DNA of 64,000 nucleotides from Rheinheimera sp. (GTDB lineage Bacteria > Pseudomonadota > Gammaproteobacteria > Enterobacterales > Alteromonadaceae): assembly GCF_030690345.1 (NCBI RefSeq), contig NZ_JAUYGV010000008.1, positions 374,433 through 438,432 of the forward strand, given 5' to 3'. Positions 1-64,000 of this stretch are shown here, piece after piece. Position numbers and translations under genes: made by a program. Each line of letters starts with the position of its first letter. Within the stretch, counting starts at the first letter, position 1. The notes under the pieces are model-generated. The model saw only the letters and a list, made by a program, of their open reading frames with translations, had not been told where the DNA came from and did no database searches.

Positions 1-853
1 GCGCCAACAGCGGAATAGACAGCGGTATGGCGATACGCCAGTGCCACTCGGCAATGGCTTCGCTGCTTTGCATGGTTAACAGCTCGGCGGTGGGCACACT
101 GCCCAGCTTGCGCCGGCGCTGCTCTACTTCCTGCTCGCGGATCTGAATTTGGTAGCGCTCAAACTCGGTAATTTCAAACGCCGGCGACACCGCATCACCG
201 GCATAACGCCGGCCCTGCTCCAGTTGCAATACCTGGGCACCGCTGGCGTCTTCCTTTACATTACCGCTTTGCGCATACACGATAGAATGGCCGGGCTCGT
301 CGCGGGCATTACTTTGCGCCACAAACACGCGGGATAATTCGCCGCTGCTACTACCGCGGCCAACGTCGTGCACGAAGATCACCGCTTTTTCATTTGAGGT
401 ATGCTGAAACCGGCCCGGCACTACCGATAATAAACCGGCATTGGCGTCGGCTTTTTCCAAAATGCGGTATTCCTGCTCGGTAGCCCAGGGGCTTAAAAAC
501 AAGGTAACACTGCCGGCCAAAATGGCCATTAACAGCGATAGCATCAAGGTTAGCCGCGTAACATACCACTCGCTTACGCCGGTGGCGTGCAATACGGTCA
601 TCTCGCTGTCGGCATACACGCGGCCATAGGCCACTAAAATGCCAATAAAGGCACTGAGCGGCAGAATAATTACCGCCAGCTGTGGCAGCTTCAGCGCCAC
701 TATGGTCATTACCAACTGTCCCGGGATTTCGCCCTCAGAGGCATCGGCCAGAATTTTGACAAAGCGCTGGCTAATGATAATGGTCATCAGAATGATAAAA
801 ACCGCTAACTGAGACTTAAACACCTCACCCAACAGGTAACGAAAAATAATCAA
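1..853 (-). CDS. lptF: LPS export permease LptF, 3' end beyond window
   Basis: LptF is an inner-membrane permease of the LptBFG ABC transporter that pulls lipopolysaccharide from the inner membrane onto the Lpt bridge. The frame is open from 853 to the left edge, giving about 284 of the roughly 360 residues usual for the family. Translation begins L/M-IIFRYLLGEVFKSQLAVF, close to the N-terminus of E. coli LptF as I recall it. The first membrane helices and the start of the periplasmic jellyroll domain follow. The start is a TTG at 853-851 with an AGGGGG-like ribosome site just upstream; no ATG fits the family N-terminus. It is divergent from pepA, as in E. coli; lptG would be expected off the left edge. 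Confidence 0.88.
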   Translation of the reverse strand, partial: MIIFRYLLGEVFKSQLAVFIILMTIIISQRFVKILADASEGEIPGQLVMTIVALKLPQLAVIILPLSAFIGILVAYGRVYADSEMTVLHATGVSEWYVTRLTLMLSLLMAILAGSVTLFLSPWATEQEYRILEKADANAGLLSVVPGRFQHTSNEKAVIFVHDVGRGSSSGELSRVFVAQSNARDEPGHSIVYAQSGNVKEDASGAQVLQLEQGRRYAGDAVSPAFEITEFERYQIQIREQEVEQRRRKLGSVPTAELLTMQSSEAIAEWHWRIAIPLSIPLLA

Positions 854-1037
854 CGCGCCCCCTAAAAACCTGCCTTTTTACTGGAACCCTGGCGATTTTT
901 CAGTAAACTTGATATTTATAGCAATTATTATCGACCAAACGGCGTAGAAAACCGAGCTTTTTTATGAATTCACGGTAGAATTTGGCCATTAATGTGTCGG
1001 CTTATGTTAGCACAATCTCTTAGAATCAGGAGTTAGC

Positions 1038-2546
1038 ATGGAGTTCAGCGTAAAAAGCGGAAGTCCGGAAAAACAACGCAGTGCATGCATTGTTGTCGGC
1101 GTGTACGAACCGCGTCGTCTTTCCGCTGTAGCAGAACAACTGGATAAAATCAGTGAAGGGTATATCAGCAACCTGCTGCGCCGCGGCGATTTGGAAGGCA
1201 AACCCGGCCAAATGCTGTTGTTGCATCACGTACCTAACGTATTGAGCGAACGCGTATTATTGGTAGGCTGCGGTAAAGAGCGCGAGCTGGACGAGCGCCA
1301 ATACCGGCAGATTATTGCCAAAACGATCAGCACGCTAAACGAAACCGGTTCGATGGAAGCGGTATGCTTTTTATCCGAGTTGCACGTAAAAGGCCGCGAT
1401 ACCTACTGGAAAGTGCGCCACGCGGTGGAAACCACCCAGGACTGTCTGTACGTATTTGACCGCTTAAAAAGCAAAAAAGATGAAACCCGCCGCCCGCTGC
1501 GCAAAATTGTATTTAATGTGCCGACACGGCGCGACCTGACTATTGGCGAAAAAGCAGTAGAACAAGGCCTGGCTATAGCGGCCGGTATTAAACAATGTAA
1601 AGACGTCGGCAATATGCCGCCGAATATCTGTACGCCGCAGTATCTGGCCGACCAGGCACTGCTGCTGGCTGAAAGCTCAGCCAAAATCAGTGTTGATGTA
1701 TTAGGCCCGGAAGAGCTGGCCGCACACGGCATGAACTCTTACCTCGCGGTTGGCCGTGGTTCAGTGAATGGCCCGCGTATGGCGGTTATTAAGTACAACG
1801 GTGCCGGTAACGACAGCGCGCCGGTGGTACTGGTAGGTAAAGGCTTAACCTTCGACTCCGGTGGTATCAGCTTAAAACCGGGCGATGGCATGGACGAAAT
1901 GAAATACGATATGTGTGGCGCCGCCTCTGTGCTGGGTACCATGCATGCCGTAGTCCAGCTGAACCTGCAGGTGAACATTGTCGCCGTACTCGCCGCCGCC
2001 GAGAACATGCCGGATGCTAACGCCTACCGGCCGGGTGATATTTTAACCACTATGTCCGGCCAAACGGTGGAAGTATTAAACACCGACGCTGAAGGCCGCT
2101 TAGTGTTGTGTGACGCCTTAACCTATGTCGAGCGTTTTGACCCCGAGCTGGTAATAGATGTGGCCACCTTAACCGGTGCCTGCGTTATCGCACTGGGTAA
2201 ACATGCTACCGGTTTGCTGAGTAACCATAACCCGTTGGCGCATGAGATTTTAAATGCGTCCGAGCAAAGTGGTGATCGCGCCTGGCGCCTGCCGCTGTGG
2301 GATGATTACCAGGATCAGCTGGAAAGCCCGTTTGCCGATTTCAGCAACTTAGGTGGCCGCGCCGCCGGTACTATTACTGCCGCCTGCTTTTTATCGCGCT
2401 TTACCCGCAAATATAACTGGGCGCACCTGGATATTGCCGGCACCGCCTGGCGCAGTGGCGGCAAAGATAAAGGCAGCACCGGCCGGCCGGTGTCGTTGTT
2501 AACCCAGTTTTTAATTAACCGGGTTGGCCAACAGCAGGATCATTAA
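1038..2546 (+). CDS. pepA: Leucyl aminopeptidase PepA
   Basis: Cytosolic M17 aminopeptidase that removes N-terminal residues from peptides. In E. coli the same protein also binds DNA in Xer recombination and carAB control. The 502 residues match the family length. The signature NTDAEGRL is at residues 348-355, and the upstream [10 protein letters not shown] and MKYDMCGA segments supply the other di-metal ligands and the catalytic lysine. The ATG at 1038 has AGGAG five bases upstream. It is the first gene of a pepA-holC-valS cluster; its TAA overlaps the holC ATG by one base. Nothing unusual was seen. Confidence 0.96.
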
Positions 2547-3004
2547 TGCAAGTTAGCTTTTATCTGCTAAGCGACACACCGGCAGAAGATCAAGCGAGAC
2601 AAAATGAGCTGAGCAGCACGCCAGCTCATTTTGCTTTGGCATGCCGGCTGTGTGCCGACTTGTACCGCGCCAAGCAGCGCGTTTTCGTTTATACTGCCGA
2701 CCAACAACAGGCCGAAGTTTTCGACGAACTGCTATGGCAGTTTGATGCCGAACGCTTTGTACCGCATAACTTAAGCGGTGAAGGCCCGAAATACGGCGCA
2801 CCGGTAGAAATAAGCTGGCAGGCGCCACGGCAAAACCGCCAGGTGCTGATTAATTTAGCCACTGAGATCCCGGCTTTTGCCAACCGCTTTAGCCAAATCA
2901 TCGAATTTGTTCCCGCCGCCGAGCAATTAAAAGCGCAGGCGCGGGAGCGTTTTAAGCAATATCGTCAGTTGGGCGTTAACCCGCAAACCGTTAACGCCCC
3001 CTGA
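2546..3004 (+). CDS. holC: DNA polymerase III chi subunit HolC
   Basis: Chi subunit of the DNA polymerase III clamp loader, which links the holoenzyme to single-stranded DNA-binding protein. It is 152 residues long, near the E. coli size of about 147. The N-terminus [16 protein letters not shown] and the central [18 protein letters not shown] and FVPHNL segments are typical. It overlaps the pepA stop (TAATG) and lies 14 bases before valS, so it is probably translated by coupling in the pepA operon. Confidence 0.93.
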
Positions 3005-3018
3005 GCACAGGTACTATC

Positions 3019-5886
3019 ATGGAAAAAACGTTTAACCCCACTGAAATAGAACAGGCGATGTATAACGCCTGGCAAGCCAAAGGCTACTTTGCGCCACACG
3101 GCGATGAGAGCAACGGCAACTACTGTATTATGATCCCGCCGCCGAATGTTACCGGCAGCCTGCATATGGGCCATGCCTTTCAGCAAACCATTATGGACGC
3201 CCTTACCCGCTACCAGCGCATGCAGGGTAAAAATACGCTGTGGCAGGTAGGTACCGACCACGCCGGTATTGCTACCCAAATGGTGGTAGAGCGTAAACTG
3301 GCGGCTGAAGGCTTACCTGGTCGCCACCAACTGGGCCGTGATGCATTTATTGAAAAAGTCTGGCAGTGGAAGGAAGAGTCCGGCGGCACTATTACCTCGC
3401 AAATGCGCCGTTTAGGTAACTCAGTAGACTGGCAGCGCGAGCGCTTTACCATGGATGAAGGCTTATCCAATGCGGTGCAGGAAGTGTTCGTCCGGCTGTA
3501 TGACGACGAGCTGATTTACCGCGGCAAACGTCTGGTAAACTGGGACCCGAAACTGCACACCGCCATCTCTGATCTGGAAGTGGAAAACAAAGAGCAAAAA
3601 GGCCAGATGTGGCACTTGCGCTATCCGCTGGCCGACGGCGCTGTAACGGCTGATGGTAAAAATTATCTGGTTGTAGCCACCACCAGGCCGGAAACTATGC
3701 TGGGTGATACCGGCGTAGCAGTAAACCCGGAAGATGAGCGTTATCAGGCACTGATTGGCAAAGAGGTGTTACTGCCGCTGGTAAACCGCCGTATTCCTGT
3801 GCTGGCCGATGAGCATGCCGATATGGAAAAAGGCACCGGCTGCGTCAAAATTACCCCGGCACACGATTTTAACGACTATGAAGTGGGCAAGCGCCATCAG
3901 CTGCCGATGATTAACGTGATGACACCGGACGCCACTATCCGTAGCGAAGGGGAAGGCTTCCACAGCAATGGCGAATTAAACCCGGCGCTGGTTGGCGTTA
4001 TTCCAGCTGAGTATCAGGGGCTGGACCGCTATGCCGCGCGTAAAGCTATAGTTGCTGCCTTTGATGCCGCCGGCTTGCTGGAAAAAGTCGAAGATCACAA
4101 CAACACCCTGCCGTACGGCGACCGTAGCGGCGTGGTAATTGAACCGCTGCTCACCGATCAGTGGTATGTGCGGGTTGCGCCGCTGGCGAAAACCGCCACT
4201 GAAGCGGTAGAAAGCGGCCAGATTGAATTTGTGCCCAAGCAATACGAGAACATGTACTACAGCTGGATGCGCGACATTCAGGATTGGTGTATCTCACGTC
4301 AGCTATGGTGGGGCCACCGTATTCCGGCCTGGTACGACCAAACCGGTAAAGTCTATGTCGGCCGTAATGAGGCTGAAGTGCGCGCTAAACATCAGTTAGC
4401 CGACAGCGTAACGTTAAAGCAGGATGATGACGTACTGGACACCTGGTTCAGCTCGGCACTGTGGACCTTCTCCACCCTGGGTTGGCCGGACGATACCGAG
4501 GCACTGCGTACCTTCCACCCCACCAATGTGCTGGTAACCGGCTTTGACATTATTTTCTTCTGGGTCGCCAGAATGATCATGATGACCATGCACTTTATTA
4601 AAGATAAAGACGGCAAGCCGCAGGTACCGTTTAAAACTGTCTATGTTACCGGGCTTATCCGCGATGAAAACGGCGATAAGATGTCAAAATCCAAGGGCAA
4701 CGTGGTTGACCCGCTGGATATGATCGACGGCATTACGCTGGACGAGTTACTGGCCAAGCGCACCAGCAATATGATGCAGCCCAAAGATGCCGAGAAAATT
4801 GCCGAGCGCACCCGCAAACAATTCCCTGAAGGTATCAGCGCCAGCGGCACCGACGCGCTGCGCTTTACCCTGGCAGCGCTGGCATCTACCGGGCGTGATA
4901 TTAACTGGGATATGAAGCGCTTAGAGGGCTACCGTAACTTCTGCAATAAACTGTGGAATGCCAGCCGCTATGTGCTGATGAACACCGAAGACCAGGATTG
5001 CGGCTTTAACGGCGGTGACATGCAGTTATCGCTGGCCGATAAATGGATCTTGGCGCAGTACCAGCAAACAGTTAAGCAAGTGCGGCAGTACTTTGATACC
5101 TACCGCTTTGATTTAGCCGCCACCGCCTTGTACGAATTTACCTGGAACCAGTTCTGTGACTGGTATTTAGAGCTGACCAAGCCGGTGCTGTTTAAAGGCA
5201 ATGAAGCACAGCAACGCGCCACGCGCCATACCCTGGTTACTGTGCTGGAAAGCCTGCTGCGTTTAATGCACCCGATAATGCCGTTTATTACCGAGACCAT
5301 CTGGCAATCGGTAAAACCGCTGGCCGGCGCTACTATCAACAACAACGCCGACAGCATAATGCTGCAAGCCTACCCGCAAGTGGATGACAGCCTGGTTGAT
5401 GCTACCGCCACTGCTGATCTGGAATGGTTAAAAGCAGTGATCACTGCCATTCGTAACGTGCGCGGCGAGATGAACATTGCGCCGGGTAAACCGCTGAGCA
5501 TATTGCTGCGCAATGTAAACAGCGAAGAGCAGCGCCGCTTAAGCGAAAACGAGAGTTTCCTGATGAACCTGGCAAAGCTGGAGCAAATCACTGTGCTGTC
5601 AGCTGATGCGCCGGCGCCAACCTGTGCCACGCAATTAATCGGCAGCATGGATTTACTCATTCCGATGGCCGGTTTAATTGATAAAGACGCCGAGCTTAGC
5701 CGCATTGCCAAGCAGTTGGAGAAAACCCAACAGGAACTGGCCCGCGTGGCAGGCAAGCTTAGCAACGCAGGTTTTGTGGCCAAAGCACCGGAAGCGGTGC
5801 TGGAGAAAGAGCGCGCCAAGCAAGCCGAGCTGGAGCAGGCCGTGGTTAAGCTGCAAGCCCAGCAAGCCGAAATCGCGGCCTTGTAA
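3019..5886 (+). CDS. valS: Valyl-tRNA synthetase ValS
   Basis: Class I aminoacyl-tRNA synthetase that charges tRNA-Val and edits misactivated threonine. The 955 residues match the family (951 in E. coli). The HIGH motif appears as HMGH at residues 49-52, and KMSKS is at 554-558. The CP1 editing domain lies between them. The C-terminal roughly 70 residues form the usual charged coiled coil. It is the last gene of the pepA-holC-valS cluster and is followed by a strong terminator. Confidence 0.97.
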
Positions 5887-5900
5887 TAGCACCTTTGCCG

Positions 5901-5930
5901 AAAAAACCGGGCCTTAGTGTCCGGTTTTTT
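5901..5930 (+). terminator. Rho-independent terminator after valS
   Basis: AAAAAACCGG (5901-5910) pairs with CCGGTTTTTT (5921-5930) across a ten-base loop, starting 14 bases after the valS stop. The stem ends in the U-tract. Confidence 0.8.
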
Positions 5931-5986
5931 ATTGCTAACGGCCGCGGCCAAAGCTTTAGCTGCCAAGGGCCGGCAAAAGATCTCAG

Positions 5987-6014
5987 TTGTAGAAAACAAA
6001 ATTTTTGCTATGAT
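5987..6014 (+). promoter_or_regulatory. Candidate sigma-70 promoter for the antiporter gene
   Basis: TTGTAG (5987-5992), 16-base spacer, TATGAT (6009-6014). It is the best match in the 328-base gap between valS and the antiporter gene. If real, it gives a 5' leader of roughly 190 bases. Confidence 0.4.
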
Positions 6015-6128
6015 TGCGCGGTATTTCGGCAACTGGCTGACTATACGCTTGCACTGCGTATTTATGCAGTAAAGTCTGGGGTTTAGCGCCGGTGTTTTTT
6101 GCGCGCAGCACAGCTGAATAAATGCAAG

Positions 6129-6194
6129 GAACCGCTCCGTTGAGTTGGGTTATCTGCTGCAACGGTTCACTTAACTTTTATCCGGCGTGCCGGA
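6129..6194 (+). promoter_or_regulatory. Structured 5' leader with competing hairpins before the antiporter gene
   Basis: GAACCG (6129-6134) can pair with CGGTTC (6163-6168). CCGTTG (6137-6142) can pair with CAACGG (6160-6165). The right arms share 6163-6165, so the two stems exclude each other. A third hairpin, TCCGG/CCGGA (6181-6185 with 6190-6194), sits about 20 bases before the start codon, flanked by TTAACT and AGTTAA. I do not recognise a known riboswitch class. Nothing else is evident in the 5931-6214 gap. Confidence 0.3.
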
Positions 6195-6214
6195 GTTAAC
6201 TTTGAGAATAATAA

Positions 6215-7696
6215 ATGATGTCAGCAGATACCCTGGTTGAGAGTCTCGCCGAACCTGTTGCAGCGGCGGCCGAAGCGGCCGCCGCAGTTGTCACCACCCC
6301 TTCTGCTATCAGCTTAATTCCACCTGTGGTGGTACTGGCTATTGCTATCTGGTTAAAACGGCCGATTTTAGCGCTGGTAATGGGCGCTATTGCCGGTTTA
6401 TTGCTGTTATCACCGGTTGGCGCGCTGGGGAATTTTGCCGACACCTCATTGCGTGTTATGCAGGATGAAACCATAGGCTGGTTAATTCTGGTATGTGGTG
6501 GTTTTGGCTCACTTATCGCCCTGCTGGTGCATACCGGTGGCGCCTTTGCTTTTGGCCGTGCCGCGCAGCGTGTGGCCACCGGGCGTAAATCCTCGATGTT
6601 GATGACCTGCTTCCTCGGCATAGTGATCTTTGTTGATGACTATTTAAATGCGCTGACAGTGGGCGAAACCATGAAACGCATTACCGACAAATACAAAGTA
6701 TCACGCGAGATGCTGGCCTATATTGTCGACTCAACCGCCGCACCGATTTGTGTACTTATTCCTATCTCTACCTGGGCGGTGTTTTTCGGTGGCCTGCTGG
6801 TTGCCAACGACGTGGCCCCGGCCGGCGACGCCAGCGGTATTCAAACCTATATTTCTGCCATTCCGTATATGCTGTATGCCTGGCTGGCGATGCTGATGGT
6901 AATCCTGGTTATTTTAGGTGTGGTGCCGGTATTTGGTCCGATGAAAAAGGCCGAATTAGCCGCACAGCAGTCGCTGCTTGCCGCCGAAGATGCGCCCAAT
7001 TCAGCCACCACAGCGCAGGACACCCATTCCGCTGATGATTTTGCCGTGCAGTCATTTGACGAAGAGTTTGAGCAAAGCAACCGCAAAACCGGCAAGCTGC
7101 ATAACTTTTTGCTGCCGATGATCATGCTGGTGGGCTTTACCATTTGGTTTGAAATTGACGTATGGAAAGGCCTGTTAATGACCTTTGTTATTACCTTGCC
7201 GCTGTATATGCTGCAACGGCTGATGAATATCTCCGAAATGATGGACGTGATGATCCATGGTTTTAAAACCATGCTACCGGCTATCTGCACGGTTATTGCT
7301 GCCTTTATCTTTAAAGACGTGTGCGACCAGCTGGGTTTACCGCAATATATTATTGATAACCTGGCGCCCTATATGAGCGCGCAGCTGTTGCCAGCACTGG
7401 TGTTTTTCTCAATGGCGATCCTGGCCTTTGCTACCGGCTCGTCCTGGGGCATTTTTGCTGTATCTATTCCGATTGTAATGCCACTGGCATTTGCGGTAGA
7501 AGCCAATATTCCGCTGGTAATAGGCGCGCTGTTATCGGCCAGCTCTTTTGGTAGCCAGGCCTGTTTCTACAGTGATTCTACCGTACTGGCGGCGCAGGGC
7601 TCAGGCTGTAACCTGATGAGCCATGCGTTAACCCAGTTCCCCTATGCCTTTATGGCTGCTGTGTTGGCGTTTTTCGGCTTTTTAGCACTGGCTTGA
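6215..7696 (+). CDS. NhaC-family Na+/H+ antiporter
   Basis: Inner-membrane cation/proton antiporter of the NhaC family, 493 residues with about a dozen hydrophobic segments. The FVDDYLNALTVG stretch followed by AAPICVLIPISTW is characteristic of this group, as is GSQACFYSDSTVL near the C-terminus. A hydrophilic acidic loop separates the two membrane halves at about residues 245-290. Two ATGs sit back to back (6215 and 6218) with no strong ribosome site, so either could be used. It is a single-gene unit between terminators, with an unusually long structured leader. The transported ion cannot be read from the sequence. Confidence 0.85.
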   Translation: MMSADTLVESLAEPVAAAAEAAAAVVTTPSAISLIPPVVVLAIAIWLKRPILALVMGAIAGLLLLSPVGALGNFADTSLRVMQDETIGWLILVCGGFGSLIALLVHTGGAFAFGRAAQRVATGRKSSMLMTCFLGIVIFVDDYLNALTVGETMKRITDKYKVSREMLAYIVDSTAAPICVLIPISTWAVFFGGLLVANDVAPAGDASGIQTYISAIPYMLYAWLAMLMVILVILGVVPVFGPMKKAELAAQQSLLAAEDAPNSATTAQDTHSADDFAVQSFDEEFEQSNRKTGKLHNFLLPMIMLVGFTIWFEIDVWKGLLMTFVITLPLYMLQRLMNISEMMDVMIHGFKTMLPAICTVIAAFIFKDVCDQLGLPQYIIDNLAPYMSAQLLPALVFFSMAILAFATGSSWGIFAVSIPIVMPLAFAVEANIPLVIGALLSASSFGSQACFYSDSTVLAAQGSGCNLMSHALTQFPYAFMAAVLAFFGFLALA

Positions 7697-7713
7697 GCTG
7701 AGTATTCATCAGC

Positions 7714-7740
7714 AAAAAAGGCGCTTAAAGCGCCTTTTTT
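7714..7740. terminator. Bidirectional terminator between antiporter and amidase
   Basis: AAAAAAGGCGC (7714-7724) pairs with GCGCCTTTTTT (7730-7740) across a five-base loop. The A/T flanks give a U-tract on both strands, serving the two convergent genes. Confidence 0.85.
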
Positions 7741-7742
7741 AT

Positions 7743-9269
7743 TTACTCCGCTGTGGTTAAAAATCCAGGCTGACGGTAACCGTCCAGATAACGCTCAATG
7801 GTTGCCGCCAGCGATACCAGCTGCGGCTCAGACCAGGGTAGCGCCACAAGGCTAATGCCCAGCGGCAAAACTCCATCAAAGGCTGCCGGTATGGTTACCG
7901 AAGGGTATCCGGCCACGGCCGCAGCGGTAGAAGTACCAAAATTAAACTGATCACCTTTAACGTGGTCTATTGGCCATGCCGGGCCATACGAGGGCAAAAT
8001 AATCGCATCATAGCCCTGCTGCAGATACTGGTTAAGCGCTAGCTCAGCCAACTGCCGGCTTTGCTCCAGTGCAGCAAGATAGTCGGCCTTGTCTTGTTCA
8101 AGATCTATCGCCTCGGCCTGCTGCAAATATTCTTGGCCATAAAATGCCAGCGCCGCCTTACCTTGCTGCTGATTAAACGCCACAATTTCTGCCACAGTGT
8201 CTACCGTTTCGGGTGCCTGATAGCTTTTTAGCCATTGTTCCAGGTCGCGTTTAAACTCATAAATCAGCACCTTAAATTCAGCCTGATACAGCTCGTCTGG
8301 CAGCTGCCAGCTGTCAGCATTAACTACCTCAATGCCATCGGCCTGCAGCATTACCGCTAACTGATTAAACATCGGGGCCAAAGCGCGGTTCCGTTTATCA
8401 TAAGCGCGCACTAACAACACTTTTTTCGCCTTGCTTGGCACTGTGGCAAAATGTGCCAAGGGTGCAGACAGTTTACTGCGTGCTTCAGCGGTTAGCATAG
8501 CGTCCAGCAACAACGCAGCATCAAACACCTTACGCGCCATGGGCCCGGCGATATCCTGAGCATGCGCAATAGGAATAATACCCTCGCCCGACACTGCGCC
8601 ACGGCTGGGCTTAATGCCTACTATGCCGTTGATGGCCGCCGGACAGGTTATTGAGCCATCGGTTTCGGTGCCCACGGCGAACAAGGTAAAATCTGCCGCC
8701 ACGGCTACCCCGGAACCTGAACTGGAGCCGCACGGAGTATGAGTTAACAAATGCGGGTTCTTCACCTGACCGCCCAATGCCGACCAGCCACTGGCTGAGC
8801 CTTCACCGCGAAAATTAGCCCATTCGGATAGATTTGCTTTAGCCATGACCACTGCACCAGCGGCACGCAGTTGATGCACCAGCTGTGCATCACCAGGCGT
8901 AATATGGCCTTTTAACGCCAACGCCCCCGCCGTTGTTGGCATATCATCTGCGGTGGCAATATTAGCTTTTAGCACTACCGGCAGGCCATGCAAGGGTGAT
9001 AAAACCTGCCCCACGGCGCGCTGTTGATCCAGTTGCCTGGCTTGTGCCAGCGCCTGTTGATTAATATCAGCTATTGCCGCCAGCTGGTGGCCATTTTGGT
9101 TGTTGGCGGCAATCTGAGCCAGATAATGACTAACTAACTGCTCGCTACTAAGCTCGCCGCGCTGCATCGCATCCAGCGCTGTTTTGGCATCTAGCCAGGC
9201 TGGCGCCTGCTGTGCTGGCGCAATGCTACTAAACAGCAAAATACTTATCAGGTTTAAACGGCTACGCAT
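7743..9269 (-). CDS. Amidase-signature family hydrolase, probably exported
   Basis: Amidase-signature enzyme that hydrolyses an amide bond; substrate unknown. The 508 residues begin with a signal-peptide-like segment (MRSRLNLISILLFSSIAPA). The Ser-cisSer-Lys triad is visible: Lys101 in LPVVLKAN, Ser182 in the CGSSSGSG loop at 180-187, and Ser206 in GTETDGSITCP. The 24-residue spacing between the two serines is standard for the family. It is a periplasmic single-gene unit rather than a GatA subunit, since no gatB/gatC lies nearby. The N-terminus argues for export but was not tested with a predictor. Confidence 0.85.
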   Translation of the reverse strand: MRSRLNLISILLFSSIAPAQQAPAWLDAKTALDAMQRGELSSEQLVSHYLAQIAANNQNGHQLAAIADINQQALAQARQLDQQRAVGQVLSPLHGLPVVLKANIATADDMPTTAGALALKGHITPGDAQLVHQLRAAGAVVMAKANLSEWANFRGEGSASGWSALGGQVKNPHLLTHTPCGSSSGSGVAVAADFTLFAVGTETDGSITCPAAINGIVGIKPSRGAVSGEGIIPIAHAQDIAGPMARKVFDAALLLDAMLTAEARSKLSAPLAHFATVPSKAKKVLLVRAYDKRNRALAPMFNQLAVMLQADGIEVVNADSWQLPDELYQAEFKVLIYEFKRDLEQWLKSYQAPETVDTVAEIVAFNQQQGKAALAFYGQEYLQQAEAIDLEQDKADYLAALEQSRQLAELALNQYLQQGYDAIILPSYGPAWPIDHVKGDQFNFGTSTAAAVAGYPSVTIPAAFDGVLPLGISLVALPWSEPQLVSLAATIERYLDGYRQPGFLTTAE

Positions 9270-9517
9270 GGCAAATTTACCTTGTTGTTATCGTCAGTTA
9301 ACAGATAGTACGTCAGCTGCTGCTAATACTGCTGAAACTTTATCCTGCAAAAGCCGCTATTGCCCGCAAAATAACCAACCACAGCGGCGCCGGAGTAAAA
9401 ACAGGCATTGCATCAACACTTTGTCACTGTTTTATCCCTGACAAAACGCCGCTACACTGTTACCTTATATAACAATCCTCTATAACAACTTTATACAGCC
9501 TGTTTACCGGAGTGTTT

Positions 9518-10009
9518 ATGCTTACCTTAGTGGCTAAAATTCTGAAAGTACTTAACTCGGAAGCCTCCCCCTGGCAAATTGGCTGGGCCATTGCGCTGGG
9601 CCTGTTTGCCGGTATCTTACCCTTTGGCTTACTCACCTTGCTGATCATCTTAATTGTCTGCCTGCTGACCATTAATCTGTCGACCTTTATTGTGGTATGG
9701 GGCTTAACCTCTGGCCTGATGTTACTGTTTGCCGACCCGCTGGAGCGCCTGACCTGGCAGTACGCGCAAAACGACAGCCTGTTGCAACTGTTAGCCAACA
9801 CCGAAACGCTGCAACTGCTGCATTTGCACCATACGCTGACATTAGGCGCCTTTGTACTGGGCGCTGTATTGCTGCTGCCCATTGCCTGGTTAAGTAAAAT
9901 GCTGGTAATGCAGTACCGTGTGCGGGTGATGAACAGCGTGCAAAAATGGAAAATTATGCAAATGCTCAAAGCCAGCAAGCTGTTTGCGCTGTACGAAAAG
10001 TTAAATTAA
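9518..10009 (+). CDS. TIGR03546-type (DUF2062-like) membrane protein
   Basis: Small inner-membrane protein of unknown function, 163 residues from ATG 9518 (GGAG five bases upstream; a GTG at 9512 would add two residues). It has an amphipathic N-terminus with SPWQIGWAIALGLFAGILPFG, then two or three hydrophobic helices and a basic C-terminal tail. It resembles the TIGR03546 family, which occurs next to TIGR03545 proteins, exactly as here: the next gene starts 10 bases downstream. The two are probably one operon. No biochemical role can be assigned. Confidence 0.72.
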   Translation: MLTLVAKILKVLNSEASPWQIGWAIALGLFAGILPFGLLTLLIILIVCLLTINLSTFIVVWGLTSGLMLLFADPLERLTWQYAQNDSLLQLLANTETLQLLHLHHTLTLGAFVLGAVLLLPIAWLSKMLVMQYRVRVMNSVQKWKIMQMLKASKLFALYEKLN

Positions 10010-10019
10010 GGAGCACAAC

Positions 10020-11771
10020 ATGATCCGTAAATCCGGTTGGTTAGTCTTTATTGTGTTCTTTGCCGCCTTACTGGCGCTGGTGTATCTGTTTGCCGGCCCG
10101 GCTATTCGTATTGGCATGGTGTATAGCCTGGAAAAAGCCGTCGGTGCTGAGGTGAATATCAGCAAGGTATCGCTTGAGCTGGCGCCGCTGGCGCTGCGGG
10201 TAAACAACCTGCAAATAACCGATGCGGCAAAGCCCACGCACAACAGTTTAAGCTTTGGCCACGCCCGTGCCGCGCTGGAGTTATGGCCGGCCCTGCTGGG
10301 TTATTATGTTATTGAAGAGCTTACAGTAGATGGCCTGCAATACGGTGCACAGCGTAGCAGTGAAGGTGCCGTGTACCGCCAACCCGGCGCTGAGGGCGAA
10401 AAAGTTGATATAGCCAAACTGCTGCAGGTTGATTTACCCGATGCCGATGAGCTGATCGGCCGGGCTAACCTGCAAACCCCGGCCAAAGCTGAAGCGTTAA
10501 AACAGTTAGCCGCCACAGAGCAACAACAACTGAAAGGCCTGCAGGACCAACTGCCGACTAAAGATACCCTGGCGCAGTACCAGGCTGAGATTAAAGCCCT
10601 GACCGACAGCAAAATTGCCAACGCCGCCGATCTGGCCGCCAAAGCACAGCAGCTGCAACAGCTGAAAGATAAACTGAACGCCGAAAAAGCTAAAGTAGAT
10701 CAGGTAAAGCAGCAACTGACACTAAGCAAAGACAACCTGCAACAAGCGGTTGCTGAGCTAAAGGCGGCCAGCAGCGAGGATTACGCCAAAGTGCAGCAAC
10801 TGGCGAATTTAAGCGACGGCGGTTTAGCCGGCATCAGCCAAATTCTGCTTGGCGACTTATGGGGTCAGCGTATTGCCCAATTACAAAGCCTGTATTTATT
10901 GGCTAAGCCTTACCTGCCGGAAAAAACAGCATCGACGGCGGAAAACAGTGCAGAGCCGGAAGTGATCTTGCCCAACCGCATTTTGCCCTTGCCGGGCCAG
11001 CCTTACCCCGATTTTTGGGTAAAACAGGCGCGGGTTAACTGGCTGATTGGCGGTGGTGAAGCCACCATCGCCTTGCAGGATATTACCGCCCAGCATGCGC
11101 TGATTAACAGCGCAACTAAGTTCTCGCTGGATGTAAAACAGTTGCCGCAACTGGCAGCATTTAACTTAAGCGGCGACTTTGCCATTTTGCAGCAAATGGT
11201 AACTAACCTGAACTGGCAGCTCGATGGCTTAAACCTGCAGCCGATGACTTTAGGTAAAGGTGACAGCGCGCTGGATCTGGCAGCCGGGCTTATCAGCTCA
11301 GGCGGCAAGCTTAACCTGACCGATAACCGGATCACGCAACAAGCCAATGTCGTATTAAACGCAGCAAACTTTAACAGCAGCGGCAATAAGTATCTGCAAC
11401 AGCTGGCCGGGCTACTGAACCAACAACAGCAAATTCCGTTTAATATTACCACCACCGGCTTAGTCAGCGCGCCGGATGTGAGTATCCGCTCCTCGCTGGA
11501 TAAATTGCTGGGCGATGCGCTGCTGGGTGAAGCCAAACAAAAAGTGGCCGCTTACCAAAGCGAGTTACAGGCTAAACTAAACAGCCAGCTGCAAAGCGGC
11601 CTGGCCGGCCAACAAGACTGGGCGGCACTGCTGACACAGCAAGATGGCGCAGTAACAGATGCCGGCAGCAGTATTGAGACTATGCTGAATGCCAAACTGG
11701 CCGATGTAAAAGACCAGGCCAAAGATAAGCTGAAAGACAAACTGCTGAATAAACTCGGTGGTGGTAACTAA
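10020..11771 (+). CDS. TIGR03545-type AsmA-like membrane-anchored protein
   Basis: 583-residue protein with one N-terminal membrane helix (about residues 7-27) followed by an AsmA-like beta region (ISKVSLELAPLALRVNNLQI). A long Gln/Lys/Ala-rich coiled coil spans about residues 155-250, and a second AsmA-like segment and a helical tail follow. It is predicted to face the periplasm. It is paired with the TIGR03546-like gene immediately upstream. AsmA-like proteins often take part in envelope lipid handling, but no function is established for this family and none is claimed here. Confidence 0.72.
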   Translation: MIRKSGWLVFIVFFAALLALVYLFAGPAIRIGMVYSLEKAVGAEVNISKVSLELAPLALRVNNLQITDAAKPTHNSLSFGHARAALELWPALLGYYVIEELTVDGLQYGAQRSSEGAVYRQPGAEGEKVDIAKLLQVDLPDADELIGRANLQTPAKAEALKQLAATEQQQLKGLQDQLPTKDTLAQYQAEIKALTDSKIANAADLAAKAQQLQQLKDKLNAEKAKVDQVKQQLTLSKDNLQQAVAELKAASSEDYAKVQQLANLSDGGLAGISQILLGDLWGQRIAQLQSLYLLAKPYLPEKTASTAENSAEPEVILPNRILPLPGQPYPDFWVKQARVNWLIGGGEATIALQDITAQHALINSATKFSLDVKQLPQLAAFNLSGDFAILQQMVTNLNWQLDGLNLQPMTLGKGDSALDLAAGLISSGGKLNLTDNRITQQANVVLNAANFNSSGNKYLQQLAGLLNQQQQIPFNITTTGLVSAPDVSIRSSLDKLLGDALLGEAKQKVAAYQSELQAKLNSQLQSGLAGQQDWAALLTQQDGAVTDAGSSIETMLNAKLADVKDQAKDKLKDKLLNKLGGGN

Positions 11772-11780
11772 GCTGCTCTG

Positions 11781-11815
11781 CTTACAGGCTGTAACCGGGT
11801 GTTACAGCTTGTAAG
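11781..11815 (+). terminator. Long hairpin after the TIGR03545 gene
   Basis: A 15-base-pair stem (11781-11795 with 11801-11815, one G-U pair) encloses the loop CGGGT and is followed by GCTTTATT. It contains GCTGTAAC/GTTACAGC. It lies 9 bases after the stop, so termination is the likely role, although the U-tract is weak. Confidence 0.55.
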
Positions 11816-11930
11816 GCTTTATTAATGCGCCCCCGCCGGGCGCATAATTGCCTCCGTTTGCCCCATTGCTATCGCTTTTATTCTGCCAACGCTTAGATTT
11901 CAGGCCACATAAGTGCATGGAATCACGCGC

Positions 11931-14900
11931 ATGAACCTTACCCGCGCGGCATTGAAAAGCCCGGCCAGTATTATTGTTATCGCCATTCTGATTTTACTGT
12001 TTGGTGTGATCAGCCTGTTGAAATTACCAATCCAGATCACACCGGATATTGAACAACCGCAAATATCGGTATTTACCGGCTGGCGCTCGGCAGCACCACA
12101 GGAAGTGGAAGCGGTGATTATTGAGCCGATAGAAAACGCCATTAAAAATACCCGTGGTGTGGTGAAGGTAGAAACCAACATTCAACGCGGTTTTGGCTCC
12201 ATTACGCTAACCTTCGATGTTGGCGCCGATATGCAGCAGGCTACGCTGGATGTAATTAATAATCTGAACCAGGCTCCGCCCTTACCACTGGATGCCTTCG
12301 AACCCACAGTAGTAGCCGGCGGTGGACAAAATACGCCGAATGCCGCCTCTATCCTGATCCGGCCGTTACCGGGCAACAAGATGCAGGATGTCGCCCGTTA
12401 CCAACAGTTGATTGAAGATGTGGTGTATCCGCGTTTAAGCCGTATTCAGGGCGTAGGCCAGGTTAATTTAAACAGCCAGCGCCCGCGTGAGCTGCGCATC
12501 AGCTTTGATCCGCAGCGGGCCGCAGCGCTGGGCTTGAGCATTAACAGCATGGCCACACAAATCCGCGCCGCTACGGATGCTTCCGGCGGCTTTGCCGATG
12601 TTGGCCGGCGCCAGTATACCGTGCGCTTTGCCGGCCAATTTACCCCGCAATCGCTGGGCGATATGATCCTCGCTTACAGCGGCGAAAGGCCGATATACCT
12701 GCGCGATGTTGCCACAGCAGAGACCGGCTTTAGTGATCGTACCGGCTTTACGCTGCGCAACGGCGCCCACGCTTACTATATTACGGTGGCGCGCAATAAT
12801 GACGCCAATACCGTTGCCCTGCTGGATGATATTAACCTGGCCATTAAAGAGCTGAACGAGGGCCCGCTGCTTGAGGCCGGCCTGATGATGGATTTAAGCT
12901 TTGATGCTTCAGTACATATCCGCAATGCACTGGCGCTGGTAAAAAGCAATTTAGGCCTTGGCGTACTGCTGGCGCTGGCACTGCTGTGGCTATTTATGCG
13001 CGGCTGGCGCGCCACTGCCATTATTGCGCTGACAATTCCGCTGTCGCTGGCGATGGCCCTGCTGGCACTGCAACTGCTGGGGCGCAGCCTTAACGTTATT
13101 TCACTGGCAGGGTTGGCGTTTGCAGTGGGTTTAGTGCTGGATGCCGCCATCATAGTGCAGGAAAATATCCTGCGTTTAAAAAGCGGCGGCATGGATGATA
13201 AAAAAGCTGCCCTGCGCGGCGCAGCCCAGGTTAGCGGCGCCCTGCTGGCCTCTACCGCCACCACAGTGGCGATCTTTTTACCTATCTTGTTTATGGCCGG
13301 CATTGAAGGCCAGTTGTTTTCTGACCTGGCGCTGACCTTATCGGTCGCGGTGTGCAGCAGCTTTGTTGCCGCCATTACCGTGGTGCCGCTGGCCAGCCGT
13401 TACTGGCTGCCGGCACAGCAACAAGCTGACCCTTTTGCCGCGTACTGGCAGCGTTTAAGCCAGCTGATCCTGCGCCTGACCAACAGCAGCAGTAAACGCC
13501 TGAGCTGGGTCGCCGGCTTGCTGGCGGGCTCAGTAGCGCTGACACTGCTGTTGCTGCCACGCACTGACTTTATGCCACGGGCACCGATAGACGGCTTTTT
13601 CTTTAATTTCAGTTTGCCACCGGGCGGCAATATCGAATTTCTTGAGCAGGAGCTGGCTAACCGCGTAGTAGAGCGGCTGGAGCCTTATTACAGCGGCGGC
13701 AAAACGCCCGGCATTAAAAGTTATAACTTTTACTCTTACGGCCCTAATGCCAGCGGCGGTTTTATTTACGCCGCCGACCCGACTCAGGTTGAGCAATTAA
13801 TGGCGCTGGTGCGCAACGAAGTATTTGCCGGCATCCCCGATACCCAGGTATTTTTGTTCCGCGGTTCAATGATTAACGTCTCCGGTGGCGGCGATGGCCG
13901 CAATATAGAATTGAACCTGCAGGGGCCTGAGCTGGCAGAGCTGATAAAAGCCGCCCGCATTGGCGTTGATGCCGTACAGCAGCACTTACCGGGCGGCAGT
14001 GCCCAGCCGGTACCGGCACTGGATATGGCTGAACCGGAGCTGCAACTGCTGCCCAACGACAGAGCCATCAGCCAGGCCGGGCTAAACCGCGCTGACATTG
14101 CCGGCTATGTGCAGGCCTTTACCAGCGGCTTGTTTGTGTCGGAGTATTTTGATGGTAACGATCGCATGAATGTCATTTTACGCGCCCTGGCCTGGCAAAC
14201 GCCGGAGCAGCTGGCCGCGATGCCGGTGGTCACGCCACGGGCCGGTAACCAAACGCTGTCTGACCTGGTTTATGTGCGCCAAACCGTAGGGCCATCACAG
14301 CTGCGCCGCATTGGCGGTAAGCGCACTATCAGCTTAATAGTGCGGCCACCGGAGGGAATGTCGCTGGATGAAAGCATGGATATTCTGCAGCAGCATGTGC
14401 TGCCACCGATGCAACAAGCTCTGCCGCAAGGTGCCAGCCTGCTGCTGAGCGGTAATGCCAGCCAGATGAATTCTGCCATCGATGAAATGCTGCTGAATTT
14501 TGCCATGGCACTGCTGATCCTGTTGTTATTAATGACAGCCCTGTTCAAATCCTTGCGTGATGCCCTGTTGGTGCTGCTGGTCATGCCACTGGCGATTGCC
14601 GGTGGTGTCGCTGCTCTGGCGCTGGTGAATTTGTTTGCGGTGCAGTCACTCGACCTGCTGACGATGATTGGCTTTATTATTTTACTTGGTCTGGTAGTCA
14701 ATAACGCCATTTTATTGGTAGACCAAACCCGCAGCGGTGAGCGCGAGGGCTTAAGCCGGCACGATGCAGTGCAGCAGGCCATATTACTGCGCGCCCGGCC
14801 GGTATATATGAGCACCCTGACCAGCTTATTCGGCATGCTGCCGTTAATGCTGATCCCGGGCGTCGGCGCCGAAATATACCGCGGCCTGGCAACTGTTATC

Positions 14901-15029
14901 GTCGGCGGCATGGCGGTCAGCGCCATTTTCACGCTGATTTTACTGCCGGCCGTGTTACAAATGCAGCGCCCGGTAGCGCTACGCCGCACCATTCCCCCCG
15001 TTTCAGCCCAAGGAGCGCACAATGCGTAA
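11931..15029 (+). CDS. RND efflux transporter, inner-membrane permease
   Basis: Proton-driven RND permease of the AcrB/HAE type, 1032 residues from ATG 11931. A GTG at 11913 would add six residues, but the family N-terminus MNLTRAALKSPASIIVIAIL argues for 11931. There are twelve predicted membrane helices and two large periplasmic loops. In TM4 the acidic pair of AcrB is reduced to one aspartate, Asp404 in VLDAAIIVQEN. It overlaps the downstream adaptor gene by 8 bases. Permease before adaptor is the reverse of acrAB order. No outer-membrane factor is adjacent; TolC at 26.5 kb could serve. Substrate unknown. Confidence 0.9.
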   Translation: MNLTRAALKSPASIIVIAILILLFGVISLLKLPIQITPDIEQPQISVFTGWRSAAPQEVEAVIIEPIENAIKNTRGVVKVETNIQRGFGSITLTFDVGADMQQATLDVINNLNQAPPLPLDAFEPTVVAGGGQNTPNAASILIRPLPGNKMQDVARYQQLIEDVVYPRLSRIQGVGQVNLNSQRPRELRISFDPQRAAALGLSINSMATQIRAATDASGGFADVGRRQYTVRFAGQFTPQSLGDMILAYSGERPIYLRDVATAETGFSDRTGFTLRNGAHAYYITVARNNDANTVALLDDINLAIKELNEGPLLEAGLMMDLSFDASVHIRNALALVKSNLGLGVLLALALLWLFMRGWRATAIIALTIPLSLAMALLALQLLGRSLNVISLAGLAFAVGLVLDAAIIVQENILRLKSGGMDDKKAALRGAAQVSGALLASTATTVAIFLPILFMAGIEGQLFSDLALTLSVAVCSSFVAAITVVPLASRYWLPAQQQADPFAAYWQRLSQLILRLTNSSSKRLSWVAGLLAGSVALTLLLLPRTDFMPRAPIDGFFFNFSLPPGGNIEFLEQELANRVVERLEPYYSGGKTPGIKSYNFYSYGPNASGGFIYAADPTQVEQLMALVRNEVFAGIPDTQVFLFRGSMINVSGGGDGRNIELNLQGPELAELIKAARIGVDAVQQHLPGGSAQPVPALDMAEPELQLLPNDRAISQAGLNRADIAGYVQAFTSGLFVSEYFDGNDRMNVILRALAWQTPEQLAAMPVVTPRAGNQTLSDLVYVRQTVGPSQLRRIGGKRTISLIVRPPEGMSLDESMDILQQHVLPPMQQALPQGASLLLSGNASQMNSAIDEMLLNFAMALLILLLLMTALFKSLRDALLVLLVMPLAIAGGVAALALVNLFAVQSLDLLTMIGFIILLGLVVNNAILLVDQTRSGEREGLSRHDAVQQAILLRARPVYMSTLTSLFGMLPLMLIPGVGAEIYRGLATVIVGGMAVSAIFTLILLPAVLQMQRPVALRRTIPPVSAQGAHNA

Positions 15030-16053
15030 TACTTTACTTATCCTCTGTTGGTTTTGCTCTGGCCTGGCATCGGCGCAAACTGCACCGGTTACCTCAGTGC
15101 AACTTAGCCAAAGCCGTTTATCCTATGAGGTGCCTACCATAGACGTGGCCGGCACGGTGTACAGCCTGAACAACACAGAACTGACCGCCGGTATAGACGG
15201 CCGCCTGAGCTGGGTAGCGGAGGCCGGCACCCTGGTAAAAGCCGGCGATTTACTGGCACAACTGGACCCGTTGCCGCTGCAATTGCAAAAAGCCGAGTTG
15301 GATGCCCAACATACACGGGCCAAATTGCAGGCCGGGTACTTTGAACGTGAGTACAACAGGTTGCAGGATTTGCAGCAAAGCCAGAGCATCTCGCTGTTAC
15401 AGCTGGATAAAGCCCGCTCGGATTATCAGCTGGCACAAGCAGATGCCGATATTATGGCAGCGCGCATTGCTCAGCTGAATGATCAGCTCAGCCGCACAGA
15501 AGTAAGAGCGCCTTTTGCCGGTGTAGTTGCCCAAAGGCTGCGCGAAGCCGGCGGTGATGTATCGCGCAGCACAGCGCTGCTGCGCTTGCAGGATATTTAT
15601 CAGTTGGAAGTGCGGGCCTATGTGCCGCTGCACTACCTGCGCTTTGTCCGGCCCGGTGACACGCTTAGCATCAGCAGTGCGCAACAACAGGGCAGCGCAG
15701 CCGTTAGCGCACTGATCCCGGCGGCAGATGCGCAAAGCCAGCGCGCCGAACTGCGGTTAAAACTGGGTAACGCCTCCGGCGATTGGCTGGCCGGTGAACT
15801 GGTGAGCGTAAAAGTAGCCACCCGCGATGCTAAAGCGGCGGTTACCGTGCACCGTGATGCCCTGCTGCTGCGCAGCGACGGCACCTATGTGGTTACCGTA
15901 GACGAGAATAATGTTGCGCATCGCAAAGCGGTGAAAGTCAGCGATGGTAACGGCGAATGGGTGACCATTGATGAAGGCTTACAACCTGGTGAGAATGTGG
16001 TCACCCGCGGTGCCGAGCGGCTGCAGGATGGCCAGACAGTATCGCAAAGCTAA
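15022..16053 (+). CDS. RND efflux periplasmic adaptor (membrane fusion protein)
   Basis: 343-residue HlyD/AcrA-type adaptor linking the upstream RND permease to an outer-membrane channel. A signal peptide (MRNTLLILCWFCSGLASAQ) is followed by a lipoyl half, an alpha-helical hairpin at about residues 90-150 rich in Gln/Leu, the second lipoyl half (VRAPFAGVVAQRLREAGGDV) and beta-barrel and membrane-proximal domains. No lipobox is present, so it is probably a soluble periplasmic protein. The start codon lies inside the end of the permease gene, indicating translational coupling. Confidence 0.88.
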   Translation: MRNTLLILCWFCSGLASAQTAPVTSVQLSQSRLSYEVPTIDVAGTVYSLNNTELTAGIDGRLSWVAEAGTLVKAGDLLAQLDPLPLQLQKAELDAQHTRAKLQAGYFEREYNRLQDLQQSQSISLLQLDKARSDYQLAQADADIMAARIAQLNDQLSRTEVRAPFAGVVAQRLREAGGDVSRSTALLRLQDIYQLEVRAYVPLHYLRFVRPGDTLSISSAQQQGSAAVSALIPAADAQSQRAELRLKLGNASGDWLAGELVSVKVATRDAKAAVTVHRDALLLRSDGTYVVTVDENNVAHRKAVKVSDGNGEWVTIDEGLQPGENVVTRGAERLQDGQTVSQS

Positions 16054-16056
16054 AGC

Positions 16057-16081
16057 GGCCGCTGCCACGCGGCCCTTTTTT
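16057..16081 (+). terminator. Terminator after the RND adaptor gene
   Basis: GGCCGC (16057-16062) pairs with GCGGCC (16069-16074), followed by C and six T residues, immediately after the stop codon. Confidence 0.75.
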
Positions 16082-16180
16082 AACCACAAATAAAATCATT
16101 TGTTTTACATTTAGTTTAAATTAATGCAAACTCAGGCCTACCTGTTTAATCGAAGCAATGCGTTGCTTAAAGGAACCGGT

Positions 16181-16903
16181 ATGACTTTGGGTTGGACTAT
16201 CTTCGCCTGCATCGGCACTTTCTTTCTGTCTTATGTGGTATTAGCCATCGGCTTTGTTACCGCCTTTGGCTTACAACAATATGGCAAACTACTGAATTAC
16301 TATGTGGTCAGCGCCTGGGCCTGGCTGCCAGGTTCAGGTATTCTGGCTATTGTGCTGGGGATCGGTAATTACCGCAGCGGCGCCGATGCCGACGGCTACT
16401 GGATTTTTGTATTGCCGTTTGCCGCACTGGCGCTGTATTTTGCCGGCTTACTGCTGCTGGATAAAAAGCGCGAACATTTGCTGTCGCCTGAAGTAAAAGG
16501 CCGGGTTACCCGTGGCGGTGCGCCCTTTCAGGGGGCTTGTGTGGTGCGTGCTTTAACACACGGCGAGACACACTATATCGACGAAGCGGTGACCGATGAG
16601 CAGGGCCGGTTTCAGTTTGCGCCGAAAAGCGTGATAACGCGCGCCTGGTTTAAAAACCACTTTCGCCAGGAGGTTTACCTGAAAACCGATGGCGAAGCAC
16701 TGGCGCTGTGGTATATCAGCGCGGATCAGGCATTAACCCATAAGAGTATTGATATTCTGCTGCAACAGCTGCAATGCGAGTTAGATAACCCGGAACTGGC
16801 CTATGAGCTGGTGAACTTTGAACAACCGGAACAACATCTGACCGCCATCAGTCGCAGTATCTTTAACCAGCCGGAGCTGATTAAAAATACCGCACCTTAT
16901 TGA
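16181..16903 (+). CDS. Membrane protein with C-terminal carboxypeptidase-regulatory-like domain
   Basis: Function unknown. From ATG 16181 (AGGA six bases upstream) the product has 241 residues; an ATG at 16124 would add 19 but has no ribosome site. There are three hydrophobic helices in the first roughly 105 residues. A soluble domain follows with VKGRVTRGGAPFQGACVVRA and VTDEQGRFQF, which resembles the beta-sandwich of carboxypeptidase-regulatory or DUF6795-like domains. It is a single-gene unit between two terminators. Confidence 0.6.
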   Translation: MTLGWTIFACIGTFFLSYVVLAIGFVTAFGLQQYGKLLNYYVVSAWAWLPGSGILAIVLGIGNYRSGADADGYWIFVLPFAALALYFAGLLLLDKKREHLLSPEVKGRVTRGGAPFQGACVVRALTHGETHYIDEAVTDEQGRFQFAPKSVITRAWFKNHFRQEVYLKTDGEALALWYISADQALTHKSIDILLQQLQCELDNPELAYELVNFEQPEQHLTAISRSIFNQPELIKNTAPY

Positions 16904-16957
16904 TTCAGCCTGGCTGTGCAGCGCAGGCTTGCTTAAGCAGTACCGCGCCGCAATCAC

Positions 16958-16986
16958 AAAAAAGCCGCTTTAGAGCGGCTTTTTTG
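16958..16986. terminator. Bidirectional terminator
   Basis: GCCGCT (16964-16969) pairs with AGCGGC (16974-16979), with an A-tract before and a T-tract after the stem. It lies between the convergent membrane-protein gene and rraB. Confidence 0.8.
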
Positions 16987-16999
16987 TGTTCAGTAAGCG

Positions 17000-17371
17000 T
17001 TATTCTTCGTCGTCATCCAGCTCTATTTCATCTTCATCGCTTTCAAAATAGGTACCCCAGCCGTCGTACTCTACTTTATGCTTGTGCGCCAGCTCTTCTA
17101 ATTTGATAGCGTCGGCCACTATGCTGTCGGCATCCAGCGGTTGCTCGCGAATGGCATCGAATACCCAGGCGTTGCCACCGTCTTCAAACTCGACTTCTTC
17201 AGCGTCAGTAACTTCGTAACCCAGCTTAAACAGCTCGACCGCCAGCTTTTCCAGCTTGGCGAAGTCTTTGTCGTAGAAGTGATGTTCAATGGTGTAAAGC
17301 GCATCCGGATCGCTGCCATCTTCTAACAAGGCGGCGATGGTGTCTTCGGTAAATTCCTGCCAGTTTTCCAT
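17000..17371 (-). CDS. rraB: Regulator of ribonuclease E activity B
   Basis: RraB binds RNase E and inhibits part of its RNA-decay activity. The product has 123 residues from ATG 17371 ([21 protein letters not shown]), near the family length. The C-terminus is strongly acidic ([14 protein letters not shown]), and the GWGTYFE segment is typical. An in-frame upstream start at 17392 would overlap plsC and is less likely. The gene begins 4 bases after the plsC stop and is probably co-transcribed with it. Confidence 0.85.
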
Positions 17372-17375
17372 AAAA

Positions 17376-18122
17376 TTACTCTTTAGCTGCAATATTACCG
17401 GCAGTGTAGTCGTTGCTCAGTTCGCTATCAAGTTCAGCAATTTTTGTCTGCATCTGAGCGTGGATATTTTGCGCAAATTCACGGATATTCAACTGCTCTT
17501 TCGGCAGTTCTACCGGCGCCATCAGTTCAATAATCACCTTGCCGTTATTCCAGCGGTTGAACCTGAACTTGTCATGGGTGCTGCTCATACAGACCGGCAC
17601 CAGCGCTACTTTTGCTTCCAGCGCTATATGAAAAGCGCCGGTTTTAAACGGTAACAGGCCACGGCCGTAGCTGCGGGTACCTTCGGGGAACATCCAAACC
17701 GAAATATTGTGCTTACTGATCCGCTCTGCCGCCCCTAACATGGCGCCCAGAGCGCGGCTTTTATTTTGCCGGTCGATTAAGATATTACCGCTGAGCCAAT
17801 ACAGCTGGCCAAAGAACGGAATGTACTTCAGGCTTTTTTTACCAATGGTGACGGTACGCGGCTGCACGCCGTTACTGATGGTAAATAAATCGAGGTTATT
17901 CTGATGGTTGGCAATATACACATAGGGTGTAGCCGGGTCGATATTGGCGTGACGGCGCACTTCCACGCTGAGGCCGAAAATACGCGACACCCAACCGTAC
18001 CAATGCGAAAAAATATACACATTATTCGGGTGAAATGGCCGCACCAGACAAATCAGCAAGCCCGCAACAGTACTGATAAGAAAAAACAGCACCAATAAAA
18101 TTAACCTGACTACCGCTATCAC
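17376..18122 (-). CDS. plsC: 1-acyl-sn-glycerol-3-phosphate acyltransferase
   Basis: Acylates lysophosphatidic acid to phosphatidic acid at the inner membrane. The 248 residues match the family. The N-terminal hydrophobic segment is at about 3-27, the catalytic NHx4D motif is NHQNNLD at 72-78, and the acceptor motif FPEGTRS is near residue 145. The product probably feeds the phospholipid pathway begun by plsY at 45.9 kb. It is followed at once by rraB on the same strand. Confidence 0.92.
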
Positions 18123-18175
18123 CGTACACTCCGCTTTGCCGTTTTATTCCGGCTGTTGTCACTGGCGCAAAACAA

Positions 18176-18197
18176 GGGCGCCATAAAAAAGGCGCCC
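18176..18197 (-). terminator. Terminator after parC
   Basis: On the minus strand GGGCGCC, loop TTTTTTAT, GGCGCCC, then TTGTTTT. It lies 13 bases beyond the parC stop. Confidence 0.6.
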
Positions 18198-18209
18198 AGT
18201 ATAACGGCT

Positions 18210-20498
18210 TTACTCTGCAGTGCTGGTTTGATCACTGGCGCTTTCTGCGCTTTGATTCAGCAATATTTCGTCAATACGCTGCAAACCACGCGGTAACTTA
18301 TTACCACGCCGGCCACGCTCACCGTGATAATGCGCCAGGTCGTCTGCCTTCAGGCCCAATTTACGTTTACCGGCTACTAAGGTAACGCTGCCGTCTGCCG
18401 GCACTATCGCCAATTGACAAACATATTCTTCGCGGCTGGCAGCACGAGCGGAGGGAATAGACATCAGCTTATTGCCCTTGCCTTTGCTTAGCTTCGGTAA
18501 GTCTGCCACCGGGAACACCAGCATGCGGCCTTCGTTAGAGATACACAGCACTAAGTCGGTATCCGGCTGTTTTACCACCAGCGGCGGCAACACTTTGGCG
18601 CCTGTCGGCAAACTCAACACCGCTTTACCGGCCTTATTACGACTGAGTAAATCGCTGTATTGCGCGACAAAGCCATAGCCTGCATCACTGGCCAATAACA
18701 GCGTTTGTTTATCGTCGCCCAACAATACATGGTCGAACGATTCGCCGGCCACCACGGCAAAACGGCCGCTTAGTGGCTCACCCTGGCCGCGGGCCGATGG
18801 CAACTCGTGTGCTTCGGTGGCAAAACTGCGACCGGAAGAGTCAATAAACACGGCTAATTGGTTAGAGCGGCCGCTGGCCAGCGCTTTAAAGGCATCACCG
18901 GCTTTGTAACTTAATGCATTGCCATCGACATCGTGGCCTTTGGCACAGCGCACCCAACCTTTTTCCGACAGCACTACCGTAACCGGCTCGCTGGGTAGCA
19001 ACTCTTTCTCGCTCAGCGCCTTGGCTTCACCGCGCATGACCAACGGGCTGCGCCGGTCGTCGCCGTACTTTTGTGCATCAGCTAACAGCTCATCACGGAT
19101 TAATTTGGTCAGCTTTTTCTCTGAACCTAAAATGCCGGCTAACTTGTCACGCTCTTTGGCCAGCTCATCCTGCTCACCGCGGATCTTGGTTTCTTCCAGC
19201 TTAGCTAAATGGCGCAGCTTTAATTCTAAAATGGCTTCAGCCTGACGCTCGCTGATGCCGAAAAAGGCAATCAGCTCCGGCTTGGGCTCATCAAAGGTGC
19301 GGATAATACGGATCACATCATCAATATTTAAAAAGGCGATTAATAAACCTTCTAATACGTGTAAGCGATCCAACACCTTATCGAGGCGATACTGCAAGCG
19401 CCGGCGCACTGTATCGCGGCGGAACACTAACCATTCGCTGAGAATTTCCAGCAGGTTTTTTACCCGCGGCCGCTGGTCCAGGCCAAGGATATTAATATTA
19501 ACCCGATAGCTTTTCTCTAAATCAGTCGTTGCAAACAGATGCTGCATTAACTGTTCAACATCAATACGGTTGGAGCGCGGCACTATCACAATCCGCGTCG
19601 GGTTTTCATGATCTGACTCGTCACGTAAGTCGCTGACCATCGGCAGTTTTTTCGCCTGCATCTGGGCGGCAATTTGCTCTAACACTTTAGAACCGGACGT
19701 TTGATGCGGCAGTGCGGTAATAACTATGTCACCGTCTTCCTGCATATACACAGCGCGCATTTTTACGCTGCCACGGCCGGTTTCATAAATAGCTGCCAGG
19801 TCAGCTGCCGGGCTGATAATCTCAGCATCGGTGGGGTAATCCGGACCTTTTACGTACTGCATTAAGTCCGCTACGCTGCTGTGCGGATTATCCAGTAAGG
19901 CGGCACAGGCGTGCGCCACTTCACGGGCGTTATGCGGCGGAATATCAGTGGCCATACCTACGGCGATACCGGTAATACCGTTGAGCAATATATGCGGTAA
20001 TCTGGCCGGTAGTACCTTGGGCTCTTCCAGGGTGCCATCAAAGTTTGGCAACCAGTCGGTGGTGCCGGCGCCTAATTCCGACAATAACACTTCAGCGAAG
20101 CGCGAAAGTTTGGCCTCGGTGTAACGCATGGCGGCAAACGATTTCGGGTCATCCGGCGCACCCCAGTTGCCCTGGCCATCTACCAGCGGGTAGCGATAAG
20201 AGAACGGCTGCGCCATCAGCACCATGGCTTCATAACAGGCCGAATCGCCGTGCGGGTGAAATTTACCCAGCACGTCACCGACGGTACGGGCCGACTTTTT
20301 AAACTTGGCCAGATGCGACAAGCCCAGCTCTGACATAGCATAGATAATACGCCGCTGTACCGGCTTTAACCCATCGCCGATATGTGGCAGGGCGCGGTCC
20401 ATAATGACGTACATCGAATAGTTTAAGTAGGCGTCTTCGGTAAAGCGGCGCAGCGGTAACTGCTCTACGCCATCATGAGATATTACGGTTTCTGTCAT
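18210..20498 (-). CDS. parC: DNA topoisomerase IV subunit A
   Basis: Breakage-reunion subunit of topoisomerase IV, which decatenates daughter chromosomes. The 762 residues compare with 752 in E. coli. The catalytic tyrosine is Tyr126 in [11 protein letters not shown]. The quinolone-resistance region reads [10 protein letters not shown], with Ser86 and Glu90 in the usual susceptible-type state. The C-terminal beta-pinwheel repeats end in an acidic Ser/Ala-rich tail. It is separated from parE by one TPR-protein gene on the same strand, only 3 bases away. Confidence 0.96.
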
Positions 20499-20501
20499 AG
20501 C

Positions 20502-21956
20502 TTATCCTGTCTGCAACGGGCTATCGGTGCCCGCTGCGGTGTTTTTACCAGTGCGCCGCGTCAGCTGCCACAGCAATAAAATCAGCAATACCAGGGTAGT
20601 GCAACCCAGAATGCCCAACCATAAAAATTGTAACTGCCGGCCACGTTCGGCCTGTTCCAGCCGCAAGGCTTTTAATTCGTTATCCTGCTCCAGCAAGCGC
20701 TGTAGTTGTAATTGGCGTTCGTGATCAAAGTTCAGCCGCATTTGCTCAATTGCCAGCTCGTTTTCTTTGTTGCGCTCTTCCTGAAAGGCAAAGACAAAAT
20801 CGTGCAGTTGCTGGTAAGCACGTTGATATTCGCCCTGGTCGGCCAGCAGCTGTGCCTTTAAATACCATACATTTAACCGCGTTGGGCTGTCGGCGGCTAT
20901 GCCCTCGCCGGTTAAGCTGTCTTCGTACAACATCACCTGCTGCAATGCCAGCGAGGTTTGCTTCAGCTTGCGGTAAATCAGTGCTTTTTCATAATAATGC
21001 GTAGACATATGTGAGCTGGATTGCAACTGCGGCAAATACTCTTCAGCCTTACTGATATAAGACAACGCTGCATCAGAGCGGCCGCTGTCACTGCTGGTAA
21101 TGGCCAGGCCTAAATAGGCATGGTACAGGTTAACCATATCCTGTACCTGCAGGCTTTTTTGCAGCATTTTATTGTAGGTTTGCAGCGACAACTCATAGCG
21201 CTCTAAAAAGCTGTAAGTGCGGGCCAGGTTAAACAACACGGTGATCTGGTTTTTCTGCCAGCCCAGTTGCTCATACAGGCCAAGCGCAGTTTGCAGCAGT
21301 TCTACCGCTTCATCCTCATACGCCAGCGAAGCATACAGCAAGCCCAACTCGCCGTTTATCTCGGCCGACAGCTCAATGTCATTTAAGCGCATGGCGCGCT
21401 GATACACATCTTGCAGCAATGCCAGAGCCTGTTGTTCCTGGTTTTGCGCACTGAAAATAGCGGCTTGATTAATCTGCCCCATCAGCAGCTGCTTTTTATC
21501 TTCCAGCAAGGTTGCCAACGCTATACCCTGCTGATAATGCGCCAACGCCGCCTGATAATCGGTCTGCATTTCTCTGGCAAAACCCAGCTCGTACCACAGC
21601 TTTACTTTTAAAGCCGATTGTTCTCCTCCCAACAAGGCCAGGCCCTGTTCGGCCGCCTGTTGTTGTTGCTGATGCCGGCCGAGGCCGTCAAAAATTGCGG
21701 CCTGCAGGTAGTAATAGTAAGCTTGCTGCTGCGGCTTTAAGCTGTCTAATTCGTGTTGATGCTGCTGCAACAGCGCCAGCATCGCTTCCGGTTGCCGGCG
21801 CTTTTCAGCGGCCACCTGTTGCAACCAGTCCGGCAAGTCTGTGGTTATTACTGTTGTCTGTGATGCAGCTTGCACGGCGTCCTGCGCAGTTGCCGCTAAC
21901 GGTGCGCCCAACAGCGCACAGCAGCCTAACAGCATCAGAGTAAAGTATCTTTTCAC
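20502..21956 (-). CDS. TPR-repeat protein with signal peptide and C-terminal membrane helix
   Basis: 484 residues, function unknown. There is a signal peptide at about 1-24 (ending PLAATA), then a region of tetratricopeptide-like helical repeats from about 60 to 370 (for example WYELGFAREMQTDYQAALAHYQQG and AEINGELGLLYASLAYEDEAVELL). A Gln/Glu/Leu coiled coil spans about 390-435, and one membrane helix (LWLGILGCTTLVLLILLLW) precedes a short cytoplasmic tail. The layout matches the sensor half of periplasmic-TPR GGDEF or HTH receptors, but no effector domain follows. It lies between parE and parC and is probably in the same transcript. Confidence 0.75.
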   Translation of the reverse strand: MKRYFTLMLLGCCALLGAPLAATAQDAVQAASQTTVITTDLPDWLQQVAAEKRRQPEAMLALLQQHQHELDSLKPQQQAYYYYLQAAIFDGLGRHQQQQQAAEQGLALLGGEQSALKVKLWYELGFAREMQTDYQAALAHYQQGIALATLLEDKKQLLMGQINQAAIFSAQNQEQQALALLQDVYQRAMRLNDIELSAEINGELGLLYASLAYEDEAVELLQTALGLYEQLGWQKNQITVLFNLARTYSFLERYELSLQTYNKMLQKSLQVQDMVNLYHAYLGLAITSSDSGRSDAALSYISKAEEYLPQLQSSSHMSTHYYEKALIYRKLKQTSLALQQVMLYEDSLTGEGIAADSPTRLNVWYLKAQLLADQGEYQRAYQQLHDFVFAFQEERNKENELAIEQMRLNFDHERQLQLQRLLEQDNELKALRLEQAERGRQLQFLWLGILGCTTLVLLILLLWQLTRRTGKNTAAGTDSPLQTG

Positions 21957-21986
21957 GGTATTCAGGGCCTTGTTGTCCGGTGCGCG

Positions 21987-23882
21987 TTACACACTGATAG
22001 CGGCTTTATCGCCTTTTAATTCCAACCAGTCACGCCGGTCTGTCGCGCGTTTTTTTGCCAACAACATATCCATCAGCTCCATTGTTTGCGCTACATCATC
22101 TATAGTGAGCTGCACTAAACGTCTGGTATTCGGGTCCATGGTGGTTTCACGCAATTGTAACGGATTCATTTCACCCAGACCTTTAAAGCGTTGCACATTA
22201 ACCTTGCCACGCTTTTTCTCCGCCTCTATCCGGTCGAGGATACCGTTTTTCTCATCCTCATCCAGCGCGTAAAAGACTTCTTTGCCGATATCAATACGGT
22301 ACAGAGGCGGCATCGCCACATACACATGGCCTGCGGACACCAAACTGCGGAAATGCTGCATAAACAGCGCGCATAATAAGGTAGCAATGTGTAATCCGTC
22401 GGAGTCAGCATCGGCTAAAATACATAGTTTACCGTAACGTAAGCCGGTTAAATCCTCGCTGTCCGGATCCATACCAATGGCAACGGAAATATCATGTACT
22501 TCCTGCGAGGCAAGGATTTGGCCGGATTCCACTTCCCAAGTATTAAGTATTTTACCGCGCAGCGGCATTACCGCCTGAAATTCACGGTCGCGGGCTTGTT
22601 TAGCACTACCACCTGCTGAATCACCTTCTACCAGAAACAGTTCAGTGCGGTTAAGATCCTGCGCCGAGCAGTCTGCCAGTTTACCGGGCAGGGCCGGACC
22701 GGAAGTGACTTTTTTACGTACCACCTTTTTTGCCGCTTTTAAGCGTTTTTGGGCGTTGTTAATGCAAAAATCAGCCAGGCTTTCCGCAATATCAGTGTGT
22801 TCATTCAGCCATAAGCTAAAGGCATCTTTAACTATGCCAGAAACAAAAGCAGCCGACTGGCGTGACGATAAGCGCTCTTTAGTTTGGCCGGCAAACTGCG
22901 GATCCTGCATTTTTAACGATAAAATATAGGAACAGCGGTCCCAAACATCTTCCGGTGATAATTTAATGCCGCGTGGCAATAAGTTACGGAATTCGCAAAA
23001 TTCGCGCAGCGCTTCAAGCAAGCCCTGGCGTAAACCATTAACGTGAGTACCGCCCTGAGCGGTCGGAATTAAGTTAACATAGCTTTCGGTAACCAGCTCG
23101 CCGCCTTCCGGCAGCCATAACAGCGCCCATTCTACCGCTTCGGTACTGGCACTAAAGCTGCCGGTAAAGGGTTTTTCCGGCAGGCAAATGTAGTCTTTAA
23201 CTGACTCGGCCAAATAATCTTTAATGCCGTTTTGATAACACCACTGATATTGCTGCTGGTTCACTTTATCGTCAAAGCTGACCGTTAAACCAGGGCACAA
23301 CACTGCCTTGGCTTTGAGCACATGCAACATGCGGCTGACAGAGAACTTTGGCGAATCAAAATACGACGGCGTCGGCCAAAACCGTACACGGGTGCCGGTA
23401 TTACGCTTGCCTACCGTGCCGGTAACTGTCAGCTCTGCTACTTTATTACCGTGTTCAAACGCCATTTCATAAATATTACCGTCGCGGCGCACCGTCACAT
23501 CAACGCGGCTGGATAAGGCGTTTACCACAGAAATACCCACGCCGTGCAAACCACCGGAGAACTGGTAATTTTTATTGGAGAACTTACCGCCGGCATGCAG
23601 GCGGCAGAAAATCAGCTCGACACCGGTAACACCCTCTTCAGGGTGAATATCGACCGGCATACCGCGGCCGTTATCAATCACTTCCAGCGATTGATCATCA
23701 TGCAAAATCACCTGCACGGTATCAGCGTGTCCGGCTAAGGCTTCATCCACACTGTTATCAATAACCTCCTGGCCCAAATGGTTAGGCCGGGTGGTATCGG
23801 TATACATTCCCGGGCGACGTTGCACCGGCTCTAATCCGGTTAGTACTTCAATCGAATCGGCATTGTATTGTTGTGCAGTCAT
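21987..23882 (-). CDS. parE: DNA topoisomerase IV subunit B
   Basis: ATPase subunit of topoisomerase IV. From ATG 23882 (MTAQQYNADSIEVLTGLEPV) it has 631 residues, matching E. coli ParE (630) end to end; a start 17 codons upstream is not supported. GHKL ATPase motifs are visible (VIDNSVDEALAGHA, DNGRGMPVD, GGLHGVGISVVNALS). The TOPRIM motifs EGDSAGGSAKQARDR and DADSDGLH follow. It is part of the conserved nudF-yqiB-cpdA-yqiA-parE run. Confidence 0.96.
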   Translation of the reverse strand: MTAQQYNADSIEVLTGLEPVQRRPGMYTDTTRPNHLGQEVIDNSVDEALAGHADTVQVILHDDQSLEVIDNGRGMPVDIHPEEGVTGVELIFCRLHAGGKFSNKNYQFSGGLHGVGISVVNALSSRVDVTVRRDGNIYEMAFEHGNKVAELTVTGTVGKRNTGTRVRFWPTPSYFDSPKFSVSRMLHVLKAKAVLCPGLTVSFDDKVNQQQYQWCYQNGIKDYLAESVKDYICLPEKPFTGSFSASTEAVEWALLWLPEGGELVTESYVNLIPTAQGGTHVNGLRQGLLEALREFCEFRNLLPRGIKLSPEDVWDRCSYILSLKMQDPQFAGQTKERLSSRQSAAFVSGIVKDAFSLWLNEHTDIAESLADFCINNAQKRLKAAKKVVRKKVTSGPALPGKLADCSAQDLNRTELFLVEGDSAGGSAKQARDREFQAVMPLRGKILNTWEVESGQILASQEVHDISVAIGMDPDSEDLTGLRYGKLCILADADSDGLHIATLLCALFMQHFRSLVSAGHVYVAMPPLYRIDIGKEVFYALDEDEKNGILDRIEAEKKRGKVNVQRFKGLGEMNPLQLRETTMDPNTRRLVQLTIDDVAQTMELMDMLLAKKRATDRRDWLELKGDKAAISV

Positions 23883-23917
23883 AGTCTCGTCACTGGCTGA
23901 TAGGATTAAGCGCGTTT

Positions 23918-24490
23918 TTACGCGAGTTGGCAAAAATTGGCAATAGTCTGCAATTGGCCGGCATAGCCGACGTAACTGTGATCGCCACCTTCGCTCAGGT
24001 TTATGTTTGCGCCCTGATAGTAACTAAGCGCAAGACGGTAATCTAACACTTCATCGCCGCTTTGCAACAACAGCAGGTAATTCTGTGGCTGCAGCAGGCG
24101 CGGCGGCATTAATTGCGCTAATACGTCCATGTGTTCGGTACTGACATCATAGTGTTGTTGCAGCACCGGATGGTAGTAGCGACCCAAATGTTGATTTAAT
24201 ACAGTATGCGGTGCCACAGCCGGATTAATCAGGCAGGCGCGGCAGTTAATCTGCTCGGCGATGCAGGTGGCCAGAAAGCCGCCCAGCGAGCTGCCGATTA
24301 ACGCCACATCACGCCGCGTGCCGATAAGCTGTTGCAATAGCTGCATTGCCAGAGCCGGATCATAGGGTAAATCCGGCGCACTAAAGTCAATATGCGGGTA
24401 ATGCTGCAGGAAAAAATCGCGGGTTTGTACCGCTTTATCTGACTGCGACGAGCTGGCAAAACCATGTAAATACACTACTTTGTTATTCAT
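23918..24490 (-). CDS. yqiA: YqiA-like alpha/beta-hydrolase esterase
   Basis: Small alpha/beta-hydrolase; E. coli YqiA is an esterase preferring short acyl chains. The 190 residues include the oxyanion loop YLHGFASSSQSDK, nucleophile Ser68 in GSSLGG, and a histidine in GGDHSYVGY near the C-terminus. Its ATG overlaps the cpdA stop by 4 bases, and parE starts 35 bases downstream. The physiological substrate is unknown. Confidence 0.88.
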   Translation of the reverse strand: MNNKVVYLHGFASSSQSDKAVQTRDFFLQHYPHIDFSAPDLPYDPALAMQLLQQLIGTRRDVALIGSSLGGFLATCIAEQINCRACLINPAVAPHTVLNQHLGRYYHPVLQQHYDVSTEHMDVLAQLMPPRLLQPQNYLLLLQSGDEVLDYRLALSYYQGANINLSEGGDHSYVGYAGQLQTIANFCQLA

Positions 24491-25278
24491 TGTCTGCTTT
24501 TACTACTAAACTTTCTACTTAACTGCAGCTGGCGAAACTGCCAACTGACACTGCCTTCTGCAGCAAAATACCAATCGCACCACTGCGGCCCGTCGTCTTT
24601 AGTTTGCCAATCCGGCGTTGCTAAAAACTGCACCGAGCTGGCCGGGCAGCCGACAATAGTAACGCCCTGCTGCTGTGACTGATAAGCATAGTGCGCATGG
24701 CCATGGCCTATGCCGGCAATACGTGGCTCTGCCGCAATCGCCTGCCATAATGCAACGGCATCCTGCTGGCCATGTTTATCAATAAAGCAGTGTAACGGCG
24801 CCGGATGATGATGGCAAAACAACCAGATAGCCGCTGCATTACTGTGCCGGCACTGTGCCTGCAGCCAGGCTTGCTCTGCGACAGGAAAAGCACCGGCCGG
24901 GGTATCACCTTTGCTGTTAAGCAGCAGCAATTGCCAATCGCCCAGCTGTAAGCTGCGCTGTGGCTGAAACGGTGCTTGCTGACATAACTGTTGCAGCATG
25001 GCGATATCATCATGGTTGCCGGGCAAGCAAAATACCGGGCAGCTAAGCGGCGCCAAAAGTTGCGCCAGCAGCTGATAAGAGGCAGCGCTGTGATCCTGAG
25101 TTAAATCGCCGGTTAGCAGCACCGCATCGGGTTGCTCGGTAACCAGGGTGGCGACAATGGCTGCCAGATGTGCTGCCGGTTGTACCTGCTTATATACACC
25201 TTCAGCGCTGGCGAGCAAATGGCAATCGGTGATTTGCGCCAGCCGGTACTGCGCTTTGGCACTGAACGAATACTGCAT
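24487..25278 (-). CDS. cpdA: 3',5'-cyclic-AMP phosphodiesterase CpdA
   Basis: Calcineurin-type metallophosphoesterase that hydrolyses cAMP, lowering CRP signalling. From ATG 25278 there are 263 residues; this start overlaps the preceding stop as TGATG and fits the family better than one 15 codons upstream. Metal motifs appear in order: QITDCHL, GDLTQDHS, LPGNHDD, CHHHP and GHGHAHY. It lies in the nudF-yqiB-cpdA-yqiA-parE cluster. Confidence 0.9.
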   Translation of the reverse strand: MQYSFSAKAQYRLAQITDCHLLASAEGVYKQVQPAAHLAAIVATLVTEQPDAVLLTGDLTQDHSAASYQLLAQLLAPLSCPVFCLPGNHDDIAMLQQLCQQAPFQPQRSLQLGDWQLLLLNSKGDTPAGAFPVAEQAWLQAQCRHSNAAAIWLFCHHHPAPLHCFIDKHGQQDAVALWQAIAAEPRIAGIGHGHAHYAYQSQQQGVTIVGCPASSVQFLATPDWQTKDDGPQWCDWYFAAEGSVSWQFRQLQLSRKFSSKSRQ

Positions 25279-25718
25279 CAACCGAAAGCCAGCTCCCTGT
25301 TGATATAACCCTGACCGGCGCACAGTTTTAACCAGTCACGCAGCAACAGGTTTATCTGCCGTTTTTCGTCCGGCAGCAGCATCTCGGGGTTGGGATAATC
25401 GTAACGCGCTTTAAAGCGGCTGACATGCTGACAAGACAGCACTTCAGCAACCTGCGCATCATGGTACAGGCGTACAACAAACCCGGGGCGAAAATAATGC
25501 TCACGCGCGTCGGTCAGTTCAATTTGTAAGGTGGTGGTGAAGCGTGCCACTTCGGTTACGCTGATACGGTAATGATGCTGCTCGGTAACACGGATCACTG
25601 TAGTATGGCCAGGCACGGTATCGTCCGCCAGATAGCGGTTAAGCTGGGCATAGTTACGCTCGCACAACGCCAGAAAATCCGGCAGCTTGGGTACATATTT
25701 CCGGCGTTTTAACCACAC
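25278..25718 (-). CDS. yqiB: DUF1249 (YqiB-like) protein
   Basis: Conserved protein of unknown function, 146 residues from GTG 25718. This start lies one base after the nudF stop, and the resulting length agrees with E. coli YqiB (140). Typical segments are LPDFLALCERNYAQL, YRISVTEVARFTTTLQI, VRLYHDAQVAEVLS and RFKARYDYPNPEM. It is translationally coupled to nudF upstream and cpdA downstream. Confidence 0.85.
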   Translation of the reverse strand: MWLKRRKYVPKLPDFLALCERNYAQLNRYLADDTVPGHTTVIRVTEQHHYRISVTEVARFTTTLQIELTDAREHYFRPGFVVRLYHDAQVAEVLSCQHVSRFKARYDYPNPEMLLPDEKRQINLLLRDWLKLCAGQGYINRELAFG

Positions 25719-25719
25719 G

Positions 25720-26355
25720 TTACGCCCTCCAGGCCTGCTGTACTTTATCAAGGTTAAGTGCCAGCCATTGCAGCGCAATGACACTGGCAGCGTTATCTAT
25801 CTTTTGTTCAGCCAGCAACTGCATAGCAGCCGGCCGTGTTACCAGATGTACTTTAATGTCTTCATGCTCGTCGGCCAGGCCAAAAATGCCGCTTTGTACC
25901 GGCTGTGTCAACCGGCCTAAAAACAACTGAATGCGCTCGGTGGTGCCGCCCGGGCTCGACAAGTAGCTAAGCATAGGCCAAAGTTCGCTGATTGTTAACC
26001 CTGCCTCTTCTTCTGCTTCGCGCTGCGCCACCTGCTCTGCGGTTTCGCCCGGCTCTATCATACCGGCGATCGCCTCAAGCAACCAGGGGCTGGCACTGCT
26101 GAAGGCCGCGCCAAGCCGGACTTGCTCTATCAGCACCACTTCATCCGTTTCGGCATTGTACGGTAACACCACAGCAGCATGGCCACGTTCGAAAATTTCC
26201 CGCTGCATTGGCTCACTCCAGCCACCGTTAAACAAACGATGACGTAAGGTATAACGGTCTAAGCGGAAAAAACCTTGAAAAACCGTGCTTTTGTCGAGAA
26301 TTTCCAGATCCGCCGTGCCAAATGAGGGATACTGCTGCGCATTGATTTCAGACAT
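25720..26355 (-). CDS. nudF: ADP-ribose diphosphatase NudF
   Basis: Nudix hydrolase that cleaves ADP-ribose to AMP and ribose-5-phosphate. The Nudix box reads G-x5-E-x7-REAEEEAG. The C-terminus GKIDNAASVIALQWL-like segment matches E. coli NudF. ATG 26355 gives 211 residues (209 in E. coli); an in-frame GTG at 26367 is possible but adds an unneeded extension. It is divergent from tolC, the arrangement known from enterobacteria. Confidence 0.9.
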   Translation of the reverse strand: MSEINAQQYPSFGTADLEILDKSTVFQGFFRLDRYTLRHRLFNGGWSEPMQREIFERGHAAVVLPYNAETDEVVLIEQVRLGAAFSSASPWLLEAIAGMIEPGETAEQVAQREAEEEAGLTISELWPMLSYLSSPGGTTERIQLFLGRLTQPVQSGIFGLADEHEDIKVHLVTRPAAMQLLAEQKIDNAASVIALQWLALNLDKVQQAWRA

Positions 26356-26474
26356 AACTGCACTCACATTCTGTTACACTCTTGCGTGTAACTTTACGGT
26401 TTAATGATTACTTAGTTTACAGTATCAGAGTATTATTCGTGCAGTTTCCTTTTAGCTGGCCAGGATTGGTAAAA

Positions 26475-27833
26475 ATGAAAAAAACCTTATTAAGCACTTT
26501 GTTAGCCTCTTCTTTCGCGCTGTTAAGCTGGCACACCGCTGCAGCAGATCTGCAGGAAATCTATCAGCTAGCCACACAAAAAGACCCGCAATTGCTAAAA
26601 GCTGTTGCTGTGCGTGATGCGGCCAAGCAAGGCATTGACGTATCTAAAGCAAGCTTACTGCCGCAGGTAAACTTCACCGCAGGATATTCCAAAACGATAT
26701 CAGAAAGCGGCCAGTTTATTGATGGTACTCTGGTGCCTCTGGAAAGGGACAGCAGTGGCTGGAGTGCAGAAGTAGGCCTGTCGCAGTCAATTTTCGACTG
26801 GACCAACTGGAAAAACCTGAATACCGCAGAAAAACGTGCCATGCAAAGCCAGACTAATTTGGATGCTGCAATACAGGCATTGATTGTGCGGGTATCACAG
26901 AGCTACTTCAATGTGCTTAAAGCCGTTGACGATTTAGGTTTTGCCGAAGCAGAGAAGCGCTCTATCGAGCGTCAGTTAGAGCAAACCAAGCAACGCTTTG
27001 CAGTGGGTTTAACCGCCATTACCGACGTACATGAAGCTCAGGCGCAATTTGACAGTGCTGTAGCTCGTGAAATTACCGCCCAGAACGCATTGGAAACCGC
27101 ACGTGAAGCGCTGCGTGAAATCACCGGCCAGTACCACGCTGAACTGGCAACGCTGAATACCGATAAATTTTCTACTCAGGCTCCTTCACCCGCAACTGCA
27201 GACGAATGGGTCAAACTTGCTGAAGAGATGAATCTGAGCTTAAAGGCTAATAAGCTGGCGCTGGACATAGCAGGAAACGATATTGAAAATGCTAAAGCCG
27301 GTCACTATCCGACATTAAGCTTAGATGCTTCTTATGGCACCTCAGATTCTACTTCAGACACAACCATTGAAGGCACAACAACAACCAGTAACTTGCCGCG
27401 TTTCGATACCAAACAGATTGGTCTGAACTTACGCGTGCCAATTTATAGCGGTGGCGGCACCACAGCGCAAACCGCCGTAGCACGTGCTAACTATGTTGCT
27501 GCAGGTCAGGATCTGGAGCTGAGTTACCGTACTGCAGTGCGCCAGGTACGCAGTTCGTTTAACGATATTAACGCCAATATTGCTACTATCCGCGCGTTGG
27601 AGCAGGCGGTAATTTCAGCAGAAAGCGCTTTAAATGCGACAGAGGCAGGTTTTGAAGTAGGCACCCGTACTATCGTTGATGTGTTGCTAAGCACCCGCAA
27701 CTTGTTTGAAGCACGCCGTAACTTGTCAGGTGCACGCTACAACTACGTTATAGCCATTCTGACGCTGAAACAGGCCGCCGGTAATCTGTCTGAACAAGAC
27801 CTGCAAGGTATTAATCAGGCGCTGGCTGGCTAA
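26475..27833 (+). CDS. tolC: Outer-membrane efflux channel TolC
   Basis: Trimeric outer-membrane channel for drug efflux and type I secretion. From ATG 26475 there are 452 residues, starting with a signal peptide (MKKTLLSTLLASSFALLSWHT). A frame extension back to 26382 lacks a signal sequence start. An AGGA ribosome-site core lies just upstream. Two repeated outer-membrane-factor halves are visible, each ending in beta strands and a long helix (YNYVIAILTLKQAAGNLSEQD). It is a likely partner for the RND pair at 11.9-16.1 kb. Confidence 0.93.
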   Translation: MKKTLLSTLLASSFALLSWHTAAADLQEIYQLATQKDPQLLKAVAVRDAAKQGIDVSKASLLPQVNFTAGYSKTISESGQFIDGTLVPLERDSSGWSAEVGLSQSIFDWTNWKNLNTAEKRAMQSQTNLDAAIQALIVRVSQSYFNVLKAVDDLGFAEAEKRSIERQLEQTKQRFAVGLTAITDVHEAQAQFDSAVAREITAQNALETAREALREITGQYHAELATLNTDKFSTQAPSPATADEWVKLAEEMNLSLKANKLALDIAGNDIENAKAGHYPTLSLDASYGTSDSTSDTTIEGTTTTSNLPRFDTKQIGLNLRVPIYSGGGTTAQTAVARANYVAAGQDLELSYRTAVRQVRSSFNDINANIATIRALEQAVISAESALNATEAGFEVGTRTIVDVLLSTRNLFEARRNLSGARYNYVIAILTLKQAAGNLSEQDLQGINQALAG

Positions 27834-27853
27834 GCCCGCATTCTCTGCTTCTC

Positions 27854-27879
27854 AGGTTCACCGCATTTGCGGTGAACCT
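27854..27879 (+). terminator. Hairpin terminator after tolC
   Basis: AGGTTCACCGC pairs with GCGGTGAACCT around a small ATTT loop, a perfect stem 20 bases after the stop. The U-tract is weak. Confidence 0.6.
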
Positions 27880-27952
27880 CTTACCAGTTTTCACTATCAC
27901 CGCCGCCGATTTTCGTTACAATAGCGCATTATTTTTTTGCTGAGGACAACGC

Positions 27953-28885
27953 GTGGTTCAGGCTCCGCAGTTTAGCTGGCGTTTTCTACTGCCAAAATAT
28001 TGGTTATTATGGCTCGGTGCTGCCTTACTTTGGCTTATCAGCTGGTTACCTTATCCGGCGTTAATGTGGCTGGGTAGCAGCTTTGGCCGTTTGCTGCATC
28101 GCAGCTTAACATCACGCCGCAAAGTCGCCGCGCGTAATATTGCCCTGTGCTTTCCTGATATGCCCGCCGCCGAACAGGCTGCATTGGTAAAACGCAATTT
28201 TGAGGAAACCGGTAAAGCGCTGTTTGATACCGTAATTGGCTGGTGGTGGCCGGATTGGCGCATTAAAAAGCTGGCCCATTTCAGCGGTTATCAGCATATT
28301 GCGGCTGCCGTAGCGCAAGGTAAAGGTGTGCTGCTGCTGGCGGCGCATTTCCTGCATCTGGAAGGGGCCTGCCGCGTATTTGGCTTAACCCACCCCAGCG
28401 TCGGCTTTTACCGGCCACACAATAATCCACTGATGGATTACCTGCAGTATCATGGTCGCAATAAAGCCAACAAATATATGGTCGGCAAGCGCGATGTTAA
28501 AGGCCTGATTGGCGCGTTGAACCAACAGGAAGTGTGCTTTTACCTGCCCGACCAGGACTATGGCCGCAACCGTGCTGAATTTGTGCCGTTTTTTGCCGTT
28601 AACGAAACAGCCACCACCACCGGCACGCTATTATTTGCTAACGCCGCTAACTGCGTGGTAATACCGGTCGTTACCGGTCGCATGGCCGGTAATAAGGGTT
28701 ATCATGTTGATGTATTGCCGCCGTTAACCCCTTTTCCAACCGGGGATGACAAAGCTGATGTAACCAGAGTTAACCAATGGGTTGAGCAAGCTGTGCTGCG
28801 CCACCCTGAACAATATATGTGGCTGCACCGCCGGTTTAAAACCCGACCGCAGGCAGACGCCCCTTCGCTTTATAAAGGAGACTGA
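27953..28885 (+). CDS. lpxL: Lipid A biosynthesis acyltransferase (LpxL family)
   Basis: Inner-membrane late acyltransferase adding a secondary acyl chain to Kdo-lipid A. It has 310 residues from GTG 27953, with GAGGA seven bases upstream. An N-terminal membrane helix precedes the catalytic HX4E motif, His132-Glu137 in AHFLHLEGA. The segments YRPHNNPLMDYLQ, LPDQDYG and PEQYMWLHRRFKTRP are those of LpxL rather than LpxM, though the chain transferred cannot be read. The downstream gene starts 3 bases after the stop. Confidence 0.87.
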   Translation: MVQAPQFSWRFLLPKYWLLWLGAALLWLISWLPYPALMWLGSSFGRLLHRSLTSRRKVAARNIALCFPDMPAAEQAALVKRNFEETGKALFDTVIGWWWPDWRIKKLAHFSGYQHIAAAVAQGKGVLLLAAHFLHLEGACRVFGLTHPSVGFYRPHNNPLMDYLQYHGRNKANKYMVGKRDVKGLIGALNQQEVCFYLPDQDYGRNRAEFVPFFAVNETATTTGTLLFANAANCVVIPVVTGRMAGNKGYHVDVLPPLTPFPTGDDKADVTRVNQWVEQAVLRHPEQYMWLHRRFKTRPQADAPSLYKGD

Positions 28886-28888
28886 AGT

Positions 28889-29482
28889 ATGTGGTTTTGG
28901 CTGCGTAATCTTACAATATTAGTGGTATTAGGTACTCTGGCGTACCTTATTCTTACACGGCCAGACTTTTTGATCCGCAAAAACTCCGCCAATGAAGCTG
29001 CTGAAGGTTTCAGCCAGTTTTACAGCAAAATTCGCGGCTCTATTGCCGATGGTGCCAGGGAAATATCTGAGTTCCGCCTTACTTTACCGGATACCAGCGA
29101 TAAGTTAACCGGTCAGTTGAAGCAACGCGCCAAAGTGGTGGTGCCGGGTGATGAAAACTGGCGTGGTCAGGTAACCGACCGCCGCTTTCGCGAAGGCGAT
29201 ACCATTAAAACCAAACTGACCGAATATGCCAGAGCCGAAGGCGTTGAGCTGTTCTGGACCTTACCGCGCGATTACGTGGTAAAGCAGTATTTTCAGACCG
29301 ACAGCACCTTAATAGAAACCATCTATGAAGTTGGCGTTGCCATTGCACCGGACTTTTCTTCGCCGGTTTTATCCTACTACTGCCCGCGCGAGCGGGCCGC
29401 CGTGATTACCGATAAAACCAACGCACACCTGCAGCAATACTGCATTACCGCCGATGCCAAGCCCAAAGCCAAACAAGGCTGA
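28889..29482 (+). CDS. Membrane-anchored protein, possibly TcpQ-like
   Basis: 197 residues with AAGGAG upstream of ATG 28889. There is one N-terminal hydrophobic helix (about 4-24), then a soluble region. Residues about 85-155 (FREGDTIKTKLTEYARAEGV, then LPRDYVVKQYFQTDSTLIET) resemble the TcpQ/PilL-N-type domain that in other proteins aids envelope assemblies. This resemblance is by eye and weak. It is co-oriented with lpxL, and probably in one transcript. Function unknown. Confidence 0.6.
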   Translation: MWFWLRNLTILVVLGTLAYLILTRPDFLIRKNSANEAAEGFSQFYSKIRGSIADGAREISEFRLTLPDTSDKLTGQLKQRAKVVVPGDENWRGQVTDRRFREGDTIKTKLTEYARAEGVELFWTLPRDYVVKQYFQTDSTLIETIYEVGVAIAPDFSSPVLSYYCPRERAAVITDKTNAHLQQYCITADAKPKAKQG

Positions 29483-29485
29483 GGG

Positions 29486-32299
29486 CTAAGCCACGCCGAA
29501 TAACTGCTGCCAAATTTGTTCCACCTGCTGTTTGGCCTGCTGCAAACTGTCAAGCGACGGCAGCGTGGCCGGCGCCAGGGTATGCCGGTGGCCGGCGCCA
29601 CGTAATAACTGATACGCCTGCTGTAGCTGTGTCACCTGCTCTGCACTGAGCAAACCGCCGGCAGCTGCCGCATCCAGAATACGGATATTATCGCTGTAGC
29701 GGTACAAGCCGGCATCGCTGGCTGCATGCGCCAATACCAGATACTGGCTGATAAATTCCAGGTCAACAATGCCGCCGCTGCTGTGTTTGGGGTCCAGCTC
29801 ATCAGCCGCATGGTGCTGGCGCAGCTTGTCGCGCATTTGCACCACATCAATGCGCAGCTTGGCAGCATCGCGCGGCAGGCTGAGAATTTGCTGCCGGATC
29901 TGGTCAAACTGTTGCACCAACTCAGGGCTGCCGTATATCGCCCTTGCCCGCACCAGTGCCTGATGCTCCCAGGTCCAGGCTTCCTGCTGCAAATACTGCG
30001 CATAGGTATTAATATTAATCGCCAGCAAACCGGAGTTACCGGATGGTCGCAGCCGCGTGTCGATGTCGTACAGCACGCCACTGTTGGTACGGGTGGTACA
30101 AAGATGCAGCACGCGCTGTACCAGTTTTAAATAAAACTGCTTTGAGTCAATGCTGCGCTCACCGTCGGTGCCAGCCTGGCTGTCGCAATTGTGTACAAAT
30201 ACCAGATCCAGATCCGAGCCATAGCCCAGCTCCAACCCGCCCAGTTTACCGTAAGCAATAACGGCAAAGCCTTTATCGCCGGCCGTAGCATTGGCCGGCG
30301 CGCCATAGCGCTCTGTCATTTGCTGCCAGGCCAGCTCAACTACCTGCGCCATCACCACTTCTGCCAGCCAGGTCAGATGATCACTCACTTTCATTAGTGG
30401 CAACACGCCGCTGATATCGGCAGCGGCAATGCGTAACTGCTGCGCTTGTTTATACTGGCGCAGAGTTTCCATCAGCAGTTCTAAATCGTCCGCCGGTACG
30501 CGCAGCATATGCTGGCGCAGCCGGTCGCTGTAATCAGTGCGGCTGGCCACCTGATACAGTTGCGCCGGGTCTATCAGCTCATCGAGCAACATCGGGTAAC
30601 GCGCCAGTTGCTCTGCCAGCCAGCCGCTTTGGTTACACAACAGCACCAATTGCTGCAGTGCGGCGGTGTTTTCAAACAGCAGCTCCAGGTAAGCCGTGCG
30701 GGTTACTATTTGCCGGAACACGCCTAACACCCTTGCCAGTACTGTCGGCTGACATTGTTGCTGCTGCAACATATGCAGTAATAACGGCACCAATTTGGCA
30801 AGAAAATCGCGGCCACGCGGCCCGACGCTGCGCTTTTGGCAGTCTTGTTTAAATTGTTGCAGTTGCGCTATCAGTGCCATAGCGTCTGGCAGCTGCAGCC
30901 AGTCCAGCTGCGTTGCCAAATCCTCCGCCGGTTGCTCACTGTCCCACAGCAATTTACCGATACTGGTGTCCTGCTGCTCGGGCTCTTCACCGTTATCAAT
31001 TACCAGTTTAAATTGCTGATGCACCCGCGCCATCGCCGCATCAACCTGCTGTTGTAACTCTGTCCAGCTGCCCAGTTGTAATGACGCCAGCAGCTGCGCC
31101 CGTAGCAAGGCTTCTTGTGGCAGCGTTTGCGTTTGCTGATCGTCTATACCCTGCAGCGCCTGCTCAACACGGCGCAGCAGCAGATAATCTGTACGCAATT
31201 CGGCGGCCTGCTGTGGCGTTAACACCGCTTCGTCTGCCAATACTGTCAGTGCCGTTAATAAAGAAGGTTGTTGCATCGCCGGAATGCGGCCGCCGCGGAT
31301 CAGCTGCAGCGTTTGTACGATAAACTCCACTTCGCGAATGCCGCCGATGCCAAGCTTAATATTGTCGCGCCGGTTTAAACGGCGGTTTTCCTGCTCTATT
31401 TGCTGCTTCATCCGCCGCAACGATTCAATGGCAGAGAAATCAATATAACGCCGGTAAATAAACGGCTTCAACAGCTGTTGCAGCTCGGTGCTGTGGCGGC
31501 CATCCGGGTTCAGTACCCGCGCTTTTAGCATGGCGTAACGCTCCCACTCCCGGCCCTGCTCCTGGTAATAATCTTCCATAGCAGCAAAGCTTAGTACCAG
31601 CGGGCCGCTGTCGCCAAAGGGCCGTAACCGCATATCAACCCGGTAGGCAAAACCATCGGCAGTAACCTGATGCAGCGCCGCGATCAGCTTTTGCCCCAAT
31701 TTGGTAAAAAACTGTTGGTGTTCGGTGCTGCGCCGGCCACCGCTGGTTTCGCCATTCGCCGGGTAGGTAAAAATTAAATCGATATCGGAGGAGAAATTCA
31801 GCTCGCCCCCGCCCAGCTTACCCATGCCGAGAATAAGCAGTGGCATCGGCTCGCCCTGGTCGTCCAGCGGTGTGCCCCACTGTGCGCTTAGTTGCTGATA
31901 GGCCCAGTGGTAGGCAGTATTGATCAGCAAGTCTGCCAACTGCGATACCTGCTGCAAACTGGCGCTAACCGGCTGAAGCTGCAGAATGTCGGCGGCCAAA
32001 ATGCGGCACAACTGCGCATTGCGGTAGCGTCGCAGCGCAGCAAACACCGCCGCCTCGTCTGTCAGTACTGTATCTGCCGGCAATACTTCGCCCGGCTGGC
32101 GCAACTGTTGGCACAGCGTTGGCGCATGACAAAACTCTGCCAGCAGCGCCGGTTGCTGCTGTAAAGTACGGCCAATAAAGCTGCTGGCACTGAGCAAGGT
32201 GCGCAGTTGCTGCTGTGCTTCGCTACCAAAGGCATCCAGTTCAAACCGGCTGAGTATTTGCGCCAGATACGCGGTTAACGCCGCACTGTTATCAGTCAT
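29486..32299 (-). CDS. glnE: Bifunctional glutamine-synthetase adenylyltransferase GlnE
   Basis: Adenylylates and deadenylylates glutamine synthetase in response to PII. It has 937 residues from ATG 32299, which lies five bases after GGAGG; E. coli has 946. Two nucleotidyltransferase domains carry GMGKLGG...SSDIDLIF (about residues 155-177) and AYGKLGG...GSDLDLVF (about 681-701), each with a PII-uridylyltransferase-like helical domain after it. The ygiF-glnE order is as in E. coli. It ends 3 bases from the convergent 28889 gene. Confidence 0.93.
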   Translation of the reverse strand: MTDNSAALTAYLAQILSRFELDAFGSEAQQQLRTLLSASSFIGRTLQQQPALLAEFCHAPTLCQQLRQPGEVLPADTVLTDEAAVFAALRRYRNAQLCRILAADILQLQPVSASLQQVSQLADLLINTAYHWAYQQLSAQWGTPLDDQGEPMPLLILGMGKLGGGELNFSSDIDLIFTYPANGETSGGRRSTEHQQFFTKLGQKLIAALHQVTADGFAYRVDMRLRPFGDSGPLVLSFAAMEDYYQEQGREWERYAMLKARVLNPDGRHSTELQQLLKPFIYRRYIDFSAIESLRRMKQQIEQENRRLNRRDNIKLGIGGIREVEFIVQTLQLIRGGRIPAMQQPSLLTALTVLADEAVLTPQQAAELRTDYLLLRRVEQALQGIDDQQTQTLPQEALLRAQLLASLQLGSWTELQQQVDAAMARVHQQFKLVIDNGEEPEQQDTSIGKLLWDSEQPAEDLATQLDWLQLPDAMALIAQLQQFKQDCQKRSVGPRGRDFLAKLVPLLLHMLQQQQCQPTVLARVLGVFRQIVTRTAYLELLFENTAALQQLVLLCNQSGWLAEQLARYPMLLDELIDPAQLYQVASRTDYSDRLRQHMLRVPADDLELLMETLRQYKQAQQLRIAAADISGVLPLMKVSDHLTWLAEVVMAQVVELAWQQMTERYGAPANATAGDKGFAVIAYGKLGGLELGYGSDLDLVFVHNCDSQAGTDGERSIDSKQFYLKLVQRVLHLCTTRTNSGVLYDIDTRLRPSGNSGLLAININTYAQYLQQEAWTWEHQALVRARAIYGSPELVQQFDQIRQQILSLPRDAAKLRIDVVQMRDKLRQHHAADELDPKHSSGGIVDLEFISQYLVLAHAASDAGLYRYSDNIRILDAAAAGGLLSAEQVTQLQQAYQLLRGAGHRHTLAPATLPSLDSLQQAKQQVEQIWQQLFGVA

Positions 32300-32312
32300 C
32301 ATTACCTCCGCT

Positions 32313-33215
32313 TCAGCCGTTGTGGTACAGGTATTCAGACACCGCCAACAGCAACAGATGGTAATCTTGCTGTGCCAACACCTTATCATCTGAGCGCAGT
32401 TGCGTAGCCAGCGCCGCCGCGCGGCTGCTCAGCTGCTGTAATGCCGGCAGCGCTTGCATACTGTCTGCCAGCGCAGCCAGGGATTGTGCCGCTGCGGCTA
32501 ACGCACTGCTGCTACTCTGTTGTTGATAGCAAGCAGCGGCTTGTTGTAAGGCGTTAATTTGCGCCAGCAGGCTATCACCGCTATGCCGCGGCAATGTCAG
32601 CGGTTGTTGTGCTGCCAGGCCATAACCACGGGCGGCTTTACTCTGCCAGCCGGTAACTAACGGCAAATGCTGCAACAGCTGCCGTGCCAGATTAAACAAT
32701 TGCTGTGCGTCCCCGCTCAGCAACTCTAATTCCAGCTCAGCAATCGGCTGAGTGCGCGTACCGGCCAGCACCTGGCCCTGGTCGTACACCAGTTCAACCA
32801 TGCTGCCGTCTGAACACTGCAACTGCCAGCTTTTGCGGGTAAAATCGGTGCGGAACAACTCGGTTATTTGTTGTTGTAGCTGCACTATATCGGTGCCGGC
32901 CGGCCAGATATGCGCAGGGAAAGCGCTAAGTTGCGGCTCCACACCGGCACAGGGCACATTGTATTCCGGCCGCATTTGCATGGCGCCATGCTGGCTACCG
33001 GCCAACTTGATGGTTTGTTCATAGCGGCCGCGCTTAAGGCGGCTACGCAGGCCCATATCATGGCGGCGAAACCACCTATCCTTGGTTTCAAAATAAGCAT
33101 TCAGCAAGCTGGTGTCATCGCTGCTTTGCGTAGTACCCAACTGTGGCAGCATGGCAATAAGTTGCGCTAAATACCGCGGCGGCATTAAAAACTTCAGTTC
33201 CAGTTCAGTACTCAT
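32313..33215 (-). CDS. ygiF: CYTH-domain triphosphatase, YgiF-like, short form
   Basis: E. coli YgiF is an inorganic triphosphatase made of an N-terminal CYTH domain and a C-terminal CHAD domain (433 residues). Here the product has only 300 residues. The CYTH signature ELELKF is at 4-9, and SRLKRGRYEQTIKLAG and ELELELLSGDAQQLF are in place. The remaining roughly 90 residues form a Gln/Ala/Ser-rich helical stretch too short for a full CHAD domain. The stop is followed 13 bases later by glnE. Confidence 0.8.
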   Translation of the reverse strand: MSTELELKFLMPPRYLAQLIAMLPQLGTTQSSDDTSLLNAYFETKDRWFRRHDMGLRSRLKRGRYEQTIKLAGSQHGAMQMRPEYNVPCAGVEPQLSAFPAHIWPAGTDIVQLQQQITELFRTDFTRKSWQLQCSDGSMVELVYDQGQVLAGTRTQPIAELELELLSGDAQQLFNLARQLLQHLPLVTGWQSKAARGYGLAAQQPLTLPRHSGDSLLAQINALQQAAACYQQQSSSSALAAAAQSLAALADSMQALPALQQLSSRAAALATQLRSDDKVLAQQDYHLLLLAVSEYLYHNG

Positions 33216-33348
33216 CTGCTACTCTGTTTGCTAAGGTAACGGTGCTGTGCCCGCTTACCGTTTTAACCCTTGTCAATTGCCGCGCAACTCCCTATCATCC
33301 AAGATGTTGGCTGCAAAGCTGTTTTGTACAAATAAGCTCAGGATACCT

Positions 33349-33954
33349 ATGTTCAGATTAATTAAAAGCTCCCTGCTGGTATTATTTTCGGCGTACTGCT
33401 TAGTCCTTGCCGGCGCAGCCAGCGCCCAGGCAGAAAGCAAACCGGCCTTTATCAGCGATGCGTTATTTGTCTATCTGCATTCCGGCCCCAGCAACCAGTA
33501 TCGTATTATCGGTACGGTAAATGCCGGCCAGAGTGTGACCTTTTTGTCTGAAGATGCCGAAACCGGTTATGCGCAAATTCAGTTTGAAGACAACAAGACC
33601 GGCTGGTTACCAAAAGAATATGTGACGTACACGCCAGGCCTGGTCAGCCAGTTAGCACAACTGAAAGCCGACTACGCCAACCATAATGAAAATATTAACC
33701 AGCTGGAGCAGCAGCGCGATCAGTTGAACAGCCAGTTAAATAAAGCGGTGGCGGAGCGGCAAACCGCGCTGGAGCAATTGGAACAGGCTAACCGCGCCTA
33801 TGAGCAGTTAAAAGGCCAGGTGGAAGCCACGCAAAGCTCGATCTGGCAAAAACCTATGGTGTTGGGTTCGTTAATCCTGCTGGCCGGGTTAATTTTCGGC
33901 TTATTACTGCCGCTGCTGATGCCAAAACGCCGCGACAGTGAGCGCTGGATGTAA
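33349..33954 (+). CDS. ygiM: TIGR04211 (YgiM-like) SH3-domain protein
   Basis: 201 residues from ATG 33349 (AGGA five bases upstream). A signal sequence (about 1-26) precedes a bacterial SH3 domain (VYLHSGPSNQYRIIGTVNAG through GWLPKEYV). A coiled coil spans about 110-165. A C-terminal membrane helix (LILLAGLIFGLLLPLLM) and a basic tail anchor it in the inner membrane. The role is unknown. Its position divergent from ygiF matches other gammaproteobacteria. Confidence 0.82.
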   Translation: MFRLIKSSLLVLFSAYCLVLAGAASAQAESKPAFISDALFVYLHSGPSNQYRIIGTVNAGQSVTFLSEDAETGYAQIQFEDNKTGWLPKEYVTYTPGLVSQLAQLKADYANHNENINQLEQQRDQLNSQLNKAVAERQTALEQLEQANRAYEQLKGQVEATQSSIWQKPMVLGSLILLAGLIFGLLLPLLMPKRRDSERWM

Positions 33955-33969
33955 ACAACAGCCTGTTTT

Positions 33970-34006
33970 GCTTGTAACGCCGGCGCCCTGCCGTGCGGTT
34001 ACAAGC
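33970..34006. terminator. Hairpin between ygiM and the Lrp-type regulator
   Basis: GCTTGTAAC (33970-33978) pairs perfectly with GTTACAAGC (33998-34006) around a GC-rich interior. It lies between convergent genes and is a terminator candidate without a clear U-tract. It resembles the stem at 11781-11815. Confidence 0.5.
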
Positions 34007-34012
34007 AGAATA

Positions 34013-34513
34013 TTAACTTTGCACCGCCTCTGTGGTTTTTAACGGCAAACCCGCATCGCTCTTTACCTGTTCAATCACCACATAAGTATGGGTTTGCGCT
34101 ACGCCCGGCAAATCAACGATTAATGCCAGAATGTTACGATAAGCATCCATATTCGGCAGCCGCAGTTTTAATAAATAATCAAAACCGCCGGCTACCATAT
34201 GGCATTCGGCCACCTGTGGAATTTGCACTACCGCATCGCGGAATTTATCAAATACCTCGCTGGTGGTTCTGTCCAGCGTAACCTGAATAAAAGCAGCCGT
34301 GCCAAAACCCAACCTGGCGGCGTTTAATCTGGCACCAAAACCATCGATATAGCCTTCTTTCTCCAACCGCTTTACCCTGTCAATACAAGGGCTGGCGCTT
34401 AAGTTCACTTTTTTGGCTAAATCAACATTGGCAATGCGGCCGTCGCGCTGCAGCGTATCCAGAATACTGATATCTATCCGGTCCAGTCCTTTACTTTTTA
34501 CAGGTGTACTCAT
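34013..34513 (-). CDS. Lrp/AsnC-family regulator, probable putA activator
   Basis: Leucine-responsive-type regulator, 166 residues from ATG 34513 (MSTPVKSKGLDRIDISILDT); an in-frame start at 34543 is possible. The N-terminal winged helix is RDGRIANVDLAKKVNLSASPCIDRVKRLEKEGYI-like in layout, and the C-terminal RAM/AsnC domain follows. It is transcribed divergently from putA, and this PutA lacks its own DNA-binding domain. By analogy with PutR-type systems it probably controls putA; that is an inference from context. Confidence 0.85.
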   Translation of the reverse strand: MSTPVKSKGLDRIDISILDTLQRDGRIANVDLAKKVNLSASPCIDRVKRLEKEGYIDGFGARLNAARLGFGTAAFIQVTLDRTTSEVFDKFRDAVVQIPQVAECHMVAGGFDYLLKLRLPNMDAYRNILALIVDLPGVAQTHTYVVIEQVKSDAGLPLKTTEAVQS

Positions 34514-34550
34514 GGCAGCTATTTTTCTGGTTTTGGTTAACATTGGCAGA

Positions 34551-34556
34551 ATTATA
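34551..34556 (-). promoter_or_regulatory. Candidate -10 element for the Lrp-type gene
   Basis: A perfect TATAAT on the minus strand ends 38 bases before ATG 34513. The -35 region is poor, consistent with an activated promoter, or with chance. Confidence 0.3.
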
Positions 34557-34645
34557 TAGGGTTAAAGCAAAAAAATAACCACCCTATGCGGCAGACTTTT
34601 CACTAGAATGCCGCATTCTCAAATCTTGTCAGGAAGCTTACTGCC

Positions 34646-37600
34646 ATGCTGTATAACGGTTCCCTGGTTGCCACTCAACCGCTGCGTCAAACTATTCGTG
34701 ATTTCTACCGTGCCGATGAAGATAAAGTATTGGATTATCTGCTGCCACTGGCCGACATTGGCGTTAATGCCCGCAGTCGCGCCTGGGAGCGGGCGCGCAA
34801 GTTAGTGCTTAGCATCCGCCAGGCACAGGTAGGCAAGGGCGGTGTTGATGCGTTACTGAATGAGTTTTCGCTGTCAACTGACGAAGGTTTGGTATTAATG
34901 TGTCTGGCCGAAGCCTTGCTGCGCGTGCCGGACAAAACCACGGCTGACCGCCTTATTCGCGATAAGCTGGCGCAAGGTGACTGGAGTTCGCATTTAGGCA
35001 ACAGCAGCTCATTATTTGTCAATGCTTCTGCCTGGGGCCTGCTGTTAACCGGCAAGCTGGTAAACTACTCTGACGAGCAGAAAAAACAACAATTTGGTTT
35101 GCTCAAGCGCACCTGTGGCCGTTTAGGCGAACCGGTGATCCGCCAGGCGGTGCGTTATGCCATGCAAATTATGGGCGCCCAGTTTGTCATGGGCACCACC
35201 ATAGGCGCAGCGCTGGAGCGCGCCACACAAATGGAAGCCAAAGGCTTTCGCTACTCCTACGATATGCTGGGCGAAGGCGCCCGCACTATGGCCGATGCAG
35301 ATCGCTATTTCGACAGCTATATGCAGGCAATTGATACCATTGGTAAAGCAGCTAAAGGTCGCGGCCCGTTTAACAGCCCGGGCATTTCGGTGAAATTGTC
35401 GGCCATTCACCCTCGCTATGAATTCAGCCACCGCGACCGCGTTATCGAAGAGCTGGTACCCCGGGTAAAACAACTGGCTCTGGCGGCCAAAGCTTATGAT
35501 ATCGGCTTTACCATCGACGCCGAGGAAGCCGACCGGCTGGATTTATCGCTGGATATCATTGAGGCAGTGTTCAGTGACCCGGCGCTGGATGGCTGGGAAG
35601 GTTTTGGCTTAGCGGTGCAGGCCTATCAGAAACGCGGTATCCATGTGATTGAATGGCTGCGTGATTTAACGGTAAAAGTTGGCCGCAAAATGATGGTGCG
35701 GTTAGTAAAAGGCGCCTACTGGGATACCGAGATTAAGCTTAGTCAGCTTGAAGGCTTCAGCGACTTTCCGGTGTTCAGCCGCAAGCCCGCTACCGATGTG
35801 TCTTATCAGGCCTGTGCGAGAAAAATGCTCAGCTACCGCGACAGCATTTACCCGCAATTTGCCACCCATAATGCTTACACTGTCGCCACCATTATGGAAA
35901 TGACGAAGGATTACAGCGGCTTTGAGTTCCAGCGTTTACATGGCATGGGCGATGCGCTGTACGACGAAATCGTGATTAAAGACAAAATCCCCTGCCGCAT
36001 TTATGCGCCGGTGGGTGAACACTCCGACTTACTGGCCTATTTAGTGCGCCGTTTGCTGGAAAACGGCGCTAACAGCTCCTTCGTTAATAATATTGTTGAT
36101 GAAAGCATTCCGGTAGAATCACTGTTGGGCGACCCGGTAGAAACCGTGCGCGGCTGGAGCAAAAAACGCAACCAACAAATTCCGTTACCTGCTGCCTTAT
36201 ATGGCGCTGAGCGGCAAAACTCCAGTGGCTTGGATTTAACCGATATCGACCAGGTAGAACCGGTTAAAACCGCGATGGAACAATGGTTCAACAGCACTAA
36301 GCAGTTACCGGTAGAGCACGATGCGATAGCCGTAACCAATCCGGCTAACCTTGATGAAATTATCGGTTATTTGCACTATGCCGACAAAGACAAAATGCAG
36401 CAAATACTGGCTAATGCTGACGCGGCTTTTGCCAGCTGGTCTGCAAGCACGGTAACAGAGCGCGCGGCCTTATTGCGCCGCATTGGCGATGCGCTGGAAA
36501 CGAACCGCGATGAGCTGTTGGCGCTGTGCGTAAAAGAAGCCGGTAAAACCTTAGGTGACAGCGTTGCTGAAGTGCGTGAAGCCATCGACTTCTGCCGTTA
36601 CTATTCGGCCCGTGCCGAAGAGCTGTTTGCTAAGCCACAACAAGCCCGCGGTGTGTTTTTATGTATCAGCCCGTGGAATTTTCCGTTGGCCATTTTCTTA
36701 GGCCAGGTAGCCGCCGCCATCGTTGCCGGCAATACCGTAGTGGCGAAACCGGCTGAACAAACCAGCTTAATTGCCATCCGCACTGTCGAACTGATGCGCC
36801 AATGTGGTATGCCGGAGCACGTGGTACAGCTGGTTATCGCACCGGGCCGTCAGGTAGGGGAACATATAGTACCGGACAGCCGTATTCAGGGCGTGATGTT
36901 CACCGGATCCACCGAAACCGGTTGCTGGATAGCGCGTAAACTGGCAGAGCGTGGCGGCGAACCGGTGCCGCTGATTGCCGAAACCGGCGGCCAGAACTGT
37001 ATGATTGTCGACTCGACCGCCCTGCCGGAACAGGTAGTAGATGATGTTATCTCGTCGGGTTTCCAAAGTGCCGGCCAGCGCTGCTCAGCGCTGCGGGTGC
37101 TGTTTTTGCAAGAAGACGTGGCCGATAAAATTATCACTATGTTAAAAGGCGCTATGGCACAGTTGCACGTTGGCGACCCACAATGGCTCAGTACAGATTT
37201 AGGCCCGGTCATTGATGCCAAAGCGCTGGAGCGTTTAAACAGCCATGTGCAGTACCTGGCTGATAAAGCTACTCTGCACTACGAATGCCAGGTGCCGACC
37301 GGTGACCGGCATTATTTCTTCGCACCGCGCCTGTACGAGATCAGCGATTTAACCGTGCTGGAGCGCGAAGTGTTTGGCCCGGTGGTGCATATTATCCGCT
37401 TTAACGCCAATCAGCTGGATAACATTATCAACCAGATCAACGCCACCGGCTACGGCCTGACTATGGGAGTACACAGCCGCATTGAGCAGTTTACCCAACG
37501 TATTGCCCGCGATATTAAAGCCGGCAATATCTACGTAAACCGCAATATGATTGGCGCCGTGGTCGGTGTGCAGCCCTTTGGTGGTCGCGGCTTATCCGGC

Positions 37601-38422
37601 ACCGGCCCCAAAGCCGGCGGCCCCTTGTATTTAACCAGGCTGGTTAAAGATAACTTTGATGTCAGCTGCGCTGAACTGAGTGAACAAAAACGTCACCGCC
37701 TGCTCAGTGAAACCACCAGCAATGCTGTAGCCTACGCTATGCCAACAGCTGCTGTAGCACAGCAACAATGGGCACTGCTGAGCATTAATCAGCGTACTTC
37801 TGTACTGCGCCAGTTCCTGGCATCACTGGCGTCGAACGCGGTAGTAAATAAGCTGGAACCGGACTTAGAGCAAGTGCTCACCCTGGCACAGCAAAAACTG
37901 CAACGGGTAGAGCGTGAGCTGCAAAAGCCGGTAATGCTGCCCGGGCCCACCGGTGAAACAAATATGCTGCTGCTGGATCCGCGCGGCATTTTGGCACTGG
38001 TACGCGATGAAACCAGCTCATTCAGCCATTGGTTAGTGGTCATTATTACCGCGCTGGCAGCCGGCAATGCGGTAGTAACAGCGGTAGAAGAAGCCGATGT
38101 AGCCGAAGCTGAAGCCTGTATTAAAGCGCTGCAACAGGCCGGCATGCCGGCACACCTGCTGGCCGTAGTACGGTTAGACTGCCTGACTACCCTGCTGGCG
38201 CATGCTGATTTGGCCGGTGCTATAGTGGAAGTGAGCAGTGCAGTAAAACCGCTGTGTGCTGAGCTGTTAGCCAGCCGTGAAGGCGCGATTCTGCCGCTAA
38301 TCACAGCCCCGGCCGGGCAGCGCTTGTTGCAGCGTTTAATTACCGAAAAAACCGTTACCATTAATACCACGGCTGCCGGCGGCAATGCGTCGCTGATGAC
38401 CATGGCAGATAACGCCGGTTAA
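34646..38422 (+). CDS. putA: Bifunctional proline dehydrogenase / P5C dehydrogenase PutA
   Basis: Oxidises proline to glutamate in two steps: an FAD-dependent proline dehydrogenase followed by an NAD-dependent aldehyde dehydrogenase. It has 1258 residues against 1320 in E. coli. The N-terminus lacks the ribbon-helix-helix DNA-binding domain of E. coli PutA. The PRODH barrel motifs include YWDTEIKLSQ. The aldehyde dehydrogenase half has the glutamate loop AETGGQNCM and the catalytic Cys813 in AGQRCSALR. A C-terminal ALDH-superfamily-like domain follows. It is a single-gene unit ended by a terminator. Confidence 0.95.
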   Translation: MLYNGSLVATQPLRQTIRDFYRADEDKVLDYLLPLADIGVNARSRAWERARKLVLSIRQAQVGKGGVDALLNEFSLSTDEGLVLMCLAEALLRVPDKTTADRLIRDKLAQGDWSSHLGNSSSLFVNASAWGLLLTGKLVNYSDEQKKQQFGLLKRTCGRLGEPVIRQAVRYAMQIMGAQFVMGTTIGAALERATQMEAKGFRYSYDMLGEGARTMADADRYFDSYMQAIDTIGKAAKGRGPFNSPGISVKLSAIHPRYEFSHRDRVIEELVPRVKQLALAAKAYDIGFTIDAEEADRLDLSLDIIEAVFSDPALDGWEGFGLAVQAYQKRGIHVIEWLRDLTVKVGRKMMVRLVKGAYWDTEIKLSQLEGFSDFPVFSRKPATDVSYQACARKMLSYRDSIYPQFATHNAYTVATIMEMTKDYSGFEFQRLHGMGDALYDEIVIKDKIPCRIYAPVGEHSDLLAYLVRRLLENGANSSFVNNIVDESIPVESLLGDPVETVRGWSKKRNQQIPLPAALYGAERQNSSGLDLTDIDQVEPVKTAMEQWFNSTKQLPVEHDAIAVTNPANLDEIIGYLHYADKDKMQQILANADAAFASWSASTVTERAALLRRIGDALETNRDELLALCVKEAGKTLGDSVAEVREAIDFCRYYSARAEELFAKPQQARGVFLCISPWNFPLAIFLGQVAAAIVAGNTVVAKPAEQTSLIAIRTVELMRQCGMPEHVVQLVIAPGRQVGEHIVPDSRIQGVMFTGSTETGCWIARKLAERGGEPVPLIAETGGQNCMIVDSTALPEQVVDDVISSGFQSAGQRCSALRVLFLQEDVADKIITMLKGAMAQLHVGDPQWLSTDLGPVIDAKALERLNSHVQYLADKATLHYECQVPTGDRHYFFAPRLYEISDLTVLEREVFGPVVHIIRFNANQLDNIINQINATGYGLTMGVHSRIEQFTQRIARDIKAGNIYVNRNMIGAVVGVQPFGGRGLSGTGPKAGGPLYLTRLVKDNFDVSCAELSEQKRHRLLSETTSNAVAYAMPTAAVAQQQWALLSINQRTSVLRQFLASLASNAVVNKLEPDLEQVLTLAQQKLQRVERELQKPVMLPGPTGETNMLLLDPRGILALVRDETSSFSHWLVVIITALAAGNAVVTAVEEADVAEAEACIKALQQAGMPAHLLAVVRLDCLTTLLAHADLAGAIVEVSSAVKPLCAELLASREGAILPLITAPAGQRLLQRLITEKTVTINTTAAGGNASLMTMADNAG

Positions 38423-38451
38423 CCCCTGCACCACTCTGTTTCAATCTGGCT

Positions 38452-38473
38452 AAAGCCCGCAGTTGCGGGCTTT
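38452..38473 (+). terminator. Terminator after putA
   Basis: AAAGCCCGC (38452-38460), loop AGTT, GCGGGCTTT (38465-38473), 29 bases beyond the stop. Confidence 0.75.
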
Positions 38474-38597
38474 ATGCTATGTTATACGGCATGCTATCGC
38501 AGCATTATGACAAATCAGCTCTTTGTTAATATGCAGTTAAGCAACTTCAGGTATACTGCACGGCTGATGTAACGATGGGATTCAGGTTAAACACAAG

Positions 38598-39728
38598 ATG
38601 GCATATCAGGAAGTTAACATCGCCGATTTGCAGCCGGGAAGCTATGTAGTGCAGGTATTGCAGCAAACCGGCGAAATAGTCGTCAAACATGCCGGTTGGG
38701 TCCGTACGACACAGGCGGTTGACGTATTACGCCAAAAAGGCGTACGCGTGCTGTTGATTGACCCTGATAAAAAGCTAATCAGCCAGGTTGCTGAAGCGCC
38801 TGCACCTGCCGCCACCGTTACTGCGGATGAACCACCACCGCGCAGCTTGTTCAGCACTGAATGGCCAAGGGCTGAGCGGGTATTGCAGCAAACCGGCAAA
38901 GCACAGCGCCAGTTACTCGATGCGGTACGTCAGGAAAAAGCCATCGATCTGAGCTTAATCTATGAAGTCAGCGCCGGCTTATCTGAGTCTGTGGCCCGCA
39001 ACCAGGACGTATTGCTGTGCCTGACCCGCATCGCAGAACAAAGCGACACCCTGCTACAACACAGCATCAGCTGCGCGGTTTATATGGCAGCTTTTGGCCG
39101 TTACCTCGGCTTGCCACCGCATAAAGTGCAGGCGCTGATCACTGCGGCGTTATTGCACGATATCGGCAAAACCACCAACCCCGATTACCTGAACGCCGAC
39201 GATCATGTTGCTATAGCGGCAAGTATGACGGCATTGCAAAAAACGCCACACCTGGCCGGCGAAATTTCACTGTGGATCAGCCAGCACTGTGCTTATCTTG
39301 ATGGCAGCGGCTCGCCAAAAATCAGCAGCAAGCAAATTGATAAAGGTAGCCGGATGCTGGCTATTGTAAACCACTATGAAAACCTGACATCAGCCCATCA
39401 GGGTAAACAAGGGCCGCTTAACGCGTCGCGCCAGTTATTGGACCTGACGCCAAGGCAACTGGATGGCGACCTGCTGCAGCTGTTTATTAAATGCATAGGG
39501 GTCTATCCGCCGGGTTCAGTGGTAAAACTAAGCAGTGGCCGGCTAGCGCTGGTGCTGGAAAACAACCCGAAAAAGCCGGTGCAGCCCAAGGTAAAAGTGT
39601 TCTATCACAGCGTACATCAGCACCATATTCCGGCTAAAGTGCTCGACCTGGCACGGCAGCAGGATGAACAAATTGAAGCTTGTGTCGATTTGAAAAAGTT
39701 TGGTCTGGACGTACACAACTATTTGTAA
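38598..39728 (+). CDS. HD-GYP-like protein with degenerate GYP motif
   Basis: 376 residues. The N-terminal about 60 residues form a DUF3391-like domain (QEVNIADLQPGSYVVQVL). The HD domain has His155, HD at 187-188 and His203, but the defining HHExxDGxGYP motif is degraded to H230-CAYLDGSGSP (ending at 240), with GSP in place of GYP. HD-GYP enzymes degrade cyclic di-GMP. With the loop changed, this copy may be inactive, altered in specificity or a regulatory partner. It lies about 100 bases upstream of a canonical paralogue of the same architecture. Confidence 0.8.
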   Translation: MAYQEVNIADLQPGSYVVQVLQQTGEIVVKHAGWVRTTQAVDVLRQKGVRVLLIDPDKKLISQVAEAPAPAATVTADEPPPRSLFSTEWPRAERVLQQTGKAQRQLLDAVRQEKAIDLSLIYEVSAGLSESVARNQDVLLCLTRIAEQSDTLLQHSISCAVYMAAFGRYLGLPPHKVQALITAALLHDIGKTTNPDYLNADDHVAIAASMTALQKTPHLAGEISLWISQHCAYLDGSGSPKISSKQIDKGSRMLAIVNHYENLTSAHQGKQGPLNASRQLLDLTPRQLDGDLLQLFIKCIGVYPPGSVVKLSSGRLALVLENNPKKPVQPKVKVFYHSVHQHHIPAKVLDLARQQDEQIEACVDLKKFGLDVHNYL

Positions 39729-39826
39729 AAAACGCCTGTAAAAACTGTCTTTGAAGTCAGCGCTTGTTTAAGCACGCCCCAGGCACTAGTATTCTAAGGA
39801 TACGCCATCACTGAAGTTTGCCCATC

Positions 39827-41053
39827 GTGAAGACAATTCCCATTGATCAGCTGATCTGCGGTATGTTTATTGTCAAAATAGCACAACAACAAAATGCTGC
39901 TGCTCTGCAGGTACAAGGCCAGGTTAAAGACAGCGCACAAATTGACTTACTTAAACGCAAGGGTGTAACCGCAGTGGTTATTGACCCGGCCAAACAGCAG
40001 GTTGTTGCCTTAGACATTGCCGACAGCAACGGTTTTACTCATGCCTCTGCAGTGCCGGCGCCCCCGGCAGTGACCCTGAGTGCACGGCAAAGCGGCAAAA
40101 AAACCAGCATGACGCAGGAGCTGGCAAAAGCAGAAAAACTCTATGCCGAAGCCAAAAATCTGCAAAAGCGCGCCTTTCGTGACATCAGCAACGGTAAAAC
40201 CATTGACGTTGCCGACTTTCGCAATTGTGCCGACGGCATTATTGACTCGGTGTTCCGCAACCAGGATGCACTGCTGTGCATGAGCCGGATCCGCGATAAA
40301 GACGCTTACCTGCTGGAACACTCGGTTAACGTCTCCATTCTGATGAGCATCTTTGCCAAGTTTCTCAATATGGAAGAGTCGGTTATTGAGCAATTGGCAA
40401 CCGGCGCACTGCTGCACGACATTGGTAAAATTCAGGTGCCGGACGCGGTATTAAATAAGCCGGGCCGGCTGACTGAAGATGAGTTTGTGCAAATGCGCAA
40501 ACACGTCGAGTACAGCCGCGATATTTTGCAACAAACTGAAGGTATTTCAGATATCAGCCTGGATGTAGCAGCAAACCATCATGAACGCCTCGATGGCAAA
40601 GGCTATCCTGCCGGCTTAACGGGTGAGCAAATTTCGTTGTACAGCCGGATGATCGCCATTGTCGATAGCTATGACGCCATCACCGCACAGCGGGTGTATA
40701 AAAGCGGCCAAACCAGCGTTAAAGCGCTGAAGATTTTACTCGCCGACAGCCCGCATCATTTCGACCCGGTATTGGTAAAACAGTTTATCAGCGCCATAGG
40801 CATGTACCCGCCAGGCACCCTGGTAAAACTGGACAGCGAGAAACTGGCATTAGTGCTGGAACACAACCCGGCCAGCCTGACCTGTCCTATTGTGAAAGTG
40901 TTCTACCATGGCAGTAAGCGGCACTATTTAACCCCGGTGACGCTGGATTTAACTAACGCCCGTTGCAACGATGCCATTAACACTGCTGTAGACGCGCTGG
41001 AATATAAGATTGATCTGAAGAAGTTTTTTAATCAGTTTATCATGAAAGTCTGA
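39827..41053 (+). CDS. HD-GYP cyclic-di-GMP phosphodiesterase
   Basis: 408 residues from GTG 39827 (a TTG at 39818 is possible; neither has a strong ribosome site). It has a DUF3391-like N-terminus, a linker helix region, then a canonical HD-GYP domain: His165, HD at 197-198, His226 and HHERLDGKGYP at 251-261. Predicted to hydrolyse cyclic di-GMP in the cytosol; no membrane segment or receiver domain is present. It is the paralogue of the preceding gene, sharing the domain order and C-terminal strands (LVKLDSEKLALVLEHNP against VVKLSSGRLALVLENNP). Confidence 0.88.
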   Translation: MKTIPIDQLICGMFIVKIAQQQNAAALQVQGQVKDSAQIDLLKRKGVTAVVIDPAKQQVVALDIADSNGFTHASAVPAPPAVTLSARQSGKKTSMTQELAKAEKLYAEAKNLQKRAFRDISNGKTIDVADFRNCADGIIDSVFRNQDALLCMSRIRDKDAYLLEHSVNVSILMSIFAKFLNMEESVIEQLATGALLHDIGKIQVPDAVLNKPGRLTEDEFVQMRKHVEYSRDILQQTEGISDISLDVAANHHERLDGKGYPAGLTGEQISLYSRMIAIVDSYDAITAQRVYKSGQTSVKALKILLADSPHHFDPVLVKQFISAIGMYPPGTLVKLDSEKLALVLEHNPASLTCPIVKVFYHGSKRHYLTPVTLDLTNARCNDAINTAVDALEYKIDLKKFFNQFIMKV

Positions 41054-41063
41054 CACCAGCGGG

Positions 41064-41843
41064 CTAGCCGCCGCTGCCCGGCCATTCGGTCAGGGCCGCC
41101 ATACTGAACAGCTGGTTACCCAGCTGCAGCAGCACAAATTGCGGCGTAATTTCTTTAATGCGGATATCTGCCGTTACCCACTGACCTTCCTGCAAGGTTT
41201 TACCGTTTACTTTCACCCAACGCTGGCTAACCGTAGTGGCATAGACGTGGGCATCAAAGCGCAGCGGCGGAATTTGTTGCTGCAGTTGTCGCTCCAGGCT
41301 ACCGATATCGCGCGCCGGCGCACTTTGGTTACGCTGGCCGCCAGCCGCCACTCTGCCCTCTGTTGCCTCTATCGCCGAAGCAAATTTATCCCGCAGCTCT
41401 GCTGACACTGCCGGTTCTGCAGCAGGCTCAGGCTTAGCCTCCACTAACGGCTGAGGTTCCGCAGCAGCAGTCCCGGCCGTCACCGTTGCCATGGCAGGTT
41501 TGCTGGTCAGTTGCTCCTGCACTACTTGCGGTTGCGGCGGTTGCGGCGTTAGTGCCTGGGCCAATTCAGTAACAACCGCCGGTGCTGTTTTATCTGCCGC
41601 TTCGTTATCGGCGGGGCTTAATGCCGCCAGAATAGCGTCGGGTTGCGCCGGTATCACTACCTCTGCAGCAGGGGTTGCAGCGGGTTTAACCAGCGGCATT
41701 AACAGATAGGCGGCGACGGCGCCGGTTAGCAGCGCCAACAGTAAGGCCAGCGCCAACGCCAGTTTACGCCAAAATGCACTGCCATCTGCCGCCGGCGGCG
41801 CAGCCTGATGCTGTTGTTTCAATGCTTGCATTAAAATTGACAT
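41064..41843 (-). CDS. gspB: Type II secretion assembly protein GspB
   Basis: 259 residues. A short cytoplasmic segment (MSILMQALKQQHQ) precedes one membrane helix at about 27-51. A long Pro/Ala/Glu linker spans about 55-160. The C-terminal T2SSB domain contains PPLRFDAHVYATTVSQRWVK and VNGKTLQEGQW. GspB works with GspA to insert the secretin GspD through peptidoglycan. It lies 27 bases downstream of gspA; no other gsp genes are in the window. Confidence 0.83.
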   Translation of the reverse strand: MSILMQALKQQHQAAPPAADGSAFWRKLALALALLLALLTGAVAAYLLMPLVKPAATPAAEVVIPAQPDAILAALSPADNEAADKTAPAVVTELAQALTPQPPQPQVVQEQLTSKPAMATVTAGTAAAEPQPLVEAKPEPAAEPAVSAELRDKFASAIEATEGRVAAGGQRNQSAPARDIGSLERQLQQQIPPLRFDAHVYATTVSQRWVKVNGKTLQEGQWVTADIRIKEITPQFVLLQLGNQLFSMAALTEWPGSGG

Positions 41844-41870
41844 AAAGTTCCCGGCCCGGTGGGCACTACA

Positions 41871-42797
41871 TTATCCGTTTTGCAGCAGCGGCAGCATAAC
41901 CACTGCCAGACTAAAGCCCAGCACTATAGCGCAAAGGCCCAGCACAGGCCAGAACCAGCGTGGCAATGCCGCCGGCTTTAGCTGATCTGACAGTGGTAAA
42001 ATCTCGCCTGCCGCTTGTTGCACCAGCTTGTCACTGACCATAGCCTGTTGCTGACTGTAAGCACCGAGCAAGGCGCGGTCGGCCATCAGATTCAGCAGCC
42101 GCGGTATACCGCCGCTGAGCTGATACAAACGCTTTACTGCGCTGTCACTAAATACCGGCCGGCTGCAGCCCGCTACCTGTAAACGGAATTTCAGATAGTG
42201 CCTTACTTCATCCAGACTCAGCGGCAGTAAATGATAGCGCGCGGTAATACGCTGCGCTAACTGACGTAAATCATTGCGTTTTAACAGCTGCTGCAGCTCA
42301 GGTTGGCCAATTAAAATCACCTGCAGCAACTTACGGGTATTGGTTTCCAGATTGGTCAGCAAACGCAGTTGCTCCAGCACCGCCGGTTGCAGATGCTGGG
42401 CTTCGTCAATAATTAACAACGTATGCTTGCCGGCCTCATGGTTTTTCAGCAAGCGGGCTTTTATTTTATCGCCCAGCAGCTTTAGGCTGGCATCGGTTTT
42501 TTTGTAGCGGATTTTCAGCTCGTCACAAATGGCTGCCAGCAGCTCCAGCTCAGATAAGGTGGGGTTTAGAATAAAGGCCACCTCGGCACGTTCGTCCAGC
42601 TCTTGTAATAAACAGCGCGATACTGTGGTTTTACCGGTACCCACTTCACCGGTCAGCAGCACAAAACCGCCGGCTTCACCCAAGCCATAGCGCAAATGTG
42701 CCAGTGCTTCGGCATGGCGCGGGCTTAAATACATAAAGTCAGGGTTAGGTGCAATAGAAAACGGGGCACTGGTTAAGCCGAAAAATCCGGTATACAT
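41871..42797 (-). CDS. gspA: ExeA/GspA-type AAA ATPase
   Basis: 308 residues with Walker A GEVGTGKTT (50-58), Walker B LLIIDEAQH (Asp131-Glu132) and a lid region with SGGIPRLLNLMADRALL. The C-terminus carries a single membrane helix (WFWPVLGLCAIVLGFSLAVV) and then stops. Longer ExeA proteins continue into a periplasmic peptidoglycan-binding domain, which is absent here. It forms a two-gene unit with gspB and is divergent from cca. Confidence 0.85.
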   Translation of the reverse strand: MYTGFFGLTSAPFSIAPNPDFMYLSPRHAEALAHLRYGLGEAGGFVLLTGEVGTGKTTVSRCLLQELDERAEVAFILNPTLSELELLAAICDELKIRYKKTDASLKLLGDKIKARLLKNHEAGKHTLLIIDEAQHLQPAVLEQLRLLTNLETNTRKLLQVILIGQPELQQLLKRNDLRQLAQRITARYHLLPLSLDEVRHYLKFRLQVAGCSRPVFSDSAVKRLYQLSGGIPRLLNLMADRALLGAYSQQQAMVSDKLVQQAAGEILPLSDQLKPAALPRWFWPVLGLCAIVLGFSLAVVMLPLLQNG

Positions 42798-42864
42798 ACT
42801 GCATCCTGCTGGTTAGGGCGCCGCCATTTGTTGCGACCGTGCATTTTGAAAGACGACAGGTATA

Positions 42865-44127
42865 ATGGCAAAAAATCAGCCAACAGGAAAGCCGGTGCAA
42901 CGATATCTGGTAGGTGGAGCAGTACGCGACAGTCTTTTGGGCTACCCGTTTCACGAGCGGGACTGGGTGGTAGTGGGCGCCACCCCACAGCAAATGCTGG
43001 ATTTAGGCTATCAGCAGGTGGGTAAAGACTTCCCGGTATTTTTACACCCGGATACCAAAGAAGAACATGCTTTAGCCCGTACCGAGCGTAAAAGCGGTAA
43101 AGGTTACACCGGCTTTAGCGTCTATGCCGCACCAGACGTTACACTGGAGCAGGATTTACTGCGCCGCGATTTAACGATTAATGCCATTGCGCAGGCCGAT
43201 GACGGCACTTTAGTTGATCCCTTTGCTGGTGCAGCCGATATCGAAAATAAAATTCTGCGCCATGTCTCCGACGCCTTTGCCGAAGATCCGCTGCGTGTGC
43301 TGCGGGTAGCGCGTTTTTATGCCCGCTATGCCCATTTAGGTTTTACTGTTGCAAGCGAAACCCAAGCTTTAATGCAGCGGTTAAGCGATGAGCTTGGCAC
43401 TTTGACGCCGGAGCGGGTGTGGCAGGAAACCGCCAAAGCACTGAGCGAACAAACGCCGCAGGCCTATTTTCAACTGCTTTACGATACCGGCGCCTTGCAG
43501 GTGCTGATGCCGGAGCTGGCCGCTTTATGGGGCGTACCGCAACCACCGCAGTGGCACCCGGAAATTGATAGCGGCGTGCACACCTTAATGGTGCTGCAGC
43601 AAGCCGCGGCTTTATCAGCACGGCTGGATATCCGTTTTGCCGCTTTGGTGCATGATTTAGGTAAAGGCGTCACCAAACCAGAGCTTTGGCCGGCACATCA
43701 TGGTCATGAACACTCTGGTCTGCCGCTGATTAAGCAGCTGTGCGACAGATTGCGGGTGCCAAATGACTGCCGCGAGCTGGCGTTAGCGGTATGTGAATAT
43801 CATCAAATTATTCATCGCGCCCGCGAGCTTAAAAGCAGCACGGTGTTAAAGCTGTTTAATGCGATAGATGTGTGGCGCAAACCTGAGCGTTTAGAAGCGA
43901 TATTGCTGTGCTGCACAGCAGATTTGCGCGGCCGCACCGGTTTTGAACAGGCAGAATACCCACAGGCAACCTACCTGCAAGCACTGGCGAATGCGGCGCG
44001 CCGGGTAAACGCCAAAGAGTTAGTGGCACAAGGCTTAAGCGGTGAAGCCATCAAGCAGGGCTTACAACAGGCACGGCTGCAAGCTATTAAAGCAGCCAAA
44101 GCGCAGCTGAACAGTGCTGCGCTGTAA
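42865..44127 (+). CDS. cca: CCA tRNA nucleotidyltransferase
   Basis: Adds or repairs the 3' CCA of tRNAs. 420 residues from ATG 42865. The nucleotidyltransferase head has [13 protein letters not shown] and [18 protein letters not shown] and [11 protein letters not shown] follow. The C-terminal HD domain ([10 protein letters not shown]) is present, as in enterobacterial Cca with phosphatase/2',3'-phosphodiesterase activity. It is longer than E. coli Cca (412) by a few residues at the N-terminus. Confidence 0.95.
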
Positions 44128-44158
44128 TATCGTCAGTGCGCTATAGGTTGCTTGTTAC

Positions 44159-44962
44159 TTAGGCCGCATTGCTAAGCAATGCCAATAAAACCACACCTAA
44201 AATCAGCCGGTATATTACAAACGGCAACATGCCCATGCGCTCTATCACTTTTAAAAACAAGTGAATACAAATAAAGGCGCTGAGAAAAGACAAGCCGGTA
44301 CCCAACAAGATGGCCGTAATGTCATAGTGCGTAGGCTCTGCCAGTAACTTGCTGCCCTGATAACCACCGCTTAAGATAATGATCGGAATAGACAGTAAAA
44401 AAGAAAACCGCGCCGCGCTGACTCTGTCCAACCCCAGCATTAACGCCGCTGTCATGGTAATACCTGAGCGTGAAGTCCCCGGAATAAGAGCAACAGCCTG
44501 GGCTATACCAATCAACAACGCTTGCTTCCAGCTTAGCTGTTCCATGCTTTGCAGCTGTTTTGCCGTGGCATCTGCCAGCCACAACGCTAAACCAAATACG
44601 ATGGTAGTGATAGCAATAACGTAAGGCGAGCGCAGGAACGTTTCTATCAAATCAGCCGCCAACAAGCCGGCCAAACCAGCCGGAATGGTGGCTAATATTA
44701 CCCACCATGCCAGCTTACTCTCGGTGCTGTGCTTACCACCCAGGCTTTGAAACCAGCCCACTGTTAGCTGACCGATATCACGGCGAAAATACAACATTAC
44801 TGCCAGCAAAGTGCCGACATGCACAGCAACATCAAACACCAGGCCCTGATCCTGCCAGCCAAATACAGCAGAGGGTAAAATAAGATGAGCAGAAGACGAA
44901 ATAGGTAAAAACTCGGTAAGACCTTGAATAATAGCTAAAATGATAACTTCCACTGTACTCAC
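44159..44962 (-). CDS. uppP: Undecaprenyl-diphosphatase UppP (BacA)
   Basis: Dephosphorylates undecaprenyl pyrophosphate to recycle the lipid carrier for peptidoglycan. 267 residues, polytopic. Both signature regions are present: [16 protein letters not shown] near the N-terminus and [17 protein letters not shown] at about 160. Its start overlaps the folK stop by 4 bases. Confidence 0.95.
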
Positions 44963-45453
44963 TGCTTGTCACTCCAGTTAAATGGCACCGGCCATAGTTT
45001 TTGTTGTTTACGATAGTTTTGCCACAAGCTGGCATAGCTTTGCCCGCTACCGGGATGAATGACCTCCGGCGCTAACTCGGCCAGCGGCCACAGCACAAAG
45101 GCGTTTTCGGTAATTTCCTGCCGCGGCAAAATAACGGGGCTGTTACATACCACATCGTCATAGGTCAGCAGGTCTAAATCCAGGGTACGGCCACAGAACT
45201 TCTGCGCACCACGTACTCTGCCGTATTGATCCTCTATCTGCTTTAACAGCGCTACGCACTGCGCAATGGTTAAATCGGTATCGGCTCCGGCCACCATATT
45301 GTAAAACGCATCACCGCTAAAACCGACAGCCTCGCTTTCATACACTGACGACAGCTGCACGGCGGCAAAGTGCTGCTGCAATGCCTCTACTCCGGCGCGG
45401 ACATAATAGTCGCGCTCGATATTGCTGCCAATACTGATATAAATACGCGCCAT
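44959..45453 (-). CDS. folK: 2-amino-4-hydroxy-6-hydroxymethyldihydropteridine pyrophosphokinase
   Basis: Folate biosynthesis kinase, 164 residues. Signatures are [17 protein letters not shown] at the N-terminus, [18 protein letters not shown] and the family motif [13 protein letters not shown]. It overlaps folB upstream by one base and uppP downstream by four, so folB-folK-uppP reads as one operon. E. coli has folB and uppP here but not folK. Confidence 0.93.
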
Positions 45454-45806
45454 CAGCTGCGGCTCCTGACAATATGCACACCCACTGTTTGCGCCTGCTT
45501 AACAGCGCCCGGTTTGCTTACCGTTACTTCCACCTTACTGGTAGCAAACTCGCTCAGCAGCAGCTGTGCCACACGTTCAGCGACGGTTTCAATCAGCTCT
45601 ATCGGCGCAGCGGTGATAAGCGCTGTGACTTTTTCGGCAATCACCGCATAGTCCAGGGTTAATTTAATATCGTCTGTTGCTGCCGCACTGCGTTGATCTG
45701 CCGTTAGCGCCAGGTCGAGAAATAAGCTTTGCGTTATCGCCTTTTCCCAATCGTATACGCCAATCACGGTATCAACTTGTAGCTGTTTTATAAAAACTAT
45801 GTCCAT
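45453..45806 (-). CDS. folB: Dihydroneopterin aldolase
   Basis: 117 residues, starting MDIVFIKQLQVDTVIGVYDWEK, the family N-terminus. It catalyses the retro-aldol step before FolK in folate synthesis (and epimerisation). The conserved LDYAVIAEKVTALI and LIETVAERVAQLLL segments are present. First gene of the folB-folK-uppP run; divergent from plsY. Confidence 0.93.
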   Translation of the reverse strand: MDIVFIKQLQVDTVIGVYDWEKAITQSLFLDLALTADQRSAAATDDIKLTLDYAVIAEKVTALITAAPIELIETVAERVAQLLLSEFATSKVEVTVSKPGAVKQAQTVGVHIVRSRS

Positions 45807-45944
45807 TCAGTTACATCCGCATTGCGTTATTTCTCGTTTCAGGTAGGCTGGTCGGATAGGCAAAACCGCGAAAACCCTATATTCTGCTGGCGCTACGCCA
45901 TAGGGCAATCTTAACGTAAAAACTGGTGCTGAGGAACCGCCTTA

Positions 45945-46550
45945 ATGACCCCGCTGATTGGAATTATGATGCTGGCTGCCTATTTATTAGGCTCCGTTTC
46001 GTCGGCAGTGCTGGTCAGCAAGCTGTTTCGCTTACCCGATCCCCGCTTACACGGTTCCTGCAACCCGGGCGCGACTAATGTGCTGCGTCTGGGCGGTAAA
46101 TTGCCGGCCATTTTGGTACTGCTGTTTGATATTTTAAAAGGCACCATTCCGGTGTGGGGTTCATACTTCCTAAAAATTGAGCCGCTGTTTCTCGGCCTAA
46201 TTGCTATTTGTGCCTGTGTCGGCCATATTTTTCCGCTATTTTTTGGCTTTAAAGGTGGCAAAGCCGTTGCTACTGCCTTTGGCGCCATGATGCCGATTGG
46301 GCTGGATTTGGCCGGTTTGCTGATTGCCAGCTGGCTGATTATTGTGGCACTAAGTGGCTATTCCTCACTGGCGGCTATTTTAACTGTCAGCTTAGCCCCA
46401 CTGTTTACCTGGTTTATAAAACCGCTGTATACCATACCGGTGCTGATGCTGAGCATTCTGATTATTGTGCGCCACCGCGAGAATATCGTGCGATTGTGGC
46501 AGGGCAAAGAAAGCAAAGTCTGGGATAAGTCCAAGCGGATCCGGGAGTGA
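45945..46550 (+). CDS. plsY: Acyl-phosphate glycerol-3-phosphate acyltransferase
   Basis: 201-residue inner-membrane enzyme making lysophosphatidic acid, the substrate of PlsC. Family motifs are [43 protein letters not shown] and a polytopic layout. GAGGAA precedes the ATG. It is divergent from folB and convergent with tsaD. Confidence 0.94.
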
Positions 46551-46695
46551 ACCGCAGCTTCGGCTGTGCTTTCGGTTGCAACTCCCGCTCTGGCTCGCCA
46601 CAGCAACTCGCCCTACTGCCTGCGGCAGGGCTCAGACACTCTGTGGCGCCCAAATCGGGATTCCAACCTTCAGTCCAAACTACTGACTTATCAAG
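46551..46695. other. Intergenic sequence, possible degenerate repeat
   Basis: 145 bases between convergent plsY and tsaD. It contains short inverted segments (CTGCCTGCGGCAG) and no reading frame of interest. It differs from the other short gaps and resembles dispersed intergenic repeats by eye only. Confidence 0.2.
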
Positions 46696-47709
46696 TTAAA
46701 CCGCCGGCAGTTCCTGCATTGGCCAGCGCGGAGTTACACCAATCGTTAAATCCTGCTGCTGCCCGGCCGCTAAGCGGTAATACCCCGCCAGCGCTATCAT
46801 GGCACCATTGTCGGTGCAAAACTCTTTACGCGGATAAAACACTTCACCGCCGTGGCGCTTAAGTAACTGCGCTAATTGCTCACGCAACGAAGTATTGGCG
46901 CTGACACCTCCGGCTATCACCAGGCGTTTATAACCGGTTTGCAGCAGCGCCCGCTCACATTTAATCACCAGGGTATCTACCACCGCCTGCTGAAACGATG
47001 CGGCAATATCAGCTTGTACCTGCGCGCTGTTGCCCTCTTTGGCTATTACGTTCGCTGCTGAGGTTTTCAGCCCGCTAAAGCTGAAATCCAACCCCGGGCG
47101 GTCGGTCATCGGCCGTGGGAACTTATATTTTTTACTGTCGCCCTGCACCGCCAGCTTTGCCAATAACGGGCCGCCGGGGTAATCCAGCCCCATTAATTTG
47201 GCGGTTTTGTCAAAGGCTTCGCCGGCAGCATCATCAATAGACTCGCCTAACAGCTCATAACGGCCAATACCTTCTACCGCCACTAACTGGGTGTGGCCGC
47301 CGGATACCAACAGCGCCAGAAACGGAAACTGCGGCGGGTTGGCCTCCAACATGGGCGCCAATAAATGGCCTTCCATATGGTGCACCGCCAGCGCCGGCTT
47401 GCCCCAAGCCATGGCTAAAGAACGGCCGATAGATGCGCCTACCAGTAAAGCACCGGCTAAACCCGGGCCAGCGGTATAGGCCACGCCGTCAATATCGGCG
47501 GCAGCGCAGTTGGCCTCGCGCAGCGCTTGTTGTATCAGCGGAATGGTTTTACGGATATGATCACGCGAGGCAAGCTCCGGCACCACACCGCCGTAATCGG
47601 CGTGCAGCGGGATCTGGCTGTACAGTACATGGCTTAATAAACCCAGCTTGTCGTCATAAACGGCAATACCGGTTTCATCGCAGGACGTTTCTATACCTAA
47701 AACTCGCAT
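46696..47709 (-). CDS. tsaD: tRNA threonylcarbamoyladenosine transferase TsaD
   Basis: Catalytic subunit for t6A37 of ANN-decoding tRNAs, 337 residues. The metal-binding His110 and His114 are in [12 protein letters not shown]. The nucleotide-binding segments [23 protein letters not shown] and [13 protein letters not shown] are intact. It is divergent from rpsU-dnaG-rpoD, as in E. coli. Confidence 0.96.
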
Positions 47710-47796
47710 CTGTGTCTCAAATCCGCTAAAATGGCGGCCATTGTACCGGCTCAGTTCACTCAGAGCCAGAGGATCGGATTTAGATCGCAGAACTGC

Positions 47797-47826
47797 TTTA
47801 CATCGCCCTGTCTTTTTGCGTAAAAT
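47797..47826 (+). promoter_or_regulatory. Sigma-70 promoter for rpsU-dnaG-rpoD
   Basis: TTTACA (47797-47802), 18-base spacer, TAAAAT (47821-47826), about 64 bases before the rpsU start. Confidence 0.6.
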
Positions 47827-47889
47827 GCCGCACCATTTTTAATCGTATTGGTTCACAGATAACCAATTTGGCCCTGAGGTGAGAATTTA

Positions 47890-48105
47890 ATGCCTGTTGT
47901 TAAAGTAAAAGAAAACGAACCGTTTGACGTAGCATTACGTCGTTTCAAGCGCTCATGCGAAAAAGCTGGTGTATTAGCTGACGTACGCGCTAAAGAATTC
48001 TACGAGAAGCCAACTTGGATCCGTAAGCGTAAAAAAGCAGCAGCTGTTAAGCGTCACGCTAAGAAGCTGTCTCGCGAAAACGCACGTCGCATCAAGCTGT
48101 ACTAA
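47890..48105 (+). CDS. rpsU: 30S ribosomal protein S21
   Basis: 71-residue basic ribosomal protein, [20 protein letters not shown], ending in a Lys/Arg-rich tail. First gene of the macromolecular-synthesis operon with dnaG and rpoD. Confidence 0.97.
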
Positions 48106-48226
48106 GCCTAACCGGCTGTTAGTACCCGCTTAGCGACACCGGTGCTGTCTGCTGCGCACATTATTGCCAGCAACGCTAATAGCAAAGACCAGCCCGACGT
48201 AACAGCGCAAAGTCGACATCTGCATA

Positions 48227-48257
48227 CCGTGCCCGCAAGGCACGGTTTGTCTTTTTC
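48227..48257 (+). terminator. Internal terminator between rpsU and dnaG
   Basis: CCGTGCC (48227-48233), loop CGCAA, GGCACGG (48239-48245), then TTTGTCTTTTT. It matches the attenuating terminator known at this place in the E. coli operon, which sets rpsU well above dnaG. Confidence 0.8.
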
Positions 48258-48279
48258 TGAATAACGCCGAAGGAAAAAG

Positions 48280-50034
48280 GTGGCAGGACAAATCCCCAGA
48301 CAGTTTATCGACGAGTTGTTGGCCCGCACCGACATCGTTGAACTGATAGACCAGCGCGTACCGCTGAAAAAAGCCGGTAGAAATTACGCTGCCTGTTGTC
48401 CGTTCCATAGCGAAAAATCGCCCTCTTTCACTGTTAGCCCCGACAAACAGTTTTACCATTGCTTTGGCTGTGGCGCGCACGGCAATGCCATCAGCTTTAT
48501 GATGGAGTTTGAACAACTCGAGTTTGTTGAAGCCATTGAAGAGCTGGCGCAGCAGCACCATCTTGAAGTACCACGCGAGCAAGGTGCCGGCCCCAAACGC
48601 CCTGCGGCGCAGGCCGATGATTACCACTTAATGCAGCAAGCGGCAGAGTTTTACCAGCAACAACTGCAAAGCCACCCCAATGCTGCCATGGTGCAGCAAT
48701 ATGTCGCCAAGCGCGGTTTAAGTGCGAAAACCCTGGCAGATTTTGCTATAGGTTACGCCCCGGATGGCTGGGATAACCTGTTAAAACGCTTAAGCCCGAC
48801 TAACAATAAAGTGCTGCGCGATCAGCTGTTTGAATTGCGGTTGATAAACCGCAACGACAATGGCCGTGAGTATGACTTTTTCCGCGAACGCTTAATGTTT
48901 CCCATTCGCGACAAACGCGGCCGCGTTATTGCTTTTGGTGGCCGCGTATTGGGTGACGGCACGCCGAAATATTTAAATTCACCGGAAAGCCGGCTGTTTC
49001 ACAAAGGCCGTGAGCTGTATGGCTTATATGAAGTGCGCCAGCAACCGGGCCATGTCGAACAAATACTGGTAGTAGAAGGCTATATGGATGTGGTGGCGCT
49101 GGCCGAACACGATATCCGCTTTGCCGTCGCCTGCTTGGGCACCGCCACTACGTCGGATCATATGCATACGCTGTTTCGCTACACGCCCAAAGTAGTGTGC
49201 TGCTACGACGGTGACCGCGCCGGCCGCGATGCCGCCTGGCGTGCATTGCAAAGCGCACTGCCGCAATTAAAAGATGGCGTAGAGTTAAATTTCGTGTTTT
49301 TGCCCGACGGCGAAGACCCGGATTCATTAGTACAAAAAGAAGGCAAAGACGCCTTTTTACAACGTATCGCCGGCGCCATGCCGCTTAATCAGTACTTTTT
49401 TGAGCACCTAGTGCAGGAATTTGACCCGGCCACCGATGCCGGCAAATCAGCGTTATCGGTAAAAGCGGCAGAGCTGATTAAACAAATTCCGAGTGAATTT
49501 TACCGTGACAGTTTAAGCGATAAATTGGCCAACCTGCTGGGTAAGCCGCGTGAGCGCACAAAAGCCGCAGTAAACCGCGCGTCAAACCGGGTAAAACCGG
49601 CGGCAATGAAAATAACGCCGATGCGCCGTGCTATTGGTTTATTGCTGCAGTACCCCAACTTAGTGAACGTGATGCCGGACGCGCCCGAGCTTGGCGATGC
49701 CAATATTCCGGGCATAGGCTTATTACTGGCGCTGCAACAACGGCTGCAACAACAAGCGGACTTAACCACGGCACAACTGATCGAGCAGTGGCGTGATTTG
49801 CCCGAGCATAATATTTTAATGACGCTGGCGGCCTGGGATCACCAGATAGCGCCGGAACAATTATCACAGGAATTTGTCGATACCTTTCACTCTATTGAGG
49901 ATCAGTATCTGCAACAACGGCTGGAAGCCCTGGAACGGAAAGACAAGCTGCAACAACTGAGTAAAGCCGAATGGCATGAATACAAACTGTTGCTGCAGGC
50001 ATTAAAAAGCAAAAAACCAAAGCTTGCGACCTAA
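48280..50034 (+). CDS. dnaG: DNA primase DnaG
   Basis: Synthesises RNA primers at the fork. 584 residues from GTG 48280 with AAGGA five bases upstream; a weak start is usual for this low-abundance protein. The zinc-binding CHC2 motif uses Cys40, His43, Cys61 and Cys64. The TOPRIM motif is VVEGYMDVVAL. The C-terminal helicase-binding domain is present and helical. Confidence 0.96.
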   Translation: MAGQIPRQFIDELLARTDIVELIDQRVPLKKAGRNYAACCPFHSEKSPSFTVSPDKQFYHCFGCGAHGNAISFMMEFEQLEFVEAIEELAQQHHLEVPREQGAGPKRPAAQADDYHLMQQAAEFYQQQLQSHPNAAMVQQYVAKRGLSAKTLADFAIGYAPDGWDNLLKRLSPTNNKVLRDQLFELRLINRNDNGREYDFFRERLMFPIRDKRGRVIAFGGRVLGDGTPKYLNSPESRLFHKGRELYGLYEVRQQPGHVEQILVVEGYMDVVALAEHDIRFAVACLGTATTSDHMHTLFRYTPKVVCCYDGDRAGRDAAWRALQSALPQLKDGVELNFVFLPDGEDPDSLVQKEGKDAFLQRIAGAMPLNQYFFEHLVQEFDPATDAGKSALSVKAAELIKQIPSEFYRDSLSDKLANLLGKPRERTKAAVNRASNRVKPAAMKITPMRRAIGLLLQYPNLVNVMPDAPELGDANIPGIGLLLALQQRLQQQADLTTAQLIEQWRDLPEHNILMTLAAWDHQIAPEQLSQEFVDTFHSIEDQYLQQRLEALERKDKLQQLSKAEWHEYKLLLQALKSKKPKLAT

Positions 50035-50060
50035 TGCGGCTGGCTAGAAAAGCCGCGCTT

Positions 50061-50069
50061 TGTTATAAT
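50061..50069 (+). promoter_or_regulatory. Extended -10 promoter for rpoD
   Basis: TGT followed by TATAAT (50064-50069), 50 bases before the rpoD start. A hairpin GCGGCT/AGCCGC (50036-50041 with 50051-50056) covers the -35 position, so the extended -10 would carry recognition. Confidence 0.5.
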
Positions 50070-50118
50070 CGCTAGTTCGCAATTTTACATTAATCAAATT
50101 GGTGGAAGATAAGTCTCT

Positions 50119-51960
50119 ATGGAGCAAAATCCTCAGTCGCAGTTAAAACTCCTGATCATTAAAGGTAAAGAGCAAGGTTATCTTACCTTTGCTGAGGTGA
50201 ATGATCACCTGCCGCAAGACATTATCGATTCAGATCAGATAGAAGACATTATCCGCATGATCAATGACATGGGGATCCAGGTGTTTGAAAGCGCCCCGGA
50301 TGCCGACGATCTGATCATGACCGATGCCACCACAGATGAAGACGCAGTGGAAGAAGCTGCGCAAGCCTTAGTCAGCGTAGACAAAGAACTGGGCCGCACT
50401 ACCGACCCGGTGCGGATGTACATGCGTGAAATGGGCACCGTTGAGCTGTTAACCCGCGAAGGCGAAATTGACATCGCCAAACGGATTGAAGACGGTATCA
50501 ACACCGTGCAAAGCTCAGTAGCTGAATACCCGGAAGCCATTACTTACCTGCTGGAACAGTGGGACAAGTACGAAGCCGAAGAAATTCGCTTAAGCGACAT
50601 TGTTACTGCCTTTATCGACCCGAACGAAATTGATGAGGCGCCGGTAGCCGGCAGCCATATCGGCTCTGACGTGCCGGAAGATAAGATGGACGATGACGAC
50701 AGCGACGACGATGACGACGATGACAGCGATGCTGACGACGGCGACACCGGCCCGGATCCGGAAATGGCACGGCTGAAGTTTGGCGAACTGCGTACCCAGT
50801 ACGACGTTACCCGTAACTCTATCGTGAAGAACGGCCGCGAACACGCCACCACCAAAGTAGAAATTGAAAAATTAAGCGAAGTGTTCCGCTGCTTCCGTCT
50901 GGTACCAAAACAGTTCGATCGCCTGGTTAAAAACATGCGCGAAATGATGGACCGTGTGCGGGTGCAGGAACGCATCGTGATGAAGCACTGCGTTGAATAC
51001 GCCAAGATGCCGAAGAAAAACTTCGTTAAAGCCTTTACCGGTTTTGAAACCTCTACCGCTTGGGTAGACGTGGAAATTGCTGCGAATAAGCCCTACTCCG
51101 CCAAGCTGAAAGAAATGCAGGAAGAGTTGGTTCGCAGCATTGAAAAACTGAAAAAAGTAGAAGAAGAAACCGGCTTAAGTATCTTTAAAATTAAAGATAT
51201 TAACCGTCGCATGTCGATTGGCGAAGCCAAAGCCCGCCGCGCCAAGAAAGAGATGGTAGAAGCTAACTTACGTTTGGTTATCTCTATCGCGAAAAAATAC
51301 ACCAACCGTGGTCTGCAATTCCTTGATTTAATTCAGGAAGGCAACATCGGTTTGATGAAAGCGGTAGATAAGTTTGAATACCGCCGTGGTTACAAGTTCT
51401 CTACCTATGCTACCTGGTGGATCCGTCAGGCCATTACCCGCTCTATCGCGGACCAGGCCCGCACCATCCGTATTCCGGTGCATATGATTGAAACCATCAA
51501 CAAGTTAAACCGCATTTCCCGCCAAATGTTGCAGGAAATGGGCCGCGAGCCGTCACCGGAAGAATTATCCGAACGCATGCAAATGCCGGAAGATAAAATC
51601 CGTAAGGTGCTGAAAATCGCCAAAGAGCCGATTTCAATGGAAACGCCGATTGGTGATGATGAAGACTCGCATCTGGGTGACTTTATTGAAGACGCCACCG
51701 GTGAATCACCGCTGGACTCTGCCACTATGGAAAGCCTGAAAAACGCGACTAACGAAGTGTTGGCCGGCTTAACCGCACGCGAAGCCAAAGTACTGCGCAT
51801 GCGCTTTGGTATCGACATGAATACCGACCATACGTTGGAAGAAGTGGGTAAACAGTTTGACGTAACGCGTGAGCGTATTCGTCAGATCGAAGCCAAAGCG
51901 CTGCGTAAACTGCGCCACCCGTCACGCTCTGAAGTATTAAAAAGCTTCCTGGACGAGTAA
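50119..51960 (+). CDS. rpoD: RNA polymerase sigma-70 factor RpoD
   Basis: Primary sigma factor, 613 residues as in E. coli. Region 1.1 is at the N-terminus. The non-conserved region holds a very acidic Asp/Ser tract at about 191-213. Region 2 reads [20 protein letters not shown] and [20 protein letters not shown]. Region 4 holds the helix-turn-helix [20 protein letters not shown]. It closes the rpsU-dnaG-rpoD operon. Confidence 0.98.
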
Positions 51961-51984
51961 GCTGCAGCTATAGCAACTACCCCG

Positions 51985-52010
51985 ATAAAGGCGCCAAACG
52001 GCGCCTTTAT
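51985..52010 (+). terminator. Terminator after rpoD
   Basis: ATAAAGGCGCC (51985-51995), loop AAAC, GGCGCCTTTAT (52000-52010). Confidence 0.82.
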
Positions 52011-52072
52011 TATTAAAATCAACTTAAAGCCTAAAAAAGCAGCAATTAACTGCACTTAGCGCAATAAGCCGG

Positions 52073-52101
52073 ATGACAAAGCCGGCAAAAGTTTTTATAC
52101 T
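52073..52101 (+). promoter_or_regulatory. tRNA promoter with GC-rich discriminator
   Basis: ATGACA (52073-52078), 17-base spacer, TATACT (52096-52101), then GCCTGCCGC, a GC-rich discriminator typical of stringently controlled stable-RNA promoters. It lies directly upstream of the broken tRNA copy, with the intact copy 92 bases further on. Confidence 0.65.
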
Positions 52102-52121
52102 GCCTGCCGCTTCACCTATGA

Positions 52122-52254
52122 TGGCCCCATAGCTCAGTTGGTTAGAGCGCTCGACTCATAATTAGTGAGTCCATGTGGTACCATAGGAAATGTTGGTTCA
52201 AGTTGTAAAATCGTGGCCCCATAGCTCAGTTGGTTAGAGCGCTCGACTCATAAT
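52122..52254 (+). repeat. Direct repeat of 41 bases, 92-base period (attachment-like)
   Basis: Copies at 52122-52162 and 52214-52254 are identical, from the base before the tRNA through the anticodon loop. Such tRNA-half repeats arise from site-specific integration and excision. The 51 bases between the copies are unlike the tRNA 3' half. Confidence 0.7.
52123..52162 (+). pseudogene. 5' half of a tRNA gene (partial duplicate)
   Basis: Forty bases identical to the acceptor strand, D arm and anticodon region of the intact tRNA at 52215. After AAT in the anticodon loop the sequence diverges, and no TGGGGCC acceptor complement follows, so it cannot fold as a tRNA. Because it is next to the promoter, it probably marks the original gene position, split by recombination at the anticodon loop. 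Confidence 0.8.
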
Positions 52255-52291
52255 CGATCGGTCGCTGGTTCGAGTCCAGCTGGGGCCACCA
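52215..52291 (+). tRNA. tRNA with anticodon CAT, probably tRNA-Ile2
   Basis: 77 bases including encoded CCA. The acceptor GGCCCCA pairs with TGGGGCC. The anticodon loop is CTCATAA (CAT). GGCCCC at the 5' end, CGACTCATAATCG and the T arm GCTGGTTCGAGTCCAGC resemble the lysidine-modified tRNA-Ile2 of E. coli more than elongator tRNA-Met (which starts GGCTACG). The outermost anticodon-stem pair is a C-T mismatch. Confidence 0.85.
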
Positions 52292-52618
52292 ATCCACTAA
52301 ATACGCGGCTTCTAGCTGTGTTCAGCACCAAAACCCATCACTCTTACTAGAAAAATCGACTGGTTGTAGCTGAAAAAGCTTGGGCTAGTAAATTATTCAT
52401 GGTTTCAAGCACAACCAAAGCACCACGTAATACACCGGCTACAGCATAGTGTAAAAAGTCGTAAGGGCTTTATATGCTCTGTTGTATTACAGCTAACAGA
52501 AATCGTCTCTTTGGCAGCTGTGGTGTAATAAATCCAAAAATGGAAATAAACTTCTTTGCTTTCCTAGGTGACAAATGTAACATAAGGCACATAACAAACA
52601 GCTGGATATTTAAACAGT
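52292..52618. other. Gene-free stretch after the tRNA
   Basis: 327 bases of AT-rich DNA between the tRNA and the first island gene. An imperfect inverted repeat (TGTATTACAGCT near 52481, AGCTGTGGTGTAATA near 52518) could be an operator for the small ribbon-helix-helix-like gene downstream. Nothing else was recognised. Confidence 0.3.
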
Positions 52619-52801
52619 ATGAGTATAGGAAAAAGTGGTAGGATTGTCTTACAAATAGACCCTAACTTAAAAAAGCAGCTATACGGAGAGCTGGCAATTC
52701 AGGGACTAACACTCAAAGAGTGGTTTCTTGCCAGAGCAGGCGAACTACTGAAAAGTGGCAACGATCGTACCCAATCAACTACTAACAAAGAAAATGAGTA
52801 A
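52619..52801 (+). CDS. Small ribbon-helix-helix-like protein
   Basis: 60 residues. The pattern is one short beta strand (GRIVLQIDP) followed by two helices (NLKKQLYGELAIQG and TLKEWFLARAGELL) and a polar tail, as in Arc/CopG-type DNA-binding proteins. The gene overlaps the start of the first methyltransferase. By position it could act as the controller of the restriction-modification locus, as C proteins do elsewhere, though those are helix-turn-helix proteins. No clear ribosome site. Confidence 0.55.
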   Translation: MSIGKSGRIVLQIDPNLKKQLYGELAIQGLTLKEWFLARAGELLKSGNDRTQSTTNKENE

Positions 52802-53690
52802 AATGGCTGAAGAAATTGAGAAAAGTGAAATCGTTGAAGAAACCGCGAGCACAAAAAAAGGCAAATACGACCCGCGCAATAAGCTGAACGATCTAACATC
52901 AAGTGAATGGATTCCTGAAACAATTTCCGTATGGAATCAGAAAGGTCTAGGCGCTAAACATCCTGATGTAAAAATTGAAAAACAACACCCTGCGCCGTTC
53001 TCATTCACTGATGTGGCAAGACTTATCAGATTTTTTACTAAAAAAGATCAAGTCGTACTTGACCCTTTTTTGGGTATTGGTTCAACTCTCAAAGCTTGCG
53101 CGACCGAGCATAGGCGTGGCATAGGTATCGAGCTTAACCCTAAATACGCAGAACTATCGAAAGAAAGAATGGATACTGAGCTTGCAGAGAGCTCAAACAA
53201 ATCCGAGCAAGTAGTTCTGCAAGGCGACTCACGAGAAGTCCTTGATACACTTGAAGAAAACAGCATCGACTTCGTTGTAACCAGTCCTCCATACTGGAAT
53301 ATTCTTCATAAAGAAGATCATAAGGTAAAGCAGGAACGCAAAGAGCACTCTTTGGATACCAAGTACAGTGATAGCGAACAGGATTTAGGCAACATTGACG
53401 ATTACGAAATATTTCTGGAACAACTAACTGGAATTTTAGCAAAGTGTGCAAGGGTGCTAAAACCACAAAAATACATGGCTGTTGTTGTAAGCGATTTCCG
53501 TGATAAGTCAAAATATATAATGTTCCATTCAGACTTAGCTAGAAAATTAGATCCGATTGGTCTGGAAATGCGAGGCTTAAAAGTGCTTTACCAAAGGCAT
53601 AAAAGAATATTTCCATACGGATATCCCTATGCTTACGTTCCCAATATTCATAACCAATACATACTGATTTTGCAAAATGCTAAAAAATAA
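52794..53690 (+). CDS. DNA methyltransferase, motif order X-I-IV (SPPY type)
   Basis: 298 residues from ATG 52794 (ATG 52803 is an alternative). The SAM-binding part comes first: motif X-like EKQHPAPF (62-69), motif I DPFLGIGST (90-98), motif II IELNPKY (112-118), then the catalytic motif IV TSPPYW (163-168). The SPPY tetrad is commonest in N4-cytosine enzymes but also occurs in N6-adenine ones. The C-terminal 120 residues would hold target recognition. The gene overlaps the next methyltransferase by 14 bases. The base use is AT-rich relative to the core genome. Confidence 0.85.
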   Translation: MSKMAEEIEKSEIVEETASTKKGKYDPRNKLNDLTSSEWIPETISVWNQKGLGAKHPDVKIEKQHPAPFSFTDVARLIRFFTKKDQVVLDPFLGIGSTLKACATEHRRGIGIELNPKYAELSKERMDTELAESSNKSEQVVLQGDSREVLDTLEENSIDFVVTSPPYWNILHKEDHKVKQERKEHSLDTKYSDSEQDLGNIDDYEIFLEQLTGILAKCARVLKPQKYMAVVVSDFRDKSKYIMFHSDLARKLDPIGLEMRGLKVLYQRHKRIFPYGYPYAYVPNIHNQYILILQNAKK

Positions 53691-54459
53691 CACTAATTCA
53701 ATTCTGAATATCGATTGTATTGAAGGGTTAAGAAATCTACCCGATAACTCGGTAAATCTTATAGTTGCAGACCCACCATACAACTTAAATAAAAACTTTG
53801 GGAAGTGGGACGAAAGCAAAAAGAAAGATGTTTGGTTGCCATGGTGCAAGGAATGGCTGAATGAATGTAAACGGGTATTAAAGGATGATGGCAGCATATT
53901 CGTGTACGGCATACACCATCATCTATGTTGGTTACAATGCCATATGATTGACATTGGGCTAGAGTATCGTAGACAGATAATTTGGTACTACGAAAATGGT
54001 TTCTCTGGCTATAAAAACACCCTGCAAGCACACTATGAACCCCTGCTATGGTTTTCAAAAACTAGCGAATTCACTTACCATGTAATCAGAGAGCCATATA
54101 AAAGTGAAGAAAGACTAAAAAATAAAATTACTAAAAATGGTAAAGTATGGACACCGCATCCTGATGGAAGAATGGCTGGTGATGTATGGAGCTTTCCAAC
54201 TTTGGCCGGTAAAAGATTCCAAGGTGAAAAAGTAGACCACCCTACGCAGAAGCCATTATCAATCTCAGAGAGGATAATCAGGCATTTTTCAAACGAAGGT
54301 GATTTGGTAGTTATTCCATTTGCTGGAAGTGGATCAGAATGTGTCGCAGCCAAAAAGCTTAACCGTAATTTTATCGGATTTGAACTGAACCCTGACTACA
54401 TTGAAATTGCCAACAAGAGACTAGCTGACTTGAAACAGATTGAAGCTGCTTTTATTTAG
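53677..54459 (+). CDS. DNA N6-adenine methyltransferase, motif order IV-I (beta type)
   Basis: 260 residues. The catalytic motif IV is ADPPYNLNKNFG (DPPY 32-35), typical of N6-adenine enzymes. A recognition region lies in the middle, then the HPTQKP motif X (188-193) and motif I PFAGSGS (214-220) with FELNPDY. This is the beta arrangement and differs from the upstream methyltransferase. Two dissimilar methyltransferases are expected where each strand of an asymmetric site needs its own enzyme. The gene converges on the nuclease-ferredoxin gene; the coding ends overlap by 8 bases. Confidence 0.88.
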   Translation: MLKNNTNSILNIDCIEGLRNLPDNSVNLIVADPPYNLNKNFGKWDESKKKDVWLPWCKEWLNECKRVLKDDGSIFVYGIHHHLCWLQCHMIDIGLEYRRQIIWYYENGFSGYKNTLQAHYEPLLWFSKTSEFTYHVIREPYKSEERLKNKITKNGKVWTPHPDGRMAGDVWSFPTLAGKRFQGEKVDHPTQKPLSISERIIRHFSNEGDLVVIPFAGSGSECVAAKKLNRNFIGFELNPDYIEIANKRLADLKQIEAAFI

Positions 54460-54468
54460 CAGCTTCAA
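54440..54468. terminator. Hairpin containing both convergent stop codons
   Basis: TTGAAGCTGCT (54440-54450) pairs perfectly with AGCAGCTTCAA (54458-54468) around TTTATTT. The methyltransferase stop TAG (54457-54459) and the opposing TAA (54454-54452) both fall inside it. It is probably a two-way transcription barrier between the modification and restriction arms. Confidence 0.6.
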
Positions 54469-55456
54469 CAAGGTTACAAGGGGATGCCAAATTTGGCTCC
54501 CTTCCCAGCAAAATGGTTATCCCTTCCCTAGCGCTGGTATTATCTTTACTTAAGTTAAACAATAGAACATCCATGGCTGTCTTATTCCAAGCAACACTCA
54601 ACAAAGCAGTCAAAGGGACAATCATAATATCTAAATCTACTACATTCTTGATGTCACTAATCAATTCCCAAAACTCTGTTCTTTTGTTTGGGAGCTCCGG
54701 CAAAACAATCATTCCTTTTACTTTACTCTTGTCAACATTGTTTCTAGAACAGAAAACGGCTACATCATCAAGAATATCTCTTGGTGAATCTAAATTTGCT
54801 ACAGTTTCAACCTCTACTAAGATGTGAAAATCACCATAAGCGCTGATCCCATCCATACGCATATTCACATCGCCCTGTCTGGTCAGAAACGTGTCGATTC
54901 CTGTGACTTGAAGAGCTTTGCAAACTAACCTGTTAATAGTAGCGGTTCTTGAATCTAGCATATTTATATTTACAAGCACCCCTCTAATTAATGGTTCACT
55001 CTCTATAATAGGTTGATTTGAATGGGAAATATTAAGACTATTTAAAACTACCGGAGTATCTGTGCGTTTCAAATTGCTCAAATCTCGGTGTATAACAGCC
55101 TTGCTTTGATTATTAAAGTGGATCGCCCCGACAGGGCAGACAGCAATACAAAGCCCACACCCGATGCATTTATCACTGTCAATAGATACGTTGCCATCGT
55201 CATCCTTAAAAACTGCATCGGTAGGACAGAGAACGTCTGTCTGAGACATGCGCAAGTCATCCCAAACGTTCTCACCTACCTTAATCTTCAAGCACGACTC
55301 TTCAAAACAGTTGATACAGGAACTTTTTATAACTGCTCCACTTTCGAAACTCAGGGTCGCCGGCTGTCCCGCCACATATAAAACATCAATCCTCTGACTG
55401 TCATCTAGGTAGCTATATGCAGTTTTGTTTTTAATTCGCTGCAACAGTTCAGCCAT
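54452..55456 (-). CDS. Ferredoxin-like protein fused to nuclease-like domain, putative restriction subunit
   Basis: 334 residues. The N-terminal third has eight cysteines in a two-cluster ferredoxin pattern: C47-x2-C50-x4-C55 with C77-P, and C97-x2-C100-x2-C103-x3-C107-P, predicting [4Fe-4S] centres. The C-terminal half resembles the C-terminus of the adjacent nuclease: D202-x12-E215-x-E217, then ELPNKR (254-259) and LISDIK (265-270), the last two spaced as in the partner. The lysine of PD-(D/E)xK is glutamate here, as in BamHI, so activity is open. The start overlaps the partner's stop by 8 bases. Most likely a second endonuclease subunit, with a structural or redox-sensing cluster; an electron-transfer role is the alternative. 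Confidence 0.65.
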   Translation of the reverse strand: MAELLQRIKNKTAYSYLDDSQRIDVLYVAGQPATLSFESGAVIKSSCINCFEESCLKIKVGENVWDDLRMSQTDVLCPTDAVFKDDDGNVSIDSDKCIGCGLCIAVCPVGAIHFNNQSKAVIHRDLSNLKRTDTPVVLNSLNISHSNQPIIESEPLIRGVLVNINMLDSRTATINRLVCKALQVTGIDTFLTRQGDVNMRMDGISAYGDFHILVEVETVANLDSPRDILDDVAVFCSRNNVDKSKVKGMIVLPELPNKRTEFWELISDIKNVVDLDIMIVPLTALLSVAWNKTAMDVLLFNLSKDNTSAREGITILLGREPNLASPCNLVEAAK

Positions 55457-57134
55457 TTATAATCCCCTTTAGCTCAGCAAGAACTTCAAACTCCAGGCTT
55501 TTACTTCCCTTAATTGCTTCTATCGCCAACTTTAACAAATAATCTATCCCTAAAACTGCAATATCAATTCCATATACCTTTTTAATATCGCTAATTAAAC
55601 TTGCAACTTCAGCTCTTTCATTAGGTAACTCATACCCCACAGCAAGACTTGACGTACCAAATTTGTTTGCCTCAGTTTTCCTAGACTGCAGGATAATTTT
55701 ATTTTCTAAAGCCTGTCGAACAGCCTTTACAGAAATGTTCAACTCTTCTGTGGGGGATTTTATTTCCATAGGTATTGAATCACCATCAGAGATAATAATT
55801 GCATCCCAACGTCTTGAGTTAACGCCATGTGGTGGAATGTCACAGTTCAAACCTAAGCATGAAAATATTTGGCCGATAAGGGGATAAAACTGCTCTTTTG
55901 TGTATGTTCTATATCGCTGTTTTAATTGCTGGATAACTTCTTCATCAGTTTTATGTGCAATCAGCGCTTGAACCTGCTTTTTGAATTCATTATCTCTAAC
56001 AACAGCGCTTGGGCTATCAACTAAAGCTTTCTTTAAATCTATGCTAATTGCTGAAGCTAAACCTTTCGATCTTTCTGCCAACCGCGCTGGTGAGTAAATT
56101 GATACTCGTTTACTGCTTGGGGGCACAATTGAAAAAAACTCATTCAAGCTATTCTGCTCAAAAGATTGGAAAGGTGAAAATATTATCTCAGCCGTTCCCA
56201 AAACTGCTTTAATATGAGCATCAGCGGTCTGCTTCTGCGAAGCTACAGGACTGGTATCGAAACCAGCCCGCTCTAACATGCCATAAAACGCGCTTTGAGA
56301 TAATAAACTGCTATCCAAGCCAAGTTTGCCGATAGAAGCCAACCGAATGTCTTTTTTCGCTGCCAATTGCGACAACAAGGTTTTTCCATGTGCTGTTATT
56401 TGATAGGTTCTTTGAGATTTTTTATAGTCTTTTTTATTGTTAATTGGCTGAGCCCAATTCAACCACTTCAATGCACCAAGTGGGAAGCGAGTGTAATTTC
56501 CTGCGGTTACTGGTGATATACCTCTTGCTTCTAACCGCTGGTTAAACTCCTTGTCAAACTCTATTGGATTTTGCCGATAATAAATTAATTCATCACACAT
56601 AGACCTGAAAGATTCATCGGTAATATCTGAATCCATAGATAATGGGCCGAATATCATTTCGTCTCTTGATAAGCACCCATTAAGATAATTAAGTGTTTTC
56701 AATATAGTAAAGAATGGTCGTATTTCGTGAGTTCCATTTACGCTTAGAACTCTGTTTGGGTATTCCATACCTAAGAAGCATTCTTCAATTAGTCTTTTAC
56801 TATCCGCGACCCCTTGCGCGATATAGTCCCCCAACAACGTAAAGTTGTACCAAAGTGCCTTATCGCCACTTTGAATCCATCCAAGAGTCCTATACAGTTC
56901 AGCATACATTTTGCATTGATTGTAAGATTTGTCCCGTGACAAATCTTTACTTGCTCCACGTAGCAGGGCCTCTATTCCCATAGCGCCAGAAGAACTGATT
57001 AGTCCATTCGAAACAAGTAATTCCTGCATGTCATGCAGGTCAAAAACCTCATTCCGGTTTATATTTCGGTATAGGAAAAGATAACAGTTAACTAAATTAT
57101 CAAGGGCTGAGCCGGGGTTTGGGAATCTGAGCAT
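55449..57134 (-). CDS. PD-(D/E)xK endonuclease, putative restriction subunit
   Basis: 561 residues. The first roughly 290 residues are helical and Tyr/Leu-rich and may contain winged-helix DNA-recognition domains (QRTYQITAHGKTLLSQL). The C-terminus has a PD-(D/E)xK core: Asp444 in RRWDAIII, then Glu457-x-Lys459 in PMEIKSPTE, followed by ELPNER (502-507) and LISDIK (513-518). The size and layout recall AlwI-like type IIS endonucleases, but I cannot confirm the family. It lies upstream of and overlaps the ferredoxin-nuclease gene, opposite two methyltransferases. Restriction is the natural role; specificity is unknown. Confidence 0.7.
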   Translation of the reverse strand: MLRFPNPGSALDNLVNCYLFLYRNINRNEVFDLHDMQELLVSNGLISSSGAMGIEALLRGASKDLSRDKSYNQCKMYAELYRTLGWIQSGDKALWYNFTLLGDYIAQGVADSKRLIEECFLGMEYPNRVLSVNGTHEIRPFFTILKTLNYLNGCLSRDEMIFGPLSMDSDITDESFRSMCDELIYYRQNPIEFDKEFNQRLEARGISPVTAGNYTRFPLGALKWLNWAQPINNKKDYKKSQRTYQITAHGKTLLSQLAAKKDIRLASIGKLGLDSSLLSQSAFYGMLERAGFDTSPVASQKQTADAHIKAVLGTAEIIFSPFQSFEQNSLNEFFSIVPPSSKRVSIYSPARLAERSKGLASAISIDLKKALVDSPSAVVRDNEFKKQVQALIAHKTDEEVIQQLKQRYRTYTKEQFYPLIGQIFSCLGLNCDIPPHGVNSRRWDAIIISDGDSIPMEIKSPTEELNISVKAVRQALENKIILQSRKTEANKFGTSSLAVGYELPNERAEVASLISDIKKVYGIDIAVLGIDYLLKLAIEAIKGSKSLEFEVLAELKGIING

Positions 57135-57266
57135 AACGTCCTGTAATGGCTTTTTCTTTTAATACTAACAGCTTGGATTCCGGTAAGATAGTGGGAACGA
57201 GAATACTGTTTACCCAAAGCGCACTTCTGTGCACCAAGCCTTATTAACCGTCAAAATGGCACAGCC

Positions 57267-57605
57267 ATGTTGGAATATACAAGTAAAGACCTGATTTATA
57301 TGAAGCTATTAAACACATATGACGATAAAGAAACCGCAGAGCATGCATGCTCAATGATAAGTGGAGTAAAAAGACTTGCAAGCGAACGAGATGGTACTCA
57401 AACCATTTATAATCTGTTTGGCACTCCCACTTGGGGAAATTTCTACAGGCTTGATATGTTTAACTTGAAACAACTCGAAAATTTACTCAGTCAGAGAGAT
57501 ACTGGGCTGCCATATGATCAAAATCAGCATAGACAAATCATCAACCAATTAAGATACGTCGAATCAAGTTTCGAATTAAAAATTCCTGAGCGCTGGAATT
57601 TATGA
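57267..57605 (+). CDS. Hypothetical protein
   Basis: 112 residues, not recognised. It is mixed alpha/beta with no membrane segment, cysteine cluster or obvious binding motif (EYTSKDLIYMKLLNTYDDKE, GTPTWGNFYRLDMFNLKQL). No clear ribosome site at ATG 57267; an internal ATG 12 codons on is possible. It lies between the restriction locus and the recombinases, divergent from the endonuclease gene. Confidence 0.5.
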   Translation: MLEYTSKDLIYMKLLNTYDDKETAEHACSMISGVKRLASERDGTQTIYNLFGTPTWGNFYRLDMFNLKQLENLLSQRDTGLPYDQNQHRQIINQLRYVESSFELKIPERWNL

Positions 57606-57828
57606 TTTAGTTATAAGGTATAAGTATGCCCTTTAGGTAAGCCCCTGTAAATCAGCAGCTTTGATAGGCATGTATGAGAAACTATTAGGGGGAATATTAG
57701 CGCGCATCCATGTATCGGATGGATTTTCGATGGTTTTAACGTATGCAAACCATTGCTGTTGTTAGCTGTTGGCTCTTTACCCTATTGACCGGATAGTACC
57801 CATTATCAGTTCAGTAACGGGTTTCAAG

Positions 57829-58845
57829 ATGGCAATCTACAAACGTAAAAACTCATCCAGCTACTACTGTGAAATCACCATTAACGGCAAAACCGTTATC
57901 CGTAGCACCAAAACAGCTAAAAAGTCGGATGCTTTGCGCTTTGAAGCCCAGTTACGTGAGCAGCTATATCGTCAGGTGGTGTTAGGTGAGCAACAAACCA
58001 TCACTTTGGAACAAGCCATTGCTGATTATGCCAAAACCAAAGCCGGTTCGGTGAATGGTCGTAACCTTAAAACACAGATCACCACACTACGTACTCAGCT
58101 TAACCGAGTGTACTCACTTAAAAACGGCTTACATGGCTTAAACGGTGGTCATTTAAACCGCTTAGTTGCACTTCGTCGGCAAGATGATGTATCCGATGGC
58201 ACTATCCGCTTAATGTTCACCACGTTAAAAGGGGTGGTCAACTTCACTAAATCGGCAGGCTATCTGCAACCAACCAATCTGGTTATCCCACGTTTAAAAG
58301 TCAGCAACCAGAGAACCCGCACCCTGTCAGATGCAGAAGAACAGCGGTTACTGGCAATCCTACAAACTCACAAAAACCCTGATGATTACGATTTGGTTGT
58401 GTTACTGCTTGATACCGCAGCACGTTTAAACGAAATCCAGCAACTTACATGGGATTCAGTGGATTTAGCAGCTGCTGAACTGCGTGTATGGCGCACCAAA
58501 ACGCAAACCGAATCACTATTAAAGCTTACGGATAGGTCACTGGCTATCCTGCAACGCAGAGCAGCAAGCAATCAGGATTCGTCACTGGTGTTTCCATCAA
58601 AATCGGGTGGCATTCGTCGCACTACACCAAAAACCATTCAAAAGGCTTATAAACAAGCTGGCTTGGATGATTTTTGCACCCACAGTATTCGTCACAGCAC
58701 AGCCAGTAAACTGGTTAAAAACGGCATGAGCTTATTTGCTGTATCGAAAATCCTGGGCCATTCCAGTATATCCATGAGCCAACGTTACTCACACCTTGAG
58801 CAAGCAACGGTAGCAGAGCAAGCCATGCAAATTCTTAATAACTGA
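57829..58845 (+). CDS. Tyrosine recombinase / phage-type integrase, copy 1
   Basis: 338 residues from ATG 57829 (MAIYKRKNSSSYYCE, matching the start of the next gene; a frame extension upstream to 57769 is unlikely). The N-terminal arm-binding part and SAM-like core-binding domain precede the catalytic domain with Arg199 in TAARLNEI, His285-Arg288 in HSIRHSTAS, His311 in ILGHSS and nucleophile Tyr320 in QRYSHL. All key residues are present. Probable integrase of the island; which att site it uses cannot be told. Confidence 0.88.
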   Translation: MAIYKRKNSSSYYCEITINGKTVIRSTKTAKKSDALRFEAQLREQLYRQVVLGEQQTITLEQAIADYAKTKAGSVNGRNLKTQITTLRTQLNRVYSLKNGLHGLNGGHLNRLVALRRQDDVSDGTIRLMFTTLKGVVNFTKSAGYLQPTNLVIPRLKVSNQRTRTLSDAEEQRLLAILQTHKNPDDYDLVVLLLDTAARLNEIQQLTWDSVDLAAAELRVWRTKTQTESLLKLTDRSLAILQRRAASNQDSSLVFPSKSGGIRRTTPKTIQKAYKQAGLDDFCTHSIRHSTASKLVKNGMSLFAVSKILGHSSISMSQRYSHLEQATVAEQAMQILNN

Positions 58846-58977
58846 TACCGTGGTACTTGCTGCCAAGCTTAGGCCACATTACTGATAAAAGTGCTGTCAA
58901 GGGGCTAACTCCCCCGTTCTCTGCAAGCATAAATAGTTGGACACTTACCGCATTGTAACGATGTAAGGGAACCAACA

Positions 58978-60063
58978 ATGAGTGTTTTTAAACGAAATGG
59001 CATTGGTAATTACTATATCCAGTTCAACCATAACGGTAAAACCTACTGCAAAAGCTCAAAAACTACCAACAAGCGCACAGCTGAACGCATGGAACGGGAT
59101 TGGCGTGATGAAATTCACCGGATTGAAGAACTTGGTGAACGGCCACGCATTACCTTAAAAGATGCTTTAAACGGCTATGTTCAAAGCAAAGCCAATACTG
59201 GTAGCAGTGTGTATGCAAAAAATAATCTACCCGCCATCGAATCCAAAATGGATACATCTGTTTTCATCGATGAACTAAGGGATTGGGATTTAAACAAATT
59301 TAAATCCAGCCGTGAAGCTGATGGTATGGCACCTCAAACCATAAAACATAACCTGCAAGCTATCCGTAGTGCTATTGCATGGGCCAAAGATCATGGTTAT
59401 CAGATTAAACCGTTAACCTTTCCCAAAGTTAAGCTTAATAAACACAGGTTACGCTACCTATCACACGATGAAGAAGCACGGTTACTGGCCGATTTAGATC
59501 CGAAACGCAAACGGCCCTACCGGCCAGATTATGAGTTTCGTCCTGCTGCTGAAAACCGGATGTATCAGGATAACTATGATTTGGTCGTGTTACTGCTGGA
59601 TACGGGCGCTCGTTATAGTGAAATCGCTAATATCAAGTGGTCTGCTATCGATCTGGAAAATGGAATAATCAATCTGTGGCGCCCTAAAGTCCGTAACGAG
59701 TCCATCATTTACATGACCAGTCGGGTAAAAGATATTCTTACCCACCGGTATTCAGATCGGGTAAGTGATGATCACCTGTTTACCAATCTGGATGGTCAGC
59801 CACGGGGCTATCAGTCAAAAGGTATTCGTTCCGCTTTTCAACGTGCTGGTATTACTGATTTCAAAATCCATGATTTGCGTCATACCTGTGCCAGCAGATT
59901 GGTACAGGCTGGATTATCACTGTATGAAGTTGCCAGTATTCTGGGACATACAGATGTTTCAACTACCCAGATTTACGCTCACCTTGAACGCAAAGATGTC
60001 AGCGCAAAAGCACGTGATGTACTGGAAAACCTGCATCGTCTCACACAAGGAGAACTACAATGA
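58978..60063 (+). CDS. Tyrosine recombinase / phage-type integrase, copy 2
   Basis: 361 residues, start MSVFKRNGIGNYYIQF with AGGGA upstream. Catalytic set: Arg212 in TGARYSEI, His298-Arg301 in HDLRHTCAS, His324 in ILGHTD and Tyr333 in QIYAHL. It is paralogous to the preceding recombinase throughout, with an insertion of about 20 residues before the first catalytic arginine (RKRPYRPDYEFRPAAENRM). The ATG of the next small gene overlaps its stop as ATGA. Confidence 0.88.
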   Translation: MSVFKRNGIGNYYIQFNHNGKTYCKSSKTTNKRTAERMERDWRDEIHRIEELGERPRITLKDALNGYVQSKANTGSSVYAKNNLPAIESKMDTSVFIDELRDWDLNKFKSSREADGMAPQTIKHNLQAIRSAIAWAKDHGYQIKPLTFPKVKLNKHRLRYLSHDEEARLLADLDPKRKRPYRPDYEFRPAAENRMYQDNYDLVVLLLDTGARYSEIANIKWSAIDLENGIINLWRPKVRNESIIYMTSRVKDILTHRYSDRVSDDHLFTNLDGQPRGYQSKGIRSAFQRAGITDFKIHDLRHTCASRLVQAGLSLYEVASILGHTDVSTTQIYAHLERKDVSAKARDVLENLHRLTQGELQ

Positions 60064-60305
60064 AAGTCGATGATATTTTAACCGAAAGTAATGGCTGGGA
60101 AGCAGTACGCAAATGGCTGGATAAGTTATTTGCCTTAACCACAGATTTACCCTCGAAACTCAAACGGGTTAAACAGGGCTTTGATGAAAAAACCGGAGAA
60201 CACGTTATTCTCTTGGAATATCGTGCTAAAGCTCCGTTTCAACAGGCATTACCGAAACCCGCAAAGGTTAAGGCAATACCTGATAATCAACGCCAGAAAA
60301 AGTAA
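60060..60305 (+). CDS. Small hypothetical protein coupled to integrase 2
   Basis: 81 residues, not recognised. It is Lys-rich with an amphipathic helix (WEAVRKWLDKLFALTTDLPSK in part) and a strand (EHVILLEYRAK), and ends in a basic tail. The four-base overlap with the integrase suggests a linked role, perhaps directionality, but no excisionase motif is visible. Confidence 0.5.
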   Translation: MKVDDILTESNGWEAVRKWLDKLFALTTDLPSKLKRVKQGFDEKTGEHVILLEYRAKAPFQQALPKPAKVKAIPDNQRQKK

Positions 60306-60306
60306 G

Positions 60307-60495
60307 CTACAACAGCATCCGAACTGCGTTACCAATGGCAAACTGTACACCAGTTGCATAACGGGTTCGGTCTGATACTTTGCAATACCACCCCAACAAC
60401 ACCCCGCCAGGTGTTCTTGCTTCAATCCTGTCTGGTAGCTCCCTTATACGCCCGATAATCTGGCCATTCGGATAACGGATTATTTGCTCGTTCAT
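60307..60495 (-). CDS. Small hypothetical protein
   Basis: 62 residues, all-beta in appearance (IIRYPNGQIIGRIRELPDRI, GGVLLGWYCKVSDRT). AGGAGGT lies 7 bases upstream of the ATG, a strong ribosome site that supports expression. It ends 2 bases from the convergent upstream gene. Function unknown; such proteins occur in small replicative elements. Confidence 0.55.
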   Translation of the reverse strand: MNEQIIRYPNGQIIGRIRELPDRIEARTPGGVLLGWYCKVSDRTRYATGVQFAIGNAVRMLL

Positions 60496-60614
60496 AGTGA
60501 TACCTCCTGATGTTGTAGTACCACCATCCCGCTAAAAAGTTTTAGGGTCAACGCGTTGCCATTAAGGGTAATCGGTTTGATGCTTACCCCATCAAAACCA
60601 ATGGAACACACACC

Positions 60615-60824
60615 ATGATTACCGATAAACACCTTACCGCAGAGCAAATTATCCAGCTGTCAGAAATGGTCGCTGAATTGCTTAGTGGGCAAGCTTTAAC
60701 CCGTGAAACAGTCGATGAACTTACTGGGATGCTGCTTGAAGATGTATCCGGTATGGAATGTGTTTCTGATACTGAAATTAAGGAGATTACCAATGAAATC
60801 TGGCAACAACTCACCAGCAACTAA
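60615..60824 (+). CDS. Small acidic hypothetical protein
   Basis: 69 residues, helical and acidic (HLTAEQIIQLSEMVAELLSG, EIKEITNEIWQQL). No strong ribosome site; an imperfect hairpin (GGTTTGATG near 60569, CATCAAAACC near 60591) lies upstream. It overlaps the next gene by 32 bases. Not recognised. Confidence 0.45.
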   Translation: MITDKHLTAEQIIQLSEMVAELLSGQALTRETVDELTGMLLEDVSGMECVSDTEIKEITNEIWQQLTSN

Positions 60825-61053
60825 ACCTGTCAAAGCTGATGTATCTGCACCTGCTGCTATTACAGATGCAAAAGCACCAGCAACTAAAATGGAACGGGCT
60901 ACGGCTCTTTACAGCAAGTTACTGGCGGATGATCCACATATCCCCCGTAAAGATATTATCGATGAATTTGTTAAGCACTGTGAATTAACCCCAGCTGGTG
61001 CAGCTACTTATTACAGCACCATTAAAAAACGAGTTTCCAGTAAAAAGTCTTAA
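60793..61053 (+). CDS. Small hypothetical protein with C-terminal helix-rich domain
   Basis: 86 residues from ATG 60793, with AAGGAGA 7 bases upstream inside the previous gene. A Pro/Ala/Lys-rich N-terminal 30 residues precedes a compact domain (ERATALYSKLLADDPHIPRK, FVKHCELTPAGAATYYSTIK) that looks like a small winged-helix or related DNA-binding fold by eye. Followed by a terminator. Confidence 0.5.
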   Translation: MKSGNNSPATKPVKADVSAPAAITDAKAPATKMERATALYSKLLADDPHIPRKDIIDEFVKHCELTPAGAATYYSTIKKRVSSKKS

Positions 61054-61389
61054 AATCTGTTCAGGCTTCCCATCGAACTAGGCAATACGTGGAACTATAA
61101 CCACGTATTGTTTTACCTGCTATACAATCCAGATCCGCTAACTATTTTCACGGTGTTGGGTAACTCGCAAAATAACGTTCACACTGCATCGCTGTTCGAT
61201 ACCACTGCTTCCTCGGATAGGATACTTTGTAGTTACGTTGATACCACATCTAAAATCGATTTTAACGGTGGTTGCTCACTGTCGTAATGAGCTATCAGCA
61301 AAAGGCATTGCATCGGCTTATAATCGTTTATAGATGTGGTTTATTCTCTGTAGCAGCTAACAGGCTCCACAGCTCTTGTTATAGCAATA
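61054..61389. other. Gene-free stretch
   Basis: 336 bases between convergent gene blocks. Apart from the terminator at 61083 nothing was recognised; short frames here lack ribosome sites. Confidence 0.3.
61083..61114 (+). terminator. Terminator after the small-gene block
   Basis: CAATACGTGG (61083-61092), loop AACTATAA, CCACGTATTG (61101-61110), then TTTT; 30 bases after the stop at 61053. Confidence 0.7.
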
Positions 61390-61653
61390 TCACTGTCGAA
61401 AACCTCTGGCATAGAAATGGCCATGGTGTTTCGCTCTGTCCATTACATCAATCTTACCAAAAGATCGGTCAAGTACCTTCGCTTCACACCTTCTACATAG
61501 GTGTACTGGTCCATAGTTACTTTTAAAATACTTCCATGCTGGTGAACGCCACCTTTTGCACTCATGGCACTGTTGTTTATCCATGGTTCTCCTGTTCGCT
61601 TTGGATTCCAGTATCAGCTTGGCTGGTTTTGGTTCTTTAACTTTGGTACTCAT
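61390..61653 (-). CDS. Zinc-ribbon-like small protein
   Basis: 87 residues, basic. Cys29-x2-Cys32 and Cys53-x2-Cys56 form a likely zinc ribbon (CHECKRW ... HLCRRC). The N-terminus is Lys/Pro-rich and the C-terminus His/Arg-rich, consistent with nucleic-acid binding. Its ATG overlaps the stop of the HUH-like gene by 4 bases, so the two are coupled. Confidence 0.6.
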   Translation of the reverse strand: MSTKVKEPKPAKLILESKANRRTMDKQQCHECKRWRSPAWKYFKSNYGPVHLCRRCEAKVLDRSFGKIDVMDRAKHHGHFYARGFRQ

Positions 61654-62156
61654 TCGAAATCTCCGAAATAGATTGATGTGTCAGAAAGCCACCCAACACG
61701 GTTACTGGATCTGCTACCACCAAACTCAAATTGCTTGGTTAAGTACCATTCCAGCTTGTTTGTTCCGTCGTTGTAGTAGTCTTGTAGTAAGTAGTGAGCT
61801 ATGTAGTACTGGCTGTTGTAGCGCTTCAGGTAGTCCAACTGCTTGTTTAACAGCTGCTCAAACCTTTCATGCTTGGGTAACCAGTCATCGTCAGCAATCA
61901 ATATGTGGAAGTGGTATGTTTGCATTGCAGTGGTATATTCCTGCACAGCAAAACCTTTTAAGAATGATAAACCTTGTTTAAAACGTCGCTTATAAATGGC
62001 TCTGTTAAGTTGCTTGATAAGCTTGTTTAATCGGGAAACGCATACAGGTTCAGGGGTAAACCTCGTAAACGTCACAGTAAGGTGATAACGGGTGTTGTTG
62101 GTCAATAACCAGTCAATCATGGCATTACGTGTAGTAGTAGCTGCTACCATGTTCAT
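61650..62156 (-). CDS. Compact HUH-endonuclease-like (Rep-type) protein
   Basis: 168 residues. Three Rep-type motifs occur in the right order: a motif-I-like strand (YHLTVTFTRF, about 24-33), HUH motif His82-Phe-His84 in TYHFHILIADD, and YxxK Tyr138-Leu-Thr-Lys141 in EWYLTKQFE. Such single-tyrosine HUH enzymes nick DNA for rolling-circle replication, transposition or inovirus-type replication. This one is small, essentially the catalytic core. It is followed by a coupled zinc-ribbon gene. The family (inovirus Gp2-like, plasmid Rep or transposase) is not resolved. Confidence 0.6.
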   Translation of the reverse strand: MNMVAATTTRNAMIDWLLTNNTRYHLTVTFTRFTPEPVCVSRLNKLIKQLNRAIYKRRFKQGLSFLKGFAVQEYTTAMQTYHFHILIADDDWLPKHERFEQLLNKQLDYLKRYNSQYYIAHYLLQDYYNDGTNKLEWYLTKQFEFGGSRSSNRVGWLSDTSIYFGDFE

Positions 62157-62280
62157 GTTCCATCAAACAATAGAATAACCAACGCACTACCGTTAACGGT
62201 GTGCATGAGTTATCTGAATTGTGGAAGCAACAGCAAGAGGACCCATTAAATAAAAACGTAATCATTGCTGCAGCTGTGAA

Positions 62281-62315
62281 AAGGTAGATGCTGTTAAATC
62301 TTTAACATCTACCTT
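62281..62315 (-). terminator. Hairpin after the 62388-63044 gene
   Basis: AAGGTAGATG (62281-62290) pairs with CATCTACCTT (62306-62315). On the minus strand it ends in TTTTC and follows the stop at 62388. The left part shares 18 bases, inverted, with 63304-63321. Confidence 0.55.
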
Positions 62316-62387
62316 ATTTATCATCGAGATTTACCTGTGTGCATTAACGTATAAAAACAATGCTACAGGTGATAATGGTGATGACTT

Positions 62388-63044
62388 CTAGATATGAAGT
62401 TCTGCTACAACAATGTTTTGAACCATCCGATTATCATCGTGAACATCACGATAGTAATCACATATAACAACGTAGGCGTAATCATCATTCCGTTTAAAAT
62501 CCAGCTCCATTTCTGCAGGGTTATAGGTATAAAAGCCCGTCCTGTACCGCCCCAAGTATTCATACAGCACATCTTGAACGTGCTTGTCATGCGGTTCATA
62601 CACGCGCTTATGATCGTATTGTTCTATGCGATCAGCACCAGAAGCAGCAAAGTTAAAATTGTCGCATGTTTGTACAGTTGTTAAATGACACGGATTTTCT
62701 GGATCAGTGTCATGCACAAGCATATGGTCTAGCAAAATGCCAGAAGTATCCGGGACGATGCGACTGCCTAATACATAAGCACAGAAGCCTTCCAGTTCGT
62801 CTTGGGTTAGCTTGCTAGAGCCATCAGACGAATGTATTTCATCTGCGAGCATAGCTTGTTCTGGACTCTCATACTCTGATCGAGATATTTCGATTACATC
62901 CAGTTCGAAATCTTCTGAATCTGACCGCAAAGGAAAACAAAGCACTTTATTTTCATTAGCTTCAGCAATTAGCAAACCAACGTTATAACTTGTTGAGACG
63001 ATGATTTGGTTCTTTTTTTTAGTGAAAGGTATAATTGCATTCAT
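62388..63044 (-). CDS. Hypothetical protein, paralogue of the window-end gene
   Basis: 218 residues, acidic, rich in Asp/Tyr, no membrane segment. AGGAA is about 10 bases upstream of the ATG. EYESPEQAMLADE (about 57-69) and the C-terminal QNIVVAELHI resemble DYESPKSAFEADF and QNAVVAKVLD in the gene ending at 63373. Function unknown. Confidence 0.6.
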   Translation of the reverse strand: MNAIIPFTKKKNQIIVSTSYNVGLLIAEANENKVLCFPLRSDSEDFELDVIEISRSEYESPEQAMLADEIHSSDGSSKLTQDELEGFCAYVLGSRIVPDTSGILLDHMLVHDTDPENPCHLTTVQTCDNFNFAASGADRIEQYDHKRVYEPHDKHVQDVLYEYLGRYRTGFYTYNPAEMELDFKRNDDYAYVVICDYYRDVHDDNRMVQNIVVAELHI

Positions 63045-63372
63045 AGCAGTAAATTCCTGTAAGTATTAAAAGTTAAAGTTAGTTTTTGTCTTAATGACGA
63101 ACAGGAGTTTACTAACGAATATCGAATCAACCGCTGAAGGAACCAGCCCTTTGACATCGAGAGCTTTTTATGTTACCGAGCAAAAATAACACGCAGATTT
63201 AGGCATCCGCGATTTGAGAAAGTACTTAGTCCTGATATTTCCAACCCAGATGTACATGACATAAGCCGATAAGTTATAGCTTAAGCTTTGAGACGGTAAA
63301 TGCGATTTAACAGCATCTACCGTATTTTTAAGTGACAAGAGGATATGACGAAAGTCTGTTCGTTGATGCTAT
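63045..63372. other. Gene-free stretch with one hairpin
   Basis: 328 bases. It holds the hairpin at 63293-63323. No other feature was recognised. Confidence 0.3.
63293..63323 (+). repeat. Hairpin sharing 18 bases with 62281-62315
   Basis: ACGGTAAATGC (63293-63303) pairs with GCATCTACCGT (63313-63323) with one mismatch, followed by ATTTTTA on the plus strand. GATTTAACAGCATCTACC (63304-63321) is the exact reverse complement of 62283-62300. Confidence 0.5.
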
Positions 63373-64000
63373 TTAATCTAAGACCTTTGCAACAACAGCG
63401 TTTTGAATTTTGTAGCTACCTTCATAAAGGGAGCAATCAAAAACAATCGCGTACAACTCGTCAGCCTGTGAAAGGCTTAAAACATTATTCGGGTTTATGA
63501 AACTGAAGCAATCATATTTTCCATCAAATAAATAATTTAGTCCAGCAATCGTGACTTCATCATCTGGGTTAAAATTTAAGTCTACATCATGATCAACATA
63601 ATGATGCTTCCAAAAAGAGAAAGCTTCAAGACTGTTGCATGATACTGCAATGCAAATTCGACAATTTGTACCATATTCTTTAGTGAGTTCGACAAGCTGC
63701 TTTAGTGCTTGCTCCCATATAGAGAAAATGAGTGAATTACTTATAATATGTGCATCCCATCTACGCCTTTCAATTTCAGTGAATTCCCTGAAGTCATTTG
63801 GACTTTCAAAATCTGCTTCGAAAGCACTCTTTGGACTTTCATAATCATCGGGATAGAAAGTAATTGGAGCTAATTGTCCGTTGCCATGAGTTGCTTCCAG
63901 ATGCAATTCCAGTATCTCTCCGGCATTCATTCGTTCAATGAGACTTTCAAGGTTAAGATTTACTTTACCAGTGATTTGTTTAATTTCTGATGTGTTGATT
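63373..64000 (-). CDS. Hypothetical protein, 5' end beyond window
   Basis: The frame stays open past the first internal ATG (63930) to the right edge, reading SEIKQITGKVNLNLESLIER before it, so the true start is probably outside and at least 208 residues are present. It is acidic and soluble in appearance. It shares a YESP...AD segment and a QNAVVAK C-terminus with the 62388-63044 product. Not otherwise recognised. Confidence 0.55.
   Translation of the reverse strand, partial: INTSEIKQITGKVNLNLESLIERMNAGEILELHLEATHGNGQLAPITFYPDDYESPKSAFEADFESPNDFREFTEIERRRWDAHIISNSLIFSIWEQALKQLVELTKEYGTNCRICIAVSCNSLEAFSFWKHHYVDHDVDLNFNPDDEVTIAGLNYLFDGKYDCFSFINPNNVLSLSQADELYAIVFDCSLYEGSYKIQNAVVAKVLD

Follow-up and report, generated by a model that had tools for sequence, protein, structure and literature searches.

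Type II restriction enzymes, by general account, require DNA and a divalent metal. The Type IIT enzymes are reported to combine unequal subunits, which carry two catalytic sites, with two methyltransferases (PMC4081073), and the large subunit of one of them, BtsI, is described as nicking DNA on its own (PMC2909958). Here we analyzed a five-gene locus in a 64,000-nucleotide stretch of Rheinheimera sp. DNA (the window), which displays two Type IIT features by sequence: unequal R subunits (561 and 334 aa), each with a catalytic-type site, and two methyltransferases alongside. The initial annotation had read the two dissimilar methyltransferases as fitting an asymmetric site and the two nuclease subunits as fitting a heteromeric enzyme that cuts each strand separately, a reading that is supported and fits the published account of Type IIT enzymes (PMC4081073). 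We consider it probable that the locus encodes a mobile Type II restriction-modification system acting on an asymmetric site, with the construction of the heterodimeric BspD6I and BtsI enzymes. The new element of this system is a ferredoxin-like domain on the small R subunit. That such a module is a combination not known from described restriction systems, as had been remarked, stands as far as the open-access literature searched, in which no iron-sulfur Type II restriction enzyme was found.

The locus is compact. On the plus strand, a small gene encoding a 60-aa, putatively RHH-like product (52619..52801) is followed by M1, an SPPY DNA methyltransferase (52794 or 52803 to 53690), and M2, a DPPY DNA methyltransferase (53677..54459). 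On the minus strand are the genes for the R small subunit (54452..55456), with an N-terminal two-cluster ferredoxin-like domain and a C-terminal nuclease domain, and for the R large subunit (55449..57134), with an N-terminal part presumed to serve recognition and a C-terminal nuclease. All five ORFs are open at the coordinates of the initial annotation, and the overlapping arrangement that it had described, with a plus-strand set facing two minus-strand genes, was confirmed: M1 and M2 overlap by 14 bp, M2 and the small-subunit gene overlap tail to tail by 8 bp at their stops, and the two R genes overlap by 8 bp. The SPPY motif of M1 and the DPPY motif of M2 were likewise both found.

The surroundings suggest a mobile island, with a tRNA-Met (CAT) gene predicted by ARAGORN at its presumed left edge (52215..52291, plus strand) and two plus-strand tyrosine integrase genes on its presumed right side (57769..58845 and 58978..60063; Pfam Phage_integrase, 1.4e-28 and 1.2e-28, respectively). 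The GC content is 0.394 at 52300-57150 versus 0.524 for 1-52000. Both genome contigs and viral contigs carry the system, and several of the carriers are phage-like.

The gene set, whose conservation elsewhere the initial annotation presupposed, is indeed found together: M1, M2, and the large and small subunits co-occur in 10 of 12 non-redundant loci, and the other two (L057 and L068), with no methyltransferase in the available sequence, both end at a contig edge. This recurrence of the four-gene set exceeds chance. Eight of the ten have the convergent layout (the window, L008/L009, L010, L042, L053, L054, L056, and L071), and all four genes lie on one strand in L059 and L065. The large and small genes are adjacent in 11/12 loci, the twelfth, L057, ending 98 bases past the large gene. 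Three of the 12 loci (L008, L053, and L056) have XRE genes, as in controller proteins, immediately upstream of their large-subunit gene; no XRE controller gene was seen in the window. Near-copies were dropped from these counts, namely L009 (of L008, large subunit broken) and L055 (same as L054), as were L058 and L060, which share the contig of L042, and the repeat hits L063-L064, L066-L067, and L069-L070; M1 and M2 of L009 were used in place of the broken L008 copies.

The system is rare in the genomes sampled. With its own genome left out, it was found in 0/368 class genomes and 0/195 family genomes, and the phylum sample gave one weak partial match among 348 genomes (G775, E 2.1e-5, residues 28-91 only), which was excluded from the counts. 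An M1 search at a strict limit of 1e-40 gave 0/368 class genomes, and some viral-contig scans returned no relatives. As the contig pattern scans need short near-exact peptide matches, more relatives may exist. The M1-based neighborhoods of four plasmid records (Haloferax, Natribaculum, Helicobacter, and Kozakia) contained no annotated pair of this sort. A 586-aa neighbor of M1 in Helicobacter was ruled out as a relative of the large subunit (hhalign probability 0.1%).

M1 is matched by Pfam N6_N4_Mtase (1.3e-27) and by a PADLOC Type II MTase model (6.3e-37), and by our own reading its motif I would lie ahead of motif IV. The ATG at 52794, taken as its start, overlaps the stop codon of the 60-aa gene (letters checked), with GTG 52755 and ATG 52803 as alternative starts. 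M2 is matched by the same Pfam family (6.1e-56), and its closest solved relative is the MboII methyltransferase MboIIA (PDB 1g60, 8.2e-46, residues 6-250 of 260). MboIIA belongs with a different endonuclease. Homologs of the 60-aa protein are 57% (L009) and 50% (L010) identical to it; some other loci instead have either an HTH_17 protein or an M1 with a fused HTH_17 domain. Its earlier RHH-like label is weakly backed by a below-cut-off match of Pfam HicB to the L010 homolog (E 0.011) and was not recovered in the Pfam scan of the window's own protein, which gave no match.

The nuclease domain of the small subunit spans about residues 170-290 (54587..54949, minus strand) and is supported by its D...ExE signature (D202, E215-x-E217), hhalign, and Foldseek, and that of the large subunit spans about residues 411-543 (55506..55904, minus strand) with a D...ExK signature (D444, E457-x-K459). 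The two domains are homologous (hhalign E 2.8e-14). PD-(D/E)xK-like cores had been proposed for both minus-strand genes; the large subunit does have D...ExK, but the small subunit has ExE, not ExK. In the non-redundant set, window included, D...ExK is invariant in all 12 large subunits, and D...ExE in all 11 small subunits, including the group without the ferredoxin-like domain. The second E of L042 is out of register in the 4-row default alignment, where the first E is kept, and both are aligned in the other alignments.

Pfam and PADLOC gave nothing above cut-off for the window's large subunit or for any of the 9 members of large-subunit set A8, NCBIfam and PHROGs gave nothing usable for the large subunit, and Pfam, PADLOC, and PDB sequence searches gave no family matching the large subunit or the window's small-subunit nuclease domain. 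No BspD6I chain and no other restriction enzyme was returned by PDB profile searches (E limit of 5 for A1 and of 10 for A8 and A9), and the BFVD structure search gave no match. The AlphaFold models are poor, with mean pLDDT values of 45.9 (small) and 53.0 (large). With the low-confidence model of the small subunit, Foldseek placed BspD6I chains at ranks 1, 2, and 4 (5liz, E 3.4e-3; 2ewf, 5.9e-3; 2p14, 1.5e-2; prob 0.98-0.99), in weak superpositions (TM by query 0.21-0.31, rmsd 7-8 A, none at E <=0.001). With the likewise poor model of the large subunit, FokI was found at rank 1 (E 6.2e-4) and Nt.BspD6I (5liq) at rank 2 (3.6e-3, prob 0.89), in alignments that are long yet have a TM of about 0.2 and an rmsd of 26-29 A. 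This ranking, from poor models, favors the two-subunit enzyme of the initial annotation. The initial annotation had allowed that the minus-strand genes might turn out to be a known family unrelated to restriction; the shared D...E-x-(K/E) core and the presence of BspD6I and FokI among the top matches of these poor models speak for the contrary.

The ferredoxin-like domain comprises residues 41-120 of the small subunit (55097..55336, minus strand; Fer4), with two four-cysteine sets, C47 C50 C55 C77P and C97 C100 C103 C107P. Pfam Fer4 matches the second set (7.2e-10, 38.7 bits versus a cut-off of 21.1), and ferredoxin models are the sole Pfam matches of the window's small subunit. All eight cysteines are kept in 8/8 domain-bearing small subunits, at an identity of about 35%, and they make up eight of the 12 invariant columns in this region; both sets have CP ends, the first CP being CA in L054. 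Because of this cysteine pattern, the domain most likely holds two [4Fe-4S] clusters. It is absent from 3/11 small subunits, in sister loci that include L059 and L065. Iron-staple nucleases are defined by four cysteines that flank and brace the nuclease core. The small subunit was rejected as a member of this group because its cysteines are wrongly placed: all eight conserved ones lie at residues 47-107, in a separate domain N-terminal to the nuclease domain, and Cys 179, 236, and 327 are not conserved. In a PDB search with the small R protein, the best 60 of 168 matches were of the ferredoxin type. A whole small-subunit profile matched 305/398 genomes, dominated by ordinary ferredoxins; among the matches listed outside its own genome, all fell within profile positions 47-175 and none across the nuclease domain.

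In the mechanism that we propose, one strand of the site would be protected by each of M1 and M2. The large subunit, judging from its architecture, would recognize the site, nick one strand through its D...ExK center, and then recruit the small subunit, whose D...ExE center would cut the other strand, by analogy with the ExE of BamHI. The ferredoxin-like domain would serve docking and folding, and the small subunit would need it to be active. We conjecture that without an assembled cluster the enzyme nicks at most, so that double-strand cutting would depend on the assembly or integrity of the cluster. Three loci lack the domain, so it is not necessarily a requirement for cutting itself. It is possible, but rather doubtful, that the iron-sulfur domain gates double-strand cutting, the large subunit only nicking until the small subunit gains its clusters, and assembly or redox state setting when, or in which cells, restriction occurs. 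Such a gate might provide a post-translational safety delay on entry into a new host or an off-switch for restriction under oxidative or iron stress.

A non-regulatory role of the domain alone, as a structural or additional DNA-contact module resembling the cluster of iron-staple nucleases, is a serious possibility, though we would not put it at an even chance. The Cas4 cluster is proposed to stabilize the nuclease domain, its loss having abolished activity in one protein and not in another (PMC4176176), and the domain described here is a clean add-on, missing from three of 11 small subunits; however, its cysteines are set apart in an N-terminal two-cluster pattern and do not staple the nuclease core. 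Since the usual catalytic K is replaced by E, the small subunit could instead be inactive: it would be a catalytically dead nuclease serving as a regulatory or docking partner, with an iron-sulfur domain that senses or makes a protein contact, and the large subunit would cut alone as a FokI-like dimer or act as a nickase. The E at the third catalytic position in 11/11 small subunits agrees with this, as does the fact that FokI, which ranks first among the structural matches to the large subunit, dimerizes to cut (PMC8533099). We nevertheless find this explanation unlikely. The D and both E residues stay invariant in the group without the ferredoxin-like domain as well, although a dead site would not need them, the large and small genes stand side by side almost throughout, and BamHI, whose catalytic residues are described as including D94, E111, and E113, is active with ExE (PMC8845596).

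It is very unlikely that the locus serves an end other than restriction, with the two methyltransferases and the two nuclease-fold proteins working in DNA repair or mobile-element transfer. That none of the nine members scanned has a large subunit matched by a PADLOC model would fit such a role, as would the phage-like contigs among the carriers. Against it stand the linkage of both methyltransferases in most loci, the upstream XRE genes, the fold resemblance to BspD6I and FokI (in poor models), and the occurrence in genome contigs as well as viral contigs. If the restriction system that we favor is real, it would represent a heterodimeric enzyme family that none of the searched Pfam, PADLOC, or PDB sequence models matches. 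The family might yield nickases and would be an example of paired D...ExE/D...ExK sites. It would also tie restriction to redox state or iron-sulfur assembly, and the sister group without the domain would provide a natural with/without comparison.

Several described systems share parts of this architecture. In the heterodimeric Type IIS/IIT enzyme R.BspD6I (Nt.BspD6I and ss.BspD6I), the large subunit is 604 aa, similar to the 561 aa found here, with a C-terminal catalytic domain (PMC8533099), and the small catalytic subunit is reported to act only with its large one (PMC6261011), the pair here being likewise unequal. However, the R proteins of the window gave no sequence-level match to BspD6I in the PDB profile searches, the likeness coming from a structure search with poor models, and the solved small chain (2p14) is 186 aa, whereas the small subunit here is 334 aa with the ferredoxin-like domain in front. 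BtsI and BsrDI, both Type IIT, have two unequal R subunits and two methyltransferases, as here; compared by description only, the available parts of PMC2909958 and PMC4081073 do not mention an iron-sulfur domain. FokI, with N-terminal recognition and C-terminal cleavage (PMC4081073), is the top structure match of the large subunit, in a poor superposition, but it is one chain type that dimerizes, whereas the partner here is a separate, divergent subunit. Iron-sulfur parts are also known from other nucleases and defense systems. In the iron-staple nucleases Cas4 and AddAB, a single chain combines an iron-sulfur cluster and a nuclease fold of the restriction type (PMC4176176), but four cysteines brace the nuclease domain there, whereas eight form a separate N-terminal ferredoxin-like domain here. 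HEPN-T proteins fuse a defense-type nuclease family to two ferredoxin domains, but HEPN is an RNase-type domain, and the available part of PMC3710099 mentions no methyltransferases beside HEPN-T, whereas DNA methyltransferases are present here. Finally, the cysteine clusters of DndC, SspD, and Type-4 BREX are iron-sulfur parts within defense or modification systems (PMC10853773, PMC12839542), but they sit in PP-loop/PAPS-reductase-like modification proteins, whereas the one described here sits in a putative restriction nuclease.

The five open genes that the initial annotation had placed between 52619 and 57134 are all present at those coordinates. A 60-aa gene (52619-52801, plus strand) precedes the overlapping plus-strand genes for the SPPY methyltransferase M1, which ends at 53690, and the DPPY methyltransferase M2 (53677-54459). 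Both are N6_N4 methyltransferases by Pfam (1.3e-27 and 6.1e-56, respectively), and their closest solved relatives in the PDB are 2zie for M1 (1.1e-26) and MboIIA for M2 (8.2e-46). Convergent with them, on the minus strand, lie the genes for the two nuclease-like proteins, the small subunit (334 aa, 54452-55456), with a Pfam Fer4 match (7.2e-10), and the large subunit (561 aa, 55449-57134). The GC content is 0.394 at 52300-57150 vs 0.524 at 1-52000. From the tRNA-Met on one side of the cassette block and the two tyrosine integrases on the other, we infer that the block was most likely acquired as an island. The tRNA-Met gene has its 5′ half repeated exactly over 41 bp (52122-52162 and 52214-52254); the extra copy, which starts 92 bp before the intact one, is probably a scar left by an earlier integration. 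No second copy of the tRNA-Met 3′ end was found in the window. The tandem integrases (57769-58845 and 58978-60063) have a 57-nt stretch in common at 77%, and on this likeness they were perhaps duplicated and then diverged. Just upstream of the large subunit, a 112-aa open frame (57267-57605) had no convincing match in Pfam, PADLOC, NCBIfam, or PHROGs.

The genes are also conserved together elsewhere: M1, M2, and both subunits were found in 10 of the 12 non-redundant loci (window included), with gene content read and then checked by tblastn. A genome-contig scan with the large protein gave three relatives repeating the window's gene order, L008 and L009 from two Bathymodiolus methanotroph symbionts, near-copies counted as one locus, and L010 from a gammaproteobacterial MAG. 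Viral-contig scans with M1, the large subunit, and the small nuclease domain added L042, L053, L054 (identical to L055), L056, L057, L059, L065, L068, and L071. Another viral-contig scan returned only the L042 contig again, and no relatives came from four further viral-contig scans or from the first genome-contig scan, which used the small protein as query. Such scans match only near-exact short peptides, and absence there is therefore weak evidence. In L057 and L068, the contig edge directly follows the nuclease-like gene or genes, and tblastn found no M1 or M2 relatives in the available sequence of either. Eight of the ten complete loci share the convergent layout, all of them with the ferredoxin-like domain in the small subunit; in the other two, L059 and L065, the four genes share one strand and the domain is missing. 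M1 and M2 are broken in L008 (6169-7820) and the large subunit in L009 (706-2669), opposite halves of the cassette in the two mussel symbionts, which could be decay or assembly error.

Phage-type genes lie near several cassettes according to PHROG: an integrase and an amidase in L042, a terminase and an endolysin in L055, a terminase in L056, and a DNA polymerase in L059. There was no PHROG match for the two L053 neighbors tested or for one of three in L042. The gene just before the L010 cassette (5719-8001) is, judging by its sequence, presumably glmS. The site just after glmS is a classic Tn7-type insertion spot.

In genome samples, with the window's own genome counted, the large protein was found only in that genome at the family (1/196) and class (1/369) levels, and the second of two matches in the phylum (2/349) was weak and partial. 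In the orders around L008 and L010, the single match was the center genome itself (1/151 and 1/145). Searched with a stringent cutoff of 1e-40, M1 likewise matched only its own genome (1/369). Three large subunits had no match in plasmids or in phages (tblastn, 1e-5), nor did a DNA search in E. coli return any. The sole plasmid match of the small subunit, across residues 77-181, was an annotated DMSO/selenate reductase B subunit. A 586-aa protein on a Helicobacter plasmid (L039, 4992-8687) proved to have no relation to the large subunit; it lies beside two annotated methyltransferases, possibly as another restriction-modification system.

Sequence comparisons indicate that the large and small subunits are related to each other. 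In their own genome, each protein as query matched the other (large to small, 35% identity, E 5.2e-4; small to large, 34%, E 1.3e-4), and in each of the three genomes that carry L008-L010, a large-subunit profile matched the small subunit (E 1.7e-7 to 5.0e-7). In profile-profile comparison, E was 2.2e-8 for two 3-row alignments and 2.8e-14 for alignments of 9 and 8 rows. D444, E457, and K459 are invariant in 12/12 large subunits, and D202, E215, and E217 in 11/11 small subunits, where 12 to 14 residues, read from the sequences, separate the D from the first E (13 in the window). In L042, one E is in register in the 4-row default alignment and both are aligned in the others. The catalytic residues of BamHI include D94, E111, and E113 (PMC8845596), so the predicted ExE site of the small subunits would be compatible with activity, without showing it.

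The ferredoxin-like domain is carried by 8 of the 11 small subunits and is wholly absent from those of L059, L065, and L068 (214-215 aa). All eight cysteines are kept in 8/8 domain-bearing proteins and account for eight of the 12 columns that are invariant across residues 41-120, at a mean pairwise identity of 0.35; the other three cysteines of the window protein are not conserved. Domain presence requires one change per tree, with support of 100/100 (large), 100/100 (small, a tree that takes in the domain's own columns), 98/94 (M1), and 89/83 (M2), the root not being fixed and L057, in which no small subunit was seen, being assigned to neither group. The domain-bearing L053 groups with the domain-less loci in the M1 and M2 trees (100/100).

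The words 'iron' and 'ferredoxin' do not occur in a review of Type II enzymes (PMC4081073), and 'iron-sulfur' appears in a 2025 restriction-modification review only within a DndC reference (PMC12602166). In the open-access literature, exact phrases for an iron-sulfur restriction enzyme had no match, and searches linking iron-sulfur clusters to restriction enzymes gave only Cas4, Dna2, Dnd, BREX, and unrelated papers among the matches listed. Fusions of a HEPN family to a ferredoxin dyad have already been recorded (PMC3710099), and the two-subunit family may already be named in subscription papers, preprints, or REBASE.

The small DNA-binding partner of M1 varies: an RHH-like gene precedes M1 in the window, L009, and L010, a separate HTH_17 protein is found in L042 (3460-3756) and L054 (10263-10502), and the HTH_17 domain is fused to M1 in L053 (11623-12870) and L059 (2755-3867). 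This partner might guide M1 to its site or regulate M1 expression. In at least three loci, L008, L053, and L056, an XRE-type gene, a kind seen in controller proteins, occupies the position directly upstream of the large subunit, where the window has the 112-aa open frame and no XRE gene.

AlphaFold models built from 3-row alignments were poor (mean pLDDT 45.9 for the small and 53.0 for the large protein). For the small protein, a Foldseek search of 350,542 PDB chains placed BspD6I large-subunit chains at ranks 1 and 2 and the BspD6I small subunit at rank 4 (E 3.4e-3, 5.9e-3, and 1.5e-2; probability 0.98-0.99), with no match reaching E 0.001. For the large protein, FokI ranked first (6.2e-4, probability 0.82) and Nt.BspD6I second (3.6e-3, probability 0.89). 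Query TM-scores were 0.2-0.3 and the large-subunit superpositions had an rmsd of 26-29 Å; sequence profiles of both proteins found no restriction enzyme in the PDB. The modeled likeness to BspD6I and FokI is taken as support, not proof.

Described Type IIT enzymes carry two catalytic sites and usually come with two methyltransferases, and in BsrDI, BtsI, and BspD6I the larger subunit recognizes the site and cuts one strand while the smaller cuts the other (PMC4081073). The small subunit of BspD6I is described as active only alongside a catalytically active large one (PMC6261011). The simplest reading, by analogy, is that the same division of labor applies here: the large subunit would recognize the site and cut one strand, and the small subunit would cut the other, as in these Type IIT enzymes.
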